64,000 bases of DNA, taken from contig JAFGAR010000151.1 of NCBI GenBank assembly GCA_016933575.1, forward strand, positions 124,001-188,000. Direction: 5' to 3'. This stretch comes from Candidatus Thorarchaeota archaeon. Lineage in GTDB: Archaea; Asgardarchaeota; Thorarchaeia; Thorarchaeales; Thorarchaeaceae. Under the pieces are notes generated by a model that did no database searches, was not told the DNA's origin, and saw only the letters and a list, made by a program, of their open reading frames with translations. Positions 1 to 64,000 of the stretch are shown here, piece by piece. Each line of letters starts with the position of its first letter. Position 1 is the stretch's first letter. The position numbers were made by a program, and so were the translations under genes.

Positions 1-1871
1 TCAAAAACACTTCTCTGCTTATTGTTTCTTCAACGTCATCAGGAAAGACACTATTGGGTGAGCTAGCTGGTGTACCCAAAGCTATGAAGGGGAAGAAACT
101 CATCTATATGTCCCCTCTTGTAGCACTTACGAACGAAAAATACGAGCAATTCAGAAAGCGGTATCGAAAACTTGGCCTTCGTACTGGTATCAAGGTTGGA
201 ATGTCGCGTTTGGACGTGGGAAAAGAAGGCAAACCTATCGTTGATACGGATATCTCAAAAGCTGATATCATCTGTGCAACCTATGAGGCTCTAGATCTTA
301 TATTTCGTTCAGGAAATACTGATGACTTGGGTGATATTGGAACCGTAATAATCGATGAGATTCAGAACCTTGCTGATCCCGAGCGAGGTCCTGAATTGGA
401 TGGAATTATTACACGAATGCGCCTTCACTATCCAAAGGCTCAGTATATTGCTCTCTCAGCTACAGTTGGGTCTCCAGAGGTTCTCGCGAAGGAACTAGGA
501 CTAAAACTTGTGAATTATGAAGGTCGTCCAGTACCTCTTGAACGTCATCTAGTCTTTGCAAGAACTGATGAAGAGAAACGCTCTATCATCCGAAGATTAG
601 TAAATGAAGAATTCAAACACAAGAGCTCTTTCGGTAATAAGGGTCAATCTATTATCTTCACATACTCTCGACGACGTGCTCATGCATTGAGTGATTGGTT
701 AAGAGAACATCATGTGTCTTGTGCTGTCTATCATGGCGGTCTGTCTTATAATCAGAGGCGAGGAATTGAACATTCCTTTGACAAACAGAGGTATGCATGT
801 GTTGTCACTACAGCCGCACTTGGTGCGGGGGTCGATTTACCAGCATCACAGGTAATCTTTGAATCATTAGCAATGGGTGCAGATTGGTTATCTACTGCAG
901 AATTCGAACAGATGCTCGGTCGAGCTGGACGCCTTGGAAAACACGATCGTGGCAAGGTGTATCTAATAGTCCAACCTGAACGGAAATATCATAGTGGTCA
1001 GGATGGAAATGAGGATGAGATTGCAGTACGACTCCTAAATGGCATCATTGAAGATGTTGAACCATTTGCGGACAAGGAAACAAGTGCTGAGCAGATTCTG
1101 GCTACGATTTGCTCTAGAGGGCTTGTTGACCTAAAAGTAATTGCAAGAGCATACCTACGGATGCTTTCAATGTCTGTGCCACCTTCCGAAGCTCTGAAGC
1201 ATCTTGTAAAGACCCATATGATCCGGGTGAAGGAAGGTGGAGCTCATCCGACTGAATTAGGAAGAGCCACTTCACTCTCTTTCTTGACTCCCAGTACTGG
1301 TCTTGAAGTTATGAAACTCACAACATCATATGATGTTCTAGATATAGCAATCATGCTTGAACCATTTGAAAACGTATACCTTAGTAGTAAATTACAAGAG
1401 GAGATTAACTCAGCATTCCGGACTCATATGCCGACTAGACTCTTTTCTGGAGTTTTCAGTGAGATTAGCGATGTGAGTAAACCGGGAAGCGGCGCTGGAA
1501 GACTTCCACAATGGGTGTTTGAGGTTTTTGGAAGATGGGCAACTTCTTTCTTCAACTGTGGTTGTCGAGACTTTCCTGAATGTGACCATGGTAAGATAAA
1601 ATTGGGTCGATGGCTCGTTGACCGGAGGGAGGAGGGATTGAATCCATCTGGACTTGCAGGACGCCTCCATGATGAATTTGAACTCTGGGCATACCCCGGC
1701 GACCTCTTTTCATGGCTTGACTCCCTCATTCACAGTCTTAAAGCAGTTCAACGTATTGCAAGTGTTGCTGGAAAAATAGATCTTAGTGAAGAGATTGATA
1801 GTCAGATAGCTCGTATTGAAAGACCACTTGAGAATTATAACGTAGAAGAGGCAGAAGACACTAAGAAGTGA
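1..1871 (+). CDS. Ski2-like DEAD/DEAH-box helicase, 5' partial
   Basis: The reading frame is open from the first bases, so the start lies upstream of the window. It is an ATP-dependent superfamily 2 helicase. Visible motifs in order are Walker A (SSTSSGKT, bases 27-50), motif II DEIQ (bases 354-365), SAT (motif III, LSATVGSP), motif V region (GAGVDLPA) and motif VI QMLGRAGR. The C-terminal third has a cysteine/histidine cluster (CGCRDFPECDHG) and a helical tail, resembling archaeal Ski2-like helicases with a DUF5814-type extension; that subfamily name is from memory. The last 11 bases overlap the convergent zinc-ribbon gene. The helicase class is certain, the substrate unknown. Confidence 0.9.
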   Translation, partial: KNTSLLIVSSTSSGKTLLGELAGVPKAMKGKKLIYMSPLVALTNEKYEQFRKRYRKLGLRTGIKVGMSRLDVGKEGKPIVDTDISKADIICATYEALDLIFRSGNTDDLGDIGTVIIDEIQNLADPERGPELDGIITRMRLHYPKAQYIALSATVGSPEVLAKELGLKLVNYEGRPVPLERHLVFARTDEEKRSIIRRLVNEEFKHKSSFGNKGQSIIFTYSRRRAHALSDWLREHHVSCAVYHGGLSYNQRRGIEHSFDKQRYACVVTTAALGAGVDLPASQVIFESLAMGADWLSTAEFEQMLGRAGRLGKHDRGKVYLIVQPERKYHSGQDGNEDEIAVRLLNGIIEDVEPFADKETSAEQILATICSRGLVDLKVIARAYLRMLSMSVPPSEALKHLVKTHMIRVKEGGAHPTELGRATSLSFLTPSTGLEVMKLTTSYDVLDIAIMLEPFENVYLSSKLQEEINSAFRTHMPTRLFSGVFSEISDVSKPGSGAGRLPQWVFEVFGRWATSFFNCGCRDFPECDHGKIKLGRWLVDRREEGLNPSGLAGRLHDEFELWAYPGDLFSWLDSLIHSLKAVQRIASVAGKIDLSEEIDSQIARIERPLENYNVEEAEDTKK

Positions 1872-2121
1872 GATCGTCCTTTTCAATCTCAAATAGAACT
1901 CTGATATTTCCTACAAGCTCAGGCGGCATCGAGTCCAGATTAAGATCAATCCAGCTATGCAGATCTCTTCGTATTGTTTCTTTATTCTCCAGCGCTGGAG
2001 GCAAATCAGACCTATCCTCCGAAACAATCTGGAAATGAGAACATCCGCAACTGCATTGTCCTTCCAGAACCATGTCAATATCAACTGAAGTCTTTCCACA
2101 ATTTCTGCATAGGAAGATCAA
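1861..2121 (-). CDS. small zinc-ribbon protein
   Basis: 86 residues beginning from a TTG codon with GGTGA about 9 bases upstream. The N-terminus has a zinc ribbon made of CRNCG and CSCGC, followed by a short charged helical tail. This layout resembles the archaeal DUF2072/COG3364 Zn-ribbon proteins, but the match is by eye only. It is convergent with the helicase and overlaps its last codons. No downstream gene on the same strand suggests a partner. Likely a small nucleic-acid or protein-binding adaptor. Confidence 0.65.
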   Translation of the reverse strand: MIFLCRNCGKTSVDIDMVLEGQCSCGCSHFQIVSEDRSDLPPALENKETIRRDLHSWIDLNLDSMPPELVGNIRVLFEIEKDDLTS

Positions 2122-2248
2122 ATGTGATTGTCACCAAAGACTTGTGTGAGTTATGAGCCTATGAGACTTGGTATGGCTTGAGTAATACACGCGTATGTAG
2201 GACTAGACTTATTTGCCACATATTCTGGCTATATGGGGGGCAAAATAA

Positions 2249-2506
2249 ATGGCTAAATTATGCACAACCTGTCGGGAAAAAGCAAAGGTTCGTTGTGATA
2301 GATGTCACAACGAATATTGTTTGGATCATGCTATCAAATGCCCTTCTTGTGGTACAATTACATGCATTCGAGATCTTGGGAAGAAACGGAAATGTCCGAT
2401 CTGTAGTCATTCCTTAGATATTTGCCCTGAGTGTCTTATGAATGGCAAGATTGTTCGAACTCTAAAGAATACGAACTATTGCCCAGAGTGCGGCTGGAGT
2501 ACTTAG
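2249..2506 (+). CDS. multi-zinc-finger small protein (B-box/treble-clef-like)
   Basis: 85 residues with about 15 Cys/His residues in several CxxC pairs: CTTC, CDRC, YCLDH, CPSC, CPIC, CPEC, CPECG. The first half (C-x2-C-x8-C-x2-C-x4-C-x2-H) follows the spacing of AN1/B-box-type fingers, and the end is a rubredoxin-like ribbon. It probably binds two to four zinc ions and acts as a protein or RNA adaptor. A run of six G residues 8 bases upstream of the ATG probably serves as the ribosome binding site. The 3' end overlaps the convergent membrane protein gene by 4 bases. Confidence 0.7.
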   Translation: MAKLCTTCREKAKVRCDRCHNEYCLDHAIKCPSCGTITCIRDLGKKRKCPICSHSLDICPECLMNGKIVRTLKNTNYCPECGWST

Positions 2507-2757
2507 AAGTACAATAACAACCATATCATCATTAATCCGACGCCAATAATTCCTGCAATCATCCATCCTTTCTTTCCATAACCCCAAACGATTGGTATCG
2601 GACCAAGAAATATGACGCCTTTACTCTCTGATTTTATTTGGGACGTTTCTTTAGATTGAGACATATTGAGTATTGAAAATAGTACAAGAAGAATACCACT
2701 AATCAACAGTAACCATCCGAGAGCATTAACAATTTCAATTAATTGCATTGAGGTCAC
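2503..2757 (-). CDS. DUF131/TIGR00304-type small membrane protein
   Basis: 84 residues with two predicted membrane helices (about 10-29 and 65-83) and a central GVIFLGPIPIVWG segment. That segment is characteristic of the archaeal TIGR00304/DUF131 family, whose function is unknown. The start codon overlaps the stop of the upstream gene in an ATGA arrangement, so it is probably translationally coupled as the last gene of a three-gene operon with the two genes upstream on this strand. Confidence 0.75.
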   Translation of the reverse strand: MTSMQLIEIVNALGWLLLISGILLVLFSILNMSQSKETSQIKSESKGVIFLGPIPIVWGYGKKGWMIAGIIGVGLMMIWLLLYF

Positions 2758-3317
2758 CTAGTGTCCAGAATTTTACTTGGCAATTCAAACACCATCTTCT
2801 CATATCCTCCAACTTCATCCCCGTCCATTGCCCATAGGGTGATGATATCACTATAGACGTCATAATCGAGAGCTGTTTCTATTTCCATTATTTTTGTCCC
2901 AACTGGAAATCTCCATAGAATTTCAAAATCATATGGTGCTATCTCTTCCTCTAACCAAGTTTCTATTTTATTCGTTCTCTCTGTGAATCTACCTGCAAAA
3001 TCTATCAGATAGGTCACTGCCACAACATCTGTGTCTCCCTTTAGAAAGATATCACAATAATCAATCCTTGACTTGACACGTTCTCCATTTATTTCGACTC
3101 TCTCCTTATCGAGAAAGAACTGCATATTTCCAGCTAACTTATCAATCTCTTCAGCAAGTAAAGCCTCGTCTCGTATGACTCTAGGATAATACTTACCAAG
3201 ATCAAGATATTCAAAGGTAAGCTTCTCGTGTATCTCACCAGAGATTGATACTGAGAAAAAAGACTCTGCATGCACCGGTTCTACTAGTTCGGAATCTGGA
3301 ATCTCCACTCTTTTCAC
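2754..3317 (-). CDS. conserved hypothetical protein (187 aa)
   Basis: Starts at GTG immediately after the TAG stop of the upstream metallo-beta-lactamase gene, with no spacer, so the two are probably co-translated. The product is acidic and soluble, with alternating strands and helices, no signal peptide, no membrane segment and no cysteine cluster. I do not recognise a family. Its place between a nuclease-like hydrolase and a DUF131 membrane protein does not point to a function. Confidence 0.7.
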   Translation of the reverse strand: MKRVEIPDSELVEPVHAESFFSVSISGEIHEKLTFEYLDLGKYYPRVIRDEALLAEEIDKLAGNMQFFLDKERVEINGERVKSRIDYCDIFLKGDTDVVAVTYLIDFAGRFTERTNKIETWLEEEIAPYDFEILWRFPVGTKIMEIETALDYDVYSDIITLWAMDGDEVGGYEKMVFELPSKILDTR

Positions 3318-4322
3318 CTACTCAAGTGGGACTGCATTGATTCCCACTTCTGATAGATGCTTGGCAAACAGATGTGCCTTTTCTGTAAAAACATATGTGA
3401 CTCGTGGTTTTACAGCCTCTGCGAACTCAAGAAGCCCTTGAAAATCAGAGTGTGCACTTAATGGAAAGCCTCTCTCACTATATTTGCCCAGAGTCCATCC
3501 TGAGAGGCTGAAGCGTTCCGTATTCAATTCAAGTCTTCTAGATGTCTTCCTATCCAGTACATTTCTGGCAGTTTCAATTGTATGCTTAATCGAAGAACTG
3601 ACTATTACTGCACCAGAATCCAGAATATCAGATACATTGATTGATTTGAGAGATTGATGTCTTAGATCAACTCCATGGTCTTTGTATACCTTACAAATTC
3701 TATCAATACTCATATTTCCACTGACTACTCGAAATCCTCCACTCTGCAGAAGGGCAATGGCTTCCTGTGATTTCCCTAGAGAATATGCATTGAATACAGG
3801 TATCTTTCCTTCATCTAAAGAGGTTGTTGCCGCATCAAGAATATTATCATAGACTCCTCTACGATCTGGAAATATCCACTCTGGAGTTCCGTAAGTTGCT
3901 TCAGTGATTAGAACGTCAGCTTCGACTGGTTTAGCCGCTTTGTGGACAAAGCTATCAACATTGTTGAAATCACCCGTATATAGCACGGTCAAACCATCAT
4001 CAAACTCAAGATGGAACATTGTTGAACCAAGGACATGTCCTGCATTTAGTAGAGTTATATTCACACCTATTTGGCCGAACATATCTCCAACTCTCAAGAT
4101 GATCTTGTTCTCAAATGCATTTGCATTTCTAGCAAACCATGTATCAAAGGTGGCTTGCGTGGCTATGATATGTGCTGCACGGGTCAGTCCTCCGATATGA
4201 TCCGAATGCGAGTGCGAAAGAAGAGTTGTTTCTCCCTTAATACCTGCATCAAATGCCAGCCTAATATTGCCATATTCAAGAAGGAAGCCGGTTCCAACTT
4301 TCTTTACGCTAAGTGTGGACAT
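3318..4322 (-). CDS. metallo-beta-lactamase fold hydrolase, beta-CASP/exonuclease-like
   Basis: 334 residues. The zinc-binding HSHSDH motif is at residues 37-42, followed by a GHVLGS loop, YTGDF (metal-bridging Asp) and ITEATYG. The C-terminal PLSAHSD motif supplies another metal-binding His. This order is typical of the CPSF73/exonuclease-like branch of the fold (COG1236-like), where members cut RNA or DNA ends. It is shorter than full beta-CASP nucleases, so the cap domain is reduced. First gene of an operon with the hypothetical and DUF131 genes. The hydrolase fold is clear; RNA or DNA as substrate is inferred. Confidence 0.85.
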   Translation of the reverse strand: MSTLSVKKVGTGFLLEYGNIRLAFDAGIKGETTLLSHSHSDHIGGLTRAAHIIATQATFDTWFARNANAFENKIILRVGDMFGQIGVNITLLNAGHVLGSTMFHLEFDDGLTVLYTGDFNNVDSFVHKAAKPVEADVLITEATYGTPEWIFPDRRGVYDNILDAATTSLDEGKIPVFNAYSLGKSQEAIALLQSGGFRVVSGNMSIDRICKVYKDHGVDLRHQSLKSINVSDILDSGAVIVSSSIKHTIETARNVLDRKTSRRLELNTERFSLSGWTLGKYSERGFPLSAHSDFQGLLEFAEAVKPRVTYVFTEKAHLFAKHLSEVGINAVPLE

Positions 4323-4380
4323 GGGATGACCTTTCTAAAGAGAGCCCATTGACAACAAAAGGGTTTCTCACTATTGCATT

Positions 4381-5274
4381 CTATAGATGCTTTCTCATAA
4401 GTGTCATTGTTCTGCTCTTAAGAGTCCCTCCAAAATTGTGGGCAATCTCTTCCATAAGCATTCTCTGACCTTGTCCAATTAATGGTAGATGAATTGTTTT
4501 GACATCGCTCTCGGATAGAATATTAGAGATATGGTGCATTATCTCACCATAAGGAACATTGGGGTCTACAACTAAGAGACCTATGATGATGGATTTCCCT
4601 ATCTTGTCATAACTAATGCATAATCGGACTTTTCCCTCTACTGAAACCGTTCTCAGTGTTTTTCTAAAAGAACTAAAATCAAGGCTCGCCCATACGAGAG
4701 ATGTTGTAAGTCCTAATTCTTTCGCAACATCCCAGATAAGCTGCTTTGCTCCTTCTCTATCTGCAATCACATCCCATCCTTCACTTGCTCCTTTGAACTC
4801 TATCTCTTGTTCCAGATCAAATGAATAGTGGTGCAGTTTAGAGATCTCGTGAAAACCAATCTTCTCTAGAGTGTCTTTGGTCCAAGAATCTAGTTCGAAG
4901 CTAAGAGGAAAATCCAGTCTATTTACGTCAATATCATCAGAAACAAGTGCATCAACATCTCTGATTGCCACAGTCTTCATGAATGGGAGTGAAGTCTTAA
5001 TGATATGGTAGGCAATCTTGTCCCTATCTATTTCTCTCACAGCCACTGAAGCCAGCATCATTCCAAGACGTGTTTTGTCACGATAGATTGATGTTCCACC
5101 AACAATATCGTCTTCAACTGATGATACAAATGCAATTGAATCAGGTAAGTTCAGGAATTGTGTTGCTAAATTTTTATTAACATGTCTGCCTTTGGTGTTG
5201 TTTTCTTGGAAGTCCAACCATTCTTCTAGTTCATCTGCTCGAAGTCTTCGATTGAACATCACCGGAGTACTCAT
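4381..5274 (-). CDS. GNAT-like acyltransferase family protein
   Basis: 297 residues. The segment at about 45-110 (strand, IVGGTSIYRD turn, then a strand ending in SVAVRE) has the order of an acetyltransferase core. A second strand-rich half follows from about residue 155, suggesting a tandem GNAT layout. The acetyl-CoA loop (R/Q-x-x-G-x-G/A) is not clearly preserved, so activity is uncertain. It lies 23 bases downstream of the mer gene on the same strand and may share its transcript. No substrate can be inferred. Confidence 0.55.
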   Translation of the reverse strand: MSTPVMFNRRLRADELEEWLDFQENNTKGRHVNKNLATQFLNLPDSIAFVSSVEDDIVGGTSIYRDKTRLGMMLASVAVREIDRDKIAYHIIKTSLPFMKTVAIRDVDALVSDDIDVNRLDFPLSFELDSWTKDTLEKIGFHEISKLHHYSFDLEQEIEFKGASEGWDVIADREGAKQLIWDVAKELGLTTSLVWASLDFSSFRKTLRTVSVEGKVRLCISYDKIGKSIIIGLLVVDPNVPYGEIMHHISNILSESDVKTIHLPLIGQGQRMLMEEIAHNFGGTLKSRTMTLMRKHL

Positions 5275-5297
5275 GATATTCTCAATCCGTAAGATGG

Positions 5298-6362
5298 CTA
5301 GAATTCTGAGATGTTAGGGATGATTTCTCTACCTATTTGCTTTATTGCTTCGATTTTATCAGGACCGATTGGCGACCCGACAATCAATTGTGTGACTCCG
5401 GTCTTGACCAAGTCTTCGATTCTGTCAAGACATTGACGTGTATTTCCGACAACTGCAAAGGCATCAATCATCTCATCTGTTACGACCTTATCCAAGTCAT
5501 TCATTCTACCTTGGGCAAGTGTATCAGTCACTTCTTGACACTTGTCAGAATCCAATCCATGTCGATCAAGTACTATCTTGGGAGAACCTGCAACGATAAA
5601 TCCGACCACGAGTTTGAGATCTCCTCCCTTAGCCTCTTCAAGTGTGGGAGCAATACTAAATGCAGTATAGGCTCCGATATCGATTTCTCTGATATCTCTT
5701 TGAGATCTCTCTACTCCTATCTTTATTCGTTTCATAGCTTCATCAAAATCCCTTGGATGGCTTGCATTAATCAATAATCCATCAACGATTTCTGCAGTGC
5801 GTTCAAGCATCTCCGGACCCTGTACACCTGCATAAATAGGAATCTTGGGTGCTTGCTTCACTTCTTTACCATTCACCACCAATATGGAACCATCATCTTG
5901 TACGACGGGTTTCTTTTTTACATGAGTGAGTTTGGCTCCTTTAATTTGAAACACATTTCCATTAAATGATACTCTCTCACCTTGAGTGAGCTCTCGTATA
6001 ATTCTGATTCCTTCTAACACTGTTGTGACAGGTTTCGTCCATTTAATTCCGAGATCATCCAAGGTTATCTTGTCTCCAGCTCCCAGCCCAATTGCTGCTC
6101 TTCCTCCAGAAATCTCATTCACCGTGACTATAGCAGCTGCAGATAAGGCTGGGCTAGTATGATACGGATTAGTGACTCCTGGACCAATTATCACCCTTTC
6201 AGTGTTCAATGCAATAGCAGTGACCGTGACCCAGAGATTTCTATTATTGTAGTGGTCTGTAATCCAAATATGGTCAAATCCCACTTCTTCCGCAAGCTTG
6301 GACATTTCGATTATTTGTTTTATTGAACGATCCGGTACAAACTCAATGCCCATCTGTAACAT
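5298..6362 (-). CDS. mer: 5,10-methylenetetrahydromethanopterin reductase (F420-dependent)
   Basis: Reduces methylene- to methyl-tetrahydromethanopterin with coenzyme F420H2, a step of the archaeal methyl branch of the Wood-Ljungdahl pathway. The 354-residue protein is a luciferase-like barrel with family signatures: EVGFDHIWITDHY near residue 27, GPGVTNPYHTSPA near 80, GLGAGDK near 113 and DGLLINASHP near 215. About 20 residues longer than I recall for Mer because of an insertion around residues 168-190 (KPVVQDDGSILVVNG). Start is ATG with a good AGGAG. Divergent from the Zn-alcohol dehydrogenase. An F420-dependent paralogue with another substrate is possible but less likely. Confidence 0.85.
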   Translation of the reverse strand: MLQMGIEFVPDRSIKQIIEMSKLAEEVGFDHIWITDHYNNRNLWVTVTAIALNTERVIIGPGVTNPYHTSPALSAAAIVTVNEISGGRAAIGLGAGDKITLDDLGIKWTKPVTTVLEGIRIIRELTQGERVSFNGNVFQIKGAKLTHVKKKPVVQDDGSILVVNGKEVKQAPKIPIYAGVQGPEMLERTAEIVDGLLINASHPRDFDEAMKRIKIGVERSQRDIREIDIGAYTAFSIAPTLEEAKGGDLKLVVGFIVAGSPKIVLDRHGLDSDKCQEVTDTLAQGRMNDLDKVVTDEMIDAFAVVGNTRQCLDRIEDLVKTGVTQLIVGSPIGPDKIEAIKQIGREIIPNISEF

Positions 6363-6488
6363 TGATCATTCCTCTCCTGAATAGTTTGAAAATGCCTTTC
6401 AATGGCTCATAAGTCATACTACTTAGTCCAATTCAATATCAATACTATCGAAGGGTTTATCCATCTAGGCACGTCGCAGATTCTACCG

Positions 6489-7478
6489 ATGCAGTCATTA
6501 GTGTTAACCGCAGATGGATTGCAGATTGCAGACACTCCTATTCCACCACTCCTACCAGGTGATGTACGTATTGAGGTTCGCTCAGTAGGAATCTGTGGTA
6601 CCGACTTAGCAATCTGGAGAGGCGACTATGAAGTAGACCTGCCTCTTGTCCTAGGTCACGAGATAGCTGGTTCAATACACGAGAGTTCTGTTCCAGGTAT
6701 TGAAGTTGGAACCCTTGTGACCACTGAGATTGACCTGTCTTGTGGAAGATGTTGGTATTGTAGAAGCGGCGATAGGCAATATTGTGAAAAAAAGAAAATC
6801 TTGGGAATTACATGTGATGGGGGTCTATCGGAATATCTGAGTGTCCCCGCAGATATAATCCATCCATTGCCTCTAAGCGTTACTACTGTCCAAGCCACAT
6901 TTGTAGAACCACTGGCTTCAGCAATCCAGACTCAAAAACGAGCTCCAGCCAAAGAAAATGAAGTTGTCGTCATCTTTGGAAGCGGTAAACTTGCTTTATT
7001 ACTAGCTCAAATCTATGATGCTTCAGGTGCCAATGTACATATCGTTGGTCGAAATCGTCAACAGCTAGGTCTTGCAAGACAATTGGGTCTTAGAAACACC
7101 TATGATAGTATCGAATCTAATTGGAAATCAAAGATACTCAATGTGACCAATGGAATTGGACCAAGAATCGCAATTGAGGCAACAGGGAATATCGATGGAT
7201 TTTCGCTAGCGCTGCAAACTGTGAGGAATGGAGGAATTGTTGCTCTAAAGAGCATGCATGGTTGTCAATTCTCTCTCAATCCAACTGATATTGTTAATAG
7301 AGAACTCACTTTATTTGGAATTAGTAGAGGTCCATTCAAGGAAGCTATTGATATGCTTGATAAAGGTCGAATTGAAGTCACTCGCTTGTTATCAAAAGAA
7401 TTCAAACTTGAAGAAGGAACAAAAGCCTTTGAATTCGCCTCACAACCCTCTGTGACTAAGGTTGTAATCAATATCTAG
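6489..7478 (+). CDS. zinc-dependent medium-chain alcohol dehydrogenase family protein
   Basis: NAD(P)-dependent dehydrogenase with catalytic zinc ligands in GICGTD and GHEIAG, the four-cysteine structural zinc lobe CGRCWYCRSGDRQYC, and a Rossmann nucleotide-binding region beginning VVIFGSGKLALLLAQ. I chose the ATG at 6489 because MQSLVLTADG matches the usual family N-terminus; an upstream in-frame ATG at 6402 would add 29 residues without family resemblance. The substrate is unknown (COG1063-like, threonine/sorbitol dehydrogenase relatives). It is 11 bases upstream of the EndoQ gene and may be co-transcribed. Confidence 0.85.
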   Translation: MQSLVLTADGLQIADTPIPPLLPGDVRIEVRSVGICGTDLAIWRGDYEVDLPLVLGHEIAGSIHESSVPGIEVGTLVTTEIDLSCGRCWYCRSGDRQYCEKKKILGITCDGGLSEYLSVPADIIHPLPLSVTTVQATFVEPLASAIQTQKRAPAKENEVVVIFGSGKLALLLAQIYDASGANVHIVGRNRQQLGLARQLGLRNTYDSIESNWKSKILNVTNGIGPRIAIEATGNIDGFSLALQTVRNGGIVALKSMHGCQFSLNPTDIVNRELTLFGISRGPFKEAIDMLDKGRIEVTRLLSKEFKLEEGTKAFEFASQPSVTKVVINI

Positions 7479-7489
7479 GGTAATCTATC

Positions 7490-8767
7490 ATGCTTCAATT
7501 CAATGTTGACTTGCATATTCATTCACTCCACTCAATCGGAGTGAGTAAGGTCATGACAGTCCCAAAATTGGTTGAGGGAGCAAAGGAAAAGGGGCTCGAT
7601 CTTATTGGAACCGGTGATGCTACCCAGCCTCAGTGGTTGAAACATTTGCAGTCCCATCTCAAGCAAAACAAGGATGTCTATGTCTATGACTCAATCTCGT
7701 TCATTCCAACCGTTGAGATCGAGGACATTGAATCAATTCATCATGTGGTTCTTCTGCCTGATTTTGAATCTGTTGAGAAACTTCGAACATCTTTGAAATC
7801 ATCATCTCCAAATTTGGATCATAAGTGGGGTGGCAGACCTCGTGTCAATCTACGAGGCGAAGAGATTGCTGGTCTAGTTAGAGATGCTGGGGGTATGATT
7901 GGCCCTGCTCACGCCTTCACACCTTTCAAATCAATATTTCGAGAGAACAAACATACATGCCTGAAGACATGCTATGGTAAAGAAACGGACTATATACATT
8001 TCATAGAACTTGGTCTATCTGCAGATTCAGAGATTGCAGATTTTATCCCTGAGCTTCGAAATCTGACATACATAACATCAAGTGATGCCCACTCTCCAAG
8101 TCCAAATAAACTTGGAAGAGAATTTGTTCGTTTTGAGATGCAAAATGCCACTTTTGAAGAGGTATCCCGAGTCTTGAAACGGGAGCGGGGCAGGAAGAGC
8201 CTACTAAATGTGGGGCTTGATCCGCGGCTTGGTAAGTACTTCTTATCGTTTTGTTCAAAGTGCCGTAGAACCCTCAATATTATTGAAGGGACACACTCAC
8301 CTAGTTATGACGAATTGAATATTTACATGAGTTGCATAAATGATGATGAAACGGAGCGACTCCTGCGAGATATTCATCTCCGAAAAATAAAATGTCCTGC
8401 AGATGGGAAACCACTTCGACTCGGTGTCCGAGACCGTGCAGCAGCAATTGGTGATGGAGTTTCTAAAGCTCCTTCTCACCGACCACCATACCTTCGTATA
8501 GCTCCCTTGTTAGACATAATTGTTTCAGCACTCGGAGTCAAATCGGCTTCTTCAAAATCTGCAATCAAACTCTATAATGAGATGAGAGGGACTCTCGGTC
8601 CTGAATCCATAATTCTTACTACTGCTCCCATGACGAAACTGCATAAGTTACATGATAAAGTAGCTCAAATGATTCAAGCATATCGTGACGGAACTGCGTG
8701 TTATGTTGCTGGAGGTGGAGGTCGATATGGGAAATTAATTCCTCCCTGGGAGTGTGAGTCATCCTGA
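7490..8767 (+). CDS. endoQ: endonuclease Q, PHP-domain DNA repair nuclease
   Basis: EndoQ nicks DNA 5' of deaminated bases (uracil, hypoxanthine) and abasic sites. The N-terminal PHP domain has DLHIHS at residues 7-12, GTGDATQP near 41 and TSSDAHSPS near 203, which hold the metal-binding histidines and aspartates. A four-cysteine zinc site follows (FCSKCRRTL and KCPADGKPL). Length 425 matches the known archaeal enzymes (about 424). The C-terminal GGGGRYGK segment is also family-typical. It sits near the Nre repair gene, consistent with a DNA-repair neighbourhood. Confidence 0.9.
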   Translation: MLQFNVDLHIHSLHSIGVSKVMTVPKLVEGAKEKGLDLIGTGDATQPQWLKHLQSHLKQNKDVYVYDSISFIPTVEIEDIESIHHVVLLPDFESVEKLRTSLKSSSPNLDHKWGGRPRVNLRGEEIAGLVRDAGGMIGPAHAFTPFKSIFRENKHTCLKTCYGKETDYIHFIELGLSADSEIADFIPELRNLTYITSSDAHSPSPNKLGREFVRFEMQNATFEEVSRVLKRERGRKSLLNVGLDPRLGKYFLSFCSKCRRTLNIIEGTHSPSYDELNIYMSCINDDETERLLRDIHLRKIKCPADGKPLRLGVRDRAAAIGDGVSKAPSHRPPYLRIAPLLDIIVSALGVKSASSKSAIKLYNEMRGTLGPESIILTTAPMTKLHKLHDKVAQMIQAYRDGTACYVAGGGGRYGKLIPPWECESS

Positions 8768-8772
8768 CAGTT

Positions 8773-9072
8773 GTGCGTGGTGTGATACGCGAAATTGGTC
8801 AGAGTCGAACGACTAGAGTCAGCACACATCAATGGTATGGTTCGACCGATATTGTAATTCAGGATGAGTCCACAGGGAAGACCTATACTATACGTATCTC
8901 TGCTAAAGTGATGGACAAACATAGATTCCTTCCTCGAGTTGGAATGTCTGTCATTGTCCATGGTTATGTTGAAGAAGCTGAATTTGGGCTGTCTGATTAT
9001 ATGGTCACGAGAGTGACAGATATCAAACATGAAGGTGCTGGAATCAAGAAAATCTACAAGTTCGACGATTGA
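8773..9072 (+). CDS. small hypothetical protein, possible OB-fold
   Basis: 99 residues from GTG at 8773, the first available start after an in-frame stop, 5 bases beyond the EndoQ stop, so probably coupled. It is mostly beta strands with basic and aromatic residues (GSTDIVIQDESTG, YTIRISAKVM, GMSVIVHGYVEE, MVTRVTDIKHE), a pattern that fits a small OB-fold barrel. If so, it could bind single-stranded nucleic acid and assist EndoQ. This is inference from strand pattern and position; no family is recognised. Confidence 0.6.
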   Translation: MRGVIREIGQSRTTRVSTHQWYGSTDIVIQDESTGKTYTIRISAKVMDKHRFLPRVGMSVIVHGYVEEAEFGLSDYMVTRVTDIKHEGAGIKKIYKFDD

Positions 9073-9073
9073 A

Positions 9074-9373
9074 TTACTTCTTATCTCTGATCAAGAACGA
9101 TGGCGCAAGAATCCACTCTGACTTGCATTTTGGACACTTTGTTGGCGCCTTTACAGATCCCTTTACTCTGAATGCATAATGACATTTTCCACAACTAGCT
9201 GGTTTTACTACTACTTCCTTCCCCTGATTTCTTACAGAGCGTGCAATGTGATCGATATCATCATAGACAATCGACCTCTTCTTAATCTCCAGTATTTCGC
9301 ATATCTCTTGTGCAGTCAATGGGACTGTGGCTGAATCAAGTAACCTTGTGATTTCTTCTCTTCTCGTCAACAT
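9074..9373 (-). CDS. transcriptional regulator, winged HTH fused to Zn-ribbon (COG3357-like)
   Basis: The N-terminal two thirds form a winged helix (LTRREEITRLLDS, LTAQEICEILEI, then IDHIARSVRNQG). The C-terminus is a zinc ribbon with CGKC and CPKC. This exact fusion is an archaeal family of predicted regulators (COG3357). The ATG at 9373 matches the family start MLTRREE; an upstream start at 9394 would add 7 residues. Convergent with the small OB-like gene, only one base apart. Its targets cannot be deduced. Confidence 0.75.
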   Translation of the reverse strand: MLTRREEITRLLDSATVPLTAQEICEILEIKKRSIVYDDIDHIARSVRNQGKEVVVKPASCGKCHYAFRVKGSVKAPTKCPKCKSEWILAPSFLIRDKK

Positions 9374-9547
9374 GATATTGTTCCAACCTATCATCTGTCT
9401 GATTACGTATGAATGCTTTGATTATGTAAAGAAGATTTACTAGCACCTTGTTTGACTCGGTAGTCTTGAGAGATAGATATAGGTCCAAATCCTTAGAAGG
9501 ATACAGTACTTCTATTAGATGAAAAGACCACTTATGGTTGATGTTGG

Positions 9548-10810
9548 ATGCCTCAGACGAAATTAGTTTCCACACCTTCCTCACCAAGACAACTATCCTA
9601 TGATGAGAGAGTGTGTTCTAATTGTATGGGGCATAGAGCCCTATGCGGAGTTCGACCTTGTCCCTTACTTATGCGGGCAAAGGCTATGGCAAAGATTGAT
9701 GATGCTTTTACTGGAACAGAACTTACTGGCGCTTCTCCTCCCTCCGTATTCATTGGAGAAACTGGTTATCCAAAGGTGCTAGCAGGTCCATTGATTCCTC
9801 CAGTTCGAGTTGATGAGGCACCACTCATGGAGCGGCCTGACCTCTGGTTGAACCACACAATTGATGAGATACTAGCTCTTCGATTCAGTCTTGTTAGAAC
9901 AAAAAAGTATACTGCGGTAGATGCAGCAGTCAATCCTCCTCGAGACTTGGCTGAGACTCAGACTCTTGCATTATCAGACTCAGCACTATTTTCTGAAGCA
10001 TCTCTCTTGAAGAAACCTTCTTTCACGTCTGTATTCTCTGATAGGACTCTTCCTATCGGTCCTTCTGCACCTCTTCGAGACTTCAGATTGGAGGACAATC
10101 CAAAGATTCCCAAGTCTGTTGATAGAATCACCTCAGACACTGATCTGAAGGCAGGCAGTGGAGTGATGGATCTTTTCGAGGATGGAATTCGTCAAGAGCA
10201 CATCACCCGATTGCTCTCTGTAGGTGTCCTTGGGCAGAAGAAGAAAAGACGTCTAGTTCCAACAAAGTGGAGCATCACTGCGATTGATGATATTGTTGGA
10301 AGACGTCTTCACAAACAAGTCTTACGATTTCCTTCCATCAATGATTTTCTCGTTAGTATTGATCATGCATTAGGAAACACAGTAGCAATCTTGTTCTTTC
10401 CAAGTGGTTGGCAATTTGAGGCAATGGAGTCTTGGCTCGGAGGATTGAATCCTACGATAATCAACGACTATGAATTTGGCAAGGGTCGGAAAGACTATGC
10501 AAAATATGTCGTTGGTGCTTATTATGCCACTCGACTACCAGCTCTGGAATATCTGGTCAGTATTCGTAGACAATCTGGTGTCATTGTCTTTATGGAGATT
10601 GATCCTCAGATATGGATCCCTCTTGGTGTGTGGCGTTTCAGAGAAATTGCTAAGAGAGCCCTAGAAAAAGGTGTTAAGAAATTCCAGAGTATGGATGAGG
10701 CTACTGCAGAGATAGGAAAATATCTTCGGAATCCACTTCACCGTTGGCTCAATAAAAGCAAACTCTATGGAGAATACAGAACCCAGACCAAGCTCTCCGA
10801 TTTTATTTAA
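9548..10810 (+). CDS. nreA: Nre family DNA repair protein (NreA-like) with PIP box
   Basis: Archaeal Nre proteins act in DNA damage repair and bind PCNA. The 420-residue product has an N-terminal cysteine cluster (CSNCMGHRALCGVRPC, residues 23-38), the family core with GETGYPKV near 76 and FGKGRKDYAKYVVGAYYATR near 313, and ends in QTKLSDFI (residues 413-420). That tail fits the PCNA-interacting peptide consensus Q-x-x-L-x-x-F-x and stands at the same end as in characterised NreA. Together with EndoQ it makes this a small repair neighbourhood. Start ATG is the first in the open frame. Confidence 0.88.
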   Translation: MPQTKLVSTPSSPRQLSYDERVCSNCMGHRALCGVRPCPLLMRAKAMAKIDDAFTGTELTGASPPSVFIGETGYPKVLAGPLIPPVRVDEAPLMERPDLWLNHTIDEILALRFSLVRTKKYTAVDAAVNPPRDLAETQTLALSDSALFSEASLLKKPSFTSVFSDRTLPIGPSAPLRDFRLEDNPKIPKSVDRITSDTDLKAGSGVMDLFEDGIRQEHITRLLSVGVLGQKKKRRLVPTKWSITAIDDIVGRRLHKQVLRFPSINDFLVSIDHALGNTVAILFFPSGWQFEAMESWLGGLNPTIINDYEFGKGRKDYAKYVVGAYYATRLPALEYLVSIRRQSGVIVFMEIDPQIWIPLGVWRFREIAKRALEKGVKKFQSMDEATAEIGKYLRNPLHRWLNKSKLYGEYRTQTKLSDFI

Positions 10811-10883
10811 TCGTGAACTATGTATCTATCATACATTTTCTTTTAATACATAATTTGCAATGACATCTTGGAGAGTTTGATAT

Positions 10884-11177
10884 ATGCGCGCTACTAAAAG
10901 TAAGCTAATGACCCTGTGGGTCTTAGTTCTCTTAATCATACCCTTTGCTTTCCTCCCGACCACGACTGCCTGGGAAGCAGGTGATGAAGCTGGGCTTTTC
11001 GGACACACGTTTGAAGAAGAGTACTGGACAAACAGCTCGATACTAGTCGAAGGCGAGGATGGAACGAATTCAAGTGTGACTGCATCGTTTGTACATGTTG
11101 GAGAATTTTCAGCCTTCTTACTGGCCTTTAACAATGCAAACAAGACAGATGGAACCCAATTGATATTACCCTACTAA
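10884..11177 (+). CDS. exported surface protein, N-terminal part before an in-frame TAA
   Basis: 97 residues with an obvious signal peptide or anchor (residues 8-30, LMTLWVLVLLIIPFAF then TTTAWEA), preceded by a GGAGAG ribosome site. Several N-x-S/T sequons (NSS, NSSV, NKT) suggest an extracytoplasmic glycoprotein. The frame ends at TAA 11175-11177 and continues in the same frame, open, into the next feature. The two therefore look like one gene broken by a single nonsense codon (CAA to TAA is the simplest route), or by a sequencing error. Confidence 0.7.
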   Translation: MRATKSKLMTLWVLVLLIIPFAFLPTTTAWEAGDEAGLFGHTFEEEYWTNSSILVEGEDGTNSSVTASFVHVGEFSAFLLAFNNANKTDGTQLILPY

Positions 11178-11186
11178 CTATTTGGT

Positions 11187-12236
11187 ATGCATTTCAAGAC
11201 ACCACAAGATAGAGAGGTATTCATTGGAGCAATCTTCGCGTTCTTATTGGTCCATAACGAAACGTTCGGAAGCAACAATCTGCCTGACATGGGTCATGAT
11301 GACGCATGGTATATCGTTCCTCTGGCCTCAGATACTACATGGCCCGATGCCCGACCTTCTGTAGAACCAATTCCTGCTACAGAGGTCAGTGATGGACATT
11401 ATAGATTTGGAATGAGATATTACAATCTAACCTGTAGAGTCGTTGATGCAAACAATCCAATTGGATTCTGGTTGTCATTAGCCATACCATTCCTGACAGT
11501 TCTATTCTCGGAATTCACTGTTCAATATGACATCATCATAGGCGAAGATGGATCGGTGAGTGCTGAAACGTTGTATACAATTGGGCAAGTAACACGTGCT
11601 AAGGACTTGTTCATCGAGCGACCTACATCAGATTTCCTCAACGAGACAATGGAGATCTCAGCTGTGCATTTTCTATCTGTATTCACATCTCAGTACACAG
11701 TTTCTCGCTCAACAGATGGCAATACTATAACCCCACCCACACAAACCACTCCCCTCGATTATAACATTACGATTGGAGTCGGCAGCAATAATGAACGTGC
11801 TTTCGATATTGGAATGGGTCAAGAATATGCTCTTGTGAATGAAACCAGCGATCCGTGGACAACTATATCCGATTCAGAAACTGCACTGAACACACTCTTA
11901 GGAGTTCACCTCAGCGATCTCATCCTGATTGCTTGGCAAGCTCCATTATCTGCTTTCCTCTTTGCTCACATGGCTTATGGGCTGTCTGCTCAGATGAGAA
12001 ACACCTACTCATCAGTATCTGCAATGGTGACCAATGTCAATACTGCTTTCACCAATACTAATTGGTGGTATGCTGTGACCTTCCCCGAGTGGAATGGTTA
12101 TCGTGTGCAACAGGACCCAGTATATACAGCATATACGAACTTGGCTATTGAGCCAGATAGTAGTGGTCTTGGTGTTGTCGTACTTCTTGTTGTAGGAGTT
12201 CTTGCAGTTATCTGGATTATCCGTCGTCGTCGTTGA
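11187..12236 (+). CDS. exported/membrane-anchored protein, C-terminal part after an in-frame TAA
   Basis: 349 residues in the same frame as the preceding signal-peptide fragment, 9 bases beyond its TAA. There is no convincing ribosome site before this ATG, so independent translation is doubtful. The product has a membrane segment at about 28-46 of the mature part's hydrophobic stretches, many N-x-T/S sequons, and a C-terminal helix (GVVVLLVVGVLAVIWII) followed by RRRR, the usual outside-facing protein anchor with a basic stop-transfer tail. No enzymatic motif is visible. Read together with the upstream fragment it would be a roughly 450-residue surface protein of unknown function. A strong hairpin terminator follows. 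Confidence 0.7.
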   Translation: MHFKTPQDREVFIGAIFAFLLVHNETFGSNNLPDMGHDDAWYIVPLASDTTWPDARPSVEPIPATEVSDGHYRFGMRYYNLTCRVVDANNPIGFWLSLAIPFLTVLFSEFTVQYDIIIGEDGSVSAETLYTIGQVTRAKDLFIERPTSDFLNETMEISAVHFLSVFTSQYTVSRSTDGNTITPPTQTTPLDYNITIGVGSNNERAFDIGMGQEYALVNETSDPWTTISDSETALNTLLGVHLSDLILIAWQAPLSAFLFAHMAYGLSAQMRNTYSSVSAMVTNVNTAFTNTNWWYAVTFPEWNGYRVQQDPVYTAYTNLAIEPDSSGLGVVVLLVVGVLAVIWIIRRRR

Positions 12237-12250
12237 TACTTATCTGATTA

Positions 12251-12290
12251 CCTTGGAGTCGCATCTGTGTACTCCAAGGCCTCTTTTTTT
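12251..12290 (+). terminator. hairpin plus T-run terminator after the surface-protein gene
   Basis: A perfect 9-bp inverted repeat (CCTTGGAGT at 12251-12259 and ACTCCAAGG at 12271-12279) with an 11-base loop is followed by CCTCTTTTTTT. The shape is that of a bacterial-style intrinsic terminator. In archaea the T-run itself is usually what matters. It lies 14 bases after the stop codon. Confidence 0.75.
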
Positions 12291-12346
12291 GACATAGGGT
12301 AATTTAAGAGAAGCAATTTGGATTCTATTAGTAGAGGACCTGAGCA

Positions 12347-13873
12347 GTGATTTACGAAAAACTATGTCGAGTGAGTTCAAGGACTCCGTTATTCTCACGC
12401 ATCAGTAAGAGAAAGGATGACAAGGACCTTACTAGAGCTGTACGCTTTTTGGCTCCCATAATGAAGGTGACAGTCGAAGGCATAGTTGCTGCTGCGTATC
12501 TATCTGCATTATTGGTTCTTATTGGTGCCTCTCTTTCTCTCCTCTTCTTTGGAGTAGATTTTCTTATTATAGTCCCCCTCTCCGCAATGCTCTGTGTACT
12601 TGTCTACTATATTGTCATTAATTATCCCGTTTCAATGATGAATAGTTACAAATTAGGTCTCTCTGAAGAAGCAGACATTGTCTACGAACAGTTCATTCTC
12701 GTCTTTCAGACTGGTGGTACAATCTTCGATGCTATTGAGATGGTCGCTCAATCAGAACATCCCTACCTATCAAAAGCGTTTCAGATGATGTTAGAACGAA
12801 TATCTGAAGGAGTTCCTCCAGAGGAATGTCTAATGGAGTTCGCCAAAGATCAACCTTCTGATGACATTAGACGCTATTTTACTACCATTGTTTCTTCACG
12901 GGAAAGACGGACTGAACTCCTTGATGAGATCTCAGGAGAATCGTATGAAGCAGACCTTGCACTCCGACAGAAGAACCTTGAACTTGAGAGTAGGATTTTG
13001 ATAGTTTCAGCTCTTGTGACCTATGTCCCGATTATGCTTACTCTTGCAGTTTCCTTGTCTGGTTATGCAACACAACCTATCGTAATACTACTTGCTCCTC
13101 TTTTCATTTTCCTTAATGCTATACTTCGAAGCCGTTTTTCCAGACAGTTCTCAGCATATTTTGACCGACCTCGTGCATCATCAATCATTCCTCCTACACA
13201 GAATGATATCTTAATGGAGTATGACGAATTTCTGAATTTTCTTATTCTACTAGGACAACGTCTAAGCTTAGGGGATACACTTGAAGTAGCATTGGCTGAG
13301 ATACGAGATGATTTGGAGCCTACTTTGCAAAGGCTGATTGATATAGCAATGACCTCAATCTATCAAGAACATACCAGTAGCCTAGAGGCCATGCAGAGAG
13401 CATCAGATGCAGCTATTGGTCAGAGAGTATCTCAAATGTTAAAGATGATAGCTCTCATGAGCGAGACCTCAACATATGACACTGGTGAACGTATCTCGAA
13501 GATTGCAGCACGTCTCATAAAGCGCTCAGCAGTAGCAAAGGAACGAGATTCGATCATTGCTGCTCAACGATTGAAAGTGTATCTTCTCACAATCACAAGT
13601 GCCGCAGTTTTAGGTATGCTTGCTTCTTTGGCTCCATTCCTATTCATTGGTTCTCTATTGAGCCACGGACCTACATGGACCCCTGGATCCCTCTCTGCAC
13701 TAGATATTGCACCATTACTCATTACCTTGGGCATTACAACACTCTCAATGGGATACCAAAACACACGAATGGTTGGCGGGAGAAGACCACTTCTCATATC
13801 TCTGGTTTGCATGCTTCTGTTCTGGGTCGCATTTGCTTTTTCATCAACTTTGATGGGTCTGAATCTAGTGTAG
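12347..13873 (+). CDS. type II secretion F-domain (TadC/ArlJ-like) membrane protein, duplicated
   Basis: 508 residues with two copies of a T2SF-like unit. Each has a cytosolic helical part (about 105-205, YEQFILVFQTGGTIFDAIEM; about 290-400, YDEFLNFLILLGQRLSLGDT) followed by a pair of membrane helices. This is the platform protein layout of archaeal type IV pilus, archaellum or adhesion systems. The partner ATPase (TadA/ArlI-like) and pilins are not in the window, so it is an orphan here. Start is GTG with GAGG upstream. The neighbouring exported and multi-helix membrane proteins might be substrate or accessory parts; this is inference from position. Confidence 0.8.
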   Translation: MIYEKLCRVSSRTPLFSRISKRKDDKDLTRAVRFLAPIMKVTVEGIVAAAYLSALLVLIGASLSLLFFGVDFLIIVPLSAMLCVLVYYIVINYPVSMMNSYKLGLSEEADIVYEQFILVFQTGGTIFDAIEMVAQSEHPYLSKAFQMMLERISEGVPPEECLMEFAKDQPSDDIRRYFTTIVSSRERRTELLDEISGESYEADLALRQKNLELESRILIVSALVTYVPIMLTLAVSLSGYATQPIVILLAPLFIFLNAILRSRFSRQFSAYFDRPRASSIIPPTQNDILMEYDEFLNFLILLGQRLSLGDTLEVALAEIRDDLEPTLQRLIDIAMTSIYQEHTSSLEAMQRASDAAIGQRVSQMLKMIALMSETSTYDTGERISKIAARLIKRSAVAKERDSIIAAQRLKVYLLTITSAAVLGMLASLAPFLFIGSLLSHGPTWTPGSLSALDIAPLLITLGITTLSMGYQNTRMVGGRRPLLISLVCMLLFWVAFAFSSTLMGLNLV

Positions 13874-13928
13874 TATAGTTTATTTGTAGCCGTGAGGAAT
13901 GCGGAAGTAGTTAGCTTGAGGTGTTATC

Positions 13929-14573
13929 ATGCTTCAAATTCCATTTCTAGACTGGACACTTCCTGAAATCATGGCATTCTTCCAAGATGATTGGATATTG
14001 GCATGGGTTCTAATACTATCAGGAGGTCTCTTAGCTATCTGGCTGCTTGAGAATATTACAGACCCAATTCCATTGCTGGGCTCAATATTCGATCTGCTTG
14101 TACATGTGGGAACCTTCATCGGGTTCTTCGTGGGAATACTGGATATTTTCGTTGGATACGTGGTCTGGACTTTACAGCCCGGAGCAGCCATTGTTGCTGC
14201 TGTATTGGTTCTTATGGGATTCTCCCTCGTGATGAGAGTTCTCTCCAAGTTTCCACTTGCTCTAGTATTCGCTCTTGGTGTTGCAGTCTTTGGAGCCGCG
14301 ACAATCTATGGCTTGTTGACTCCCTATGTAACAACGCCTATCATTGGTGAATACATTGCTTGGTTCACATCTGGTAAGGGTCTGCTTGTTATCGGATTCA
14401 TTATCTTCTGTGTTGCCTATGTGATAGGTGGTCTGATAATTAAACTCATACAGTTAATTGGCAAGATCTTTGCGTCTGTACCAGTGAGTGTTCTCGTTGG
14501 ACTTGCAGCAATTGGTGTTGGTGTAATTGTGATTCTCAATCCTGCACTACTTGGCCTTATTGCTTGGCCATGA
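13929..14573 (+). CDS. multi-pass hypothetical membrane protein
   Basis: 214 residues with an N-terminal amphipathic stretch and about five to six hydrophobic helices rich in Gly, Ile and Val (ILSGGLLAIWLLE, VGTFIGFFVGILDIFV, AAIVAAVLVLMGFSLVM, LALVFALGVAVFGAAT, VIGFIIFCVAYVIGG, VLVGLAAIGVGVIVI). Starts at ATG with GAGGTG. It lies 55 bases downstream of the T2SF protein and could share its transcript. No transporter motif is recognised. Confidence 0.75.
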   Translation: MLQIPFLDWTLPEIMAFFQDDWILAWVLILSGGLLAIWLLENITDPIPLLGSIFDLLVHVGTFIGFFVGILDIFVGYVVWTLQPGAAIVAAVLVLMGFSLVMRVLSKFPLALVFALGVAVFGAATIYGLLTPYVTTPIIGEYIAWFTSGKGLLVIGFIIFCVAYVIGGLIIKLIQLIGKIFASVPVSVLVGLAAIGVGVIVILNPALLGLIAWP

Positions 14574-14577
14574 GTAT

Positions 14578-14608
14578 AGAGAGGGTTTTCCCTCTCTCTT
14601 ATTTTTAT
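14578..14608. terminator. hairpin terminator between convergent genes
   Basis: AGAGAGGG (14578-14585), a TTTT loop, and CCCTCTCT (14590-14597) form a perfect 8-bp stem followed by TTATTTTTATTA. It begins 5 bases beyond the stop of the membrane protein gene. Its other end touches the stop of the convergent 88-residue gene, so it may serve both strands. Confidence 0.75.
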
Positions 14609-14874
14609 TAGCCTGATGATGGTTTTCTAATCTCTCGGAAGAAGAGGAACTTAAGGTCCCTGTCACTATAGAATTGGGCAGCATCCTCAATGGATTTCTT
14701 TGCTGCTTTAATCCCATCAATTGCCTTAGAAAAGTATAGTTTCTTGTCAGGGTCTGTTTGAACATCTGAGAGTGTGAATCCCTCAGGTAGTTCAAATTCC
14801 TCTGGTGCCAATAATGCCACTCGAAAACAAGACATACCCTCTATTGATTCCAACCAGAGTTCACAATATGTCAT
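14608..14874 (-). CDS. small hypothetical protein (88 aa)
   Basis: A soluble alpha/beta protein with no recognisable motif. It has an ATG preceded by GAGGATG, a convincing ribosome site. The N-terminus (TYCELWLESIEGMSCFRVALL) looks like strand pairs, and the rest is helical and charged (KAIDGIKAAKKSIEDAAQFY). It is divergent from the ribbon-helix-helix regulator across a 214-base intergenic region that must hold both promoters. Confidence 0.65.
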   Translation of the reverse strand: MTYCELWLESIEGMSCFRVALLAPEEFELPEGFTLSDVQTDPDKKLYFSKAIDGIKAAKKSIEDAAQFYSDRDLKFLFFREIRKPSSG

Positions 14875-15088
14875 GATTCATCCTCATTTTCAGTTTCAAT
14901 GTAGTCATTTATCGCGTTTCAAAAAGGTCCCTAAATATTTAAGTTGCGCTTCATACCTTTGAAATATCCGATGTTCCCAAGAGTTCATATAGTATGTTTG
15001 CATGTATTCTAACTGATTCAAGTAGTTACGAATACAGTCTATTTGAATTAGTTAGACATAGACTCGATTCCTGAAGGAGGCGATACAT

Positions 15089-15634
15089 CTGAGTGACGAC
15101 GCAGATAAGAAGAAGATAATCAGTGTTACAATGAGCCAGTCACTTGTAGGTAGAATTGACGAGTTGGTATCAGATAGAACTGGTCGTTCTCGTGCTCAAT
15201 TGATAGAGGATGCAGTGCGCTGGTTTCTTGATTTCACTGTGCATAAATGGAATGAACGTGGACTCTATGTCAATAATTCAAGGTCCATTTTTGAATCCGA
15301 AACTATCTCTTCATTGTTCTTTTCGAAAATGACTCCCAATGAACAATATGAACTTGGATTGACTGCTGGTGGTCAGTCTCCAATTGCGGACGTCATAAAC
15401 CTATTCCATGGTGTCGACCCGGGAGATAAAAAGAATCGAGAACTTGTGCTACGATTGTTGCAAGACAATGGTTGGGGATCAATTTCTATAAACGATCAAG
15501 GACTGATAGTTATTGGTAGTCCATTCTATCCAGCTTCATTCATTCGTGGCTATCTGGAGAAGCTCCTCAAAGTCAAGTTAGAAGCAATAGAAACTCACGA
15601 TAAAGAGAATGTTGCACTTAAGATAATCAAATGA
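15089..15634 (+). CDS. ribbon-helix-helix transcriptional regulator with C-terminal effector-like domain
   Basis: The RHH DNA-binding unit is IISVTMSQSLVGRIDELV (DNA-contacting strand) followed by two helices (RAQLIEDAVRWFLDFTV). The strand begins before the first ATG (15131), so that ATG would destroy the fold. The frame is open back to 15062, and the best start is CTG at 15089, 8 bases after a strong GGAGG (15076-15080). A C-terminal region of about 100 residues of strands and helices (GWGSISINDQGLIVIGSPFYP) could be a ligand or oligomerisation domain. Likely an autoregulating repressor; targets unknown. Confidence 0.75.
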   Translation: MSDDADKKKIISVTMSQSLVGRIDELVSDRTGRSRAQLIEDAVRWFLDFTVHKWNERGLYVNNSRSIFESETISSLFFSKMTPNEQYELGLTAGGQSPIADVINLFHGVDPGDKKNRELVLRLLQDNGWGSISINDQGLIVIGSPFYPASFIRGYLEKLLKVKLEAIETHDKENVALKIIK

Positions 15635-15686
15635 GATTTTCCTAGTCCGTAATGCAATGAATTGCAGCCCAGTCATTATCACAATC

Positions 15687-16112
15687 TTACCATTCCTGGC
15701 CAATCTCAAGAATCTCGAATTCACTCTCATAGAGACCTGGAATATTATTTATCGTTCTTCTGATATCGGGCTCTTTAGTTCTAATATTATCCGCAGAGAA
15801 GTACACCTCATAGATGCATCGATTTTCTTCAAAACAGAATCCTGTAGTGAAGAGCACTTTCAGATCATGATGTTTAAAGAGCTGTGTCATTGTTTGCATG
15901 AGTGCAGGATTGACCTTTTCAACCTCAAGTCTAACACGGGCTCCACCTTCTTTCATCATGGGAATAAGCCTAATCTCGCCTGATCTCTCGAAGAAGATCA
16001 CCATGGCGGCTTTCATATCCTTGAGAGCTTCATTTTGGAAGAAATCCTCAGGAAGCTTGATCTCTCTCTTCCGGTGAACGTCTGCAATCATTCCCTTTGT
16101 CAGTCCGGCCAC
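15687..16112 (-). CDS. small AbrB-like/hypothetical regulator
   Basis: 141 residues from GTG with GAGG nearby. The N-terminal 50 residues (MIADVHRKREIKLPEDFF, then AMVIFFERSGEIRLIPM) have the strand-turn pattern of a SpoVT-AbrB swapped-hairpin DNA-binding domain. The rest (VRLEVEKVNPALMQTMTQLF, FTTGFCFEENRCIYEVYFS) is an alpha/beta sensor-like domain. Convergent with the RHH regulator. The AbrB assignment is by eye and tentative. Confidence 0.55.
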   Translation of the reverse strand: MAGLTKGMIADVHRKREIKLPEDFFQNEALKDMKAAMVIFFERSGEIRLIPMMKEGGARVRLEVEKVNPALMQTMTQLFKHHDLKVLFTTGFCFEENRCIYEVYFSADNIRTKEPDIRRTINNIPGLYESEFEILEIGQEW

Positions 16113-16294
16113 GCATATCGCCTCTTACCTTTCAGTATGCCATGCGTCATTGGAGTATTTGTATCTTCGTGCCATCTACTAATAGACATTTCTGGATAGC
16201 TTCTTCGCGTTTTTTTAGTCTTCTACTCGTCATAACACATAAAACTAGATGTAATTGTGGATGAAATTATAAATAATTATAGGAGAATCGAACA

Positions 16295-16417
16295 ATGGCA
16301 AAAGAAGGAGCTATCTATGTATGTGATATCTGTCAACAAGTTATTGAAGTTAAGAAATCTGGTGTTGGTACGCTAGTGTGTTGTGGAAAGCCAATGCGTC
16401 TCTACGAAGATGACTAA
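16295..16417 (+). CDS. desulforedoxin-like iron protein (40 aa)
   Basis: A 40-residue protein nearly the same length as bacterial desulforedoxin. The four iron ligands are C10, C13 and the adjacent pair C29-C30, within YVCDICQQVIEV and TLVCCGKPM, which is the defining FeS4 pattern of desulforedoxin and of the N-terminal domain of desulfoferrodoxin. AGGAGA stands 9 bases before the ATG. The product probably carries electrons for superoxide or peroxide detoxification. No superoxide reductase domain or rubrerythrin is next to it. Monocistronic, by spacing. Confidence 0.85.
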   Translation: MAKEGAIYVCDICQQVIEVKKSGVGTLVCCGKPMRLYEDD

Positions 16418-16478
16418 ATCAGCCACTGACTTCCACATCTGTGCAAGTGTACCTTCTCATTAAGAACACTTGATAATG

Positions 16479-16486
16479 TTTATATT
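16479..16486 (+). promoter_or_regulatory. TATA box of the first Rpb5 gene
   Basis: TTTATATT, preceded by AATG, lies about 46 bases before the chosen ATG. That predicts transcription from near 16508 and a leader of about 20 bases containing the AGGGGTG ribosome site. The sequence AATGTTTATAT is repeated in front of the second Rpb5 gene. Confidence 0.55.
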
Positions 16487-16528
16487 CTTTCCAAGTTGGC
16501 GAAGCAAAGTTCCCAGGGGTGTTTTTCC

Positions 16529-17086
16529 ATGATTGAACTGCCTAACACAGTCGTGAAAACCAGAGGTCTTCTCAATCTCCGTTCTTACAAGACTGATCAG
16601 CTACTAGAGTACGAAGATAAGTATGTCATGTACCCGATCAAAGAAGTTGGCGGAGTACGTTCAAAATATGTAGTCTGGATTCTCAAAGAACCTAAGGTCG
16701 TCGGAATTGCTTTTGTCAAAGATATAGCTCGTAAAATGGAAGAAGAGGAAGCCCAGAGGGGACTACTTGTTGGTGGGATTCGCTTTACTCCAGCAGCTAA
16801 GAAGGAGGCCGCTTCAGCTCGAGTGGAACTGATTGAGGGTGGGTATGCATCATTCGATCTCTTTCAACATGAACTAGTGCCCCCACACATGATTGCATCA
16901 GACGATGAAGTAAAACTAGTTCTTAACCATTTTAAGATTAGCAAGACTCAACTTCCACGAATAAGTACCGATGACCCGGCAGTTCGAGTTCTAGGTGCCG
17001 TTTCTGGTCAGGTACTTCGAATTGAACGCGAGAGTGAGACCTCCGGCAAGTCTTACTACTATAGACTGGTTGCTCGTGGTAGTTAG
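16529..17086 (+). CDS. RNA polymerase subunit Rpb5/RpoH-like, full-length eukaryotic-type (copy 1)
   Basis: 185 residues. The last 75 or so are the archaeal Rpo5/RpoH assembly domain: HELVPPHMI, KTQLPRI, VLGAVSGQVLRIERES and SYYYRLV. Unlike usual archaeal Rpo5, which consists of that domain alone, there is a 110-residue N-terminal region whose segments (KEPKVVGIAFVKDIARKME, LVGGIRFTPAAKKEA) line up with the jaw domain of eukaryotic RPB5 (EEPKVGIKTIKVYCQRM, IVVQQGMTPSAKQ). The start at ATG 16529 follows AGGGGTG; a TTG at 16496 would add 11 residues. A paralogue follows 69 bases downstream. The C-terminal assignment is strong; the jaw homology is by eye. Confidence 0.85.
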   Translation: MIELPNTVVKTRGLLNLRSYKTDQLLEYEDKYVMYPIKEVGGVRSKYVVWILKEPKVVGIAFVKDIARKMEEEEAQRGLLVGGIRFTPAAKKEAASARVELIEGGYASFDLFQHELVPPHMIASDDEVKLVLNHFKISKTQLPRISTDDPAVRVLGAVSGQVLRIERESETSGKSYYYRLVARGS

Positions 17087-17118
17087 TGATTCACAAAAGT
17101 AGCATCTATTAGACAATG

Positions 17119-17144
17119 TTTATATCAAACCATCCAAAATGGTT
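17119..17144 (+). promoter_or_regulatory. TATA box and adjacent palindrome of the second Rpb5 gene
   Basis: TTTATATC (17119-17126) is followed directly by AACCAT-CCAAA-ATGGTT (17128-17144), an inverted repeat with a 5-base spacer. It sits between the TATA box and the expected start of transcription near 17148. A repressor bound here would block polymerase. The first copy has the TATA box but not the palindrome, so the two genes may be regulated differently. Confidence 0.45.
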
Positions 17145-17155
17145 CATTGTAATGG

Positions 17156-17725
17156 ATGTTTTTTATATTGTCTGAGATTCCAAAAATTGTAGAGAAGACT
17201 CGTGCCCTTCTCGGACTTAGAGGTTTTAGCACGATTGAATTACTTGAATATGATGACAGATACGTAATGCATCCGACTAAGGATGTTGATGATCGAACAC
17301 TCAAGTACGTTGTTTGGATCCTGAAACAAGAACGTGTAGTAGGCGTTGCAGTAGTACGTGAACTCGCCAAAGAAATGGAGGAACTCGAAGCACCTCGAGG
17401 AATGCTTGTTGGTGGAGATCGTTTTACTCCTGCATCCAAGAAGTTCGCAAAATCTGCAAGAGTCGAATTGGTCGAAGGCAACTATTCCTCGTTTGATCTA
17501 TTCGGTCATGAACTTGTTCCCCCTCACATTATTGCTGAACCCACAGAGGTCGAACGCGTTTTAGACCATTATAAGATTAAGAAGACTCAGCTACCAAGAA
17601 TTCGCACATCTGATGCTGCTGCGAGAGTTTTAGGTGCTCGAGCAGGTCAGGTTGTCCGAATTCTAAGAGATAGTGATACTGCGGGTGATTCCTATTATTA
17701 TCGACTTGTAGTAGAACATAGTTGA
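17156..17725 (+). CDS. RNA polymerase subunit Rpb5/RpoH-like, full-length eukaryotic-type (copy 2)
   Basis: 189 residues, clearly homologous to copy 1 over its whole length. The Rpo5/RpoH C-terminal domain starts at HELVPPH (residues 118-124) and includes KTQLPRIRTSD, VLGARAGQVVRILRDS and SYYYRLVV. The N-terminal 117 residues again match the eukaryotic RPB5 jaw pattern (YVVWILKQERVVGVAVVREL, LVGGDRFTPASKKF). The ATG at 17156 would give a near-leaderless message from the predicted start near 17148; TTG at 17168 aligns better with the start of copy 1. In a polymerase only one Rpb5 is present, so the two may be alternatives. Confidence 0.85.
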   Translation: MFFILSEIPKIVEKTRALLGLRGFSTIELLEYDDRYVMHPTKDVDDRTLKYVVWILKQERVVGVAVVRELAKEMEELEAPRGMLVGGDRFTPASKKFAKSARVELVEGNYSSFDLFGHELVPPHIIAEPTEVERVLDHYKIKKTQLPRIRTSDAAARVLGARAGQVVRILRDSDTAGDSYYYRLVVEHS

Positions 17726-17728
17726 TGA

Positions 17729-18493
17729 TTATACAACAATGATTCCCATTAGTATAGCAGCAATGAACATCACAACACATGAGATCATTGGAAGAGTAAC
17801 ATTGTCTGTTCCTTTAGGACTCACAAGTTCTACAAGAGTGGCTGTGGTAGCTCCAATGAGAGCAAGAACAACCATGTTGATATAATCAGCAGTAGTGATA
17901 AACACTCCATAATTAACAATCCCAAACCACCAGAATGCGATTATTGCACCCAAAAAACCAAAGATGAAGAGTGCTAAGCATCCGTGAGTGCTTCTCTTTG
18001 ACCCAAAGATTGTGCGTGTGCAATTTGTTCCATATTTCATACCAATCGGGGCACTCATTCCATCGCCAAGCATCATGATATGAATTGCAGCTGCAGGTAT
18101 GAAATATATCGCCTCATTTCCTGTGAAGGTGAAAATTGCAGTAAGGATAGTAATAGAAACTGCATACCAGAAAGGTCCTCTAACACTACCATGTTCCAGA
18201 TCTTCCGGTCGTGCCATCGCTGCAAAGAATCGGCCGAAACGCTCTGAATTTGCCATACCTAGCATCAAGACGAATGTGAGTGCTACGAAAGTTGCAACCC
18301 AAGGATGTGGATAAAACGGGACTGTCCAAATTGCTGCTCCCGCGAATAGATGCACTATCTTTCTTGTAAAATCTGAACCAAAGTTCATCTTTCTCCTCGC
18401 GACATCTGCAATTGTAAGTATGATAATGGCATAAATTATTGCGATGAAGAAGACTATAATATCATCCAGAACAATGGTGAAATCAACCTGCAA
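17729..18493 (-). CDS. dolichol/phytol kinase-like membrane enzyme
   Basis: 254 residues with about seven membrane helices. RKIVHLFAGAAIW near residue 45, GDGMSAPIGMKYG near 143 and the C-terminal SPKGTDNVTLP are the family signatures of SEC59/VTE5-type CTP-dependent prenol kinases and CDP-diglyceride synthase relatives. A likely role is phosphorylating a polyprenol such as dolichol for glycan carriers or isoprenoid lipid recycling, which would fit the glycan locus a few kb away. Start is TTG with GGAGA 9 bases upstream. Convergent with the second Rpb5 gene, 3 bases apart. Confidence 0.8.
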   Translation of the reverse strand: MQVDFTIVLDDIIVFFIAIIYAIIILTIADVARRKMNFGSDFTRKIVHLFAGAAIWTVPFYPHPWVATFVALTFVLMLGMANSERFGRFFAAMARPEDLEHGSVRGPFWYAVSITILTAIFTFTGNEAIYFIPAAAIHIMMLGDGMSAPIGMKYGTNCTRTIFGSKRSTHGCLALFIFGFLGAIIAFWWFGIVNYGVFITTADYINMVVLALIGATTATLVELVSPKGTDNVTLPMISCVVMFIAAILMGIIVV

Positions 18494-18557
18494 GATAATC
18501 GTTCTCCAGAATTAATGCCATGAAAACTAGGGAATATAGTTATCGGCAGTTGTAAAA

Positions 18558-19370
18558 TCACTCTTCGACAGGTGTTGATGTCAACCCTGTTACCTTCTCT
18601 AATTCTCGTATAGTATTTTTAACCAGTTCTTTAAGATCCTGATTGTCATTCCCTCGTGCAGACACCCATACTCTCAATGTCTTTGATGTTCCATATGTCT
18701 TAGGCATTGACTTTACGTAGACACCTGGATGTTTCTTCATAGCTATATCTATAGCTGGAGAAAATACCGACTCGTCATGTATACCAAACTCCACAACCTT
18801 TTCATAAAATCTCTGAGTCACATTCTCGATTATCCAAGGGACTATTGAATCTTCAAAGATGAATTTCAGCTCACTAGGAACTCCCGGCAGACAGAAAATC
18901 ACAACTTCCTCAAGTTGAATCATCACACCTGGAGCACCCCCAACTCGATTATCTAGGGGAGTTGCACCTTCTGGTATGTGAGCCATTTTTCTTCTTGCTT
19001 CTGTTATGTCAGGTGAGCTGACTATTCCTCTCTCATATAGTGACTGATATTGCCGTTTAACGATGGAGAGTGCGTCTGAATTTTCAACGACTTTACGACC
19101 AATTGCTTTTCCTATCGCTTTCAAGGTCATATCATCATGAGTTGGTCCAAGACCTCCAGTGGTTATGATAATGTCGCAAGAATCTCTTAGAAAATTCAAA
19201 GCTTCTCTAATCTCATCCAACTCATCCCTTACAGATACTAGTCGTTTGATATGAGCTCCTTGAGCAACAAGTCTTAGTTCCATCCAATTCGAATTCGTAT
19301 CAAGAACAACGCCATCAAGAACTTCATTCCCAATTGCCAAGATTCCAACCGTTTTTGATTCTCTTTTCAT
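18558..19370 (-). CDS. CinA/MoeA-type nucleotide-binding domain protein
   Basis: 270 residues of the COG1058 family (CinA N-terminal, molybdopterin-binding fold). Signatures are ILAIGNEVLDG at the start, ITTGGLGPTHDDMT near 90, GGAPGV near 143 and CLPGVPSE near 157. Bacterial CinA relatives hydrolyse ADP-ribose or FAD-like pyrophosphates. There is no C-terminal amidohydrolase (PncC) domain. The start has GGAG upstream. Likely in one operon with the HD and TatD-like genes upstream on the same strand (gaps 13 and 45 bases), suggesting nucleotide housekeeping. Confidence 0.8.
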   Translation of the reverse strand: MKRESKTVGILAIGNEVLDGVVLDTNSNWMELRLVAQGAHIKRLVSVRDELDEIREALNFLRDSCDIIITTGGLGPTHDDMTLKAIGKAIGRKVVENSDALSIVKRQYQSLYERGIVSSPDITEARRKMAHIPEGATPLDNRVGGAPGVMIQLEEVVIFCLPGVPSELKFIFEDSIVPWIIENVTQRFYEKVVEFGIHDESVFSPAIDIAMKKHPGVYVKSMPKTYGTSKTLRVWVSARGNDNQDLKELVKNTIRELEKVTGLTSTPVEE

Positions 19371-19383
19371 AGATATCAGACTC

Positions 19384-20040
19384 CTATGAATCCGAACTTA
19401 ATTCTGAACCAAGAATTCTAGTCAAGTTCTGTAGTGTTTCAAGTCGTTCAATTGCAAGCTCTTTCCCTCTTTCAGTAACAACACTTCTCGCAATTTTTTC
19501 TGCAAGTGGGAGAAATTCAACAAGTTTAGTATGGAACTCAAGGAGACTATTTCCTGGATAGATTCTAATCCCATTCAAAATATATTGCAGTAATCCTACT
19601 AACCCAAGTTTATGTATCTTGTCCGCTTCCCAAAGGATTTGTGCCTCGATTGGACTTAGAGGTGCTTCCAAGGTAAGTCCTACATGTTTCTTAATTACAT
19701 CACAGACCTTTCTAATAAGCAACTCTTCAAACCCATTCTTGAGGAGCCAATCTTTTGCTAGTTCCGCGCTCGCTACTCCATGGTCGCGAATTGCTACGCC
19801 GCCGAGACCTGGCTTTGCAAAATCATGGAACCAAGCGGCAAGGCTAACGACTTCTATGTCTGCATCTATCTTTGACGCAAGATGTTTTGCAAGGTTAACG
19901 ACCTGTTCTACATGGTCTCCACGATAATTATAAAGCGGAACATTCTGATTCTCAGATGCATCCTTCCATTCTTCAATAGCTGCCACGCTGGTAGTAGCTA
20001 TTACCATCTTCTTAATCTGAACCTCAATATCTGGTCTCAT
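19384..20040 (-). CDS. HD-domain metal-dependent phosphohydrolase
   Basis: The HD fold is shown by GDHVEQV (His43), WFHDFAKPG (His72-Asp73), a following DHG, and a histidine in KKHVG. These are metal ligands for phosphomonoesterase or dNTPase-like activity on nucleotides. I chose the ATG at 20040; a TTG 7 codons upstream is possible. It lies between CinA-like and TatD-like genes. Length is about 218 residues, normal for stand-alone archaeal HD proteins. Substrate unknown. Confidence 0.75.
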   Translation of the reverse strand: MRPDIEVQIKKMVIATTSVAAIEEWKDASENQNVPLYNYRGDHVEQVVNLAKHLASKIDADIEVVSLAAWFHDFAKPGLGGVAIRDHGVASAELAKDWLLKNGFEELLIRKVCDVIKKHVGLTLEAPLSPIEAQILWEADKIHKLGLVGLLQYILNGIRIYPGNSLLEFHTKLVEFLPLAEKIARSVVTERGKELAIERLETLQNLTRILGSELSSDS

Positions 20041-20085
20041 TTTGTGTCTAAAAGGTTTCAAGCTTTGTCGCTCTTATGAATTATC

Positions 20086-20859
20086 TTACTTTGGTCTAAT
20101 TCTAGAATACAATCGACATATGTTTTCAAGAACTATTTTTCCAATTTCTTCTTCTTCCATGTGAAGTATTGATGCTATCTCTCGTAATGCAATTGGTAGG
20201 TTTGCTGGTTCATTCAACTGTCCAATTACTGGACTAAGGACAGGACTGTCGGTTTCAATCAATAGACGATCAATTGCTACAGCTTTGACTAATTTTCTCT
20301 TTTGTGGCGATCTCACAACTGAAGTAGGTATTGAAAAATAGTAACCTAGTTCAGTTGATGCAATTCTAGCCAAATTTGATTTTCCGTCAAATGCATGCAG
20401 ATGAACCCTCTGTGCACCATTATTTCTTAATACAGCAAGTGCAGCTGCACCAGCTGACCTAGAGTGAATTTGTATTGGCAACTTCAATTCTAATGCTAAA
20501 TCTATCATCTTGACAAATACAGATTCTTGTTTCTTTCTTTCATCATGATCTCTTTCTAAATAGTGATCAAGTCCGCACTCTCCTATCGCGATAATGCTAT
20601 CTCTATGTTCTTTGATTAATGAAATCGCTTTTTCGCATTCATAATGATTGATTGGATTCAAACCCAAGGCTGTGTATATTGATGCAGATGAGCTGGCAAG
20701 CTCTAAATTTAGCGAGTATTGATCAATTCTTGTCGCTGATGTTATCATCACAATATCTCGCTCGATTGCCCTCTTTATAATTTCATTACGATTCTGATCA
20801 TATTCTAATTCGCCAAGATGGCAATGTGTATCAATCATTTTCAATTGCATCGCGCTCAT
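20086..20859 (-). CDS. TatD-family metal-dependent hydrolase/DNase
   Basis: 257 residues with TatD signatures: DTHCHLGE (His12, His14), GECGLDHY near 96, PIQIHSRS near 130, HLHAFDG and LIETDSPVLSP near 205. These supply the two-metal centre of an amidohydrolase barrel; members are 3'-5' exonucleases or DNases. The start MSAMQLKMIDTHCH has three in-frame ATGs, and the true N-terminus may be at residue 4 or 8. First gene of the probable TatD-HD-CinA operon. Confidence 0.8.
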   Translation of the reverse strand: MSAMQLKMIDTHCHLGELEYDQNRNEIIKRAIERDIVMITSATRIDQYSLNLELASSSASIYTALGLNPINHYECEKAISLIKEHRDSIIAIGECGLDHYLERDHDERKKQESVFVKMIDLALELKLPIQIHSRSAGAAALAVLRNNGAQRVHLHAFDGKSNLARIASTELGYYFSIPTSVVRSPQKRKLVKAVAIDRLLIETDSPVLSPVIGQLNEPANLPIALREIASILHMEEEEIGKIVLENICRLYSRIRPK

Positions 20860-20956
20860 TTTACTGTTTAATAGATCTCATGAATTTTAGTACTCACTAG
20901 TTTTCTTGGACTTCGTGGGAAAAATAATTTAGGGCACAGTCAATTGTCAGATTGCT

Positions 20957-21940
20957 GTGACGAATTTGGATGTGAAATGGACAATTAGAAGATTCAATCC
21001 TTCAGATCGACCTCATTATCTAGCCTGGAGGAAGTTAGTAGCACACAGAGACAAAAATCCCGAGTTCATAGAGTGGGAATACTACTCATCACCATATGGA
21101 CCTGTAGAAACATGGGTCGCGGATGTCGATGGTAAAATTGTTGGTCAGTACTCTCTTCAACGATACGATTGCTACTACTTTGGAAAGCTTATACGAGCAT
21201 CACTATGTTTCGATGTAGCAACGCATCCTGATTACAGGAACCAAGGAATGTTCACCAAGTTGGGTTTCCATTCCTTGAAGAAGGAAGGAGAAAGTAATGT
21301 TTCTTTTACAATTGGATTTCCTTGGGTGGGGGGCATCGCAATCCCTGGACATATGAAAGTCGGATGGTCAAAGCTTGGTGAATTGGGCATTTATTCAAAG
21401 ACTGACCTTATCACAAATGAACACCAAGATATCGACGCATTTCAGATAAAACAAATCACCACATTTGATGATCGATTCGATGAACTAGCAGAAACTCACA
21501 AAACCGACTTGCCTATAATGCTTAAGCGAAGTGCAGCGTATCTTAATTGGAGATACATTCAGAAACTGGGCTATGTTTATCACTGCTTTGAAATTCTGAA
21601 AGGTGAACAATTAGTTGGATATTTCATTTTGAAACTATATGTGAGTGAGAAGAGCAAGACCCTTCATATCATTGATTATATCATTCCAAAGAATCCATCT
21701 CTCTATCAAGAAGTACTTGATTTCGTCATTACTTATGCAAAGAATAATGATGTCCAGAAGGTCAACCTTGTTATCAATGAAAACCATCATTTCTTTCAAT
21801 TCCTAGAAGAATCCAATTTCAATCGTGAAGAGCGATTCTTCATACCAATAGTACATAGAAACAACGATACGATTGACAATGACCTGTTGATTGATTTCAA
21901 GAATCATTACCTAACAATGGGTGACAATGATATCTTCTGA
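20957..21940 (+). CDS. GNAT family N-acetyltransferase
   Basis: 327 residues from GTG. The N-terminal domain has a good acetyl-CoA loop, VATHPDYRNQGMFTKLG near residue 86, preceded by strands GQYSLQRYDC. A second domain (residues 190-310, LNWRYIQKLGYVYHCFEI and the following strands) also looks GNAT-like, as in Eis- or FemX-type double-GNAT proteins. It stands next to a PIG-L deacetylase and opens the surface-glycan region, so an amino sugar is a likely acceptor; this is inference from position. Confidence 0.75.
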   Translation: MTNLDVKWTIRRFNPSDRPHYLAWRKLVAHRDKNPEFIEWEYYSSPYGPVETWVADVDGKIVGQYSLQRYDCYYFGKLIRASLCFDVATHPDYRNQGMFTKLGFHSLKKEGESNVSFTIGFPWVGGIAIPGHMKVGWSKLGELGIYSKTDLITNEHQDIDAFQIKQITTFDDRFDELAETHKTDLPIMLKRSAAYLNWRYIQKLGYVYHCFEILKGEQLVGYFILKLYVSEKSKTLHIIDYIIPKNPSLYQEVLDFVITYAKNNDVQKVNLVINENHHFFQFLEESNFNREERFFIPIVHRNNDTIDNDLLIDFKNHYLTMGDNDIF

Positions 21941-22006
21941 ATTCGAATCTTCATACAATAAGATAACCCTTAATTGCACATCTCGTTACAAGAGAAAACC
22001 AATTCA

Positions 22007-22678
22007 ATGAGGTTCCTCGCCTTGAAAATTCAATCGAAACATGCACTCTTCTTATCCGCTCATGCTGACGATGCAGAATTTGGCTGTGGTGGTATTATTC
22101 AGAAATTGATTGCTGCTGGGACCAAAGTCACTTCACTCGTATTCTCAATTGCAGAAGAAGCAGCAGACACAACAAAATACCCAAGAAACATTCGTAAATC
22201 TGAGTGTGAAGATGCTGCTAAAGTCTTAGGAATAGAAGACTTACGAATATTGACCTTTCCAGTAAGAACATTCCCTAGTCGAAGACAAGAGATTCTGCAG
22301 GCGATTGTTGATATCCGAAAAGAGAATGAATTCGACTTAGTTCTCACGCATTGGCCCAATGATATTCATCAAGATCATCAAATCGTTGCAATTGAATCAC
22401 TGAGAGCATTCAAAGGAGGCGAAGCGACTGTTATGAGTTACGAGGTTCCCTTGGATTGCCTAAGTTTTTCACCCAACGTTTTTGTACCTCTTACTGAAAA
22501 AGAAGTGGATCGTAAAATTGAAGCTATATGGTGTTATCAATCCGAAGTTGCACGAAGAAGCTATTTTTCAAAAGATATGATTCGTTCCGCACTTGGATAC
22601 AGAGGTCCTTTTGCACAGACAGTCTATGCGGAAGCATTTGAATTGAAGATTCTTGTTGCAAATGTTGAATCATACTGA
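22007..22678 (+). CDS. PIG-L family N-acetylglucosaminyl deacetylase (first copy)
   Basis: Zinc-dependent LmbE/PIG-L deacetylase. The metal site SAHADDAEFG (His19, Asp21, Asp22) is followed by the substrate loop THWPNDIHQDHQ (second metal histidine pair). ATG 22007 is preferred over a TTG at 21974. It likely removes an acetyl group from an N-acetylated sugar. It sits beside a GNAT enzyme. A second, related copy lies at 39.3-40.0 kb. Confidence 0.85.
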   Translation: MRFLALKIQSKHALFLSAHADDAEFGCGGIIQKLIAAGTKVTSLVFSIAEEAADTTKYPRNIRKSECEDAAKVLGIEDLRILTFPVRTFPSRRQEILQAIVDIRKENEFDLVLTHWPNDIHQDHQIVAIESLRAFKGGEATVMSYEVPLDCLSFSPNVFVPLTEKEVDRKIEAIWCYQSEVARRSYFSKDMIRSALGYRGPFAQTVYAEAFELKILVANVESY

Positions 22679-22733
22679 GTATTTATTGTATGATTCTTAT
22701 AATTCAAAAAATAGACATATACTTGAAGATGCA

Positions 22734-23972
22734 TCACGAATCGACAACAGTTTTCAAGACTGATGCTAGGTCTGCAGTAAGAATCCTGCGACTGAATCGT
22801 TGACTATCCTCTGTTGAGGGACCTAGAATTTGTTCTCCCCTCTTGAACATATCAAGGAACTCTATGATTTTCGTTGCACCTTCTTCTGGTTTTAAGCCAT
22901 TGACTGAAGTTCCAAGACCGTTTCTAGTAATGAAATCACCAAACACCTCAGGATTGTCAAAGCTTAGTGTGGGGTGACCAGATGCGGCATATTCGAATAT
23001 CTTTGCTGGAAATGATCTACTTACCATACCCCCAAATTGCACTAAAACATGACATTGATGAATGAAGGATAGTGCTTCAAAATGAGGAACAAATCCCCGA
23101 ATAGAAATCAAATCATCAACATTCATCCTCCTTGCTTCATTCTTCACAAATTTTGGTTGCATATTACCTACAAAAACAACATCAATCAGCTCACGCATTT
23201 CGGGTCTTTGCTTCAAGGCAAGGTTGAGAGATTCGAAAAATGGCCTTGGTGACACTTTTCCATATATGGAGCCAACATAACCAAATACAAATCTATCATT
23301 GGGTGGATTTCTCATTTCGACTGAGAAGTCGTCAGGATCATAACCATTTGTTATCATTGTGATACGTTCTTCCGATTGACCTAATTTTTCAGAAAGGTCT
23401 ACGCTATGGCTTTCATTAGTTGTAATCAGATGGTCAAAACTTGCCAGTAGTTTTCTTTCATAAAGTGAATAGAACTTCTTATGACACTTTGTTGGCCACT
23501 TCATGAACTCATTTGTTGTATAAGGATCTCTCAAATCAGCAATAATAGGAATTTTGTATATTTTATTCAAAGCTCTAGCGACTCTGAGAGCGGAGTACGG
23601 TGGAGCAGTAGCAATAATCGCTTCATAATTGCCTTCCTTTATCAGTTTCTTTCCTGTTCTTATTGCATCTGGTACCCAATCATATTGCGCATCAAGGAAT
23701 GAGTAAAGCAGTGATTGTCTTCTAAGAGGTCCTTTGGCAATTCTCCCGAGTGTACTAAAAATTGGTAGTCGATAGCTTCTCGCAATTTTCTGTCCTCTGG
23801 GTATTGACGCAAGCATTGATAGATCATTGGGATAATGTCCATCATTTTTCACAGATAATACACTTGATCTCCACCCGTATTCGGGTAGGTATTTAGAAAA
23901 TTGGAGTGGTCTGACAGAGCCAACACTACCTAATGGTGGGTAGAAGTATGCAATGAATAATACTTCTCTCAT
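22734..23972 (-). CDS. family 4-like glycosyltransferase
   Basis: GT-B fold glycosyltransferase of about 412 residues. The N-terminal MREVLFIAYFYPPLGSVGSVR is a typical acceptor-domain start, and the C-terminal donor domain has FGYVGSIYGK and SFPAKIFEYAASGHPTLSF, equivalent to the EX7E nucleotide-sugar motif. I chose the ATG at 23972; GTG at 23987 is possible. Convergent with the PIG-L gene. The sugar donor is unknown. Confidence 0.85.
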   Translation of the reverse strand: MREVLFIAYFYPPLGSVGSVRPLQFSKYLPEYGWRSSVLSVKNDGHYPNDLSMLASIPRGQKIARSYRLPIFSTLGRIAKGPLRRQSLLYSFLDAQYDWVPDAIRTGKKLIKEGNYEAIIATAPPYSALRVARALNKIYKIPIIADLRDPYTTNEFMKWPTKCHKKFYSLYERKLLASFDHLITTNESHSVDLSEKLGQSEERITMITNGYDPDDFSVEMRNPPNDRFVFGYVGSIYGKVSPRPFFESLNLALKQRPEMRELIDVVFVGNMQPKFVKNEARRMNVDDLISIRGFVPHFEALSFIHQCHVLVQFGGMVSRSFPAKIFEYAASGHPTLSFDNPEVFGDFITRNGLGTSVNGLKPEEGATKIIEFLDMFKRGEQILGPSTEDSQRFSRRILTADLASVLKTVVDS

Positions 23973-24349
23973 TTCCTTTTCACACACTCGTCTTTTTTTA
24001 CTAGAGGCTATGCTTATTCTTTCCTATTGCTTGTTCCAAAATTCCCAATCTTTTCAATATAACCAATTAGAGTTTTTTAGCCTGGCAAAATGCTGTATCT
24101 CTAGTTTATCCATTTTGACCCTATTGATAGCTTGGGGTCGTATTACTCCAATGGCTAAGATTCAATTCAGGAGAGCATGTAGTAGGAGATAATGAAGGAA
24201 AATCCAAAGAATGAGATAAAGGTTATTACTTCAAAACAGATGATAGACACAAATCTGTAGATATATGACTTCCAATAGTTCCCAAGCTACCGTAGAATAG
24301 ATCCTTTTTCAATTGATGAGAATTGAAACGTATCGTCAGAAGGAGATAT
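23973..24349. other. intergenic region, divergent, 377 bp
   Basis: No credible gene. It separates the glycosyltransferase (minus) from the rmlC leader (plus) and should carry promoters for both. It is AT-rich, with poly-T near 23995. I see no strong hairpin and cannot place the TATA boxes with confidence. Confidence 0.5.
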
Positions 24350-24379
24350 ATGACCGAGAGGCTATCGAATAAATCATGA
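24350..24379 (+). CDS. nine-codon upstream ORF coupled to rmlC
   Basis: ATG at 24350 is preceded by AGAAGGAGATAT, the best ribosome site in this region. It encodes MTERLSNKS and ends at TGA 24377-24379, overlapping the rmlC ATG (24376) as ATGA. The rmlC start has no ribosome site of its own. The mini-ORF therefore probably delivers ribosomes to rmlC by termination-reinitiation. No attenuator-like codon bias is visible. Confidence 0.5.
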   Translation: MTERLSNKS

Positions 24380-24903
24380 CGAATAATCAGGGTGTAAGGA
24401 TAATTAAAACGAAATTCAAAGAGGCTGTGCTAATTGAACCTGTTGTTCATGATGATTACAGAGGTTACTTCAAAGAAACATTCAGAAAGAATTTGTACCA
24501 CGAATTAGGGATTGACACAGAATTTGTACAAGACAATGTTTCTTGGTCATATAGAAACGTCATAAGAGGAATGCATTTTGATTTTAATGTCGCGAAGCTT
24601 GTTCAAGTAGTACAGGGACGAACATACCATGTTATAGCGGATATGCGCGAAAGCTCGGAAACCTACAAAGAATGGCAATCCTTCATATTATCAGATTCAA
24701 ATCATCGTCAATTGTTTGTACCTGCAGGCTTTGCAAATGGCTTTCTTGTTCTAAGCGATACAGCCTTGGTTCACTATAAACAAGGGACATATTGGAACTC
24801 AGAAACCGATCAAGGATTTCCATGGGATGATCCTTCAATAGGTATCAAATGGCCGATTGAGAATCCAATCCTCTCAGAAAAAGATGGTATGAAGTTCAGG
24901 TGA
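24376..24903 (+). CDS. rmlC: dTDP-4-dehydrorhamnose 3,5-epimerase
   Basis: 175-residue cupin epimerase acting on dTDP-4-keto-6-deoxyglucose in deoxysugar synthesis. Signatures are DDYRGYFKETFRKN near residue 27, VIRGMHFD with the catalytic His, AKLVQVVQGR, LFVPAGFANGFLVLSD and HYKQGTYW. The usual GFAHGF is GFANGF here, a His to Asn change at a well conserved place, so it may act on a related sugar. It follows a nine-codon leader ORF and precedes the RmlD-like and epimerase genes on the same strand. Confidence 0.85.
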   Translation: MTNNQGVRIIKTKFKEAVLIEPVVHDDYRGYFKETFRKNLYHELGIDTEFVQDNVSWSYRNVIRGMHFDFNVAKLVQVVQGRTYHVIADMRESSETYKEWQSFILSDSNHRQLFVPAGFANGFLVLSDTALVHYKQGTYWNSETDQGFPWDDPSIGIKWPIENPILSEKDGMKFR

Positions 24904-25057
24904 ACTTCATCGAATAGGGTGCTATCAACACACAGAGATTCCGTTTGACCTGAATTTCAGATGTCTTCTCATCAATGGAACCTATGTTTTTAAAAGGTAA
25001 TATATTCGAGAATCCACATTGTTCAGTATACTGGATACTTATGGTGTGAATCATCAT

Positions 25058-25786
25058 ATGACAACAATCGTATCAGGTGGATCAGGCAATCTAGCAAAAG
25101 TTCTCAAGGAATCTCATCCTGAGTATTTGTATCTTTCACGAAAAGAGATGGATGTTACAGATCGAGAAACTGTCATGAGTGTCTTCGATAGAGAACATCC
25201 CACAATGTGTATACATCTTGCCGCGAACACAGATGTCGCTGGATGCGAAACAAATCACGATTTAGCATATTCAACCAATTCAATTGGCTGTAGGAACATC
25301 GCTGATGCCTGTATCAAGTATGATACATATGTAATCTATACATCTACAGATTATGTATTCGATGGCGAAAAAGGACTGTATAAAGAGGAAGATCCTCCAA
25401 GTCCGATTAACTACTATGGTCTAACGAAGCTTCTAGGAGAATTTGAAATACGTCATGTTCCCCGGCATCTAATTATAAGAGGCACTATGAAACAGGATAC
25501 AGGTTGGAGACATCCTCGTGTTCCAGACGATATTTTCCAAAGTCTTTTACATTATTCCCAATATAGTTGGATTTTATTTCAATTGATAAAACTGAATCAA
25601 ACTGGTATTATCCATGTTGGTTATGACCGATACAATCTTTATGAATATGCAAAGTCAAGACGTCAGGATGTTGAAGCAATTAAAAGGAGTGACATCAAAT
25701 CGGTGCGTCTACCTGGCGATTGCTCGTTGGACATAACGAAATTAAAATCAATCTTGAATTTGGAGTTAATGCCAAAACCACAATAA
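25058..25786 (+). CDS. RmlD-like dTDP-4-dehydrorhamnose reductase family protein
   Basis: A short-chain dehydrogenase with nucleotide-binding VSGGSGNLAK at the start, HLAANTDVAGCE, YTSTDYVFDGEKG and the catalytic pair in YYGLTKLLGE. These are RmlD features. At about 242 residues it is shorter than typical RmlD (about 290), with a reduced C-terminal substrate domain. ATG 25058 begins MTTIVSGG as expected. Likely makes a reduced 6-deoxysugar nucleotide. Confidence 0.75.
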   Translation: MTTIVSGGSGNLAKVLKESHPEYLYLSRKEMDVTDRETVMSVFDREHPTMCIHLAANTDVAGCETNHDLAYSTNSIGCRNIADACIKYDTYVIYTSTDYVFDGEKGLYKEEDPPSPINYYGLTKLLGEFEIRHVPRHLIIRGTMKQDTGWRHPRVPDDIFQSLLHYSQYSWILFQLIKLNQTGIIHVGYDRYNLYEYAKSRRQDVEAIKRSDIKSVRLPGDCSLDITKLKSILNLELMPKPQ

Positions 25787-25815
25787 AACAATATCATAGT
25801 CAGGTGTATGAAAGA

Positions 25816-26763
25816 ATGGTCATTCTAGTAACAGGTGCATGTGGATATCTCGGTTCAGAATTAATCCGGGAATTACCACGAGTCAAGGAGTTCGAAGGTG
25901 AAACTATTCGAATCATGGATAACATGTTTCGAGATCGTTTTGTTTCTTTGTTTGATTTGCCCTCTGGGCGTAGATACGAGATGGTTCATGGAGATGTTCG
26001 CGACGAGGAAAAAGTGCGAATCGCAATGAAGGATGTAACGCATGTCTTCTCGCTCTCTGATATAACCAATGCACCATTATCTTTTGAAAGAAAAGACTTG
26101 ACATTTGAAACCAACTATGAAGGCGCACTGAAAGTGTACACGCAAGCTTCGAATTCAGGAGTTGAACGATTTATCTACACATCAACAGCCTCGGTATATG
26201 GCCTGACAAAAGATATTGTAGATGAAACCTTTGATTGTAACCCCAAGAGTCCATATGGAGAATATAAGCTCAAAGCTGAGAAAGAGATGCAAAAACGTTC
26301 ACGCGAGAATGGTTTTAGTTGGACTGCTCTTAGATTAGGTACTGTCGTGGGACAAACAATTGGAATGAGATTTGATACGGTAATCGATAAGTTCACATTC
26401 TACGCATCAATCGGGCACAGCCTAACCGTATGGGAAACAGCTTTGCAGGAAGCTCGACCATATGTTGAAGTTCGCGATGTTACGCGATCTTACATCTTCT
26501 CGATGAATAATAACAAAATGGACTATGAAGTCTATAATGTTGTAGCTGAAAATCTCAATATGCATCAAGTCATTGAACGGATCAAGAAATATTTCCCCAA
26601 TGTTGATGTGAAAATCTCACCAGCTCCTGATCTGAATCAAGCTAGCTATGTATTATCCTCTGATAAAATCAAGAAAGTCGGTTTTAAGTTTAATTACACG
26701 ATTGATGATGGAATCAATAAACTTGCTTCAAAGTTCTCAGGTCTGAGTGAATTCAAGCAGTAG
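25816..26763 (+). CDS. NAD-dependent nucleotide-sugar epimerase/dehydratase
   Basis: An extended SDR of 315 residues. The start is ILVTGACGYLGSELI; an active-site Ser/Thr lies in YTSTASVYGL and the Tyr-Lys pair in PYGEYKLKAE. The sequence matches GalE-like epimerases rather than RmlB, which usually shows a TDEVYG motif. ATG 25816 places the Rossmann strand at the N-terminus; upstream starts overlap the RmlD-like gene. Probably co-transcribed with rmlC and the RmlD-like gene. Confidence 0.8.
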   Translation: MVILVTGACGYLGSELIRELPRVKEFEGETIRIMDNMFRDRFVSLFDLPSGRRYEMVHGDVRDEEKVRIAMKDVTHVFSLSDITNAPLSFERKDLTFETNYEGALKVYTQASNSGVERFIYTSTASVYGLTKDIVDETFDCNPKSPYGEYKLKAEKEMQKRSRENGFSWTALRLGTVVGQTIGMRFDTVIDKFTFYASIGHSLTVWETALQEARPYVEVRDVTRSYIFSMNNNKMDYEVYNVVAENLNMHQVIERIKKYFPNVDVKISPAPDLNQASYVLSSDKIKKVGFKFNYTIDDGINKLASKFSGLSEFKQ

Positions 26764-26773
26764 TTCTTTCACC

Positions 26774-27502
26774 TCAACCCTTTCGAGCGAGAAAATTTGC
26801 AGCTCTAAGTAAGGTAGGAAATGTTCCTGTATCTGACCAGAAACCTTTGAGTTTATGTGCTCTACACTGGTTTCTTTGAATATAGTAGTTATTAACATCT
26901 GTGATTTCTAGTTCATTGCGCCACGAATAACCTATGTTCTCTTCGACCCATCCAATTGCATCATAAATATTGCTAGGGTAGAAATAGAGCCCCGTTACGA
27001 TATAATTGGATTTGGGTTTCTTGGGTTTTTCTTCAATTGAAATAACTGAGCCATTAGCATCAAGTTCTGCTACACCAAATCTCTCTGGTTGGTCATTTTC
27101 TGTTAGAAAGAGATTGCACATATCAGGATTTTTTTGGAAATCTTCCACATATTTCTTTATATTATCTTCAAAGATGTTGTCACCAAGAATTACCACAATA
27201 GGTTCTCCATTAGCAAATCTCTTGGTATATTTCAGTGCCTGAGCGATTCCACCCGGTTTATCTTGGTGAACATATGATAAAGTTAGACCAAAATCAGAAC
27301 CACTCCCACAAATCTTTACTATATCTCCTACTCCATTTCCTCCAATTACCATCTGAATATCTTGAATTCCTGCTTCTGCTAATGTATTGATAGGATTGAA
27401 AATCATAGGTCTGTCATAAACTGGCAACAAATGCTTGTTGGTTACTCTCGTGAGTGGATCCAAACGAGAACCAGATCCCCCTGCAAGTATTATCCCTTTC
27501 AT
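26774..27502 (-). CDS. rmlA: glucose-1-phosphate thymidylyltransferase
   Basis: Makes dTDP-glucose from glucose-1-phosphate and dTTP. Signatures: GIILAGGSGSRLDPLT at the start, NKHLLPVYDRPMI, GGIAQAL, ILGDNIFED (metal Asp), EEKPKKPKSNYIVTGLYFY and WSDTGT. ATG 27502 has a GGAG 10 bases upstream; an earlier start at 27559 adds 19 residues unlike the family. About 242 residues, as in the short archaeal RmlA type. Convergent with the epimerase gene. Confidence 0.88.
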   Translation of the reverse strand: MKGIILAGGSGSRLDPLTRVTNKHLLPVYDRPMIFNPINTLAEAGIQDIQMVIGGNGVGDIVKICGSGSDFGLTLSYVHQDKPGGIAQALKYTKRFANGEPIVVILGDNIFEDNIKKYVEDFQKNPDMCNLFLTENDQPERFGVAELDANGSVISIEEKPKKPKSNYIVTGLYFYPSNIYDAIGWVEENIGYSWRNELEITDVNNYYIQRNQCRAHKLKGFWSDTGTFPTLLRAANFLARKG

Positions 27503-27607
27503 CGTAAAACTCTCCTTAAATAGCTGAACGAATTTAGTTCTCTTCTTAAAATTTGCCATCTTACTTCTTTGAATAATAAAGCTAAAAACAAATCATATAC
27601 CAATTCA

Positions 27608-28696
27608 TTATTGTAGATTGTTCATATCCTTCAGATCCTTGATGAGTTGCGCTGCAATCACATTCGGTATTGCAAACTTCCTTACCTTTTCTATTGGATT
27701 TAAACATCTTTTTAGATCCGCAAGATTTTCAATTGTGTACATAATTTTCTCTGCAAGATCTTTTGAGTCTGCAAACTTGCATCCAATATAATCCATTCCT
27801 TCTTCAAATAACTCATCCATTGCGATTGATTTTCCAGATATGAAAATCTTGTTCATTCCCGCATAATCATACACTTTGTTTGGTATCACGTTTCGAGCTT
27901 TTATTGACTCCCCAAAGATCCCAAGGCAGATGTCTGCTCGTTTCATTAGACTCACTAGTTCATTGTATGGGGAATAGGGATACAGGATTATCGACTCTCC
28001 TAAATCATAGGTTTCGATCATCTCTTTGCACTTTTTCTCCTCTTGCCCAGAACCAATCAGAATGAATTTGAAGGAGTACTTGTTCTCTCTTAAAATATCC
28101 AATGCTTCGATTATGTAAGGAATGCCTTGTAATGGAATATAAGTTCCATAGAAATATATCACAACTCCATCAAACTCAAGTGGATTCTCAATGATGCTTT
28201 CTTGTGCTTCTAAGTCAACTCCAACAAAGACTCGAATTATTTTTTCACTCTTCAAACCAAAGCGATGTATAAAATATTCACCATGAATATTTGTATCAAT
28301 CATTACTACATCCGAAATTGCACAAGTAATTTTATCAAGTAGCCATTCATGAATTGCTCTAATTGATAATTCTGGTATGTTTTTCCTGTCTTCAACCCGT
28401 GTATTGTAATTAGAGATGTGTGCATCAAAAACTAGTGGTCTTCTTGACACCACACTTACTATTTTTGCGAAGAAAGTCATTCTCCAACCAGGATATGGTA
28501 CTATAATAAAATCGCTTCTGAAGGCGTCCCGAAAAATTCTTGGAAACCACAAAGTAAAACGGATAATTTGAAGAGCAAGCTGGCATTTAATATTCCATTC
28601 AAATATCGTATATCCAATTTGACGGAGTCCTCTCAATAGGTTTCTGGTGCGAGGATAATCTGGATAATAAGCCCCAAACCAAAGCACACTTTTCAT
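27608..28696 (-). CDS. family 4-like glycosyltransferase
   Basis: GT-B glycosyltransferase. The N-terminus KSVLWFGAYYPDYPRTRNLLRGL is a typical acceptor-domain beginning. The donor domain shows YFYGTYIPLQGI, ILIGSGQEE, LVSLMKRADICLGIFG and NVIPNKVYDYAGM, an EX7E-like loop. The ATG at 28696 is chosen; 28714 would add six residues. Lies between rmlA and the flippase on the same strand. Confidence 0.82.
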   Translation of the reverse strand: MKSVLWFGAYYPDYPRTRNLLRGLRQIGYTIFEWNIKCQLALQIIRFTLWFPRIFRDAFRSDFIIVPYPGWRMTFFAKIVSVVSRRPLVFDAHISNYNTRVEDRKNIPELSIRAIHEWLLDKITCAISDVVMIDTNIHGEYFIHRFGLKSEKIIRVFVGVDLEAQESIIENPLEFDGVVIYFYGTYIPLQGIPYIIEALDILRENKYSFKFILIGSGQEEKKCKEMIETYDLGESIILYPYSPYNELVSLMKRADICLGIFGESIKARNVIPNKVYDYAGMNKIFISGKSIAMDELFEEGMDYIGCKFADSKDLAEKIMYTIENLADLKRCLNPIEKVRKFAIPNVIAAQLIKDLKDMNNLQ

Positions 28697-28806
28697 GACT
28701 TGTGCAAAAATCATGTGATTGTTATAACTGTAACTAAGAAATCTGTAACTAAATGTCCTATATGGAATGAAATGGACTCCGACTACATCTCTCTGGATGA
28801 ATGTCG

Positions 28807-30498
28807 CTATTCCAGAGTTTCTTCTCTCAATTCTAAGTTGGGTTTATTTCGCATTAAAATTCTCTCTATAAGGCGAAGAAGCGGTCGCGATACCCACCAT
28901 AAGGGGGGAACCTGTTTTAGGAATTTCTTCAGATTCTCTAGGTCTTGAAAATTCATCAATCCCAAAACTAAACAGAATCCCAAGAAAACATACCAAAGTG
29001 GAATTACGAATAATAGTTTGGCAAGAGATTTTATTGTCAGATAATTCAGAAAAGGAAGGAATGAAAGTCCATTCACTACAAATTCTGCTACGAAGTAAAC
29101 GCCGATCATGAGAGCTCCGAATAATATACACATCAACAGAGCTCTAGCTAAGTATGAACTTCTAACGTTAATTTTCAATGTTTTCCGACAGTACAAATGA
29201 TAAGTAATGAAAACCGGGAATATAGATACCCACCAGAGCGAAATTCCGAGAACACCCAACATTGGTTGCATAATAATTGTCCAGACACTCTGCAGTATCA
29301 TTGAGAAAACGCCAATACCAAGTAGCACTTTCATCTTATCAGAGGCTAGAACAAGTTGACTATATAGATTTGTTATGGGTACAATTAGGAGTATTGGCGA
29401 CATTACAATGAAGTACTGTGCTGCTGAAAACCCACCTGTGACATCTAGTGCTCTTACTCCATAAATCGCTCCTAGTAAGTTAGGACCAAAAATGAAAGCA
29501 GATAGAAACATGAATATCAATGTTGGAATGATGATTCGATATGCATCATCAAATCTATTTCGGAGACGTTGCAGCTCTCCTCGTGCTCGCATCCCCGCCA
29601 TGTTAGGAAGAAGTATTGCAAATGGGGCATTGAGGAATGTCTTCAGAGTTTCAATACTCCTTTGTGCAATTGCATATCGTGCAAGTTCGGTATCTGAACC
29701 AACAAAATCCACAATAAGAGGTGCGATGATATTACCAAAAGTTGCGAGCAATGCGAGTGCAAAAATAACAGAACTCACTTTGAATAGTGGACCTGAAATC
29801 TCTCGCCACCCCTCCACTGATATTGAAATACCCTCACTTCGCATCTCTCGTCGAAGAATTATTGCCGCTACGATGAATCCAACAACTGCAGTTCCTAAAT
29901 ACATGTACAAGATTTCTCTTATCCCAATTAAATTAGTCAAAAAAAGGAGAACCAGTATGACTCCTCTTGAACCATTGTAAAGCAAGTTGATGTAGAGGAT
30001 CCGATTCATCCTCTGTAAACCAATGAATACCGAACCAGCTATAGAGTAATACGCTGTCGGTAGCATTGCGAATAATACCAAAATCCAGAGAACTCGCAAT
30101 TCGTTTGTTACTTCTGGAGTTTCACCTACTAGAAATCCGATTTGTTCCGCAAGAAAAACAGAAACGAACGAAACTGCAAGAAATGCAATTGTTACTGCTA
30201 TCAGTGACACTCCAATCACTGAACCCATTTTCTCTCGTTTGTGAGCTGCCTCTGATACAGATTTGATAATCCCTGTTGTTAAACCTAACATGATAATGAT
30301 TGATAGAAGACTACTCCAGTACATCAGAACTTTAATGTGCGCATAATCAGAAATTGTCCAACTAATATCTATGGATCGCACGAGCAACGATGAAGATAAC
30401 AGACCTACTACCACAGCTACTACTTGAGAAACCGAGTTGACAAATACATTCTTCTGCATACTATCGCTTTTCACGATGGAATCCGAGTCATCTATCAT
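28807..30498 (-). CDS. Wzx-type oligosaccharide flippase (MOP superfamily)
   Basis: 563 residues with about 14 hydrophobic helices and the usual polysaccharide-transporter order. The N-terminal cytosolic tail leads into NVFVNSVSQVVAVVVGLLSSS, with later conserved YSIAGSVFIGLQRMNRI and AQYFIVMSPILLIVP. It is expected to flip lipid-linked oligosaccharide across the membrane. It anchors a minus-strand run with the GT and rmlA genes. Specificity cannot be read from the sequence. Confidence 0.85.
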   Translation of the reverse strand: MIDDSDSIVKSDSMQKNVFVNSVSQVVAVVVGLLSSSLLVRSIDISWTISDYAHIKVLMYWSSLLSIIIMLGLTTGIIKSVSEAAHKREKMGSVIGVSLIAVTIAFLAVSFVSVFLAEQIGFLVGETPEVTNELRVLWILVLFAMLPTAYYSIAGSVFIGLQRMNRILYINLLYNGSRGVILVLLFLTNLIGIREILYMYLGTAVVGFIVAAIILRREMRSEGISISVEGWREISGPLFKVSSVIFALALLATFGNIIAPLIVDFVGSDTELARYAIAQRSIETLKTFLNAPFAILLPNMAGMRARGELQRLRNRFDDAYRIIIPTLIFMFLSAFIFGPNLLGAIYGVRALDVTGGFSAAQYFIVMSPILLIVPITNLYSQLVLASDKMKVLLGIGVFSMILQSVWTIIMQPMLGVLGISLWWVSIFPVFITYHLYCRKTLKINVRSSYLARALLMCILFGALMIGVYFVAEFVVNGLSFLPFLNYLTIKSLAKLLFVIPLWYVFLGFCLVLGLMNFQDLENLKKFLKQVPPLWWVSRPLLRLIERILMRNKPNLELREETLE

Positions 30499-30815
30499 TG
30501 CACTGTCACACCCATTGTAGCTGACATAAACCCTTCCTCAGTTCACTATACGTACTATGTCAAAATCCATAAGTTGCTTGAGGTTAGTGGAGAATTGTCT
30601 GGACCGTTATCTTACGTTTTTTAACTATATCCCCAGACTAATTAAAAATATCATCATGATAAGCGCTTAAGGTTCAAACTAAACAAAGTTCCTTGGAAAC
30701 TCGATTCTTGGTTATTCTATTCTCAGAGATTTTTGGGGCTATGAAATTAAATGTTGAGAAATTTCATCACCAACTATAATAAGAATAGACAAGCAAATAA
30801 AAATGGAGTATAAAG
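30499..30815. other. divergent intergenic region, 317 bp
   Basis: No credible gene. It carries the promoters of the flippase (minus) and the radical SAM gene (plus). The plus-strand end has a clear GGAG 7 bases before the ATG. Short palindromes such as AAGCGCTT are present but too short to call operators. Confidence 0.5.
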
Positions 30816-32066
30816 ATGAAGATTGTATTTGTTCAACCGCTAACAGGTTTCAAAGGGCACACTTGGGAGGCATTAAACATTGGTTATCTCTCATCGTATC
30901 TAGAGAAATATTATAGTAGCGATTTGGACATTGAATTCTATTCTGGTTTTTATGATTCTGATGAAACCATCTTACATGCGTGTGAAGATGCAGATATTAT
31001 CGGTATGAGTTGTACGTCCCCCCAGTTTAGACATGGAGTAGAACTTGCAAATCAAATAAAAAATAAAGATAATCTAATCGTCTTTGGTGGAGTACATGCC
31101 TCTGCTCTTCCCGATCTAGTGGCCCAAGAACCCTCTATTGATGTTGTTGTAGTTGGCGAGGGTGAAAAGGCAATGCTTCAAATTGTTAATGATTTTAATG
31201 AAGGGAAAAAGACACCTAGTAAATTACTCCATTTCGATTTTGTTGAAGATTTAGACACAATCCCATTCCCTGATAGAACCGTAATTAAAAACGAAAGACA
31301 TATTCAACAAGCATACAAAGATAATGGAGTTAGAATCACATCAGTTCTTACCAGCAGAGGATGTCCATTTCGATGTGCTTTTTGTTGCAGTGAAACAATC
31401 TGGCATAGAAAAACAAGAATTCGGTCAGTCGGGAATGTTTTGCAAGAGATTGAAGAACTGGTCAAAGATTGGAATATTCAATTTCTCAAATTTTCAGACG
31501 ATACGTTCACACTCAATAAGAAATGGATAGCAGAGTTCTCGCGTCGCAAAATTGAGATTGGGCTCAATTTACCATATGGAAGCAATGCTCATGTAAATAC
31601 TATTGATGAGAATATGTTGAAACATCTTGCTGATAGTAATTGTACAGAACTATGGTACGGTGTTGAAAGCGGTTCATCCAAAATATTGAAGGATATGCGT
31701 AAGAGTATTAATGTCGAGCGAATAAAGAAGGTCTTCAAACTGACTAAAGATTACGGTATTAAAACTCGCGCCTATTTCCTATTGGGAATGCCAAATGAAA
31801 CAATTGAAGACATTAGGTTGACAGAGAAGTTATGCGACGAGATTGAACCCGACGTTGTCGGATTCTCTTTACTTGCTCCATTTCCAGATAATGAATTCTA
31901 TGATTATGAAACCATGAAAGATTGGGACTGGTCAATGTTTGACGAGTACAGTAACGATTGGGTTCAAACGAAAACCTTGACAAATCAACAATTGAAAGAT
32001 GAGCAAAAGCGACTGGTGGAAAAATACCAGAGAAAAATCACGTTTAGACAGAAGCAGGAGAAATAA
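30816..32066 (+). CDS. cobalamin-binding radical SAM enzyme
   Basis: 416 residues. The N-terminal B12-binding Rossmann domain (VQPLTGFKGHTWEALNIGYL, IIGMSCTSPQF, VVGEGEKAM) precedes the radical SAM domain with the cluster motif at C183, C187 and C190 (GCPFRCAFC), then YGVESGSSKIL and YFLLGMPNETIED. Class B-type enzymes like this methylate or rearrange unactivated carbons. It is 6 bases upstream of the DegT aminotransferase, so the pair probably makes or modifies an unusual amino sugar. Confidence 0.85.
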   Translation: MKIVFVQPLTGFKGHTWEALNIGYLSSYLEKYYSSDLDIEFYSGFYDSDETILHACEDADIIGMSCTSPQFRHGVELANQIKNKDNLIVFGGVHASALPDLVAQEPSIDVVVVGEGEKAMLQIVNDFNEGKKTPSKLLHFDFVEDLDTIPFPDRTVIKNERHIQQAYKDNGVRITSVLTSRGCPFRCAFCCSETIWHRKTRIRSVGNVLQEIEELVKDWNIQFLKFSDDTFTLNKKWIAEFSRRKIEIGLNLPYGSNAHVNTIDENMLKHLADSNCTELWYGVESGSSKILKDMRKSINVERIKKVFKLTKDYGIKTRAYFLLGMPNETIEDIRLTEKLCDEIEPDVVGFSLLAPFPDNEFYDYETMKDWDWSMFDEYSNDWVQTKTLTNQQLKDEQKRLVEKYQRKITFRQKQEK

Positions 32067-32072
32067 CAAAAG

Positions 32073-33215
32073 ATGAAAATTCCTCTGTTCAAGATCTATT
32101 GGGATAACGAGGATATTGAAGCAGTCAGTAAAGTCATTAAAAAAGGAGCATATTGGACAACAGGTCCAATTGTTAATGAATTTGAAAGTAAGATCTCCGA
32201 ATATATCGGTTCCAAATACTGCGTCACTTTCAACTCAGGAACGTCAGCGTTGCATTCCATTCTCTTAGCTTATGGCGTTACGGTGGGGGACGAAGTCATT
32301 GTTCCTTCCTTTACGTTTATCGCAACAGCAAACGCACCACTCTTTACAGGGGCAAAGCCGATATTTGCCGATATCGAGGAGAAAACTCTCGGATTAGATC
32401 CTTTAGATGTTAAAGAAAAAATCACAAAGAAAACAAAGGCTATTATTCCTGTCCACTATGGAGGTTCACCTTGTCGTATTAATGAATTGAAAGAGATTGC
32501 TGAGGATCATAATCTGATATTGATAGAAGATGCTGCGGAATCTTTTGGTGCGATGATCGATGACAGAAAAATCGGAACCTTTGGAGACTCTACCATGTTT
32601 AGTTTCTGTCAGAATAAAATAATCACCACTGGGGACGGTGGGTGCATTACAACTAATTCAAAAGATGTCTATGAGAAATTGAAATTAATTAGATCTCATG
32701 GTAGACAAGAGACATCGAATTATTTTTCCTCAACCGAGTTTATGGATTATGTTACATTAGGATACAATTTTAGAATATCTGATATCACTGCTGCCTTAGG
32801 TGTATCTCAAATCAATAAAATTGATAAAATCATTGAACTGCGACGGAAAAACGCAAATTATCTAAATGATAGACTTTCATCAATCGATGAGATAGATCTT
32901 CTAAATCCACCAGAGGAATACTTCCACGTATATCAAATGTACACAATTAGAGTCGCAGGAGGGGCACGAACAAGGGATGAGCTGATGAGATATTTATCTG
33001 AGAAAGGTATTGGCACAAAAGTGTACTTTTATCCTGTTCATTTAACGCACTTCTATAAAACCAAATTTGGCTACAATCGCGGCGAAGTACCTCGCACTGA
33101 AGAAATATCTGATTGTGTATTGTCTTTGCCAATGTTTCCAACAATGGTCAAGGAAGAGATGGATTATATTGCCGAGACTTTGAACAACTTTTTTGAAAAG
33201 CATCCCTACGAATGA
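32073..33215 (+). CDS. DegT/DnrJ/EryC1/StrS-type sugar aminotransferase
   Basis: PLP-dependent aminotransferase of 380 residues that puts an amino group on a keto nucleotide sugar. Motifs: FNSGTSALHSILLAYG near residue 52, FIATANAP, IPVHYGGSPC, LIEDAAESFGA and the PLP lysine K182 in FCQNKIITTGDGG. The C-terminal small domain closes at LPMFPTM. Coupled behind the radical SAM gene. Likely substrates are the 4-keto or 3-keto sugars from the dehydratases in this region. Confidence 0.88.
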   Translation: MKIPLFKIYWDNEDIEAVSKVIKKGAYWTTGPIVNEFESKISEYIGSKYCVTFNSGTSALHSILLAYGVTVGDEVIVPSFTFIATANAPLFTGAKPIFADIEEKTLGLDPLDVKEKITKKTKAIIPVHYGGSPCRINELKEIAEDHNLILIEDAAESFGAMIDDRKIGTFGDSTMFSFCQNKIITTGDGGCITTNSKDVYEKLKLIRSHGRQETSNYFSSTEFMDYVTLGYNFRISDITAALGVSQINKIDKIIELRRKNANYLNDRLSSIDEIDLLNPPEEYFHVYQMYTIRVAGGARTRDELMRYLSEKGIGTKVYFYPVHLTHFYKTKFGYNRGEVPRTEEISDCVLSLPMFPTMVKEEMDYIAETLNNFFEKHPYE

Positions 33216-33304
33216 TAAGTTCATCATCAGCTTCTCAAAGACGAAGGTACTTGCACTTCACAAAAAAAGCAGTATTAGTAATTTCTTCTTTATTCCAAGT
33301 TATC

Positions 33305-34747
33305 TTAACACGAGTCATTTGCTGCTGGATTGTATTCAGGTATTATTTTTTTAAGCATAGTAATTATCGAGGTTCTATCAGAGCATTCAGCATATTTTGC
33401 TAGGGCTTGAATATCACTTTCCATATCAGTCCAATTACTCCGTCGTTTATTGGTGATTTTCAATATATACTCACTACTTGTTGATTCTATTACCTCTCCA
33501 CTACCTATCAATTCTTCACTCAACTTTTCACCATTTTTGAGACCAGTAATGACAAATTGAATTTGATGATCAGGATCATAACCATATATTCGACACATCT
33601 CTTGGGCAATATCTAAAATCTTCACTTGATCTCCCATTTTCAGAACATAAATTGCGCCATTCTGGGATAATGCACCAGCTTGTATGACTAAGTGCGCTGC
33701 TTCTGAAACACTCATGAAGAATCGTTCGACTTCTGGATGTGTGATGGTAATTGGACCGCCGTTTTCAATTTGCTTGCGGAATAGTCGTACTACACTCCCT
33801 TCACTATCGAAGACATTTCCAAAACGAACAGCGCTTAATTTCGTATATTTACTACGTCGAGCATATTCTTCCATCAAAAGTTCGACGAATCGTTTGGATG
33901 CTCCCATTACGCAAGTAGGATTGACTGCCTTATCAGTTGAAATTGTGATAAGTCGTTTTGTTTTGTGTTCTAGTGCAATTCTAAACAGACAATCTGATGC
34001 TAGTATATTATTCTTCACTGACTCTTCAGGGTACATCTCCATGAAATTGACATGCTTGAATGCCGCCGCATGAAAAACGACATCCGGGGAATATTCAGAG
34101 AATAGATCATCAATTCTTTTTTCATCCTGTAAATCTGCTATCACCGGTACAACCAAATTCCTTAGTTCATCCATTTCAAGATTCCAGAGGAGTTCAGCCA
34201 TTCCATTTTCAGATCGATCAATAAGAACAAGTGTGCGGGGTTTAAGATGTGCAACCTGATCAACAATCTCTGAACCAATAGATCCTGCAGCTCCAGTCAC
34301 GAAGACTACAGCTCCCTGCAAATATGATACAACTTCATTTCTATTGGTCTTAATAGGATCGCGTTTTACAAGGTCCTCAAAACGTACTTCCCTAATTGAT
34401 GATGTTACTCTACTTTCTCCAGTTAAAATATCGTATACTCCAGGAAGAATTCTACATTCTACTCCCGCTGTTTCACACATGTTCCGAATTCGCTTTACTA
34501 CAGCTCCATGAGCGGATGGCATGGCAATTACGACATCATCAAACCCTAGCTCACTTGCCAATCGTTCAATATCAAAAGTAGTTCCAATAACTTTAACGTT
34601 CTCGATCTTATATCCTTGGAGTGCTGCGGAATCATCAACAAATCCAACGATTTCCACTTTTTCTGAGTGGCGGCTCTTTAACTCCTGAAGAGCGTATTTT
34701 CCTCCATCCCCAGCACCAGCAATCAGAACTCGTGTTTTTTTAGGCAT
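33305..34747 (-). CDS. CapD/FlaA1-like nucleotide-sugar 4,6-dehydratase
   Basis: 480 residues in two Rossmann parts. The N-terminal regulatory part is RVLIAGAGDGGKYALQELK, and the catalytic SDR part begins VFVTGAAGSIGSEIV near residue 150. The active site TISTDKAVNPTCVMGASKR matches UDP-GlcNAc 4,6-dehydratases of the PglF/CapD type. Those usually begin with membrane helices, which are absent here. The product feeds the aminotransferase. Convergent with the DegT gene. Confidence 0.85.
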   Translation of the reverse strand: MPKKTRVLIAGAGDGGKYALQELKSRHSEKVEIVGFVDDSAALQGYKIENVKVIGTTFDIERLASELGFDDVVIAMPSAHGAVVKRIRNMCETAGVECRILPGVYDILTGESRVTSSIREVRFEDLVKRDPIKTNRNEVVSYLQGAVVFVTGAAGSIGSEIVDQVAHLKPRTLVLIDRSENGMAELLWNLEMDELRNLVVPVIADLQDEKRIDDLFSEYSPDVVFHAAAFKHVNFMEMYPEESVKNNILASDCLFRIALEHKTKRLITISTDKAVNPTCVMGASKRFVELLMEEYARRSKYTKLSAVRFGNVFDSEGSVVRLFRKQIENGGPITITHPEVERFFMSVSEAAHLVIQAGALSQNGAIYVLKMGDQVKILDIAQEMCRIYGYDPDHQIQFVITGLKNGEKLSEELIGSGEVIESTSSEYILKITNKRRSNWTDMESDIQALAKYAECSDRTSIITMLKKIIPEYNPAANDSC

Positions 34748-34869
34748 GTGTAATCAACTCAGGCACACTCGTGTTCGTTCTTATATACCTTTAAACTGAG
34801 CGTATTCCTCAACCATGTTTGTGAACTAAATTCTATGCCTAAAAAACCAGTGTCAATGACTCGTTTTTA

Positions 34870-36060
34870 TCATTGATACTGTTCCTTAAGTCTCTCAAAA
34901 ATAGCGATATATTTATCCAAGAATAATTTACGATTATGTTTCCTTAATGCAATTTCCCTTGATTTTGTTCCCATTTTCTTTCTCAAATCATCATCAGTTA
35001 GAAGAAGTATTATTTTTTCTGCATAACTTTTAGGATTATCAGGTTCTTCCACAAAGAATCCACTGACCCCGTCCTGAACAAAAGCCCTGGTTTCACCTAC
35101 ATCATTTGCTACAATTGGTATTCCTACTGACATCGCCTGCATTCCAGAAATTGAGACTCCATCATTCGTTGGACACTGGATGTATACATCTGAAACAGCA
35201 TATGCTTTCGCCATTTCTTCCTCGTATATGTAGCCTGTAAAGATGACGTTATCAGATATACCTAGATCTTTGCAGAGTTTGATTAACTGCTGTCTCTGAG
35301 ATCCATCATTCCCGACGATGAGAATTGCATCTGGAATTTCCTTCAATACCAGCGCAAATGCACGGATGATAATTTCTGGTCTGTAGAATAATTCAAGTGG
35401 CCTGAATTGAATTATCACCGGTTGATTACCTATCCCATGTTTTTGGCGAAAATCCTCTGCATCAATCTCTCGGACAAAGAAATCCGTATCAACTCCCCAT
35501 GATGAAATAAATAGGTGATCATCATCAATAGGATGGATTTCTCTTATTATATTGGCTGAAATCTCGCTTTCTGTATGAACCACATCTGCCCATTCGATTG
35601 CCCTCTTAACCAACGGGCGTAGGTATGGATACTTTTGAGGGCCTCTGATTAGATCAGATCCCCATGATGCGATTACTGCAGGTTTGAATTTTGCAGCGTG
35701 CGCGAGAAGAACTCCTTCTGTTAGATAATGTCCATGAACGACATCTATCTGATTGTCACTCAGAAATTTTCTAATGATAGGTCCATAAAACTCGAGTTGG
35801 CTGTGTAGCGAGGTCTTGTTCATCATTCCTCGTATCAAAGTTCTAAATCGCCCTTTTCGAATCATTGAAGTAATAAGTTTGGTTCGCTTGGGTTTATTGA
35901 GAAGGAATTGCTCACAATTGTACTCTGGAGTTCTGACGATTGATTTGCCTTCCCAATCTTTGACATAGATAACATAGGGTTCAACACCTCTCTCAATTAA
36001 CTGCTTTGCCCATTGTTCGGTATGGAATGATACTGGATTAGATATCTCAGCAACTCGCAT
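34870..36060 (-). CDS. family 4 glycosyltransferase
   Basis: 396-residue GT-B enzyme with MRVAEISNPVSFHTEQWAK at the N-terminus, VVHGHYLTEGVLLAH, then the donor domain IIQFRPLELFYRPE, ILIVGNDGSQ and CPTNDGVSISGMQAMSVG. In this last motif the usual glutamates of EX7E are Asp and Gln, a tolerated variant. AAGGCG precedes the ATG. Together with the next gene it builds the glycan; linkage unknown. Confidence 0.83.
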   Translation of the reverse strand: MRVAEISNPVSFHTEQWAKQLIERGVEPYVIYVKDWEGKSIVRTPEYNCEQFLLNKPKRTKLITSMIRKGRFRTLIRGMMNKTSLHSQLEFYGPIIRKFLSDNQIDVVHGHYLTEGVLLAHAAKFKPAVIASWGSDLIRGPQKYPYLRPLVKRAIEWADVVHTESEISANIIREIHPIDDDHLFISSWGVDTDFFVREIDAEDFRQKHGIGNQPVIIQFRPLELFYRPEIIIRAFALVLKEIPDAILIVGNDGSQRQQLIKLCKDLGISDNVIFTGYIYEEEMAKAYAVSDVYIQCPTNDGVSISGMQAMSVGIPIVANDVGETRAFVQDGVSGFFVEEPDNPKSYAEKIILLLTDDDLRKKMGTKSREIALRKHNRKLFLDKYIAIFERLKEQYQ

Positions 36061-36184
36061 TACTTCGCCTTCTTGTTCTTTCTTGAAAATATCGCCTGTA
36101 AGTTTTCAAAAATATCTTGTTTGCTTTTTAAAATGTATTAGTTATCTTTGTGCACATACTTAGTTATTAATCATCAAGACAATT

Positions 36185-37174
36185 TCAAAGAGCTTTTTCA
36201 TATGCTTCATGGACAATATGTTCGTAATGGTCCCATATGTAGTGTTCTCTGGCAAACTCCATTATCTTCATACCATCGACAGATGGAACCGAATCTACCA
36301 CATCCCTGATGTCATCGTAACTCTTGAATTGATGGATATAGGGATTCCCTTCGAAGAGATGTGTGAAATTTTCATTCAAGACAACTTGTAATCCCGCATG
36401 AAGATATTCATAATTCTTATTCGGATTACTGATAAGATGAAATGGGTGCAGCTTGTATGGGGTCAGTCCAATCTTGTATGTTGAAAGTTTGGACATCATT
36501 TCTTTGTGGGGGAGTCCTGCAACAACATCAAATTCGAGAATATCACGCAATCCCGTCATATCTCTTGTTGGAATGAATCTTGGCCATGAGAAATCACCTC
36601 CCATATAGACCAAACCCGATCGTGTAGCTGGATTTTCAATCCATTCAACTTCTGAAAGAAATGGAACATTAATCACAACTCCAATATTTGTGGTAAACTT
36701 TCGATAGTAATTAGAGATACCTTCACTTACTGTCAAGACCGGATACTTTTCTGCCATTTGCTGTTCCCAGTCTGGAAATTTTCGTACCAAAAAACGCGCT
36801 GCTGTTTTTCTCAAAAATGGTCTTGCCATAAAAATGAACTTCTGAGCACTGAGATTCTCATGATCATCGAACACAACTGGATAATTTGTTTCTAACAAAA
36901 AATGACCGACAACCACATTGTGAGCGTGAACTATATCAGGATCTACATCTTTTATTGCTTTTATCCAGCGTTTCTTCACCCGCGGATCGTGAACGATACT
37001 AGGCCCAATTCCTAATGGTATAGTTACCGCTGAAGAAAATGCTGAGAGATGTTGTCCCCCTATACGGTGTCCTCCTATGAACACCATTTCATGACCTTGC
37101 TTTCTCATGGTCATTGCCATTCTCTCAACACGGGGATCTGGAAGTCCTCCATCACTGACATGCAGTATCTTCAT
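36185..37174 (-). CDS. glycosyltransferase family protein
   Basis: 330-residue GT-B type. It opens KILHVSDGGLPDPRVERMAMTM, followed by PDIVHAHNVVVGH, the donor side LVYMGGDFSWPRF, and SNPNKNYEYLHAGLQVVLNE. The last of these is the short loop equivalent to EX7E seen in archaeal/bacterial capsule GTs. ATG 37174 has GAGGG upstream; an earlier start would add 12 residues. Divergent from the GT2 gene. Confidence 0.8.
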   Translation of the reverse strand: MKILHVSDGGLPDPRVERMAMTMRKQGHEMVFIGGHRIGGQHLSAFSSAVTIPLGIGPSIVHDPRVKKRWIKAIKDVDPDIVHAHNVVVGHFLLETNYPVVFDDHENLSAQKFIFMARPFLRKTAARFLVRKFPDWEQQMAEKYPVLTVSEGISNYYRKFTTNIGVVINVPFLSEVEWIENPATRSGLVYMGGDFSWPRFIPTRDMTGLRDILEFDVVAGLPHKEMMSKLSTYKIGLTPYKLHPFHLISNPNKNYEYLHAGLQVVLNENFTHLFEGNPYIHQFKSYDDIRDVVDSVPSVDGMKIMEFAREHYIWDHYEHIVHEAYEKAL

Positions 37175-37313
37175 TTGTATGCCCTCAATTGCGGTGTCAT
37201 ATAAATCCACTTCTCAATGAAGTTCTCCCCTCGTAAAAACGACACCTATATTATGTATTCTACTCTGTGAGCTGATAGTGAAGAAACTCGAACTACATTT
37301 GGAGCTCGAAAAA

Positions 37314-38252
37314 ATGGGAAGTACTAGCTCAAAATTCCCTTTTCATCGTTACTGTGAATTCTGCAATAAAGAATGCGAATCACCAGGCATACCTGATGCG
37401 GAGTATGTTCATGTAACCAATGTATGGAATGGTCGTGATTACATAGAACAAGCCTTTAGAAATCTAGCAAAACAAACCAAACTTCCGAAAGTCTGGTTAT
37501 GGATCGATGATGGATCAGTTGATGGTACTTCTGAAGAGATTCTCCGTGTTGCGAGCAAATTTCCGCAATTTGAAGTTTGGATAGAAAAAATGCCACCTAA
37601 ATCCAAAGGGAATCTTAACACAATTGGTCGTGCGTATTCTGCAATAATGCCCCGAGTTATTGATAAATTGGATTCACTTAACATCAAATACTTCACAATT
37701 CAAGATGTTGATACAGAGCCATGTCCAAATTATTTTGCACGAGTAATATGGTTCATGGACAATGACCAAACCCTTGGAGCGTGCTCTGGAACAGTAATTG
37801 GTGAAGAAACTGCCAGAGAAGCGGGTATGCCTATGGGTGGTCTAAAAGTAGTTCGTTGGAATATTGTTAGAGAGATCCAGAAATATTGGGATCTCTCTCC
37901 TGACACATTTCTCAATATTCGTGCTTTGAAGAAAGGCTATCGACTTAAGATTTGGAGAATTCCCGTAAGGCAAGACACACCCGCCTATGGTACTACTGAG
38001 AAAGGGATGTTCTATCAAGGTCAATTGAATTACTTCATCGGTCGACCGTTTTTTGGTGTCCTAATTAGGGCTCTGCGGCGTGTCATCCTAAGAAGATATG
38101 GGACAGCAATGCTTCGGGGTTACCTATTCGAGAAGGCAAAAGGTACTTGGCGGTGCGATGATCCTGATGTCACAAGCTTCTATGGGCAGGGAAAACCTTG
38201 GCCATGGGTCATAATAAATTTGATACGAACCAGAGGTCGTTATTCTGCATAG
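37314..38252 (+). CDS. family 2 glycosyltransferase
   Basis: GT-A fold inverting glycosyltransferase. The UDP-binding motif IDDGSVDGTSEEIL lies near residue 60, DVDTEPCPNYF is the DXD metal motif region, and CSGTVIGEETAREAG and LRALKKGYRLKIWRIPVRQ follow. A four-cysteine patch at the N-terminus (YCEFCNKECESPG) is unusual for GT2. I prefer ATG 37314 with GGAG 9 bases upstream; GTG 37278 would add 12 residues. Cytosolic, no membrane tail. Confidence 0.8.
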   Translation: MGSTSSKFPFHRYCEFCNKECESPGIPDAEYVHVTNVWNGRDYIEQAFRNLAKQTKLPKVWLWIDDGSVDGTSEEILRVASKFPQFEVWIEKMPPKSKGNLNTIGRAYSAIMPRVIDKLDSLNIKYFTIQDVDTEPCPNYFARVIWFMDNDQTLGACSGTVIGEETAREAGMPMGGLKVVRWNIVREIQKYWDLSPDTFLNIRALKKGYRLKIWRIPVRQDTPAYGTTEKGMFYQGQLNYFIGRPFFGVLIRALRRVILRRYGTAMLRGYLFEKAKGTWRCDDPDVTSFYGQGKPWPWVIINLIRTRGRYSA

Positions 38253-38254
38253 CA

Positions 38255-39331
38255 TTAGCTCGTCCATTGCTTTCCTTCATACTCTAAGACTTCTCTCCAG
38301 ACTCGTTGAAGTTTCAAACCCCACTTTATCTTGGGTTCAAAATCACTATTGAATGTGCCAAGAGCCATGTCAACCATAATCTCAGGTATATTTACACCGC
38401 CTTCTACACTGATTATTGTAGTGCCTTGCAATCTTGGATTCATCTCAAGAAGCTTCAGATTTCCCTCTCTATCTTCGCGAAGTTGTATACCAATATTGTA
38501 GGATAAATTAAACCCATTGACAATTTTTTCAGAAAATTGCCGAATAAAATCAAAATGGTCATCTTTGGCCAATATCGCTCCTGTGGTTATCCCTCCTGTC
38601 ATGACGCTGCGCAGTCTTGGTAATACTGCGTAGACATTTCCCTTTTGGCAGAGGATGTCAATGGTATATTCTCGACCAGGAAGAAATTCCATAATGAGCA
38701 TTTTACGAAAACTCTCTCCGAGTGTTTCCTTAATAGTTTCCAAGTCAGAATAGGTGGAATCTGGTTTCTCAGAAAAGAACATCTTCTCTCGATCTTTGGT
38801 CTCATCTAGAATACGAAATCCTCGGCTTCCGTCAGCCACAGCAGGTTTGATGCAAATCGGTACATCTGGATATCCCAGTCTTTCACAAGCTTTCTCCAAT
38901 TCATCTATATTCGTTACCACGTAATGATTTGGAGTTTCAAGATTAAGTCTTTCAACAGCAGTGTACAACTCAACTTTGTTATAGAGCGTTTCAATTAGGT
39001 TCGCATCTTCGCTGGGCAGAGTAGGTTCTATTCCTAACTCTCTGAGTCTTTTAATATTTCGTGCTAAAGGCGCTAAGTCATCTGTTCGAATCGGTATTAG
39101 GACTTCTGCTTTCTCTCTCTCTGCAGCAGCTATTATTCTACTTGGCCACTCAGGAACCAAATTATCTCCAATGACATCCGATTTATCTGCAAAGTGAGCC
39201 GCCAAGTGGGATTTCCAATCTGTGGAATAGATATAGAACTCGAATCTCTTGCTTTTCCTAAGAGCATACACAATACTTGTGAATCCGGGTGCACAAAATC
39301 CTGTGAGTAGGATTCTGACATTACGTACCAA
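38255..39331 (-). CDS. ATP-grasp ligase-like protein (probably active)
   Basis: 358 residues. The N-terminal Rossmann-like domain is ILLTGFCAPGFTSIVYAL. The ATP-grasp part has the nucleotide-binding lysine in ICIKPAVADGSRGFR, the acceptor region IMEFLPGREYTIDIL, and the metal-binding LLEMNPRLQGT. It resembles carbamoyl-phosphate-synthase-like ligases that join an amine to a carboxylate. TTG start, preceded by GGGGA, overlapping the end of the PIG-L gene by 11 bases, so the two are coupled. A likely use is ligation to an amine freed by the deacetylase; that is inference. Confidence 0.78.
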   Translation of the reverse strand: MVRNVRILLTGFCAPGFTSIVYALRKSKRFEFYIYSTDWKSHLAAHFADKSDVIGDNLVPEWPSRIIAAAEREKAEVLIPIRTDDLAPLARNIKRLRELGIEPTLPSEDANLIETLYNKVELYTAVERLNLETPNHYVVTNIDELEKACERLGYPDVPICIKPAVADGSRGFRILDETKDREKMFFSEKPDSTYSDLETIKETLGESFRKMLIMEFLPGREYTIDILCQKGNVYAVLPRLRSVMTGGITTGAILAKDDHFDFIRQFSEKIVNGFNLSYNIGIQLREDREGNLKLLEMNPRLQGTTIISVEGGVNIPEIMVDMALGTFNSDFEPKIKWGLKLQRVWREVLEYEGKQWTS

Positions 39332-39977
39332 TTGTCCAAGTCCCCTTTAACTGGACAAACGCTTCTGCATATTCAGAATTTGTGTTAACACCATCGACTC
39401 GTAGTTGGGACCGGAAGTTATCAAGATTGAACCACCCATTACGAAGTTCGAATTGTGTCTTGTATAGGGAGATTGCTTCGATTTTCTTATCTGCCTCTTC
39501 AGAGGTCAAAGGAATGAACAGATTTGGGTTGAAGTCTTTACATGTGCCCATTATCGGGTACTGAATTAGAGTGGCATGATTTCTACCAAATGCACGGACT
39601 GCTTCTTCTGCAACAGTTCGATGATCTTGGTGGATGTCTCCAGTATAGGGTGCTATTACAAGTTCAATTTCAGGATCCTTTCGATAGTGATAGATTGAAT
39701 CGAGAATCTCTTGCCTCTGTTTGTGTAAATGTTTGTTCTCAAAATTATGATGGATTATTTCTGTAGCACCCAGAAGTTTTGCAGCTCGTCTATCTTCATC
39801 CGCAATCTGACCCTTTGGGTATTTTGTACCAACTAGTGTATCATCGCAGATTGAAAACACTATATGTACAATATGGCATCCACTCTTTGCAAGTTTCTGA
39901 ATCAGGCCTCCAGCACCTATGATAGCATCATCTGTATGGGGCGAGAGAACTAAGGCTTTCTTGACGACGACTTGCAT
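39321..39977 (-). CDS. PIG-L family deacetylase (second copy)
   Basis: 218 residues with LSPHTDDAIIGAGG (His14, Asp16, Asp17) and APYTGDIHQDHRTV, the zinc and substrate motifs of LmbE/PIG-L deacetylases. GGAG before the ATG is good. It is the first gene of a two-gene unit whose second member is the ATP-grasp protein, overlapping by 11 bases. It is similar to the copy at 22.0-22.7 kb, both ending in a related C-terminus with NLDNF/FSKDMIRS-type helices. Confidence 0.85.
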   Translation of the reverse strand: MQVVVKKALVLSPHTDDAIIGAGGLIQKLAKSGCHIVHIVFSICDDTLVGTKYPKGQIADEDRRAAKLLGATEIIHHNFENKHLHKQRQEILDSIYHYRKDPEIELVIAPYTGDIHQDHRTVAEEAVRAFGRNHATLIQYPIMGTCKDFNPNLFIPLTSEEADKKIEAISLYKTQFELRNGWFNLDNFRSQLRVDGVNTNSEYAEAFVQLKGTWTIGT

Positions 39978-40132
39978 GAAATTTCACTCCAGAGGCGTCT
40001 AAACTGACCTTTCTATCTAGTTAATAGCATTTTCCTCATTATACATCTACTATATATTGTGATTTTTCTCTCGCGGGAAGATTGAAGAGATTCACTATAT
40101 TCATGTAAACCGATGAATACGGGGTTTGAAAT

Positions 40133-41215
40133 GTGAAATCAGTAAGAGTGCTTGTCATTTGTTCAAACGCCTCGACATTTCTTCATATCCTTAGGACTCT
40201 AGAATCTAGCCAAAAATACGATTTCACAATATTTGGATACGGAGTTACGGATGAATTCATTCCTCTATTTCATAGAGTAACGCTATTCGATAAAGTATCA
40301 CATCAGACAGATCTAGTATCGTACTTACTCAAAATCTGTAATGATAACGGGATTGATGTCATTATTCCTGCAAGTACTGAATACCTAAGACCACTTTGTG
40401 ACAGTCTTGAGCAATTTCGGGAAATTAATACTGAGCCAATCATTCCTGTTTCAAATCCCTTACTTCTTGAAATTCTCTCTCAGAAATCAAAACTACTCGA
40501 ATATTCAAAGAACGTTCTATTAATCACAGTTCCAGAATACAAGACTATAGAAAATCATATGAAGATAGTTGAAGCCGCATCTGATCTAGGTTACCCCCAG
40601 AAGTCAATTCTCTTCTCTCCGAGTCTGTCTTCTCAGACTGGAAGTTTACGATTAGTCGATAGTTCGAGAGATATTCGAAAGATATTCTTTGATGAGAAAC
40701 CTGATGCAGTATTCACTACCCTTGAGAGATTTAGCAGTGACATTGGACATAGTTCTTCTGAAATCACTGCAATGCAATTTGATTGTAGTACAGAATATAC
40801 TGCTGAGGTTTTATGCCGGAAAGGGCAGACCTTTGCAATCATAGTGTATCCAAGTAATCCACTATCTCAGGAAATGAGTACATTCTCGGTCCTTACGAAA
40901 GATCAACACTATCCCACTATTGAGAAAATCGTGAAAAAAGTCGTTGAGGGCTTCGGATTATCATATTCTATAGGGATGAGAATTTGGATCGATAGCGAAG
41001 GGAATGCGCGATTGGTGGATGTCATCCCTCACCTTCGAAATGACATTATCCTCTCCCTGCATGGAGGTATCAATTTTCCTGAATTGATGGTGGATATGGC
41101 ATTTCATGAGTTTGATTACAGTTACAAACCTGAGATTAAATGGGGGCTCAAAATGCAGCAGGTATGGCTTGAGCTACTAAACTATGAAGGAGCGGTGTGG
41201 AAGACTGAAATGTGA
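40133..41215 (+). CDS. ATP-grasp-like protein, degenerate paralogue
   Basis: 360 residues, a paralogue of the 38.3-39.3 kb protein by shared layout (VDMAFHEFDYSYKPEIKWGLK versus VDMALGTFNSDFEPKIKWGLK). The key residues differ. The conserved lysine segment is KSILFSPSLSSQTGS rather than ICIKPAVADGSRG, and the metal motif is DVIPHLRND rather than EMNPRLQGT. It is therefore probably non-catalytic or altered, perhaps a regulatory or substrate-binding partner. The start is GTG. The 3' end overlaps the HAD gene by 32 bases. Confidence 0.72.
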   Translation: MKSVRVLVICSNASTFLHILRTLESSQKYDFTIFGYGVTDEFIPLFHRVTLFDKVSHQTDLVSYLLKICNDNGIDVIIPASTEYLRPLCDSLEQFREINTEPIIPVSNPLLLEILSQKSKLLEYSKNVLLITVPEYKTIENHMKIVEAASDLGYPQKSILFSPSLSSQTGSLRLVDSSRDIRKIFFDEKPDAVFTTLERFSSDIGHSSSEITAMQFDCSTEYTAEVLCRKGQTFAIIVYPSNPLSQEMSTFSVLTKDQHYPTIEKIVKKVVEGFGLSYSIGMRIWIDSEGNARLVDVIPHLRNDIILSLHGGINFPELMVDMAFHEFDYSYKPEIKWGLKMQQVWLELLNYEGAVWKTEM

Positions 41216-41600
41216 TGTTCTAATTGCTTTGGATTTTGATGACACGCTTGTTCATACTGACCGTTCAGAAGATTTCTCAGTCTTAAGCAGACTCAGAGAA
41301 CTTGGAGTGGAACTCTGTATCGCTTCACGGAATGATAATTACTACTTAGAACGTCAGCTAAGAGATCTAGAAATTCGTGAACACTTCAGATTTATCATGG
41401 CTGATTTTCGTCCTAAATCTATTCAATTGCGACATATACTCTGGCTTTATGGGAAACTGGATTGCTTATTCACCAAGATTCTCTTTGTAGATGATCATCT
41501 TCCTAATATTGAGCGAGTCCGCGAGGAACTTCCCAATGTATCCTGCTACCAGTTTGGGCAGGATATCGTTCAATTATCTCAGATGATTGATCTGGTATAG
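41184..41600 (+). CDS. HAD-superfamily phosphatase, MDP-1-like
   Basis: 138 residues. The catalytic motif ALDFDDTLVHT and LCIASRND (motif II) are at the start, with ILFVDDHLPNIE as the motif IV acid pair. This is a small cap-less HAD like magnesium-dependent phosphatase 1. ATG 41184 overlaps the ATP-grasp gene by 32 bases. CTG at 41205 is an alternative: it stands 12 bases after AAGGAG and begins exactly at the family N-terminus. It may trim a sugar or aminoacyl phosphate in this unit. Confidence 0.75.
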   Translation: MKERCGRLKCDVLIALDFDDTLVHTDRSEDFSVLSRLRELGVELCIASRNDNYYLERQLRDLEIREHFRFIMADFRPKSIQLRHILWLYGKLDCLFTKILFVDDHLPNIERVREELPNVSCYQFGQDIVQLSQMIDLV

Positions 41601-41617
41601 TCGTTGCCAGATATCAA

Positions 41618-43195
41618 CTAGATTAGACCTGCTTTCTGCGCGAACTTTCGATATCCCTTCATCAACAGCTTTACAATGTTCAATCTCAAGTTGAACCTAA
41701 TCCATTCGAGATCTGTTGGTTCTTTGAAAAATTTGCCAAACTGCTCTGCATACTTGTCTTCGGAGTCAAACGTGACAAGTGTATTCACTGCTGCTGGTGA
41801 AAACATCAATTCAACATCCGGATTATCAGCTCGTTGAGGCATTGCCACAACTTCTCTCTTTCCAGTTACTTCAATATGGAACCGACTGTCTTCTATCTCA
41901 TAGTCTATTACTGCACCTTTCTTCAATCCATCAAAGATCATCGGATGGTTTGTAAGATATTCCATGAATTGCAGCTTTAATGGTTCATCCTTCACTCTTT
42001 TCATACTTTTACTGATTTTCGTATCAAGAAGGAATGTAGGCATATCAAGCACCTTCATGTCACTACCAATAGATCTTGCTCCATCTCTAAGTCCACGATA
42101 GCAAAAAGGACATGCAGTGATTAATAATTCAGCTCCAGTCTCTTCTGCTTCTCTTATTCTATTTCCAGCTACTTCATTTGCTAGGTCTCCATATGTCCCT
42201 TTCAGACCTCCGCCAGAACCACAACAGTGCGCATATCTCTTGTTTGTAGTCATCTCAACTAGTTCTACATTACCTACAGATTCTATTACACGTCGTGGTG
42301 CCTCATAGACCTCGGAATGCCTACCAAGATGACATGGGTCGTGGTATGTGACACGCAATTTGTCTTTAAATTCGAATGAGGTCACACCTTTTGAAATCAG
42401 TTCGTCAAGGAATTCTGTGATGTGTAATACCCGAAAATCGTACTTGTACCCAGCGTCGACGACATCAACCTTCCATGTTCTATAACAACCAGCACAAGCT
42501 GTGACCACAGTCTTTGCCCCAGTACGTTTGATAGATTCAATGTTGTGCTTAGTGAGGTTTCCAAAGGCTTTCTCACGACCCAGTCTCAATAGTACTGATC
42601 CACAACATCGTTCATCAGGTAGAACTGTGTAATTGATTCCTATTTTACTAAGAAGTTCGACTGTTGTAACAGCAATCTCTTTCTCGCGGTAAGAGCTAGT
42701 ACAACCAACGAAATAGACGACATCTGCTTGTGATGGGAATTCACGGTCTCCGAAAAGCTTCAGTCTTAGGGCATTTGTTTCTTTGTATGGATTGAACTCG
42801 TTGATAATCGAGTTCTCTATTTCTTCATGCTTTTTGATTGAGAAACCATTGGTAACAAGGTCCTTCCTGAGAGCTTCCACCATTTCAGGGATTCTAATAC
42901 CGTCAGCTGTCGCCATACAGGTTTCTTGACAACTCTTACATGTATTGCATGCATAAGCCCAATCAACGACATTTTGATCCACCTCAATCTTTCCATCAAG
43001 TATGTCATTGATTATCATGACACGACCCTTTGCTGAGTACGCCTCAAATCCAAGAACATTCTTTACAGCACAGGGATGATCTACTCCACGGTCCGATGCT
43101 ACGATTTTATCTGCAAGCGAACAATCGCCACATCTCCCACAGAGCCAAAGCTCATCTTTGAAAGATTCAAGATTGGGAAAATTCACCTTAGCCAT
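41618..43195 (-). CDS. Fe-S oxidoreductase subunit (HdrD/GlcF-like) with SCP2-like C-terminus
   Basis: 525 residues. The N-terminal 2x[4Fe-4S] ferredoxin-like part has CGRCGDCSLAD and CNTCKSCQETC. Two CCG domains follow: VGCTSSYRE with RCCGS and CAGC, then HDPCHLGR with HCCGSGGG and ACPFC. The last 110 residues (KGAVIDYEIEDSRFHIEVTG, DVELMFSPAAVNTL) look like an SCP2 sterol-carrier domain. It should pass electrons from the FAD subunit next to it to an acceptor such as quinone or heterodisulfide. ATG 43195 begins at the family start, one base after the FAD gene stop. Confidence 0.85.
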   Translation of the reverse strand: MAKVNFPNLESFKDELWLCGRCGDCSLADKIVASDRGVDHPCAVKNVLGFEAYSAKGRVMIINDILDGKIEVDQNVVDWAYACNTCKSCQETCMATADGIRIPEMVEALRKDLVTNGFSIKKHEEIENSIINEFNPYKETNALRLKLFGDREFPSQADVVYFVGCTSSYREKEIAVTTVELLSKIGINYTVLPDERCCGSVLLRLGREKAFGNLTKHNIESIKRTGAKTVVTACAGCYRTWKVDVVDAGYKYDFRVLHITEFLDELISKGVTSFEFKDKLRVTYHDPCHLGRHSEVYEAPRRVIESVGNVELVEMTTNKRYAHCCGSGGGLKGTYGDLANEVAGNRIREAEETGAELLITACPFCYRGLRDGARSIGSDMKVLDMPTFLLDTKISKSMKRVKDEPLKLQFMEYLTNHPMIFDGLKKGAVIDYEIEDSRFHIEVTGKREVVAMPQRADNPDVELMFSPAAVNTLVTFDSEDKYAEQFGKFFKEPTDLEWIRFNLRLNIVKLLMKGYRKFAQKAGLI

Positions 43196-43196
43196 C

Positions 43197-44621
43197 TTAG
43201 TATCCTCCCTGAAACACATTAGGTGCCATGATATTATCTGGGTCAATTGCTCTCTTTATAGTTCGATAGAGTTCAATGAAATTCTCATCAACTTTCTTCA
43301 AAGCTCGATTTTCCCAGAGAAGTCCTGTCCAGTAAGGACAACCACCAGTCTCAATGGCTGCATCCAACATCTCATTCCAAGCTCTCTCTGCAAATTCCAT
43401 CTTGTCTCGCGTTGGAGCAAAGATCGTCACCCATGCGGCAGAATAAGCTCTATCCACAGCAAGAGCGTCTGCTATCCATTTTATGCCATTCTTTTCGAGA
43501 TTGTATTTTTTGAAGATATCTCTCATCCTGTTCATTAATTCAGGAAGGCGGACAATGGGTCGTAGGTGACACGTGTTTAACCAGAAACCATTGTTATACA
43601 TGGGTTGTACTTCATTGAACTTTTCTGCCCAGTGTATCTGTGCCGCAAAATTCCCAATGTCCTTTCCTTTCATCTCCAGTCCAATCTCTCTGATGATCTG
43701 GACCTTTCTCTCTGCTAGCTGTTGATCCGTTTCCATAACCACACTGTGTATTGTAGCATTTATTCCCGGGTGACTATCTAATAGTCCGGGAAAATATGTA
43801 TCCGCAGACTCCCTTGCCAGCAAGCAATTGAGTTCCTCAGTTAGTCCTCGTTTTTGAATCTCTAGTAAGACTGCTGTAGCATCCTCAAGGGTCTTGAATC
43901 CAAGATCGATATAGGTCGAGAACGGCGCTTTGGGATATATCTTGAGAGTAACCTTTGTCTTCACACCGAGCGTTCCATGGTCTCCGAGAAACACTCCTGT
44001 TAGGTCTGCAAAGGAAGAATATCTTGTGAAAGTCTGAGCCTCTTTGTTCCACGCTGATCCTGTTCGAACGATCTCACCATCTGGAAGTACAACTTCAAGT
44101 GATACTACTCCTTCAGGAGCGGGTCCAAATTTGGAAGCAGCATACCCCATACTATTGATGCTCACAGAACCTGCAACGGTTGCTGCATTTCCTCCATAGG
44201 GACCACGGAAACCAAGTTTGTATCCCCTGTCTTCTAGGATATGTATAAGCTCAGCCCACCGCATTCCTGCTTCAACTGTGACAGTCATTACTTCTTCATC
44301 GAGTTTGACAAGTCGTTTCATGTTGATCATATCAAGCAAAACAGTGTTAGGGACTCTTGGAAGGCAGGCTCCACAGATACCATTTCTTCCTCCTGCTGGC
44401 ATAATTGGAGTCTTGGTCTTTGCACAGAGCCTTACGATCTTCTGTACTTCTTCAACGTTATTTGGCATTACGACAATTCCTGGTCTATCAGCTACAAGAT
44501 GGCACGCATCCTTGCTATATGCTGAGATGATAACCTGGTTGTCATTTACTCGATCTTGTCCAACAATAGCCAAGAGCTCATTATAGAGCGGATGACTTGC
44601 AGAAGCCTTGACAACAGTCAT
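43197..44621 (-). CDS. FAD-linked 2-hydroxyacid oxidase (GlcD/D-lactate dehydrogenase-like)
   Basis: 474-residue vanillyl-alcohol-oxidase-fold flavoenzyme. FAD-binding segments: PGIVVMPNNVEEVQKIV near 46, PIMPAGGRNGICG near 74, GGNAATVAGSVSIN near 144 and GDHGTLGVKTKVTLKIYP near 213. The C-terminal GCPYWTGLLWENR and IDPDNIMAPNVF close the domain. It probably oxidises a 2-hydroxyacid such as D-lactate or glycolate. It is upstream of the Fe-S subunit with only one base between them, a clear two-subunit complex. Confidence 0.87.
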   Translation of the reverse strand: MTVVKASASHPLYNELLAIVGQDRVNDNQVIISAYSKDACHLVADRPGIVVMPNNVEEVQKIVRLCAKTKTPIMPAGGRNGICGACLPRVPNTVLLDMINMKRLVKLDEEVMTVTVEAGMRWAELIHILEDRGYKLGFRGPYGGNAATVAGSVSINSMGYAASKFGPAPEGVVSLEVVLPDGEIVRTGSAWNKEAQTFTRYSSFADLTGVFLGDHGTLGVKTKVTLKIYPKAPFSTYIDLGFKTLEDATAVLLEIQKRGLTEELNCLLARESADTYFPGLLDSHPGINATIHSVVMETDQQLAERKVQIIREIGLEMKGKDIGNFAAQIHWAEKFNEVQPMYNNGFWLNTCHLRPIVRLPELMNRMRDIFKKYNLEKNGIKWIADALAVDRAYSAAWVTIFAPTRDKMEFAERAWNEMLDAAIETGGCPYWTGLLWENRALKKVDENFIELYRTIKRAIDPDNIMAPNVFQGGY

Positions 44622-44763
44622 GATTGAGCCTCGTGTTTTTCTGGAACATGCCCCTATAAGTAATCAACGTTAGCAGCTACTTCAATCTAAAAAAAACAAC
44701 AATGAAGCAATTGACGAATAACCCTTTATGGGACTTCAATTCTGGAAGGTTTAGGGATATCGA

Positions 44764-45246
44764 TTGACAAGAATTGCCGTAGTTCTAGGAAGAGGCGGGC
44801 ATACTGCACAAACATTTGCTTTGGTTGATTATCTTGGCTCTGAATTTCAATATCTCTACCTTATCGGAATACTCGACTCGCTCACACCCAAGAAGATAAA
44901 AATTCCTGGTAAAATTCTACCTGTCATTCCTCCACGTCTTCTTCCTCAAGACTCGAGAATCATGTCAGTCATCCGAACCCTCATGACATTGATATTATCC
45001 TTTGTATATCTTCTTCTATATCGCCCAAGGATAGTGATTAGTTGTGGTACTGGCTTAACTGTGCCAATCTTTCTTGTTGCACGGGTTCTTAGCATAAATA
45101 CAGTATTCATCGAGAGTATGTCCCGGGTAGAATCTCTCTCTATGACAGGTCGTTTGCTTCTAGGGAAAACAAATCTGTTTGTTGTTCAATGGCCCAATCT
45201 TGCCGCCAAAACACCCGGCGCAACATACGGAGGGCAGTTACTGTGA
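44764..45246 (+). CDS. Alg14-like glycosyltransferase subunit (PssD type)
   Basis: 160 residues from TTG. ALG14/PssD family: RIAVVLGRGGHTAQTFALV at the start, PRIVISCGTGLTVPIFLVA near 95, VFIESMSRVESLSMTGRLL and a final PGATYGGQLL. A membrane segment at about residues 72-89 anchors it. It recruits its Alg13-like partner to the membrane to add the second GlcNAc-type sugar to a lipid carrier. Its stop overlaps the partner's GTG start. Confidence 0.87.
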   Translation: MTRIAVVLGRGGHTAQTFALVDYLGSEFQYLYLIGILDSLTPKKIKIPGKILPVIPPRLLPQDSRIMSVIRTLMTLILSFVYLLLYRPRIVISCGTGLTVPIFLVARVLSINTVFIESMSRVESLSMTGRLLLGKTNLFVVQWPNLAAKTPGATYGGQLL

Positions 45247-45692
45247 TTTTCGTCACTGTTGGGACAGCTCACTTTGATCCTCTGATTATTGAACTGGACA
45301 GACTTTTTGAGTCTGGTGAGATTCACGAAGTAGTTATTGCTCAAATTGGAAGAGGGTCGTACATACCAAGGAACTTCCGATATTTCAGGTTCATGAAAAA
45401 TCTCAAATCTGCCTATGATAGAGCTGATGTTATCGTCAGCACGGGTGGTGCTGGAACCATAATGGAATGTGTAAAACGTGGTTTACGATTGGTTGTCGTA
45501 GAAAATACAACACTGTTGGAAGGTCATCAAGCACAATTGATTGGTGAGATGGCACGGAGAGGACATCTGATTTGGTGCAAGCGAATTGAAGAACTGGCTT
45601 CCTGTATAACTAAAGCCAAGTCCAAAATTTTCACGCCGTTCGTTTCCGATACCCCTCTTATTCCAGATATGATTAGAAAGATGATATGCTGA
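45243..45692 (+). CDS. Alg13-like glycosyltransferase catalytic subunit (PssE type)
   Basis: 150 residues. FVTVGTAHFDPLI at the start, VSTGGAGTIMEC near 80 and VVENTTLLEGHQAQLIGEMA near 98 are Alg13/PssE donor-binding signatures. I place the start at GTG 45243, overlapping the Alg14-like stop as GTGA; an upstream start would embed 18 unrelated residues. The two proteins form one GT-B enzyme. This closes the glycan region on the right. Confidence 0.87.
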   Translation: MIFVTVGTAHFDPLIIELDRLFESGEIHEVVIAQIGRGSYIPRNFRYFRFMKNLKSAYDRADVIVSTGGAGTIMECVKRGLRLVVVENTTLLEGHQAQLIGEMARRGHLIWCKRIEELASCITKAKSKIFTPFVSDTPLIPDMIRKMIC

Positions 45693-45833
45693 TTCTACGA
45701 ATTGGCGCCAATTATACTGGTTGATAAATTGTGTATTTTCCAATTCGCTTCTCTTTCATACCCTGATATGCATCCAGGTATTATCACTGTTAGACACTCA
45801 GATTGTCTACATTTGATATAGAGTTTATATGAG

Positions 45834-45840
45834 AAGTTGT
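45834..45840 (+). promoter_or_regulatory. probable TATA box of the 45.9 kb hypothetical gene
   Basis: TTTATAT preceded by GAG, about 66 bases before the GTG start. It predicts transcription from around 45862 and a leader of about 44 bases with GAGG as the ribosome site. Same TTTATAT core as both Rpb5 promoters. Confidence 0.4.
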
Positions 45841-45905
45841 CCTAATTCCAGTGGAAGCAGAGGTCCGTTATATTACGACCTCGACATCCTGTGAGATGAG
45901 GCAAT

Positions 45906-46688
45906 GTGAGTGAAAAGAAAAAGGCCGCAACAAGAATAGAACCTCTTGGTCTGTGGCAATCCGTTAGGCTCTTCACCTTGAATGATGAGGCAGCCAAAAA
46001 ATTAACTGGGGCTCAATTGGCGAGTATCTTCACTGGTCAACCTGCTTTTGATCCTGAAAAAGACCCTAAAGCTGGTTTTGGCAATATCGAAGCCCGTGGA
46101 AAAACTGTCATGGCTGATTTCACAGCAGCCTTCAATGTTGTTGCCCATGGATTCGACAAGAGTGGCGAACGTACAACAGTGAAATACACCACAATTGAGA
46201 GAGGCGATGTACTAGTAAGACTTGATCAGAAGATTGCAGAGGTGCGAGGATCTAGTCGCTTTGCTACGAGATTTCGTCGGATTTTAATGAATCTAACAGA
46301 TATTGTAGCTGAGCCTCTCTTTATAGATAAGGACACTCGACGAGCTATCTATGATCGTCTAATCAAGCCTACTGAAGCTCCACCCAAGCCATTGGAAATC
46401 AATGTTGAACATATCGTTTACAGCGATATTGAGAAGAAGGAATTAAGACAGGCGGAATTTCGAGGAGATAAACTCCAACACAAAGCTGAAGTCGGTCATT
46501 ATGGTAGAATGTATGGCGGAACGATTTCCAAGTTTACTGGAATATTCATCTATCCAAGTAATACTCCATACAAAACAGCAATCAATTACGACACAAGTTC
46601 TGTGATGGTGTACAAGACATCTGATGGAATCCTCACGAAAGATCTGCGCTGGATAACTAGTATGTTGATTGAAGGCGCCTCACAATAG
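45906..46688 (+). CDS. conserved hypothetical protein (260 aa)
   Basis: GTG start with GAGG nearby. A soluble, basic, mixed alpha/beta protein with no recognised motif. The segment ALASIFTGQPAFDPEKDPKAGFG and the C-terminal VGHYGRMYGGTISKFTG are distinctive. It stands alone between the Alg13-like gene and a convergent small gene. A GC-rich stretch (GGGC-TTAAAT-GCCC) after the stop may help termination. No function is proposed. Confidence 0.7.
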   Translation: MSEKKKAATRIEPLGLWQSVRLFTLNDEAAKKLTGAQLASIFTGQPAFDPEKDPKAGFGNIEARGKTVMADFTAAFNVVAHGFDKSGERTTVKYTTIERGDVLVRLDQKIAEVRGSSRFATRFRRILMNLTDIVAEPLFIDKDTRRAIYDRLIKPTEAPPKPLEINVEHIVYSDIEKKELRQAEFRGDKLQHKAEVGHYGRMYGGTISKFTGIFIYPSNTPYKTAINYDTSSVMVYKTSDGILTKDLRWITSMLIEGASQ

Positions 46689-46737
46689 GATCGAATTGGG
46701 CGGGCTTAAATGCCCCCCATTTGCCTCTTTGTGATGG

Positions 46738-47034
46738 TTACATCCAATCCTTAGCATCTCTCTTTATCGCAATAATCGTACGTGTATTTTCAATGTACCA
46801 TCTAGTCTTATCTCTGAAAATTGGCCAGAACTCAAAGAAGCTCTGCGGGTCTTCTGTTTCTAATAGCAGGAATCCACTCCAGTCTGAACCCCATGCATAC
46901 TTATAGTCCCCAATAATTTTGAGATGATCCGGCCAGTTCCCCTTTCCAAACTCATCCCAGAATTCTTTTGCTTTGCCTGCTTGTTCCGGAGTCATCAGCT
47001 GAAAGCGATAGAAGACAATGAATCCATAGGTCAA
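46738..47034 (-). CDS. small DUF3303-like protein
   Basis: About 98 residues from TTG 47034 with GGTGA 7 bases upstream. LTYGFIVFYRFQLMTPEQ is the kind of strand that starts ferredoxin-like dimeric alpha/beta barrels of the DUF3303 type, ending SFFEFWPIFRDKTRWYIENTRTI. The frame stays open to 47175, but the extra 47 residues do not resemble the family. The assignment is by eye. Function unknown. Confidence 0.55.
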   Translation of the reverse strand: MTYGFIVFYRFQLMTPEQAGKAKEFWDEFGKGNWPDHLKIIGDYKYAWGSDWSGFLLLETEDPQSFFEFWPIFRDKTRWYIENTRTIIAIKRDAKDWM

Positions 47035-47196
47035 ACAACTTTCACCAAATGACTTTGGGAGTTCATGGATTAAAAACGTTGGGACTCGAGAACTCTCTAG
47101 ATTCTCTCTCAATAAGACCTTCCACACTAGCCTAATTTCACAATAATTCTCTCGATGGATTAAAAAGACAACCATTCGATTTTATGAACGAGGGAT

Positions 47197-47928
47197 ATGC
47201 CTGCAGAATCCAGTGACATAGTGCGACGTGATTATCAACATGGTAAGGTCGCTTATGCTTTTCAATGGAACAAATCTAATCACCTTGAGTTTGGTAATCA
47301 AAAGGGTGATCTCGCATCTCTATGGGCACATCTTGAAACAATACAATCCGGAAAAATACCTGAGGTGTTATTCCAAGATCCTTTCTACACACGGGCTTCT
47401 CGTCTTCGTTTTGTGAATATGTCTCCAGCCAAGAAAGTAGGTTTCAGAAAGCAGTTAAAACGTGCAGGTTCAATTCGTGCCCAAGTTGACGATGACCTTG
47501 TTGAAAAATTGCGAACCTTTCATAGAATTCGCAACGATTTGAGTTACTCTGCAGATCATAATATTCTCAAAGAATTTCTTTATCATGACCCACAGACTAT
47601 TGCTATCGAAGTGCCTGTATGGTCTGAAGGCTACAAAATAACTGGTCACATTGATCTGATTCGATACGTGGATGATTATATTCAGGTAAGTGACTACAAA
47701 CCCGGTTCATTAGAATCAACCAATAGACGTTTTCTTGACTCGCTTCCACAAGTATCTGCATATGGAGAGATGATAGCCCACCATCTTGCAGGTACACTTC
47801 GCTCAGCTCTCGAAGCACCTCTTCTACCAAAAATAAGATGCGCGATTTTTGATACGCATTCCTGTTGGCATTTTGGAGCTGAGCTATTCGTACAGCTTCA
47901 TCAAACAGGAGTCTTGCAGGATTTCTAG
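47197..47928 (+). CDS. PD-(D/E)XK nuclease, RecB/Cas4-like
   Basis: 243 residues. The catalytic core is visible as EVPVWSEGYKITGHIDLIRYVDDYIQVSDYKPG: the Asp in GHID and the D-Y-K correspond to the D-(D/E)-x-K metal site of RecB-family nucleases, with a helix (YGEMIAHHL) equivalent to the QxxxY motif. ATG has GAGGG just upstream. No Cas4 cysteine cluster is present, so it is not a standard Cas4. It converges with the transglutaminase gene, overlapping 4 bases. Role unknown. Confidence 0.72.
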   Translation: MPAESSDIVRRDYQHGKVAYAFQWNKSNHLEFGNQKGDLASLWAHLETIQSGKIPEVLFQDPFYTRASRLRFVNMSPAKKVGFRKQLKRAGSIRAQVDDDLVEKLRTFHRIRNDLSYSADHNILKEFLYHDPQTIAIEVPVWSEGYKITGHIDLIRYVDDYIQVSDYKPGSLESTNRRFLDSLPQVSAYGEMIAHHLAGTLRSALEAPLLPKIRCAIFDTHSCWHFGAELFVQLHQTGVLQDF

Positions 47929-48761
47929 TCCTTTCCATTTGTAGCGATGGACATCTTGACTTCTTCTTCTACAGTTGGAGGTTGCGTTGAAATTCCACTC
48001 CACTTTAGATGTATCGTCGGTCGTTCGGAGACCTGTCCTTCCTTAATTCTTGAGAAGTAATTCTCAGTCATTAGTCCGAAATTTCCAAGTGCTGGATCAA
48101 CAGGTATCCACCCTTTTTGCTCAAGGTATATTTCACACCATGCATGAGCTTCAGGTTCTTTATTTCGACGAAATACGTGCCCGACTATTCTTCTTGCAGG
48201 TATCCGAACAGCTCTTAGAAGTGCAATATAGAGATCTGCATGCTCATCGCAATCGCCTTCTCTCTCACGTGCAGCTCTTGCCGCTCCCCTTCTATGGTCA
48301 AGATGGGTTTTCAGTTTGACACTATCACGAACTATATCGAAGGCTAATCTTGCATAGGATTCATCATCGCCTGTTCGCTCTGCAACCTTTTGGGACATCT
48401 CCTGGATGATATCATCCTGAGTTTCCCAATATTTCTGCATACTACAATAGATACCACGATTTCTTGCCAGCATTAATTCTGGTGTCGATCGTGGCTCCAT
48501 CAACCAGTCTCTGGTTATCGTATCAATGCGTAAGATGACTGTTGGTGAAAAACTCTCTCCTGGGTTTAAATCAGGTACCTTGACTATTGCTACCATGTTC
48601 TTTTCTGCACGTTCAGTAACTCTCGCAGGGGGGAAGACGTCAATCATTTCCACGAATTGATTATCCATATCAGTGAAGAGATGCCATGTCATTAACCCAC
48701 GCCTCAGTTTTTGTGTTCCTCGATTGTGAACGTTCGCTTGCATCTCTATCTTTAGCCGCAT
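47925..48761 (-). CDS. transglutaminase-like cysteine protease-fold protein
   Basis: 278 residues. The catalytic triad is GDCDEHADLYIALLRA (Cys), EAHAWCEIYL (His) and GWIPVDPALG (Asp), which is the order of the bacterial/archaeal transglutaminase-like superfamily. The N-terminal 120 residues are beta-rich (HVFRR-type strands, VKVPDLNPGESF) like an immunoglobulin-like pre-domain. No signal peptide, so it is probably cytosolic. AAGGGA precedes the ATG. Could be a peptidase or amidase; substrate unknown. Confidence 0.8.
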   Translation of the reverse strand: MRLKIEMQANVHNRGTQKLRRGLMTWHLFTDMDNQFVEMIDVFPPARVTERAEKNMVAIVKVPDLNPGESFSPTVILRIDTITRDWLMEPRSTPELMLARNRGIYCSMQKYWETQDDIIQEMSQKVAERTGDDESYARLAFDIVRDSVKLKTHLDHRRGAARAAREREGDCDEHADLYIALLRAVRIPARRIVGHVFRRNKEPEAHAWCEIYLEQKGWIPVDPALGNFGLMTENYFSRIKEGQVSERPTIHLKWSGISTQPPTVEEEVKMSIATNGKD

Positions 48762-48874
48762 TCTGGTCCCTTCTAGGGCATACTGAATAGTCGAAGCTTT
48801 CCTCGAATAGATTTATGTATTGTCTGCACCTCCATTCCAATGGCTCTTGTGTATAGCACTAGAGGTGTGTTAGC

Positions 48875-50329
48875 ATGGCGGAAGACCCTGACAAAGAATC
48901 ATTTGAGCGTAAAGATACTAAGGGAGTTGTAGAAGGACTCCTGTCAGAGCTTGGCGTGGATGACGAGATGCGTCAAGAGCTGATAGAATCAGGTCGTATG
49001 TCAAGTGATGTTGTCCGTGTTGAGTCATCAACGCAAGTTCGACGTCGGATGGAATTGGACGAAAGCACAGAACGTCTTCATGATAGTCTATCAATGCTCG
49101 AACGAAATATTATGACAGTCGATGGAATCATTGATCGAATTGAGAGAGACCTCGTTCCAGTTGTACTTTCTTTCTTAGTCAGCTTGAAAGGAAAGCTAGT
49201 CAGCATGAGAGGTGATATCATCACCAAGAGCAAACGTAGATCTAAGACAAATCTCCAGAGTATCTTTATCGATTCAGAAGTGCAACCAATTGTCGAGGAT
49301 GAATTTGTTAAAGTGGAGGAATCATTGACATCAGGAATGTCTACTCCTATCCTTGAGAAGATGCGTGATATTACTGAAGGCATGAAAGAGTCAATGAAGC
49401 TTACGATGCAGGAGTTATCTTCACTAAAGGGTGGAGTTGACGATTTTACACAGAGAGCTATGACTGAATTGGAATTTCTTTCAACTGAATTGGGAATGAA
49501 GCCCCGTGTAGAAATTCCCAAAGAAACTGAGGATCAATTGAGGCGTCTTAATCTTCAGATTGAAGAGATCAACACCGATCTTGACCTAGAGCGGAAGAAG
49601 CTTCAGAACCGTGATGCTGAAAATCTTGAACTTAAGAAATCACTCGCGGAGCTGAAGGTCCGTAATGATGACTTGGAGGATACCTTAATGGGACTCCAAT
49701 CAGCTCCGAAGGTAGATCTCGAAACATTATCAGAGCTGAGACAGACAGTCAAATCTCTCGAAACTTCGAATGAAGTCTTAGAAACCAAAATTAAGGAACT
49801 TGAGGCGGAGAACGAAGCATCTGAACTTAAAGGTTCACAATATCTTAATCAAATCTCTCAAAAAGATATAGAGATTTCAGATTTGCACGCCAAAGTTCGG
49901 CACCTTGAAAGCGATGCAGGGATGTCTGGTACGCGCTTAGCTGAGATGGAAGAGTTGAGATCTCGCCTTCGATCTTTTGAGTCCGGAGATAAAGCCCGTG
50001 AGTTGGATCGTGTAAAGATAGAATTGGAACGGGTTTCAGGCAACTACGAGCGGATGACCAAAGACTTCGATGAAATGAAAAAGCAACTCGAGCACACTCA
50101 GGAAACCCTTGAAGGATATCTTAGTCTAATGGATAGCACAGAGAAGACCAAGGCATTTCTTATGGTTGAAGAGCATGGAGAGATGTCCATAAAGGAAATC
50201 GCTCGCTCTCTAGGTGTTTCATTTCCAATTGTCATGAAATGGGCTGAGGAGTTTCAGACTCTTGGTATTGCTTGGGTAATTGATGGTTCAACCTTGGTAC
50301 ATAGAGATCACATGGCAAAGAAAGAATAG
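48875..50329 (+). CDS. long coiled-coil protein with C-terminal winged helix
   Basis: 484 residues. After a 60-residue acidic head (GVVEGLLSELGVDDEMRQEL), residues 65-410 are helical and rich in charged heptads (RRLNLQIEEINTDLDLERKK, LEDTLMGLQ), forming long coiled coils without an ATPase head. The last 70 residues are a wHTH (KTKAFLMVEEHGEMSIKEIA, SLGVSFPIVMKWAEEFQTLG). ATG with GAGGTG. It resembles the smaller coiled-coil/wHTH protein at 57 kb in architecture. It may organise DNA or chromatin; this is inferred from architecture only. Confidence 0.75.
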   Translation: MAEDPDKESFERKDTKGVVEGLLSELGVDDEMRQELIESGRMSSDVVRVESSTQVRRRMELDESTERLHDSLSMLERNIMTVDGIIDRIERDLVPVVLSFLVSLKGKLVSMRGDIITKSKRRSKTNLQSIFIDSEVQPIVEDEFVKVEESLTSGMSTPILEKMRDITEGMKESMKLTMQELSSLKGGVDDFTQRAMTELEFLSTELGMKPRVEIPKETEDQLRRLNLQIEEINTDLDLERKKLQNRDAENLELKKSLAELKVRNDDLEDTLMGLQSAPKVDLETLSELRQTVKSLETSNEVLETKIKELEAENEASELKGSQYLNQISQKDIEISDLHAKVRHLESDAGMSGTRLAEMEELRSRLRSFESGDKARELDRVKIELERVSGNYERMTKDFDEMKKQLEHTQETLEGYLSLMDSTEKTKAFLMVEEHGEMSIKEIARSLGVSFPIVMKWAEEFQTLGIAWVIDGSTLVHRDHMAKKE

Positions 50330-50333
50330 AAAC

Positions 50334-50780
50334 CTATCTTAAACGACGGACTCTATTCAAGAACTGAATGACCTCGATTAGTCCATCAATCTTTAGAGCA
50401 TTCATGTAGACTTTCTCAATATCCGTTTTAGTAAGGCTATCCTCATGCAAATACGTCTTGAATGCTGGTTTTACCATTGATTCAAGATATGTTGCACGTA
50501 AATCTTCTAACGCCTGTAGAAGACCCTTATCTAGTCTTTTTGATTCAAGTGCACTTTGTACATTGGAGAGAGAGCTTTGACAATCACTTTTCTTCGATAA
50601 CCCAAGACCATCTTCACTCAATGCTTTTGTTACTAGTTTCATATATTCACTAGTAGCGCTGCTGTAATCGCTTACAGCAAGGAATTTGGTCTTTGAGCAC
50701 TCATCAAGGAATGGTTTGCTACGCTCGGAAATTGAGTCAAATAGACCCCCGAGTCTCTCGAGTTCCCTTGGAGCTGGCAT
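50334..50780 (-). CDS. small helical hypothetical protein (148 aa)
   Basis: An all-helical soluble protein (RELERLGGLFDSISERS, SLSNVQSALESKRLDKGLL, DIEKVYMNALKIDGLIEVIQF) with no cysteine cluster or membrane helix. Convergent with the coiled-coil gene, 4 bases apart. No family recognised. Confidence 0.6.
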   Translation of the reverse strand: MPAPRELERLGGLFDSISERSKPFLDECSKTKFLAVSDYSSATSEYMKLVTKALSEDGLGLSKKSDCQSSLSNVQSALESKRLDKGLLQALEDLRATYLESMVKPAFKTYLHEDSLTKTDIEKVYMNALKIDGLIEVIQFLNRVRRLR

Positions 50781-50891
50781 ATATCGGACCGTTTCTCATA
50801 TTGTATACTTTCCTTTTAATAATGTCTGAAATCTAGTTAGTCTCTCATTGTGATACCACAAAAACGATAAGCTTCAAGGAGAATCTTTCTC

Positions 50892-51941
50892 ATGATGAGA
50901 GAGGCTACATTATACTCAAACCTAAAGCAAGGGATTAGATGCGATCTTTGTGCTAGACGATGTGTACTCCATGATGGTGAGACAGGTTTCTGTCGCGTGA
51001 GGGTAGTAAAAGATGGTAAGCTCTACACAAAGGTCTATGGCTTAATTGATGGGATGGCTGCTGATCCTATTGAAAAGAAACCATTATTCCACTTTGCCCC
51101 TGGTAGTCATGCCTTTTCAATTAGTACATCTTCTTGCAATTTTCGCTGTCAGTTTTGTCTGAACTATCACTCTGCTCATAGAGAAGTTCCCGCAGGCGAG
51201 ATGATAATGCCTGAAGAGATTGTTCACCTTGCTGAACGACACAACTGCGCAGGGATCACATACACATACACAGAACCAACGGTCTTCATGGAATTAGCTC
51301 ATGATACAGCAGAAATTGCTCATAATAAGGGTATGTTCAATACTTTCGTTACAAATGGTTATCTCACAAAAGAAGCAATTGATTATATTGCACCCTATCT
51401 AGATGCAGCCTCTGTGAATTTCAAGGGCAGTGGGAATAAGAAATTCTACAACGACCTTATGTCAGTCCCAAAGGTGGAACCAATATTTACTGCGATGGAT
51501 TATATGAACAAGAAAGGCATATTGATCGAAATTACGAATCTTATTATTCCAGAGGTGGGGGATCATCCCGAAGATACCGAGTATTTAGCTAAATGGACCG
51601 TTGAACATCTTGGTCCCCGTACTGCTTTCCATGTCACTGCTTTCTCACCAACCTACAAACTTACTCATATACCTCGGACTTCTGCCAAAATGCTTGAGAA
51701 ACATATAGCCATCGCCAAAGAAGCTGGCTTAGAGTTCGTGTATTCAGGAAATATTCCCGGACATGATTATGAAAACACGTACTGTCCAGAGTGTGGCTAT
51801 AAGGTAATAGAACGTCACTCTGTCTACCTAAAGAGCAACAATCTTAATGAGCAAGGTCTCTGCCCCCAATGTAATGCGAACTTGAATATCTCTGGTATTC
51901 AATGGATGGTCCGTGGCAAAGGTCAATTAGGTCGTTTCTGA
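50892..51941 (+). CDS. amrS: AmmeMemoRadiSam system radical SAM protein AmrS
   Basis: 349 residues. N-terminal cysteines CDLCARRCVL, then the radical SAM motif C82-C86-C89 (SCNFRCQFC), YTYTEPTVF and NFKGSGNKKFY. A C-terminal zinc ribbon has CPEC and CPQC. These match the AmrS family, encoded with MEMO1 and AMMECR1 homologues in many archaea; those partners are not in the window. The reaction is unknown. A DUF2797 gene follows 10 bases downstream and is probably co-transcribed. Confidence 0.88.
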   Translation: MMREATLYSNLKQGIRCDLCARRCVLHDGETGFCRVRVVKDGKLYTKVYGLIDGMAADPIEKKPLFHFAPGSHAFSISTSSCNFRCQFCLNYHSAHREVPAGEMIMPEEIVHLAERHNCAGITYTYTEPTVFMELAHDTAEIAHNKGMFNTFVTNGYLTKEAIDYIAPYLDAASVNFKGSGNKKFYNDLMSVPKVEPIFTAMDYMNKKGILIEITNLIIPEVGDHPEDTEYLAKWTVEHLGPRTAFHVTAFSPTYKLTHIPRTSAKMLEKHIAIAKEAGLEFVYSGNIPGHDYENTYCPECGYKVIERHSVYLKSNNLNEQGLCPQCNANLNISGIQWMVRGKGQLGRF

Positions 51942-51951
51942 GGTCAATAAT

Positions 51952-52845
51952 GTGCATATTGCTGATGTCACTTGGAGAGAGAAAGAGAATGGTACATTTG
52001 AATCTGGATTGACCGTATGGATTCAGTCCGATGAAGAACCTGCTTTTCTCCCATTACTTCCCGGTAGGAAAATCTCTTGGGAAATACGTGGTCCAAAGAG
52101 ATGCATAGGAAATATCAACACTACGGGACATTTGATTCGATGCCCTGAGAATTCAATCATTTTAGATTCTGGACAGAAGTGCGGACCTTGTCAGGCTGTG
52201 GATTTTGCAGATCCGTGTATCAGATGCGATGGTCGAAGATGTGATGCTATCGAGGCACGAAGACTACAATGCGATGTCACAGACTATGTTGTCTATGGGG
52301 TTATATTTAATGATAGAACTCTGAAAGTCGGTGTTTCATCCAAAAGAAGAGCTCTCACCAGATGGGTTGAACAAGGTGCTGACTTTGCAAGTATATTACG
52401 AGAGATCTCTGGGGGACGAACTGCTCGGAGAGTGGAGGATCGAATAGGAAGACAGCAGGGCGTTACAAAACAAGTGCGCAGTGAAAGAAAGATACGAGCC
52501 CTGCGAGATAAACTCAAAATTGAGGACGTTAATTCAATTCTAACAGAATTTGCAAATCATACAAGCCATTTAGATATATCATCTGATCCTCAAATCTTCG
52601 ATTTATCTGATTACTATAGCCTAAAAGATCTGGACACACAACCTAAACCTTGGAGAAAAAGATCTGAACCCATTGATGGAAAAACAATCATTGGCGAGAT
52701 TGTAGGTATGAAGGGTTCTCTATTAGTGACAAGGATTGACTCCTCGTTTTTAGTTGTTGATCTTAGACAGATCATAGGTTTCACGATTGATATGGAGTCT
52801 GATATTACCATGGTAACACAAACGGGGATCATGGACTTCTTCTGA
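51952..52845 (+). CDS. DUF2797 family protein
   Basis: 297 residues from GTG with GAGGT 7 bases before it. The cysteine cluster CGPCQAVDFADPCIRCDGRRC near residues 76-96 and the GIY-YIG-like core YVVYGVIFNDRTLKVGVSSKRRALTRWVEQGA near 122 are diagnostic of DUF2797. The function of the family is not established; the core suggests a nuclease-like fold. Coupled to amrS. Confidence 0.82.
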   Translation: MHIADVTWREKENGTFESGLTVWIQSDEEPAFLPLLPGRKISWEIRGPKRCIGNINTTGHLIRCPENSIILDSGQKCGPCQAVDFADPCIRCDGRRCDAIEARRLQCDVTDYVVYGVIFNDRTLKVGVSSKRRALTRWVEQGADFASILREISGGRTARRVEDRIGRQQGVTKQVRSERKIRALRDKLKIEDVNSILTEFANHTSHLDISSDPQIFDLSDYYSLKDLDTQPKPWRKRSEPIDGKTIIGEIVGMKGSLLVTRIDSSFLVVDLRQIIGFTIDMESDITMVTQTGIMDFF

Positions 52846-52881
52846 GAGCTTATTTAAGGAGTCAATGCTTCACAAAGTACA

Positions 52882-53757
52882 ATGACTAACAACGAAGAAA
52901 CAAAAGCACTGGTCAGATATCTCTCTCTTGTTAGAAAAGAAGGTGGCGAACCCGTAATTGGTATCCCCTATCGTGAGATGTCTGTTGATCCAGATCTTGT
53001 GGCAAGTTTCGTTTTGGCAGTCATAATCTTCGAGAATCGTCAATTGAAGACATTCACGAAGGAAGGTTATGTTGTGGTAATTGAAGAGGGAGAACATGTT
53101 GTAGGCCTATTAATTATTGATCGAGTCGCTGATGATACTCCATATCGAAATTCTTTGATATCAATAATTAAGAAATTCGAGGAAACTTATGAGAATCAAC
53201 TACTCAGCTGGAAAGGAGACATACGCCCTTTCCGTGAATATGCTTTAGACATCCTGCAAGTATTTCCTTATCGAACATTTAGCTTAGAGATGATTCCAAA
53301 AATTGTGTCAAAGTCCGATGCTACACCAGACCTTCAGGCAAATATCCCCTGGAGTGTCGGTGAAACTGATAGGAAGATTCAGAATATTGTTGGATATATC
53401 AATGGAAAACGAACTATTGAAGAGATCATGAACCAATCCGATCTTGAGGATTCTGAGATACTAGCTATATTATCAATGCTTGATAAATACAAATGGATTT
53501 CACTCACTAGGAAACTTGATGATAAATCAATATTGTTTAAATTGATGGAACCTCCAAGACTTCTTGTTGGAGCGTATGGGGAACAACTGACAAGTATAGT
53601 AGAACTGTGTGATGGGACAAAAAGTCTAGCAGAAATATGCGAATCTCTCCCCTATAATATGGAAGCTGTAAAGTTGGTGGCAAAGAATCTGATAGACGCA
53701 GGGGTTCTTGGTTATCGGGAAATAGATTCTGAATCTGATGAAGGCGAGGTGGGCTAG
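52882..53757 (+). CDS. longin-like N-domain protein with two PqqD/wHTH-like domains (copy 1)
   Basis: 291 residues. The first 130 (VRYLSLVRKEGGEPVIGIPY, DPDLVASFVLAVIIF, GYVVVIEEGEHVVGLLIIDR, then a long helix and WKGDIRPFREYAL) follow the strand-strand-helix order of the longin-like proteins common in Asgard archaea, which bind small GTPases. Two repeats follow: VGYINGKRTIEEIM and VELCDGTKSLAEIC, each resembling a PqqD/wHTH unit. A paralogue starts 2 bases beyond its stop. The longin call is from pattern and family memory. Confidence 0.65.
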   Translation: MTNNEETKALVRYLSLVRKEGGEPVIGIPYREMSVDPDLVASFVLAVIIFENRQLKTFTKEGYVVVIEEGEHVVGLLIIDRVADDTPYRNSLISIIKKFEETYENQLLSWKGDIRPFREYALDILQVFPYRTFSLEMIPKIVSKSDATPDLQANIPWSVGETDRKIQNIVGYINGKRTIEEIMNQSDLEDSEILAILSMLDKYKWISLTRKLDDKSILFKLMEPPRLLVGAYGEQLTSIVELCDGTKSLAEICESLPYNMEAVKLVAKNLIDAGVLGYREIDSESDEGEVG

Positions 53758-53759
53758 TA

Positions 53760-54587
53760 ATGACACTTGATTTCTCAAAGGTCCGTTACATCTCACTGAT
53801 TCGAATGGAAGGTGGTGAGTCTGTTCTCAATATACCCTATGCAGAACTCACTGTGGACCCAGATCTTATCGCAGGTTTCGTGACAGCTGTAATTATCTTT
53901 GCTAAAACACCGATACGGACCATTCGCAAGGCTGCTTATGATATTCTCATTGAGGTTGGTAGAAGTGTTCTGGTACTTCTCGTTGTTGACCCGGTTCCTG
54001 ATGAAACTCCCTATAGAGAGAAGCTACAGAGGATTTTAGATGAAGTCGAATCACAACATGGAGAGAAACTTAGGCATTTTGAGGGCGATGTGAGACGATT
54101 TCGAGAATTCGCACTTACAGTTGTACGAGAATTTCCGTTTCAATCTGCTGACCTTAATATGGTTCCCGTCAAAAGAATGGATGGTATTCGTATTCCATTT
54201 CGGGTCGGTGCAGTGGATCGTGAGTTAGAACAAGTTGAGTCCTTCATTAATGGAAAACGAACAATTGCTGAGATTATGGATTTAATGGGTCTTTCTGATG
54301 ATGATGTATTGGCACTTATTTCAATATTAGCAAGGTATCGTTGGATTGAATTCAAACGTCGTCTGACGGAGAATGACATTTTGCGACGTATTGGTTGCCA
54401 GAATATCATTCTTGATCGTCTCAGGTCACAATATGGCAAAGCCTTAGAAGACCTGATGGCCAAATTTGATGGAAATGCAAAAATCGTTGATGTAACACAC
54501 TCATTGCCTTATGATAAGGATGCACTATGGTTTCTAATCAACAAACTTGTTGAAGTAGGATGTCTCTCAGTTGTTCATCCGACTTAG
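53760..54587 (+). CDS. longin-like N-domain protein with PqqD/wHTH-like domains (copy 2)
   Basis: 275 residues, homologous throughout to the preceding gene: VRYISLIRMEGGESVLNIPY, DPDLIAGFVTAVIIFA, FEGDVRRFREFAL in the N-domain, then VESFINGKRTIAEIMDLMG and AKFDGNAKIVDVTHSLPY in the repeats. Two-base spacing to copy 1 means tight coupling, so the products may form a heterodimer, as longin and roadblock platforms often do. Its last 4 bases overlap the convergent NifB-like gene. Confidence 0.65.
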   Translation: MTLDFSKVRYISLIRMEGGESVLNIPYAELTVDPDLIAGFVTAVIIFAKTPIRTIRKAAYDILIEVGRSVLVLLVVDPVPDETPYREKLQRILDEVESQHGEKLRHFEGDVRRFREFALTVVREFPFQSADLNMVPVKRMDGIRIPFRVGAVDRELEQVESFINGKRTIAEIMDLMGLSDDDVLALISILARYRWIEFKRRLTENDILRRIGCQNIILDRLRSQYGKALEDLMAKFDGNAKIVDVTHSLPYDKDALWFLINKLVEVGCLSVVHPT

Positions 54588-55414
54588 AGAATCCGATCAT
54601 TTCCTGGAATACCAACGACATCACTCCTGCATTGTTTGCAATGTGTGAATTGTTGGACATATTTAGCGGCAGTCTGACGAGCCAGCATTATTTCTTCTGT
54701 AGAAGGTGGTTTCAGATGTTTTGCATTACTAAAGGGCACGAGGGGAACTATGTTTTGTAGTTGTACTCCCTCCCCAGCAATTCTTCTAGCAAGCAATATT
54801 ATATCCTGATTATTTATCTCTGGGATGAGGATGCTATTCACTTTCACTGTTATGGATGAATCAATTGCGGCCCGTATCCCTTGTAGCTGCCTCTCAACTA
54901 TCTCTCTACCCATGGATAGACCTTTTTGAATTACGTTATCGATTCTTGCCCATTCATATAATTTCATTGCTATATTGGGACTGATTGCACTCATAGTCAC
55001 AGAGATGGTTGAAATTCCAAGCTCCACAAGTGCTTCTATTGATTCACTCAACAACACGCCATTAGTACTTAGACAGAACCTGAAGTCATATCCAAGTTCA
55101 ACTATCCCTTGCAGAGTTTCAAAGGTTTCTCTATTAGCCAAGGGTTCTCCTGGTCCTGATATGGCAGCGATTTTCAAACAAGGATTTTTCTCCTTCTCTA
55201 AACGAATTCTTCTAATCGCTTGAGATGGTTCCATTACATACGAGGAATATCCTGGTTTTGATGTATGACATGACGAACCATGACGGTGATCACAGAAGAT
55301 GCACTTGACATTGCAATCCCTAGCGACTGGGAGGTGTATCCGAGACCATAGATTATCTCGTGTCATCGAAAAACAGGGATGATGTGTAAATGGATATTGC
55401 TCTTGCGCTGTCAT
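54584..55414 (-). CDS. NifB-family radical SAM protein
   Basis: 276 residues of the SAM-only NifB type, which fuses two [4Fe-4S] clusters and inserts carbide to build NifB-co. The radical SAM motif is C34-C38-C41. Other NifB hallmarks are THHPCFS (His11, Cys14), Cys49 in SCHTSKPG, ISGPGEPLANRETF, FCLSTNG (Cys114) and the C-terminal HCKQCRSDVVG (Cys259, Cys262). All positions expected to hold substrate clusters are filled. The spacing C41-C49 is two residues longer than I recall for NifB. No other nif gene is present. It follows the roadblock gene after 6 bases. Confidence 0.82.
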   Translation of the reverse strand: MTAQEQYPFTHHPCFSMTRDNLWSRIHLPVARDCNVKCIFCDHRHGSSCHTSKPGYSSYVMEPSQAIRRIRLEKEKNPCLKIAAISGPGEPLANRETFETLQGIVELGYDFRFCLSTNGVLLSESIEALVELGISTISVTMSAISPNIAMKLYEWARIDNVIQKGLSMGREIVERQLQGIRAAIDSSITVKVNSILIPEINNQDIILLARRIAGEGVQLQNIVPLVPFSNAKHLKPPSTEEIMLARQTAAKYVQQFTHCKQCRSDVVGIPGNDRIL

Positions 55415-55420
55415 CGTAGA

Positions 55421-55813
55421 TCAAACATTCTGATGCAGTATCTTCCTGGCATCTCTTGCTGTACGTTTTGCGTCTGAGAAAATCAGTCCCAATGCAGCGT
55501 TTTCAGGAGCGGTTACTGTCAATATGTAATCTGGTGATATTGAAATAACAAGGGTTGTTCCAAAATCCCCCTGAATTATGATTGATTTCAGATCTCCCTG
55601 TCTTAGCTCCTTTACAGTTTGTTCTCCTGCTGCATGTATTCCTGCCACCATAGCAGCAACTGTGACCTCCTCAGTCCCTGCATGGAAGTGACTGACAAGA
55701 GGAAGTCCTTCTACTGAGAAGATGGCGGCGCCTAAGATTGGCGATTTATTTGATAGCTCTTTGAGCACTGCTCCCAGACTATCTCGAATTTTCATTGCAT
55801 TTGGATCTGCCAA
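55421..55813 (-). CDS. roadblock/LC7 domain protein
   Basis: 130 residues, one roadblock/LC7 (MglB-like) domain: long helix DSLGAVLKELS, strand LGAAIFSVEGLPLVSHF, helix VAAMVAGIHAAGEQTVKEL, strands SIIIQGDFGTTLVISISPDY and LTVTAPENAALGLIF, final helix. These proteins regulate small Ras-like GTPases; Asgard archaea have many. No GTPase gene is in the window. TTG start with GAGG 8 bases upstream. Coupled to the NifB-like gene, which is unexpected for this family. Confidence 0.82.
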   Translation of the reverse strand: MADPNAMKIRDSLGAVLKELSNKSPILGAAIFSVEGLPLVSHFHAGTEEVTVAAMVAGIHAAGEQTVKELRQGDLKSIIIQGDFGTTLVISISPDYILTVTAPENAALGLIFSDAKRTARDARKILHQNV

Positions 55814-55911
55814 TTATAACGCCTCGAATATTATCTCTCAATTATTTCCTGATAAGTCCTCACATTGCTAAGCTACAAATAAAGCTAATGAGGATAGGTA
55901 ATTGTAGCAAT

Positions 55912-56946
55912 TTAACCAATCAAACGGACTGAAGTCACAGTATCACTGTGTAGGGTCGAGGTTGGCAGTTTCATTACCTTGAGAACATTCTCTGCTTTGT
56001 CACCCAAATCAGCTTCTTTCAACATGTCGACAAACTCAAAACCTGTCGTTATAATCAGTCCTTTTACAGGTCGCCCATTTCTCATTGATTCAAGCAATTC
56101 ATCAACTGTGTATAACCTGCATTTGAGGTCAAGGTCTTTCTGTTTTTCCAAATGGCTGATTCCTTTCTTAGCAATCCCTCTATTCTCGCGTTGTTCACTA
56201 GTATACGCTCTTCTTCTATACATTGACTTTAGTCTTGTGAGTCCCCTCTCAATAAGCTCTTGTGCATTAAGATTCCTTCCATATATTGATTCAACGCTTT
56301 TCATAGTGGTAGTCACTAGCCAAGCTGTTCCATATGCAGATTGATAACGCATTGCTTTGAGAAGTTCTGATTCACTTAATAGAGTGAGTGACCGATATCC
56401 TTTGTACTCTATTGAAATTGTCCAATCCGGAGATTCATGATGGACCATGAGATCTGGAGTGAGTCCTTCTCCAGTCGAAGGGACAGACGTTGTCACATCT
56501 GGGAAGAGATGCATAATCAGTGCAAGGAATGCTTCGTGAAACATATTATGTCTGAGATTTCTTGCTTCCTGAGGATGCCTCATTCCAGCATCTCTGTAGA
56601 GCACAGGCATCTCGACTTTTTGTCCTGTTTTGCTTCTAACATCTGATTTGGTTGTAAGGCGGCCTCTGGAATGATTCAGCTTGACTAATCTTATTGCTGC
56701 TTCATAACCCATGAGATCGAACGCAACAGCTCCGATGTTCGTTTTCTTTGTACCTGAATCCTCGGAGGCTCTGCGTTTTGCTTCGTCTTGAGCCCAATCC
56801 GCAACATCTTGAGCATCATCGCCAAGAAGATTAAAGATTGATCGAAGTTTTTCGTTCAGGTTGTATCTCTTCACATGATTCCTTATTTCAATATTTAATT
56901 TCACTTGCTTTGCCAATACTTCTCTCTCACGTATTATTGTGGACAA
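55912..56946 (-). CDS. PD-(D/E)XK-like nuclease of the topoisomerase VI operon
   Basis: 344 residues from TTG, directly after the TAA of the coiled-coil gene, with AGAGGG as ribosome site. The core TPDLMVHHESPDWTISIEYKGYRSL (about residues 165-190) fits PD-x(n)-E-x-K, the metal site of restriction-enzyme-like nucleases. Flanking helices and a basic stretch (MYRRRAYTSEQRENRGIAKKG) suit DNA binding. It is the last gene of the topoisomerase VI B-A-coiled-coil-nuclease operon, so a role in break processing or recombination is plausible. Activity is inferred. Confidence 0.68.
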   Translation of the reverse strand: MSTIIREREVLAKQVKLNIEIRNHVKRYNLNEKLRSIFNLLGDDAQDVADWAQDEAKRRASEDSGTKKTNIGAVAFDLMGYEAAIRLVKLNHSRGRLTTKSDVRSKTGQKVEMPVLYRDAGMRHPQEARNLRHNMFHEAFLALIMHLFPDVTTSVPSTGEGLTPDLMVHHESPDWTISIEYKGYRSLTLLSESELLKAMRYQSAYGTAWLVTTTMKSVESIYGRNLNAQELIERGLTRLKSMYRRRAYTSEQRENRGIAKKGISHLEKQKDLDLKCRLYTVDELLESMRNGRPVKGLIITTGFEFVDMLKEADLGDKAENVLKVMKLPTSTLHSDTVTSVRLIG

Positions 56947-57624
56947 TTACCCTCTTCTAAGTATGTCCTTTGTAAGTGTTACTTCATCACTATCCTCGTC
57001 CACTTTTACGAGTTCTGCATTTGCAAGGTCGTATACTGCCTTCCTTACAACTGCTGGCATGATTCCACTACCTGAAGCAATATTCTTACGAGTTATGGCT
57101 GTCTTGACATCGTGCAGAGTATAGAGGATTCTTGCATGAGGTTTGCCGTAGAAGACTGTTTCAATCAAAGTAATATAGATTGCAAGCAAATCGCTTAGGT
57201 CTACCTTCTCCTGCAATGCTTCTTTTTCAGCGGATGCTTCTCTATAGAGTTCAGATACTCTCTGTAGCTGTTCATTAATCTCATCTAGCTCTCGTTTGAA
57301 ATCATCACGTTCCTTTCGAATAGCATCAATCTCTTCACTCTTTGAAGCACTAGCATCTTCGAGTTGCTTCTTTAGGGTCTTATTCTCATTAGATAATGTA
57401 TCTAACTTACTCTCTGCTTTTTCCTTGTCACTTGCTACCTTCTCAAGTTCGCTTTCAAGTCTCTTTAGTTTCTCTTCAGCGGCCCATGCCTTTTCTTCAG
57501 ATTCTCGTTTTCCTGCTCTGAGTTCCTCACCTTCACTCTGGAATTTATCACTTTCATCAAGTAGAGTTACAATGGTGCTCTTGAACTCGTCAAGTAATTC
57601 TAACAGTTTCTCCCTATCGGTCAT
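56947..57624 (-). CDS. coiled-coil protein with C-terminal winged helix in the topoisomerase VI operon
   Basis: 225 residues from ATG 57624 with GAGGAG 10 bases upstream. Residues 1-135 are a long charged coiled coil (EEKLKRLESELEKVASDKEK, KKQLEDASASKSEEIDAI). The last 80 residues form a wHTH (ITLIETVFYGKPHARILYTL, ITRKNIASGSGIMPAVVRKA, DLANAELVKV). It could dimerise and bind DNA, linking topoisomerase VI to the nuclease that follows with no intergenic base. Confidence 0.75.
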   Translation of the reverse strand: MTDREKLLELLDEFKSTIVTLLDESDKFQSEGEELRAGKRESEEKAWAAEEKLKRLESELEKVASDKEKAESKLDTLSNENKTLKKQLEDASASKSEEIDAIRKERDDFKRELDEINEQLQRVSELYREASAEKEALQEKVDLSDLLAIYITLIETVFYGKPHARILYTLHDVKTAITRKNIASGSGIMPAVVRKAVYDLANAELVKVDEDSDEVTLTKDILRRG

Positions 57625-57663
57625 GATAGTGACACTCCTCACTTTTTGTCAGCACTCCGAGCT

Positions 57664-58809
57664 TTATATCAGTTTCACATCGAAGGACGAAGTCTTCTCT
57701 TTGAGGTATTTGATGTAGAGTTCCTTCAGATCTGCCAGTGGGAATCCAAAAGCTTTGAATGCTTCAAGCTCTCCCTTTCGTTTTTTCTTGAGCATGATAT
57801 CATTCTCTCTATTGAGCACTGAATCTTGGCTGATTGCAGGTATGTTCTTGTTTTGCTGGGCACATTTCAAATCAGCTTTTGTCATAGATTCTAAGGAGTG
57901 CTCGATATCTCTTAACATTCCTTTTCTACCCCAGAAATCATCTGTGGTCAATCCAAGAAGTTGAGCCTCTGGGGTTGCTAGTCCTTGGATGTTGGCTAAT
58001 TCAATTGAATTGCTCTTTATTGTTGAGAAGATACGGAGCGACCATGGTGACATGTCAACTAACACGAATATTGGCACTTCTCGATCTGCCAGACGCCTAA
58101 TCCATGCTCTCATGTTTCTACCTGGTTGGCCAAATAATGAACCAACTCCTATCTTGAGACCCTCTGCAAGTCCCAATTCGATGAGATTCCTTGACATTGC
58201 TTCTTTTTCAACAAAAACAGCAGCATCAATATTGATGTCATGAATCTTCACATCAAATGGTCTGCTTGAGATAAACCAGCCATATTCACCTGCTGATGCA
58301 CAATTGAGTCTTTTTCCAGACATGTCTGAGAGTGTCACATCACCATAGAAGGTGCCTTTTGGAGAACTCACGACACCAAATTCCTCACGTGGTACAGATG
58401 ACCCACCTAGTCGGATGATCCGTTCACATAAGTTGATGAGGCGATTGGTTTCTGTCTGGTCTGTTATCTTCAAGACATCCTGCACATGTTTTACTTTGTG
58501 CATGTAATAGAAGTCTCTCAGGCTCATTGACATATTTTGTTCGAGATGTTCCTTGAATCTGGAGAGTCCATAGATAAGGCCTGCAATCGTCTTTGCACTC
58601 TCGACTTTTCTTCCATCAATGAATGATGGCGATTCATCGATGTGCACGTATCCCTTCTCCTCCAAAAAATCCACATTCTTCTTTGACGATCCGTAATAAC
58701 CAATCTCTGGAAATACTCCATCATTGATAGTGTCTACTAGAGTTACGAGGACTCCATCAATAAATTCCAAGACATCAGCAGTTGACATCTCTGATATCGA
58801 CCGATTCAT
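57664..58809 (-). CDS. top6A: DNA topoisomerase VI subunit A (Spo11-like)
   Basis: 381 residues, the DNA-cleaving subunit. The winged-helix catalytic site is SLRDFYYMHK with the DNA-linking Tyr102. The Toprim domain has the metal Glu201 (VFVEKEAM) and then VDMSPWSLRIFS, where the usual DxD is D252-M253-S254: the second Asp is a Ser. The end SIELANIQGLATPEAQLLGLT is family-typical. Overlaps the B gene as ATGA, so A and B are co-translated. Two genes follow in the operon. Confidence 0.9.
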   Translation of the reverse strand: MNRSISEMSTADVLEFIDGVLVTLVDTINDGVFPEIGYYGSSKKNVDFLEEKGYVHIDESPSFIDGRKVESAKTIAGLIYGLSRFKEHLEQNMSMSLRDFYYMHKVKHVQDVLKITDQTETNRLINLCERIIRLGGSSVPREEFGVVSSPKGTFYGDVTLSDMSGKRLNCASAGEYGWFISSRPFDVKIHDINIDAAVFVEKEAMSRNLIELGLAEGLKIGVGSLFGQPGRNMRAWIRRLADREVPIFVLVDMSPWSLRIFSTIKSNSIELANIQGLATPEAQLLGLTTDDFWGRKGMLRDIEHSLESMTKADLKCAQQNKNIPAISQDSVLNRENDIMLKKKRKGELEAFKAFGFPLADLKELYIKYLKEKTSSFDVKLI

Positions 58810-60344
58810 TCCTCATTCCCTCCTTCTATTCCAAGAAGTCTATTCAGAGATACTTCTTTCCCTGTTGCATTACTGAGTGTATGTGTCATGAATTGGTAGT
58901 AAGTAACCAGTTTGGACTCACGTCGATGTTCTCTCTGAACTCTGTTACGTTTTCGAAGTTTATCATTGAGTTCTCTCAGACAATCCTTGAATCCAAGATC
59001 TATCTCTCTCCGTACGACATCAACATCAGCAATGTACTCTTTTCCTATTGTTTTGTAAGGAATTTTCGTCGAGCAGATATGGATTGTAAATGTCAATGGA
59101 TCCTCCAACCTAAGTCCATAATTCTTTAGATTGAGGTCTCTCACCACTCTATATGCTACATCAGATCTTTCATCATATAAGAGTGGAATCCGGTTTGCAA
59201 ATCGAATGATATTCATGCCAGGGCTTAGTTGACCCCCGTAAGCCACACCAGTCTCAATGATAAATGGATGTCCTTCATAGACGTTTGCTTGTCTCTGTCT
59301 AAATACAACGAACTCTGGTGCTAGTCTCTCAATCCCTGCCATAAGCACATCAGTTCCTACTGGTGAGAGTGATTTTGATGATGGCGGGAGAAATCGGTCA
59401 AAACTCTCCATGCAATTCATCATTCGTACTAATTCCTCTTGTGTCAGAGTTCTTGGATTGATATCTTGATCTAGTTGTGCATATTCCAGGAACTCATTAG
59501 CTTTCATCTCACCAACCCGTTGAAATGAACTCATGAGAAATGTTTTCAGAGTCTTCTTCTTTGTAACCGCAATCATTCGTTTAAGCATCTCAACATCAAT
59601 ACCACGAGGATGTGGCTTTGTCTTAGCGGGAGGTCTTGGTATCTTCTCAATCACTCGTTTGAATTTGAGTAATTCACCATCAGGAGTTTCAAAGAGTATT
59701 GAGGCATAGGGAACAATAATTGCAGTTTGCGTGAAATAATCAATGATTCTTCGCTTACTTCTAAGCCAGTCTCCTTGAAGCCAAAAAGAGACCATGGTTC
59801 CACTCTCATCTCTTGCCTTGAGTACTTTCTCTTCTTCGATAATGATTGGTTGATTCTTCTCAATGTCAAGCTGCATTTCCAATCGATAACCAAACTCACT
59901 ACCTTTCTGTCCCGTGACAATCTCGATTGGTCTCTGTGTAGTGACTTGTCCGTAGAGAAGCGCTAGACTTCCGCCAAGACCAAATGTACCTCTGCTCTGC
60001 CGATGCATGAATTTGGTACCAGTCAGCATTTTACCTAATAATCGTGGGATTGCCTCTCGCTTCATTCCAGTTCCATTATCTTTTACTATCAACTCGAAAA
60101 TCTCAGGTCCTTGACCTATGAGATCTATCACCGAGCTATCTTCTTCTCGTCTAAGAAGGGCCGTAATTTCAGGTAGGACTCTTGCATCTTCACAAGCATC
60201 AAGGCTATTCTCAACAATCTCTCTCACTGCAACATAGAGTGATCTTGCTGGATTGTCAAAACCCGCAATGGCCCGGTTCCGGTAGAACCAAGCTGATACA
60301 GAGAGTTCAACGATATCTTGACTGGTACTTTTCGGTGTAAGCAA
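58806..60344 (-). CDS. top6B: DNA topoisomerase VI subunit B
   Basis: 512-residue ATPase subunit of the A2B2 type IIB topoisomerase. GHKL motifs: VREIVENSLDACEDA (N-box, near residue 39), KDNGTGMKREAI (G1, near 91) and RGTFGLGGSLALLYG (G2, near 118). Then an H2TH-like region (ERVGEMKANEFLEYAQLDQD) and the transducer with PFIIETGVAYGG and FANRIPLLYDE. Length is about right for archaeal Top6B. First gene of the operon; its stop overlaps the A start by 4 bases. Confidence 0.93.
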   Translation of the reverse strand: MLTPKSTSQDIVELSVSAWFYRNRAIAGFDNPARSLYVAVREIVENSLDACEDARVLPEITALLRREEDSSVIDLIGQGPEIFELIVKDNGTGMKREAIPRLLGKMLTGTKFMHRQSRGTFGLGGSLALLYGQVTTQRPIEIVTGQKGSEFGYRLEMQLDIEKNQPIIIEEEKVLKARDESGTMVSFWLQGDWLRSKRRIIDYFTQTAIIVPYASILFETPDGELLKFKRVIEKIPRPPAKTKPHPRGIDVEMLKRMIAVTKKKTLKTFLMSSFQRVGEMKANEFLEYAQLDQDINPRTLTQEELVRMMNCMESFDRFLPPSSKSLSPVGTDVLMAGIERLAPEFVVFRQRQANVYEGHPFIIETGVAYGGQLSPGMNIIRFANRIPLLYDERSDVAYRVVRDLNLKNYGLRLEDPLTFTIHICSTKIPYKTIGKEYIADVDVVRREIDLGFKDCLRELNDKLRKRNRVQREHRRESKLVTYYQFMTHTLSNATGKEVSLNRLLGIEGGNEE

Positions 60345-60417
60345 TAGGAGTCCTCCCGAGACACTCCTGACTCCTCTGTATTATCCTGCTATGAAGCATG
60401 GTATTATTCAGGCAACA

Positions 60418-61314
60418 TCAAAGGGTTGGTATCACAAGATAACCAACAAGAAGCATTGAAACAAGAGCAATTGTAAGAATAATCCATACTGGTTTACTCC
60501 AATCCTTCACCGTAGCTCCATCAAAAGGTTGGAAAGGAATCATATTGAATAGACCCAATACTGAATTGATAATGATTCCATATTTGATAAGGAGGAGTAC
60601 ATAGAGTCTGGTTAGATTAGCAAGGAATAATACACTGATTATCGCTCCAATGACCAATCCTGAGGCGATGATGAAATTGCTCAGCGGTCCAGCAAGATTC
60701 GCTTTTGCATTATGGTCTCTATTTGATGTACCACTTGTGTATACCGTTCCTGTTCCAAAAATGGGAATTGAAAATAGTATTGCAATGGCAGAGAGGTAGT
60801 ATCCCATTGTTGTCATCCTAAACTCTGACCACATTCCGTAATGTTGCGCTGTGAATTTGTGTGCCAGCTCATGCCCTATGAATGAGAGTATGAATATGGA
60901 GATCATACCTACAGGGAACCACCAATCTGGTCCTGTTATGAATGAATAGAATAGAATAAGAGCATTTACAATTCCAAATGGCGACCCAAGAATAGAGATA
61001 CCCACCAATGCCACTAAGATGACTGAAATTAGTAGGTCTCGTATTTCCATACGAGAGAATCGTGATCTTGATGAGGTTCGATGTTTCTTTTTCTTTTTTG
61101 GCATGATTGGAGACCATGTTCGATTTTCCTCAACATCATAGTCGTCATCCATCCCTAGTGAGCTAGATACTTTTCTCTTTGCATCTTCTCTCACTTTTTG
61201 AATACCTGGGCAACCATGACTCTCCGGTAGTCTATGTTCTCCACAGTACACACCATTGCAGTATGGGCAAGTGAAAGTAAGGTCTTCCTTCCCGCATAAA
61301 GAGCATGTTGCCAT
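60418..61314 (-). CDS. AN1-type zinc finger fused to site-2 protease-like membrane peptidase
   Basis: The N-terminal 40 residues are a perfect AN1 finger (C-x2-C-x8-C-x2-C-x4-C-x2-H-x5-H-x-C) as in eukaryotic stress-associated proteins. A basic linker (MPKKKKKHRTSSRSR) and about six membrane helices follow, with the M50 metalloprotease motif FIGHELAHKF near 150, GPLSNFI near 210 and NMIPFQPFDGATVKDWS near 265. It is an intramembrane protease with a cytosolic zinc finger that may recognise ubiquitin-like or other partners. ATG 61314 has GGGTG before it; 61326 is also possible. Confidence 0.85.
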   Translation of the reverse strand: MATCSLCGKEDLTFTCPYCNGVYCGEHRLPESHGCPGIQKVREDAKRKVSSSLGMDDDYDVEENRTWSPIMPKKKKKHRTSSRSRFSRMEIRDLLISVILVALVGISILGSPFGIVNALILFYSFITGPDWWFPVGMISIFILSFIGHELAHKFTAQHYGMWSEFRMTTMGYYLSAIAILFSIPIFGTGTVYTSGTSNRDHNAKANLAGPLSNFIIASGLVIGAIISVLFLANLTRLYVLLLIKYGIIINSVLGLFNMIPFQPFDGATVKDWSKPVWIILTIALVSMLLVGYLVIPTL

Positions 61315-61480
61315 TGAAACACCCATTAATTTGCTTTGTAATCGCAGTTTTTTGAAAATATATCCGTATTCCTAGCGGATTAATTTCACATTTTCTCATC
61401 ATGTGATAACTTTGACGCAAAGGCTTAAGTGATTGTTATTTCGAGCCCGATTTGGTTCCAGTGAATTGGAGAGATTTTCC

Positions 61481-62878
61481 TTGGACTATGATGTAGCAAT
61501 AGTAGGTAGCGGCCCTGCTGGAATTTTTTGTGCTCTAGAACTTATCAAGAATAAACCGGATATAAAGATAGTAATCATTGAACGAGGAAAAAGTATAGAG
61601 CGACGTAATTGCCCCAACTCCAATGCTGCACCTGGGTGCAAGAAATGCAATCCTTGTGATATCTTAGCGGGATGGGGCGGCGCAGGCTCTTTTTCAGATG
61701 GCAAATTGACGCGCTCAACCCAAGTTGGTGGTTGGTTGGACGAATTCATTGGAAATAAGCGTCTGATGGAGCTAATGAAATATGTCGATCAGAAGTATCT
61801 AGCATACGGAGCTCCGACAAAGGTCTATGGTACAAATGATGATACAATTGAGATGTACGCACAGAAGGCAGCATTGGTTGGAATGGAGTTGATACCTCAA
61901 ACAGTTCGTCATATGGGTCGTGAGGGCTGTATTGATGTCATGACTCGAATGTATCAAGATGTACTGAAGCATGCTACTGTCAAATTTAACACTGAAGCAA
62001 AAGATATCCTTGTCAATGGTAATTCGGTGCAGGGATTGGTCACTAATGGTGGTGAAGAAATCCATTCTAGATACGTCATTGCTGCTCCTGGTCGTATTGG
62101 GAATGAATGGTTATCAAGACAAGCTCAACGACTGAAACTTCATACCGAGAATAACTATGTCGATATCGGTCTACGTGTCGAGATACCCGAACCTGTAATG
62201 CGAGATATTGCATCTGCGCTATATGAACCGAAATTGGTGTACTATTCAAAGGAGTTCGATGACAAGGTCCGGTTATTCTGCTTCAATCCTGGTGGAGTTG
62301 TAACCACTGAATACTATGATGAGATTCTTACTGTGAACGGTCAGTCCTTTGCTAACTCAAAGACTTCAAATTCAAACTTCGCATTACTTGTTTCTACACG
62401 ATTTACTGCTCCTTTCAAAGAGCCAATTGCTTATGGCCAATCGATTGCTGGATTAGCTAACATGCTTGGCGATGGCGTTATCGTTCAACGACTTGCAGAC
62501 CTGAGACGTGGAAAGAGAAGTACAAAGGAGCGAATCGCTAGAAGTCCTGTGAAACCGAGCCTACTTGGTGCATCGCCTGGAGACTTGAGTTTTGTCCTTC
62601 CCTATCGTCATCTTAGTTCGATTCTAGAGATGTTAGATGCATTAGATCAGCTCTGTCCTGGTGTTGCGTCAGCAGGAACTCTTCTCTATGGTGTAGAAGT
62701 CAAGTTCTATTCATCGAGGCTGAAACTTAGCCAAACTCTCGAGACTGAAGTTCAGAATCTCTATGCTGCAGGAGATGGCGCTGGAATCACTAGAGGTCTT
62801 ATGCAGGCTTCGGTGTCTGGAGTGATGATTGCACGAGCTATCCTTCAGAAAGAGAATAATGTTATTGAGACCCCATAA
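61481..62878 (+). CDS. FAD-dependent dehydrogenase (COG2509-like)
   Basis: About 465 residues. FAD-binding YDVAIVGSGPAGIFCALEL starts the protein, followed by ERGKSIERRNCPNS, the cysteine patch CKKCNPCDILAGWGGAGSFSDGKL, and the C-terminal NLYAAGDGAGITRGLMQASVSG. These define the COG2509 family of uncharacterised flavoprotein dehydrogenases. I chose TTG 61481 because GGAGAG lies 8 bases upstream and the protein then begins at the family start; TTG 61433 would add 16 residues. The reaction is unknown. Confidence 0.82.
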   Translation: MDYDVAIVGSGPAGIFCALELIKNKPDIKIVIIERGKSIERRNCPNSNAAPGCKKCNPCDILAGWGGAGSFSDGKLTRSTQVGGWLDEFIGNKRLMELMKYVDQKYLAYGAPTKVYGTNDDTIEMYAQKAALVGMELIPQTVRHMGREGCIDVMTRMYQDVLKHATVKFNTEAKDILVNGNSVQGLVTNGGEEIHSRYVIAAPGRIGNEWLSRQAQRLKLHTENNYVDIGLRVEIPEPVMRDIASALYEPKLVYYSKEFDDKVRLFCFNPGGVVTTEYYDEILTVNGQSFANSKTSNSNFALLVSTRFTAPFKEPIAYGQSIAGLANMLGDGVIVQRLADLRRGKRSTKERIARSPVKPSLLGASPGDLSFVLPYRHLSSILEMLDALDQLCPGVASAGTLLYGVEVKFYSSRLKLSQTLETEVQNLYAAGDGAGITRGLMQASVSGVMIARAILQKENNVIETP

Positions 62879-62894
62879 AGAACAGATGTCACTT

Positions 62895-62934
62895 CCTAAG
62901 ATTTATAAACTAATATACCAAATGGTATCTTAGG
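62895..62934 (+). promoter_or_regulatory. TATA box and nested palindrome of the hsp20-cdc48 operon
   Basis: TTATAAA (62903-62909) lies inside a perfect 8-bp inverted repeat, CCTAAGAT (62895-62902) and ATCTTAGG (62927-62934). A second palindrome, ATACCA-AA-TGGTAT (62915-62928), stands between the TATA box and the expected start near 62935. Such placement suits a repressor that blocks polymerase, as described for the archaeal heat-shock repressor Phr. Confidence 0.55.
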
Positions 62935-62945
62935 TGCTTAACTAG

Positions 62946-63021
62946 CACTTGTACAGAAAGGAGCCCCGAACAAGTGACTCAATGGGCGATAACAATCGTC
63001 CAGGGGCTTCCTCACTGGAGG
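62946..63021 (+). promoter_or_regulatory. structured 5' leader upstream of hsp20-like gene
   Basis: Complementary segments occur in nested order: CACTTG (62946-62951) with CAAGTG (62971-62976); GGAGCCCC (62960-62967) with GGGGCTTCC (63003-63011); and a hairpin GGGCGAT-AACA-ATCGTCC (62984-63001). Finally CCTC (63010-63013) can pair with GAGG (63018-63021), which is part of the GGAGG ribosome site of the gene. The first two pairings are mutually exclusive. Confidence 0.45.
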
Positions 63022-63032
63022 CATTTCTATAG

Positions 63033-63461
63033 ATGATCGATGATGACTTTGAGTCAGTGTTTCGAAGGATATTCGAATCCTTCATGAACTCATTTGGTAA
63101 CTTCCCTGAAGGAAGTACATCCATTAGTTCATGGTCTGGCTCGATGTCCACAGAGCCTGAAGTTGTTCAACCAGAAGATAGGATTAGAGAGGTTCAGGCA
63201 GAACGTATTGACTTGGATGATAATGTACTCCTCCTCCTTGAAGTAACAGGTGAGGATGGTGAAGCTATTGCAAGAGTTGAAGGTAGAAATCTCATAGTGG
63301 TTGAAGGAATTGGCGGAAAAGAGACTACTTTCGAACTTGATTTTGATATTGATATTAAAAACTCAAACATATCTCACAGAAATGGTATCGTTGAAATTTC
63401 ACTTAAGAAAGTCAAGGATGGCAAGAAAGTAGAGACCGAAGGATATCTACACAGTGAGTAG
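63033..63461 (+). CDS. Hsp20/alpha-crystallin-like chaperone-type protein
   Basis: 142 residues. A Ser/Gly/Pro-rich N-terminal arm (residues 20-50) is followed by a beta sandwich (DDNVLLLLEVTGEDGEAIARVEGRN, LIVVEGIGGKETTFELDFDI, NISHRNGIVEISLKKV) with the strand order of the alpha-crystallin domain. It ends EISLKK where small Hsps end with an I-x-I-like tail. The weak sequence makes the call moderate. It is 14 bases upstream of cdc48 in one operon. Such pairs suggest protein quality control. GGAGG lies 11 bases before the ATG. Confidence 0.68.
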   Translation: MIDDDFESVFRRIFESFMNSFGNFPEGSTSISSWSGSMSTEPEVVQPEDRIREVQAERIDLDDNVLLLLEVTGEDGEAIARVEGRNLIVVEGIGGKETTFELDFDIDIKNSNISHRNGIVEISLKKVKDGKKVETEGYLHSE

Positions 63462-63475
63462 AGGAGTGATAAGAA

Positions 63476-64000
63476 ATGAGTGAAGATATTATTCGTTTGA
63501 AAGTTGCAGCAGCCATGCCCAAAGATCAAGGTCGTGGCATAGTCCGATTAAACTCGGACGTACGAAATCATCTTGGATTACGATCCGGAGATTATGTGCA
63601 ACTAAAAGGAACAAAGGATACAGTGGCAATTTGTTGGCCTAGTCTCAAGGAAGATGAAATTCTCGATATGGTCAGAATGGATGGTCTGATTCGTACAAAT
63701 GCTGGCGTACGACTTGGTGAGATGGTGGAAGTACGAAAGGCTACTGTTCCTGAGGCAAATAGAGTTGTTCTAGCGCCAAGTCAACCTGTTAGATTCAACC
63801 CAGGATTTGACAGTTACCTGAAGCAGCAGATACTCAATAGACCTGTTAGTAGAGGTGATATTATTCTCATCTCGACTATTGGTCAGGGTTTACAGTTTAC
63901 AGTGACACAGATCACACCTGGCAAGTTTGGTCGAGTAACCTCGGAAACAAACGTGGAGGTCTTGACTAAACCAGTCAAACCTGAAGAAATCACAGTACCG
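63476..64000 (+). CDS. cdc48: Cdc48/VAT AAA+ ATPase, N-terminal part (3' partial)
   Basis: The start is ATG after AGAGGAG. The 175 visible residues are the Cdc48 N-domain: LKVAAAMPKDQGRGIVRLNSD double-psi barrel start, RNHLGLRSGDYVQLKG, ICWPSLKEDE, VRMDGLIRTNAGVRLGEMVEV, and ANRVVLAPSQPVRF leading into the second beta domain (VSRGDIILI, FTVTQITPGKFG). The two AAA+ modules lie beyond the window. An unfoldase for proteasomal and other substrates, co-encoded with the Hsp20-like protein. Confidence 0.9.
   Translation, partial: MSEDIIRLKVAAAMPKDQGRGIVRLNSDVRNHLGLRSGDYVQLKGTKDTVAICWPSLKEDEILDMVRMDGLIRTNAGVRLGEMVEVRKATVPEANRVVLAPSQPVRFNPGFDSYLKQQILNRPVSRGDIILISTIGQGLQFTVTQITPGKFGRVTSETNVEVLTKPVKPEEITVP

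Follow-up and report, generated by a model that had tools for sequence, protein, structure and literature searches.

A divergent NifB-type radical SAM protein widespread in Thorarchaeota, in genomes that lack the known NifB clients

Described NifB systems and the identity of the window protein

NifB builds the iron-sulfur-carbon core of nitrogenase, and few biological metal clusters are as elaborate. To our knowledge, the NifB cluster has established users only in the nitrogenase family and in the MCR activation complex. The experimentally proven NifB proteins have six motifs in common, namely HPC, Cx3Cx2C, ExRP, AGPG, TxTxN and Cx2CRxDAxG (Arragain 2017; PMC5715403). The K-cluster ligands of MthNifB are C18, H31, C115, C260 and C263, and the loop residue E53 binds K1 prior to fusion; the plug loop is flexible in known NifB proteins (PMC9692996). 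The K1 histidine has been established experimentally as His43 in MaNifB, and is required for L-cluster formation (PMC7145814). Methanogens without nitrogenase also carry NifB, and three L-type [8Fe-9S-C] clusters are housed in the McrC and Mmp7 proteins of the MCR activation complex (PMC12176620). The nitrogenase-like methylthio-alkane reductase is reported to be another non-nitrogenase user of the NifB product (PMC12552129). The presence of NifB in Asgard archaea in general was noted in a Nature paper of 2025 (PMC12176620), and a full-text search of one literature library for NifB together with Thorarchaeota found no paper.

The sequence analysed here (the window) is a stretch of 64,000 nucleotides from a Thorarchaeota assembly of 3.47 Mb in 215 contigs. 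A gene with an ATG start on its minus strand (54584–55414) encodes a protein of 276 aa that consists of a radical SAM domain only, without a NifX domain. The preliminary description called this a NifB-type radical SAM protein, and both sequence and fold bear the call out. TIGR01290 (nifB) is the only close NCBIfam model, at 221 bits as compared with 63 bits for the MoaA model. The score falls short of the curated cut-off of 343.65; this model describes a two-domain NifB over 441 positions, and the crystallised single-domain NifB of Methanothermobacter, at 303 bits, is also below the cut-off, while that of Methanothrix scores 363 bits. Among solved structures, the NifB entries 6y1x and 7bi7 are the best sequence matches. 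An AlphaFold2 model built from 34 aligned homologues has a pLDDT of 89.7 and a pTM of 0.88, and its sole poorly modelled internal stretch is the plug loop (residues 45–52). Searched with Foldseek, this model finds 7bi7 as the nearest fold (TM 0.88–0.89); the top five matches are all NifB, with E values of 5.2e-23 or better, and the next family follows at 2.8e-10, so that radical SAM families other than NifB are weaker by more than 10 orders of magnitude.

The closest described relatives are the archaeal single-domain NifB proteins of Methanothrix (6Y1X) and Methanothermobacter (7BI7/7JMA), which have the same fold (TM 0.88) and length as the window protein at 36–38% identity. They share with it the HPC and Cx3Cx2C motifs and the K1 histidine, and their K-cluster cysteines C115, C260 and C263 have equivalents in it. 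Unlike these proteins, the window protein has altered versions of ExRP, AGPG, TxTxN and Cx2CRxDAxG, and the Thorarchaeota protein is not met alongside nitrogenase or MCR. Because these four motifs fail, we use the terms NifB-type or divergent NifB, and do not mean NifB sensu stricto where the short name appears. A second radical SAM enzyme a few genes off (50892–51941) belongs to a different family, AmmeMemoRadiSam (TIGR04337, above cut-off).

Cluster ligands and altered fingerprint motifs

The ligands of the K cluster and of the SAM cluster are invariant in the family wherever the aligned sequences cover them, with a mean column identity of 57%. All lie on the minus strand. Cys14 of the HPC motif (55373–55375) corresponds to the K-cluster ligand C18 of MthNifB and is invariant in 36 sequences. 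His27 (55334–55336), also invariant, corresponds to the K1 histidine, H31 in MthNifB and H43 in MaNifB. The radical SAM cluster motif Cys34-x3-Cys38-x2-Cys41 (55292–55315) and the K-cluster ligand Cys114 (55073–55075; C115 in MthNifB) are likewise invariant, and Cys259-x2-Cys262 (54629–54640; C260/C263 in MthNifB) occurs in all sequences that cover it. The chance of finding the six N-terminal ligands all within the 32 invariant columns of 276 is about 1.6e-6. Most of the ligand set proposed in the preliminary description (Cys14, Cys114, Cys259, Cys262 and CxxxCxxC) therefore stands, and the loss of ligands in relatives that it had allowed for is not seen. Two of its assignments change. His11 is variable (H in only 21 of 36 sequences) and is rejected as the K1 ligand in favour of the invariant His27, and Cys49, although it does sit in the flexible plug loop, is not strictly conserved; a Cys is contained in 35 of 39 Thorarchaeota loops. 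As read from the alignment, the window protein has the iron ligands for the SAM cluster and for both substrate clusters, and given these ligands it likely works like NifB.

The remaining fingerprint motifs are different. We compared 39 Thorarchaeota sequences with 60 other NifB sequences from a database scan, 52 of which have all six motifs together. HPC and the AdoMet motif Cx3Cx2C are found in 39/39 Thorarchaeota. ExRP, in contrast, is kept in 3/39 (59/60 in the other NifB sequences) and is missing from the window protein, while AGPG is also kept in 3/39 (55/60) and reads SGPG in the window. TxTxN and Cx2CRxDAxG are found in 0/39 Thorarchaeota sequences, as against 59/60 others for each, and the window protein has SVTMS and CKQCRSDVVG in their places; the change of DA to DV within the latter motif is common to 39/39. 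Among the altered positions are a residue next to the glycine-rich GPGEP motif and the strand with TxTxN. The plug loop itself (DHRHGSSCHTSKPG, residues 42–55; 55250–55291, minus strand) is remodelled, with the ExRP glutamate replaced and a Cys-His pair in place, as in the typical Thorarchaeota loop SCHTSKPG. Since the loop histidine also occurs in an McrC-bearing Asgard genome (G129), and the NifB of the Baldr family, which lies beside nitrogenase-like genes, is also without ExRP, the loop change alone is no marker of the orphan type. Of the Asgard sequences compared, only those of Thorarchaeota show the changes in AGPG and TxTxN. By comparison of sequences, the failure of four of the six published NifB motifs with the core cluster ligands kept is new here.

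It had been suggested earlier that carbide-type cluster synthesis could be intact. The iron ligands agree with this, but with four of six fingerprint motifs changed in essentially all Thorarchaeota, NifB chemistry is not to be assumed for this protein. The main rival to a retained NifB function is a NifB-derived enzyme with changed chemistry, which would hold all three clusters and make another product, such as a carbide-free 8Fe cluster or a methylated one, or act on another substrate. The motif counts above point this way, as do the long stem branch of the Thorarchaeota proteins and the loss of the plug-loop glutamate, which is a K1 ligand in the resting enzyme (PMC9692996). The core K-cluster ligands are nevertheless invariant, including the histidine needed for L-cluster formation (PMC7145814), and the Baldr example makes the ExRP motif indecisive by itself. 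We hold changed chemistry to be possible, if doubtful.

Distribution, selection and the search for a client

A family-profile search of 47 Thorarchaeota and 181 other Asgard genomes finds NifB in 39/47 of the former and in 7/181 of the latter. The eight Thorarchaeota in which this search found no NifB are G035, G017, G020, G036, G218, G220, G224 and G225. In G035, the contig ends within the nifB locus, and in G017 and G020 the neighbouring c3 gene is missing too. The single-contig assembly G036 has lost nifB alone, with c1–c3–roadblock kept. In the NifB tree, which is unrooted (without an outgroup, other radical SAM families aligning poorly over the informative regions) and has some long branches, the Thorarchaeota proteins form a single clade with support of 100/100 and a long stem. 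Together with the NifB of Asgard family f13 (G057 and G217), they make up one side of a 98/91 branch, and the proteins of Baldr, G129 and G131 are placed among methanogen-type NifB.

The nifB gene is under purifying selection, with a weaker constraint than the neighbouring genes; its dN/dS in close pairs (0.18–0.26) is roughly three times that of its neighbours (about 0.03–0.10 for the roadblock gene and 0.03–0.09 for top6A). Such faster evolution, along with the one clear loss in G036 and the view that MCR activation is ancestral in Asgard/TACK/Euryarchaeota (PMC12176620), is consistent with a relic, inherited from an ancestor among the Asgards that had MCR or nitrogenase, and now decaying or kept for a minor role. 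We regard a relic as unlikely, because NifB is kept in 39 of the 47 genomes with invariant ligands and a purifying dN/dS, and a functionless gene is not expected to keep eight ligands at an overall identity of 45–60%.

The seven other Asgard carriers are G049, G056, G059, G129, G131, G057 and G217, and most of them have a known client as well. PF00148, which we take to comprise the NifD/K/E/N-type proteins, accompanies NifB in the three Baldr-family genomes (G049, G056, G059), and in G049 and G056 the genes for PF00148, NifH and NifB lie side by side. The NifB of Baldrarchaeota resembles that of Thorarchaeota in being an Asgard protein without ExRP, but differs in having an adjacent nitrogenase-like client and in nesting among methanogen-type NifB. 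Two further carriers, G129 and G131, have McrC. Outside Thorarchaeota, the f13 genomes are the sole case of NifB without PF00148 and without McrC. Their protein adjoins that of Thorarchaeota in the unrooted tree (98/91) and is also without ExRP and the DA of Cx2CRxDAxG, but it keeps AGPG and TxTxN and has other gene neighbours. Asgard NifB thus usually accompanies a known client, with Thorarchaeota and f13 as exceptions, a pattern that speaks for NifB being retained, as a rule, because of its product.

Several features of these carriers can be noted in passing. In G056 (Candidatus Baldrarchaeota; L062:4140–7063), a single PF00148 protein of 417 aa is encoded with NifH and a single-domain NifB in a compact cluster of three genes, and the same order is found in G049; if these genes do encode a nitrogenase-like enzyme of one subunit together with its own NifB, they would be a minimal system deserving study. 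G129 has two NifB genes (L204:5375–6181 and L205:7610–8407), with His for the ExRP Glu in the plug loops, and one of them is two genes from a NifU_N protein. The f13 NifB genes (L061, L203) are near hydrogenase/Hdr-type genes. Another Asgard contig (G041:C57:8267–11623; L068) has NifH (323 bits) adjacent to two PF00148 genes, in a genome with no NifB detected.

Known clients were searched for in the Thorarchaeota genomes, and control genomes behaved as expected. PF00148 proteins and McrC are each found in 0/47 genomes, and the searches for NifH and Mmp7, which covered 37 genomes, found neither a true NifH nor an Mmp7 (0/37 each); the PF00142 matches are at MinD/ParA level, with about 30 bits at most as compared with over 320 for real NifH. 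The genomes are assemblies of 52–100% completeness, and as the absences rest on 47 separate assemblies, a systematic miss is unlikely. The earlier remark that nothing else nif-like is seen consequently holds for the window and the genome and, as regards PF00148, for all 47 genomes of the family. Nitrogenase has been reported in Thorarchaeota according to a 2019 review that cites Liu 2018 and Wong 2018 (PMC6646929), and this is what one would cite for an ordinary explanation in which NifB is accounted for by nif or mcr genes in another part of the Thorarchaeota genomes. The PF00148, McrC and PF00142 results already refute this for the sampled genomes, and we give it next to no credence; NifB or MinD-like ATPases may lie behind the reported nitrogenase. 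Claims of nitrogen fixation by Thorarchaeota find no support in these genomes.

The preliminary description also treated NifB without nitrogenase as an oddity. In itself this is not new, as it is known from methanogens (PMC12176620), but the absence of McrC and Mmp7 as well is unusual. The NifB of nitrogenase-less methanogens (M. jannaschii type), which the L-clusters of McrC/Mmp7 link to MCR activation, is likewise found without nif structural genes; Thorarchaeota differ in being without McrC (47 genomes) and without Mmp7 (37). On the present evidence, the MCR-activation and methylthio-alkane reductase routes are both closed to Thorarchaeota.

Two other protein families were tested as clients by co-occurrence, and neither finds support. 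NifX-like carriers (PF02579) are missing in six NifB-positive Thorarchaeota and present in many NifB-less Asgards. Double-cubane/HGD-D-type proteins (PF06050) occur in 34/37 Thorarchaeota searched, but are missing in the NifB-positive G019 and G030 and kept in the NifB-negative G036. In the source genome (G000, contig C57; L209:6445–9673), two adjacent proteins of the latter type are encoded with a BadF-like activator ATPase, and adjoin hydrogenase/Nuo-like genes.

With no client gene found, NifB might itself act as a terminal reductase, in which a bound L-cluster fed by ferredoxin would reduce N2, C2H2 or some other small molecule. L-cluster-bound NifB, when isolated, does reduce N2 without ATP, both in vitro and in E. 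coli (PMC13245594). The activity is known from canonical NifB only, however, and with the motifs of the window protein altered, we think it very unlikely that this is its role. Both this possibility and the relic are less likely than either a retained NifB or changed chemistry.

The occurrence of NifB in 39 of 47 genomes without a known cluster user means either that the cluster has a further user or that the enzyme now does something else. We give about even chances to the former in the following form: a vertically inherited, Thorarchaeota-specific, divergent NifB that makes an 8Fe cluster for a client outside both the nitrogenase family and MCR activation. What we infer here is that a cluster is made, of what kind it is, and that it has a client. 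The protein would bind its SAM [4Fe-4S] cluster and two substrate [4Fe-4S] clusters; the two substrate clusters would be fused by NifB-type radical SAM chemistry to an 8Fe cluster of the L-cluster kind; and this product would be passed to a putative client protein that is neither of the nitrogenase family nor of the MCR activation complex. Three observations speak against a retained NifB, namely the four of six fingerprint motifs broken in nearly all Thorarchaeota, the failure of the PF02579 and PF06050 candidates to follow NifB, and the faster dN/dS of nifB. Somewhat short of an even chance, in our estimate, is the more specific proposal that Thorarchaeota, and possibly f13, have a metalloenzyme that needs an L-type or modified 8Fe carbide/sulfide cluster from the remodelled NifB; if true, this would add a third use of NifB chemistry to those in the nitrogenase family and in MCR activation. 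A lineage-wide NifB with its ligands kept and its second-shell motifs altered points to a further cluster-dependent enzyme in Asgard archaea or to drifted chemistry, and bears on whether NifB chemistry served nitrogenase first or something else.

The roadblock gene and the syntenic neighbourhood

Immediately upstream of nifB is a gene with a TTG start (55421–55813, minus strand) for a Roadblock/LC7 protein of 130 aa (PF03259, Robl_LC7 domain; 54.5 bits, gathering score 23), which is also matched by the roadblock structures 7f8m and 9jue. The 6-base spacing given in the preliminary description is exact, and both reading frames are on the minus strand. The order roadblock–nifB is constant in 39/39 Thorarchaeota loci, always on the same strand and with a gap of −10 to 49 bases, and the two genes are probably co-transcribed. 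This constancy could reflect a dedicated module in which the roadblock protein regulates or scaffolds NifB, as the coupling proposed earlier would imply. The adjacency is borne out, but the functional tie is weak, because the surrounding tens of kilobases are generally syntenic across genera and G036 has lost nifB and kept the roadblock gene. In addition, the nifB genes of G057, G217 and G129 have other neighbours, and the roadblock gene is under much stronger constraint than nifB. A dedicated module is thus highly improbable, and beyond adjacency the roadblock protein finds no support as a functional partner. At the site of the natural loss in G036 (L063:7974–9009), the space beside the intact roadblock gene is filled by remnants of a repeat-type surface protein.

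Much of the 64 kb window is colinear with the matching regions of two other Thorarchaeota genomes (G022 and G030), and top6B–top6A–coiled coil–c3–roadblock–nifB form one long conserved run. The same neighbourhood in family-mates indicates that the window locus is no binning artefact. The c3 gene (55912–56946, minus strand), which is given here as context and is not claimed as part of a NifB system, lies between the roadblock gene and the gene for a coiled-coil protein downstream of topoisomerase VI. It encodes a Thorarchaeota-wide protein of 344 aa that has no Pfam match and a P-D...E-Y-K motif, weakly resembles Hjc/PD-(D/E)XK nucleases in structure, and was not found in the other Asgards searched. 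The coiled-coil protein and the topoisomerase VI A and B subunits (56947–60344, minus strand) are syntenic context only.

Other parts of the window and genome show some further features. Convergent to nifB in nearly all Thorarchaeota is a tandem pair of paralogous genes (52882–54587 in the window), which encode proteins of 291 and 275 aa with a winged-helix-like C-terminal part. A second, divergent topoisomerase VI B–A pair, 35% and 28% identical to the window family, is found on contig C7 of the source genome (L066:8943–11001), and a PF02579 gene lies in the same region. Finally, a polysaccharide/glycan biosynthesis island (20957–41600) breaks the otherwise good synteny of the window with other Thorarchaeota genera.
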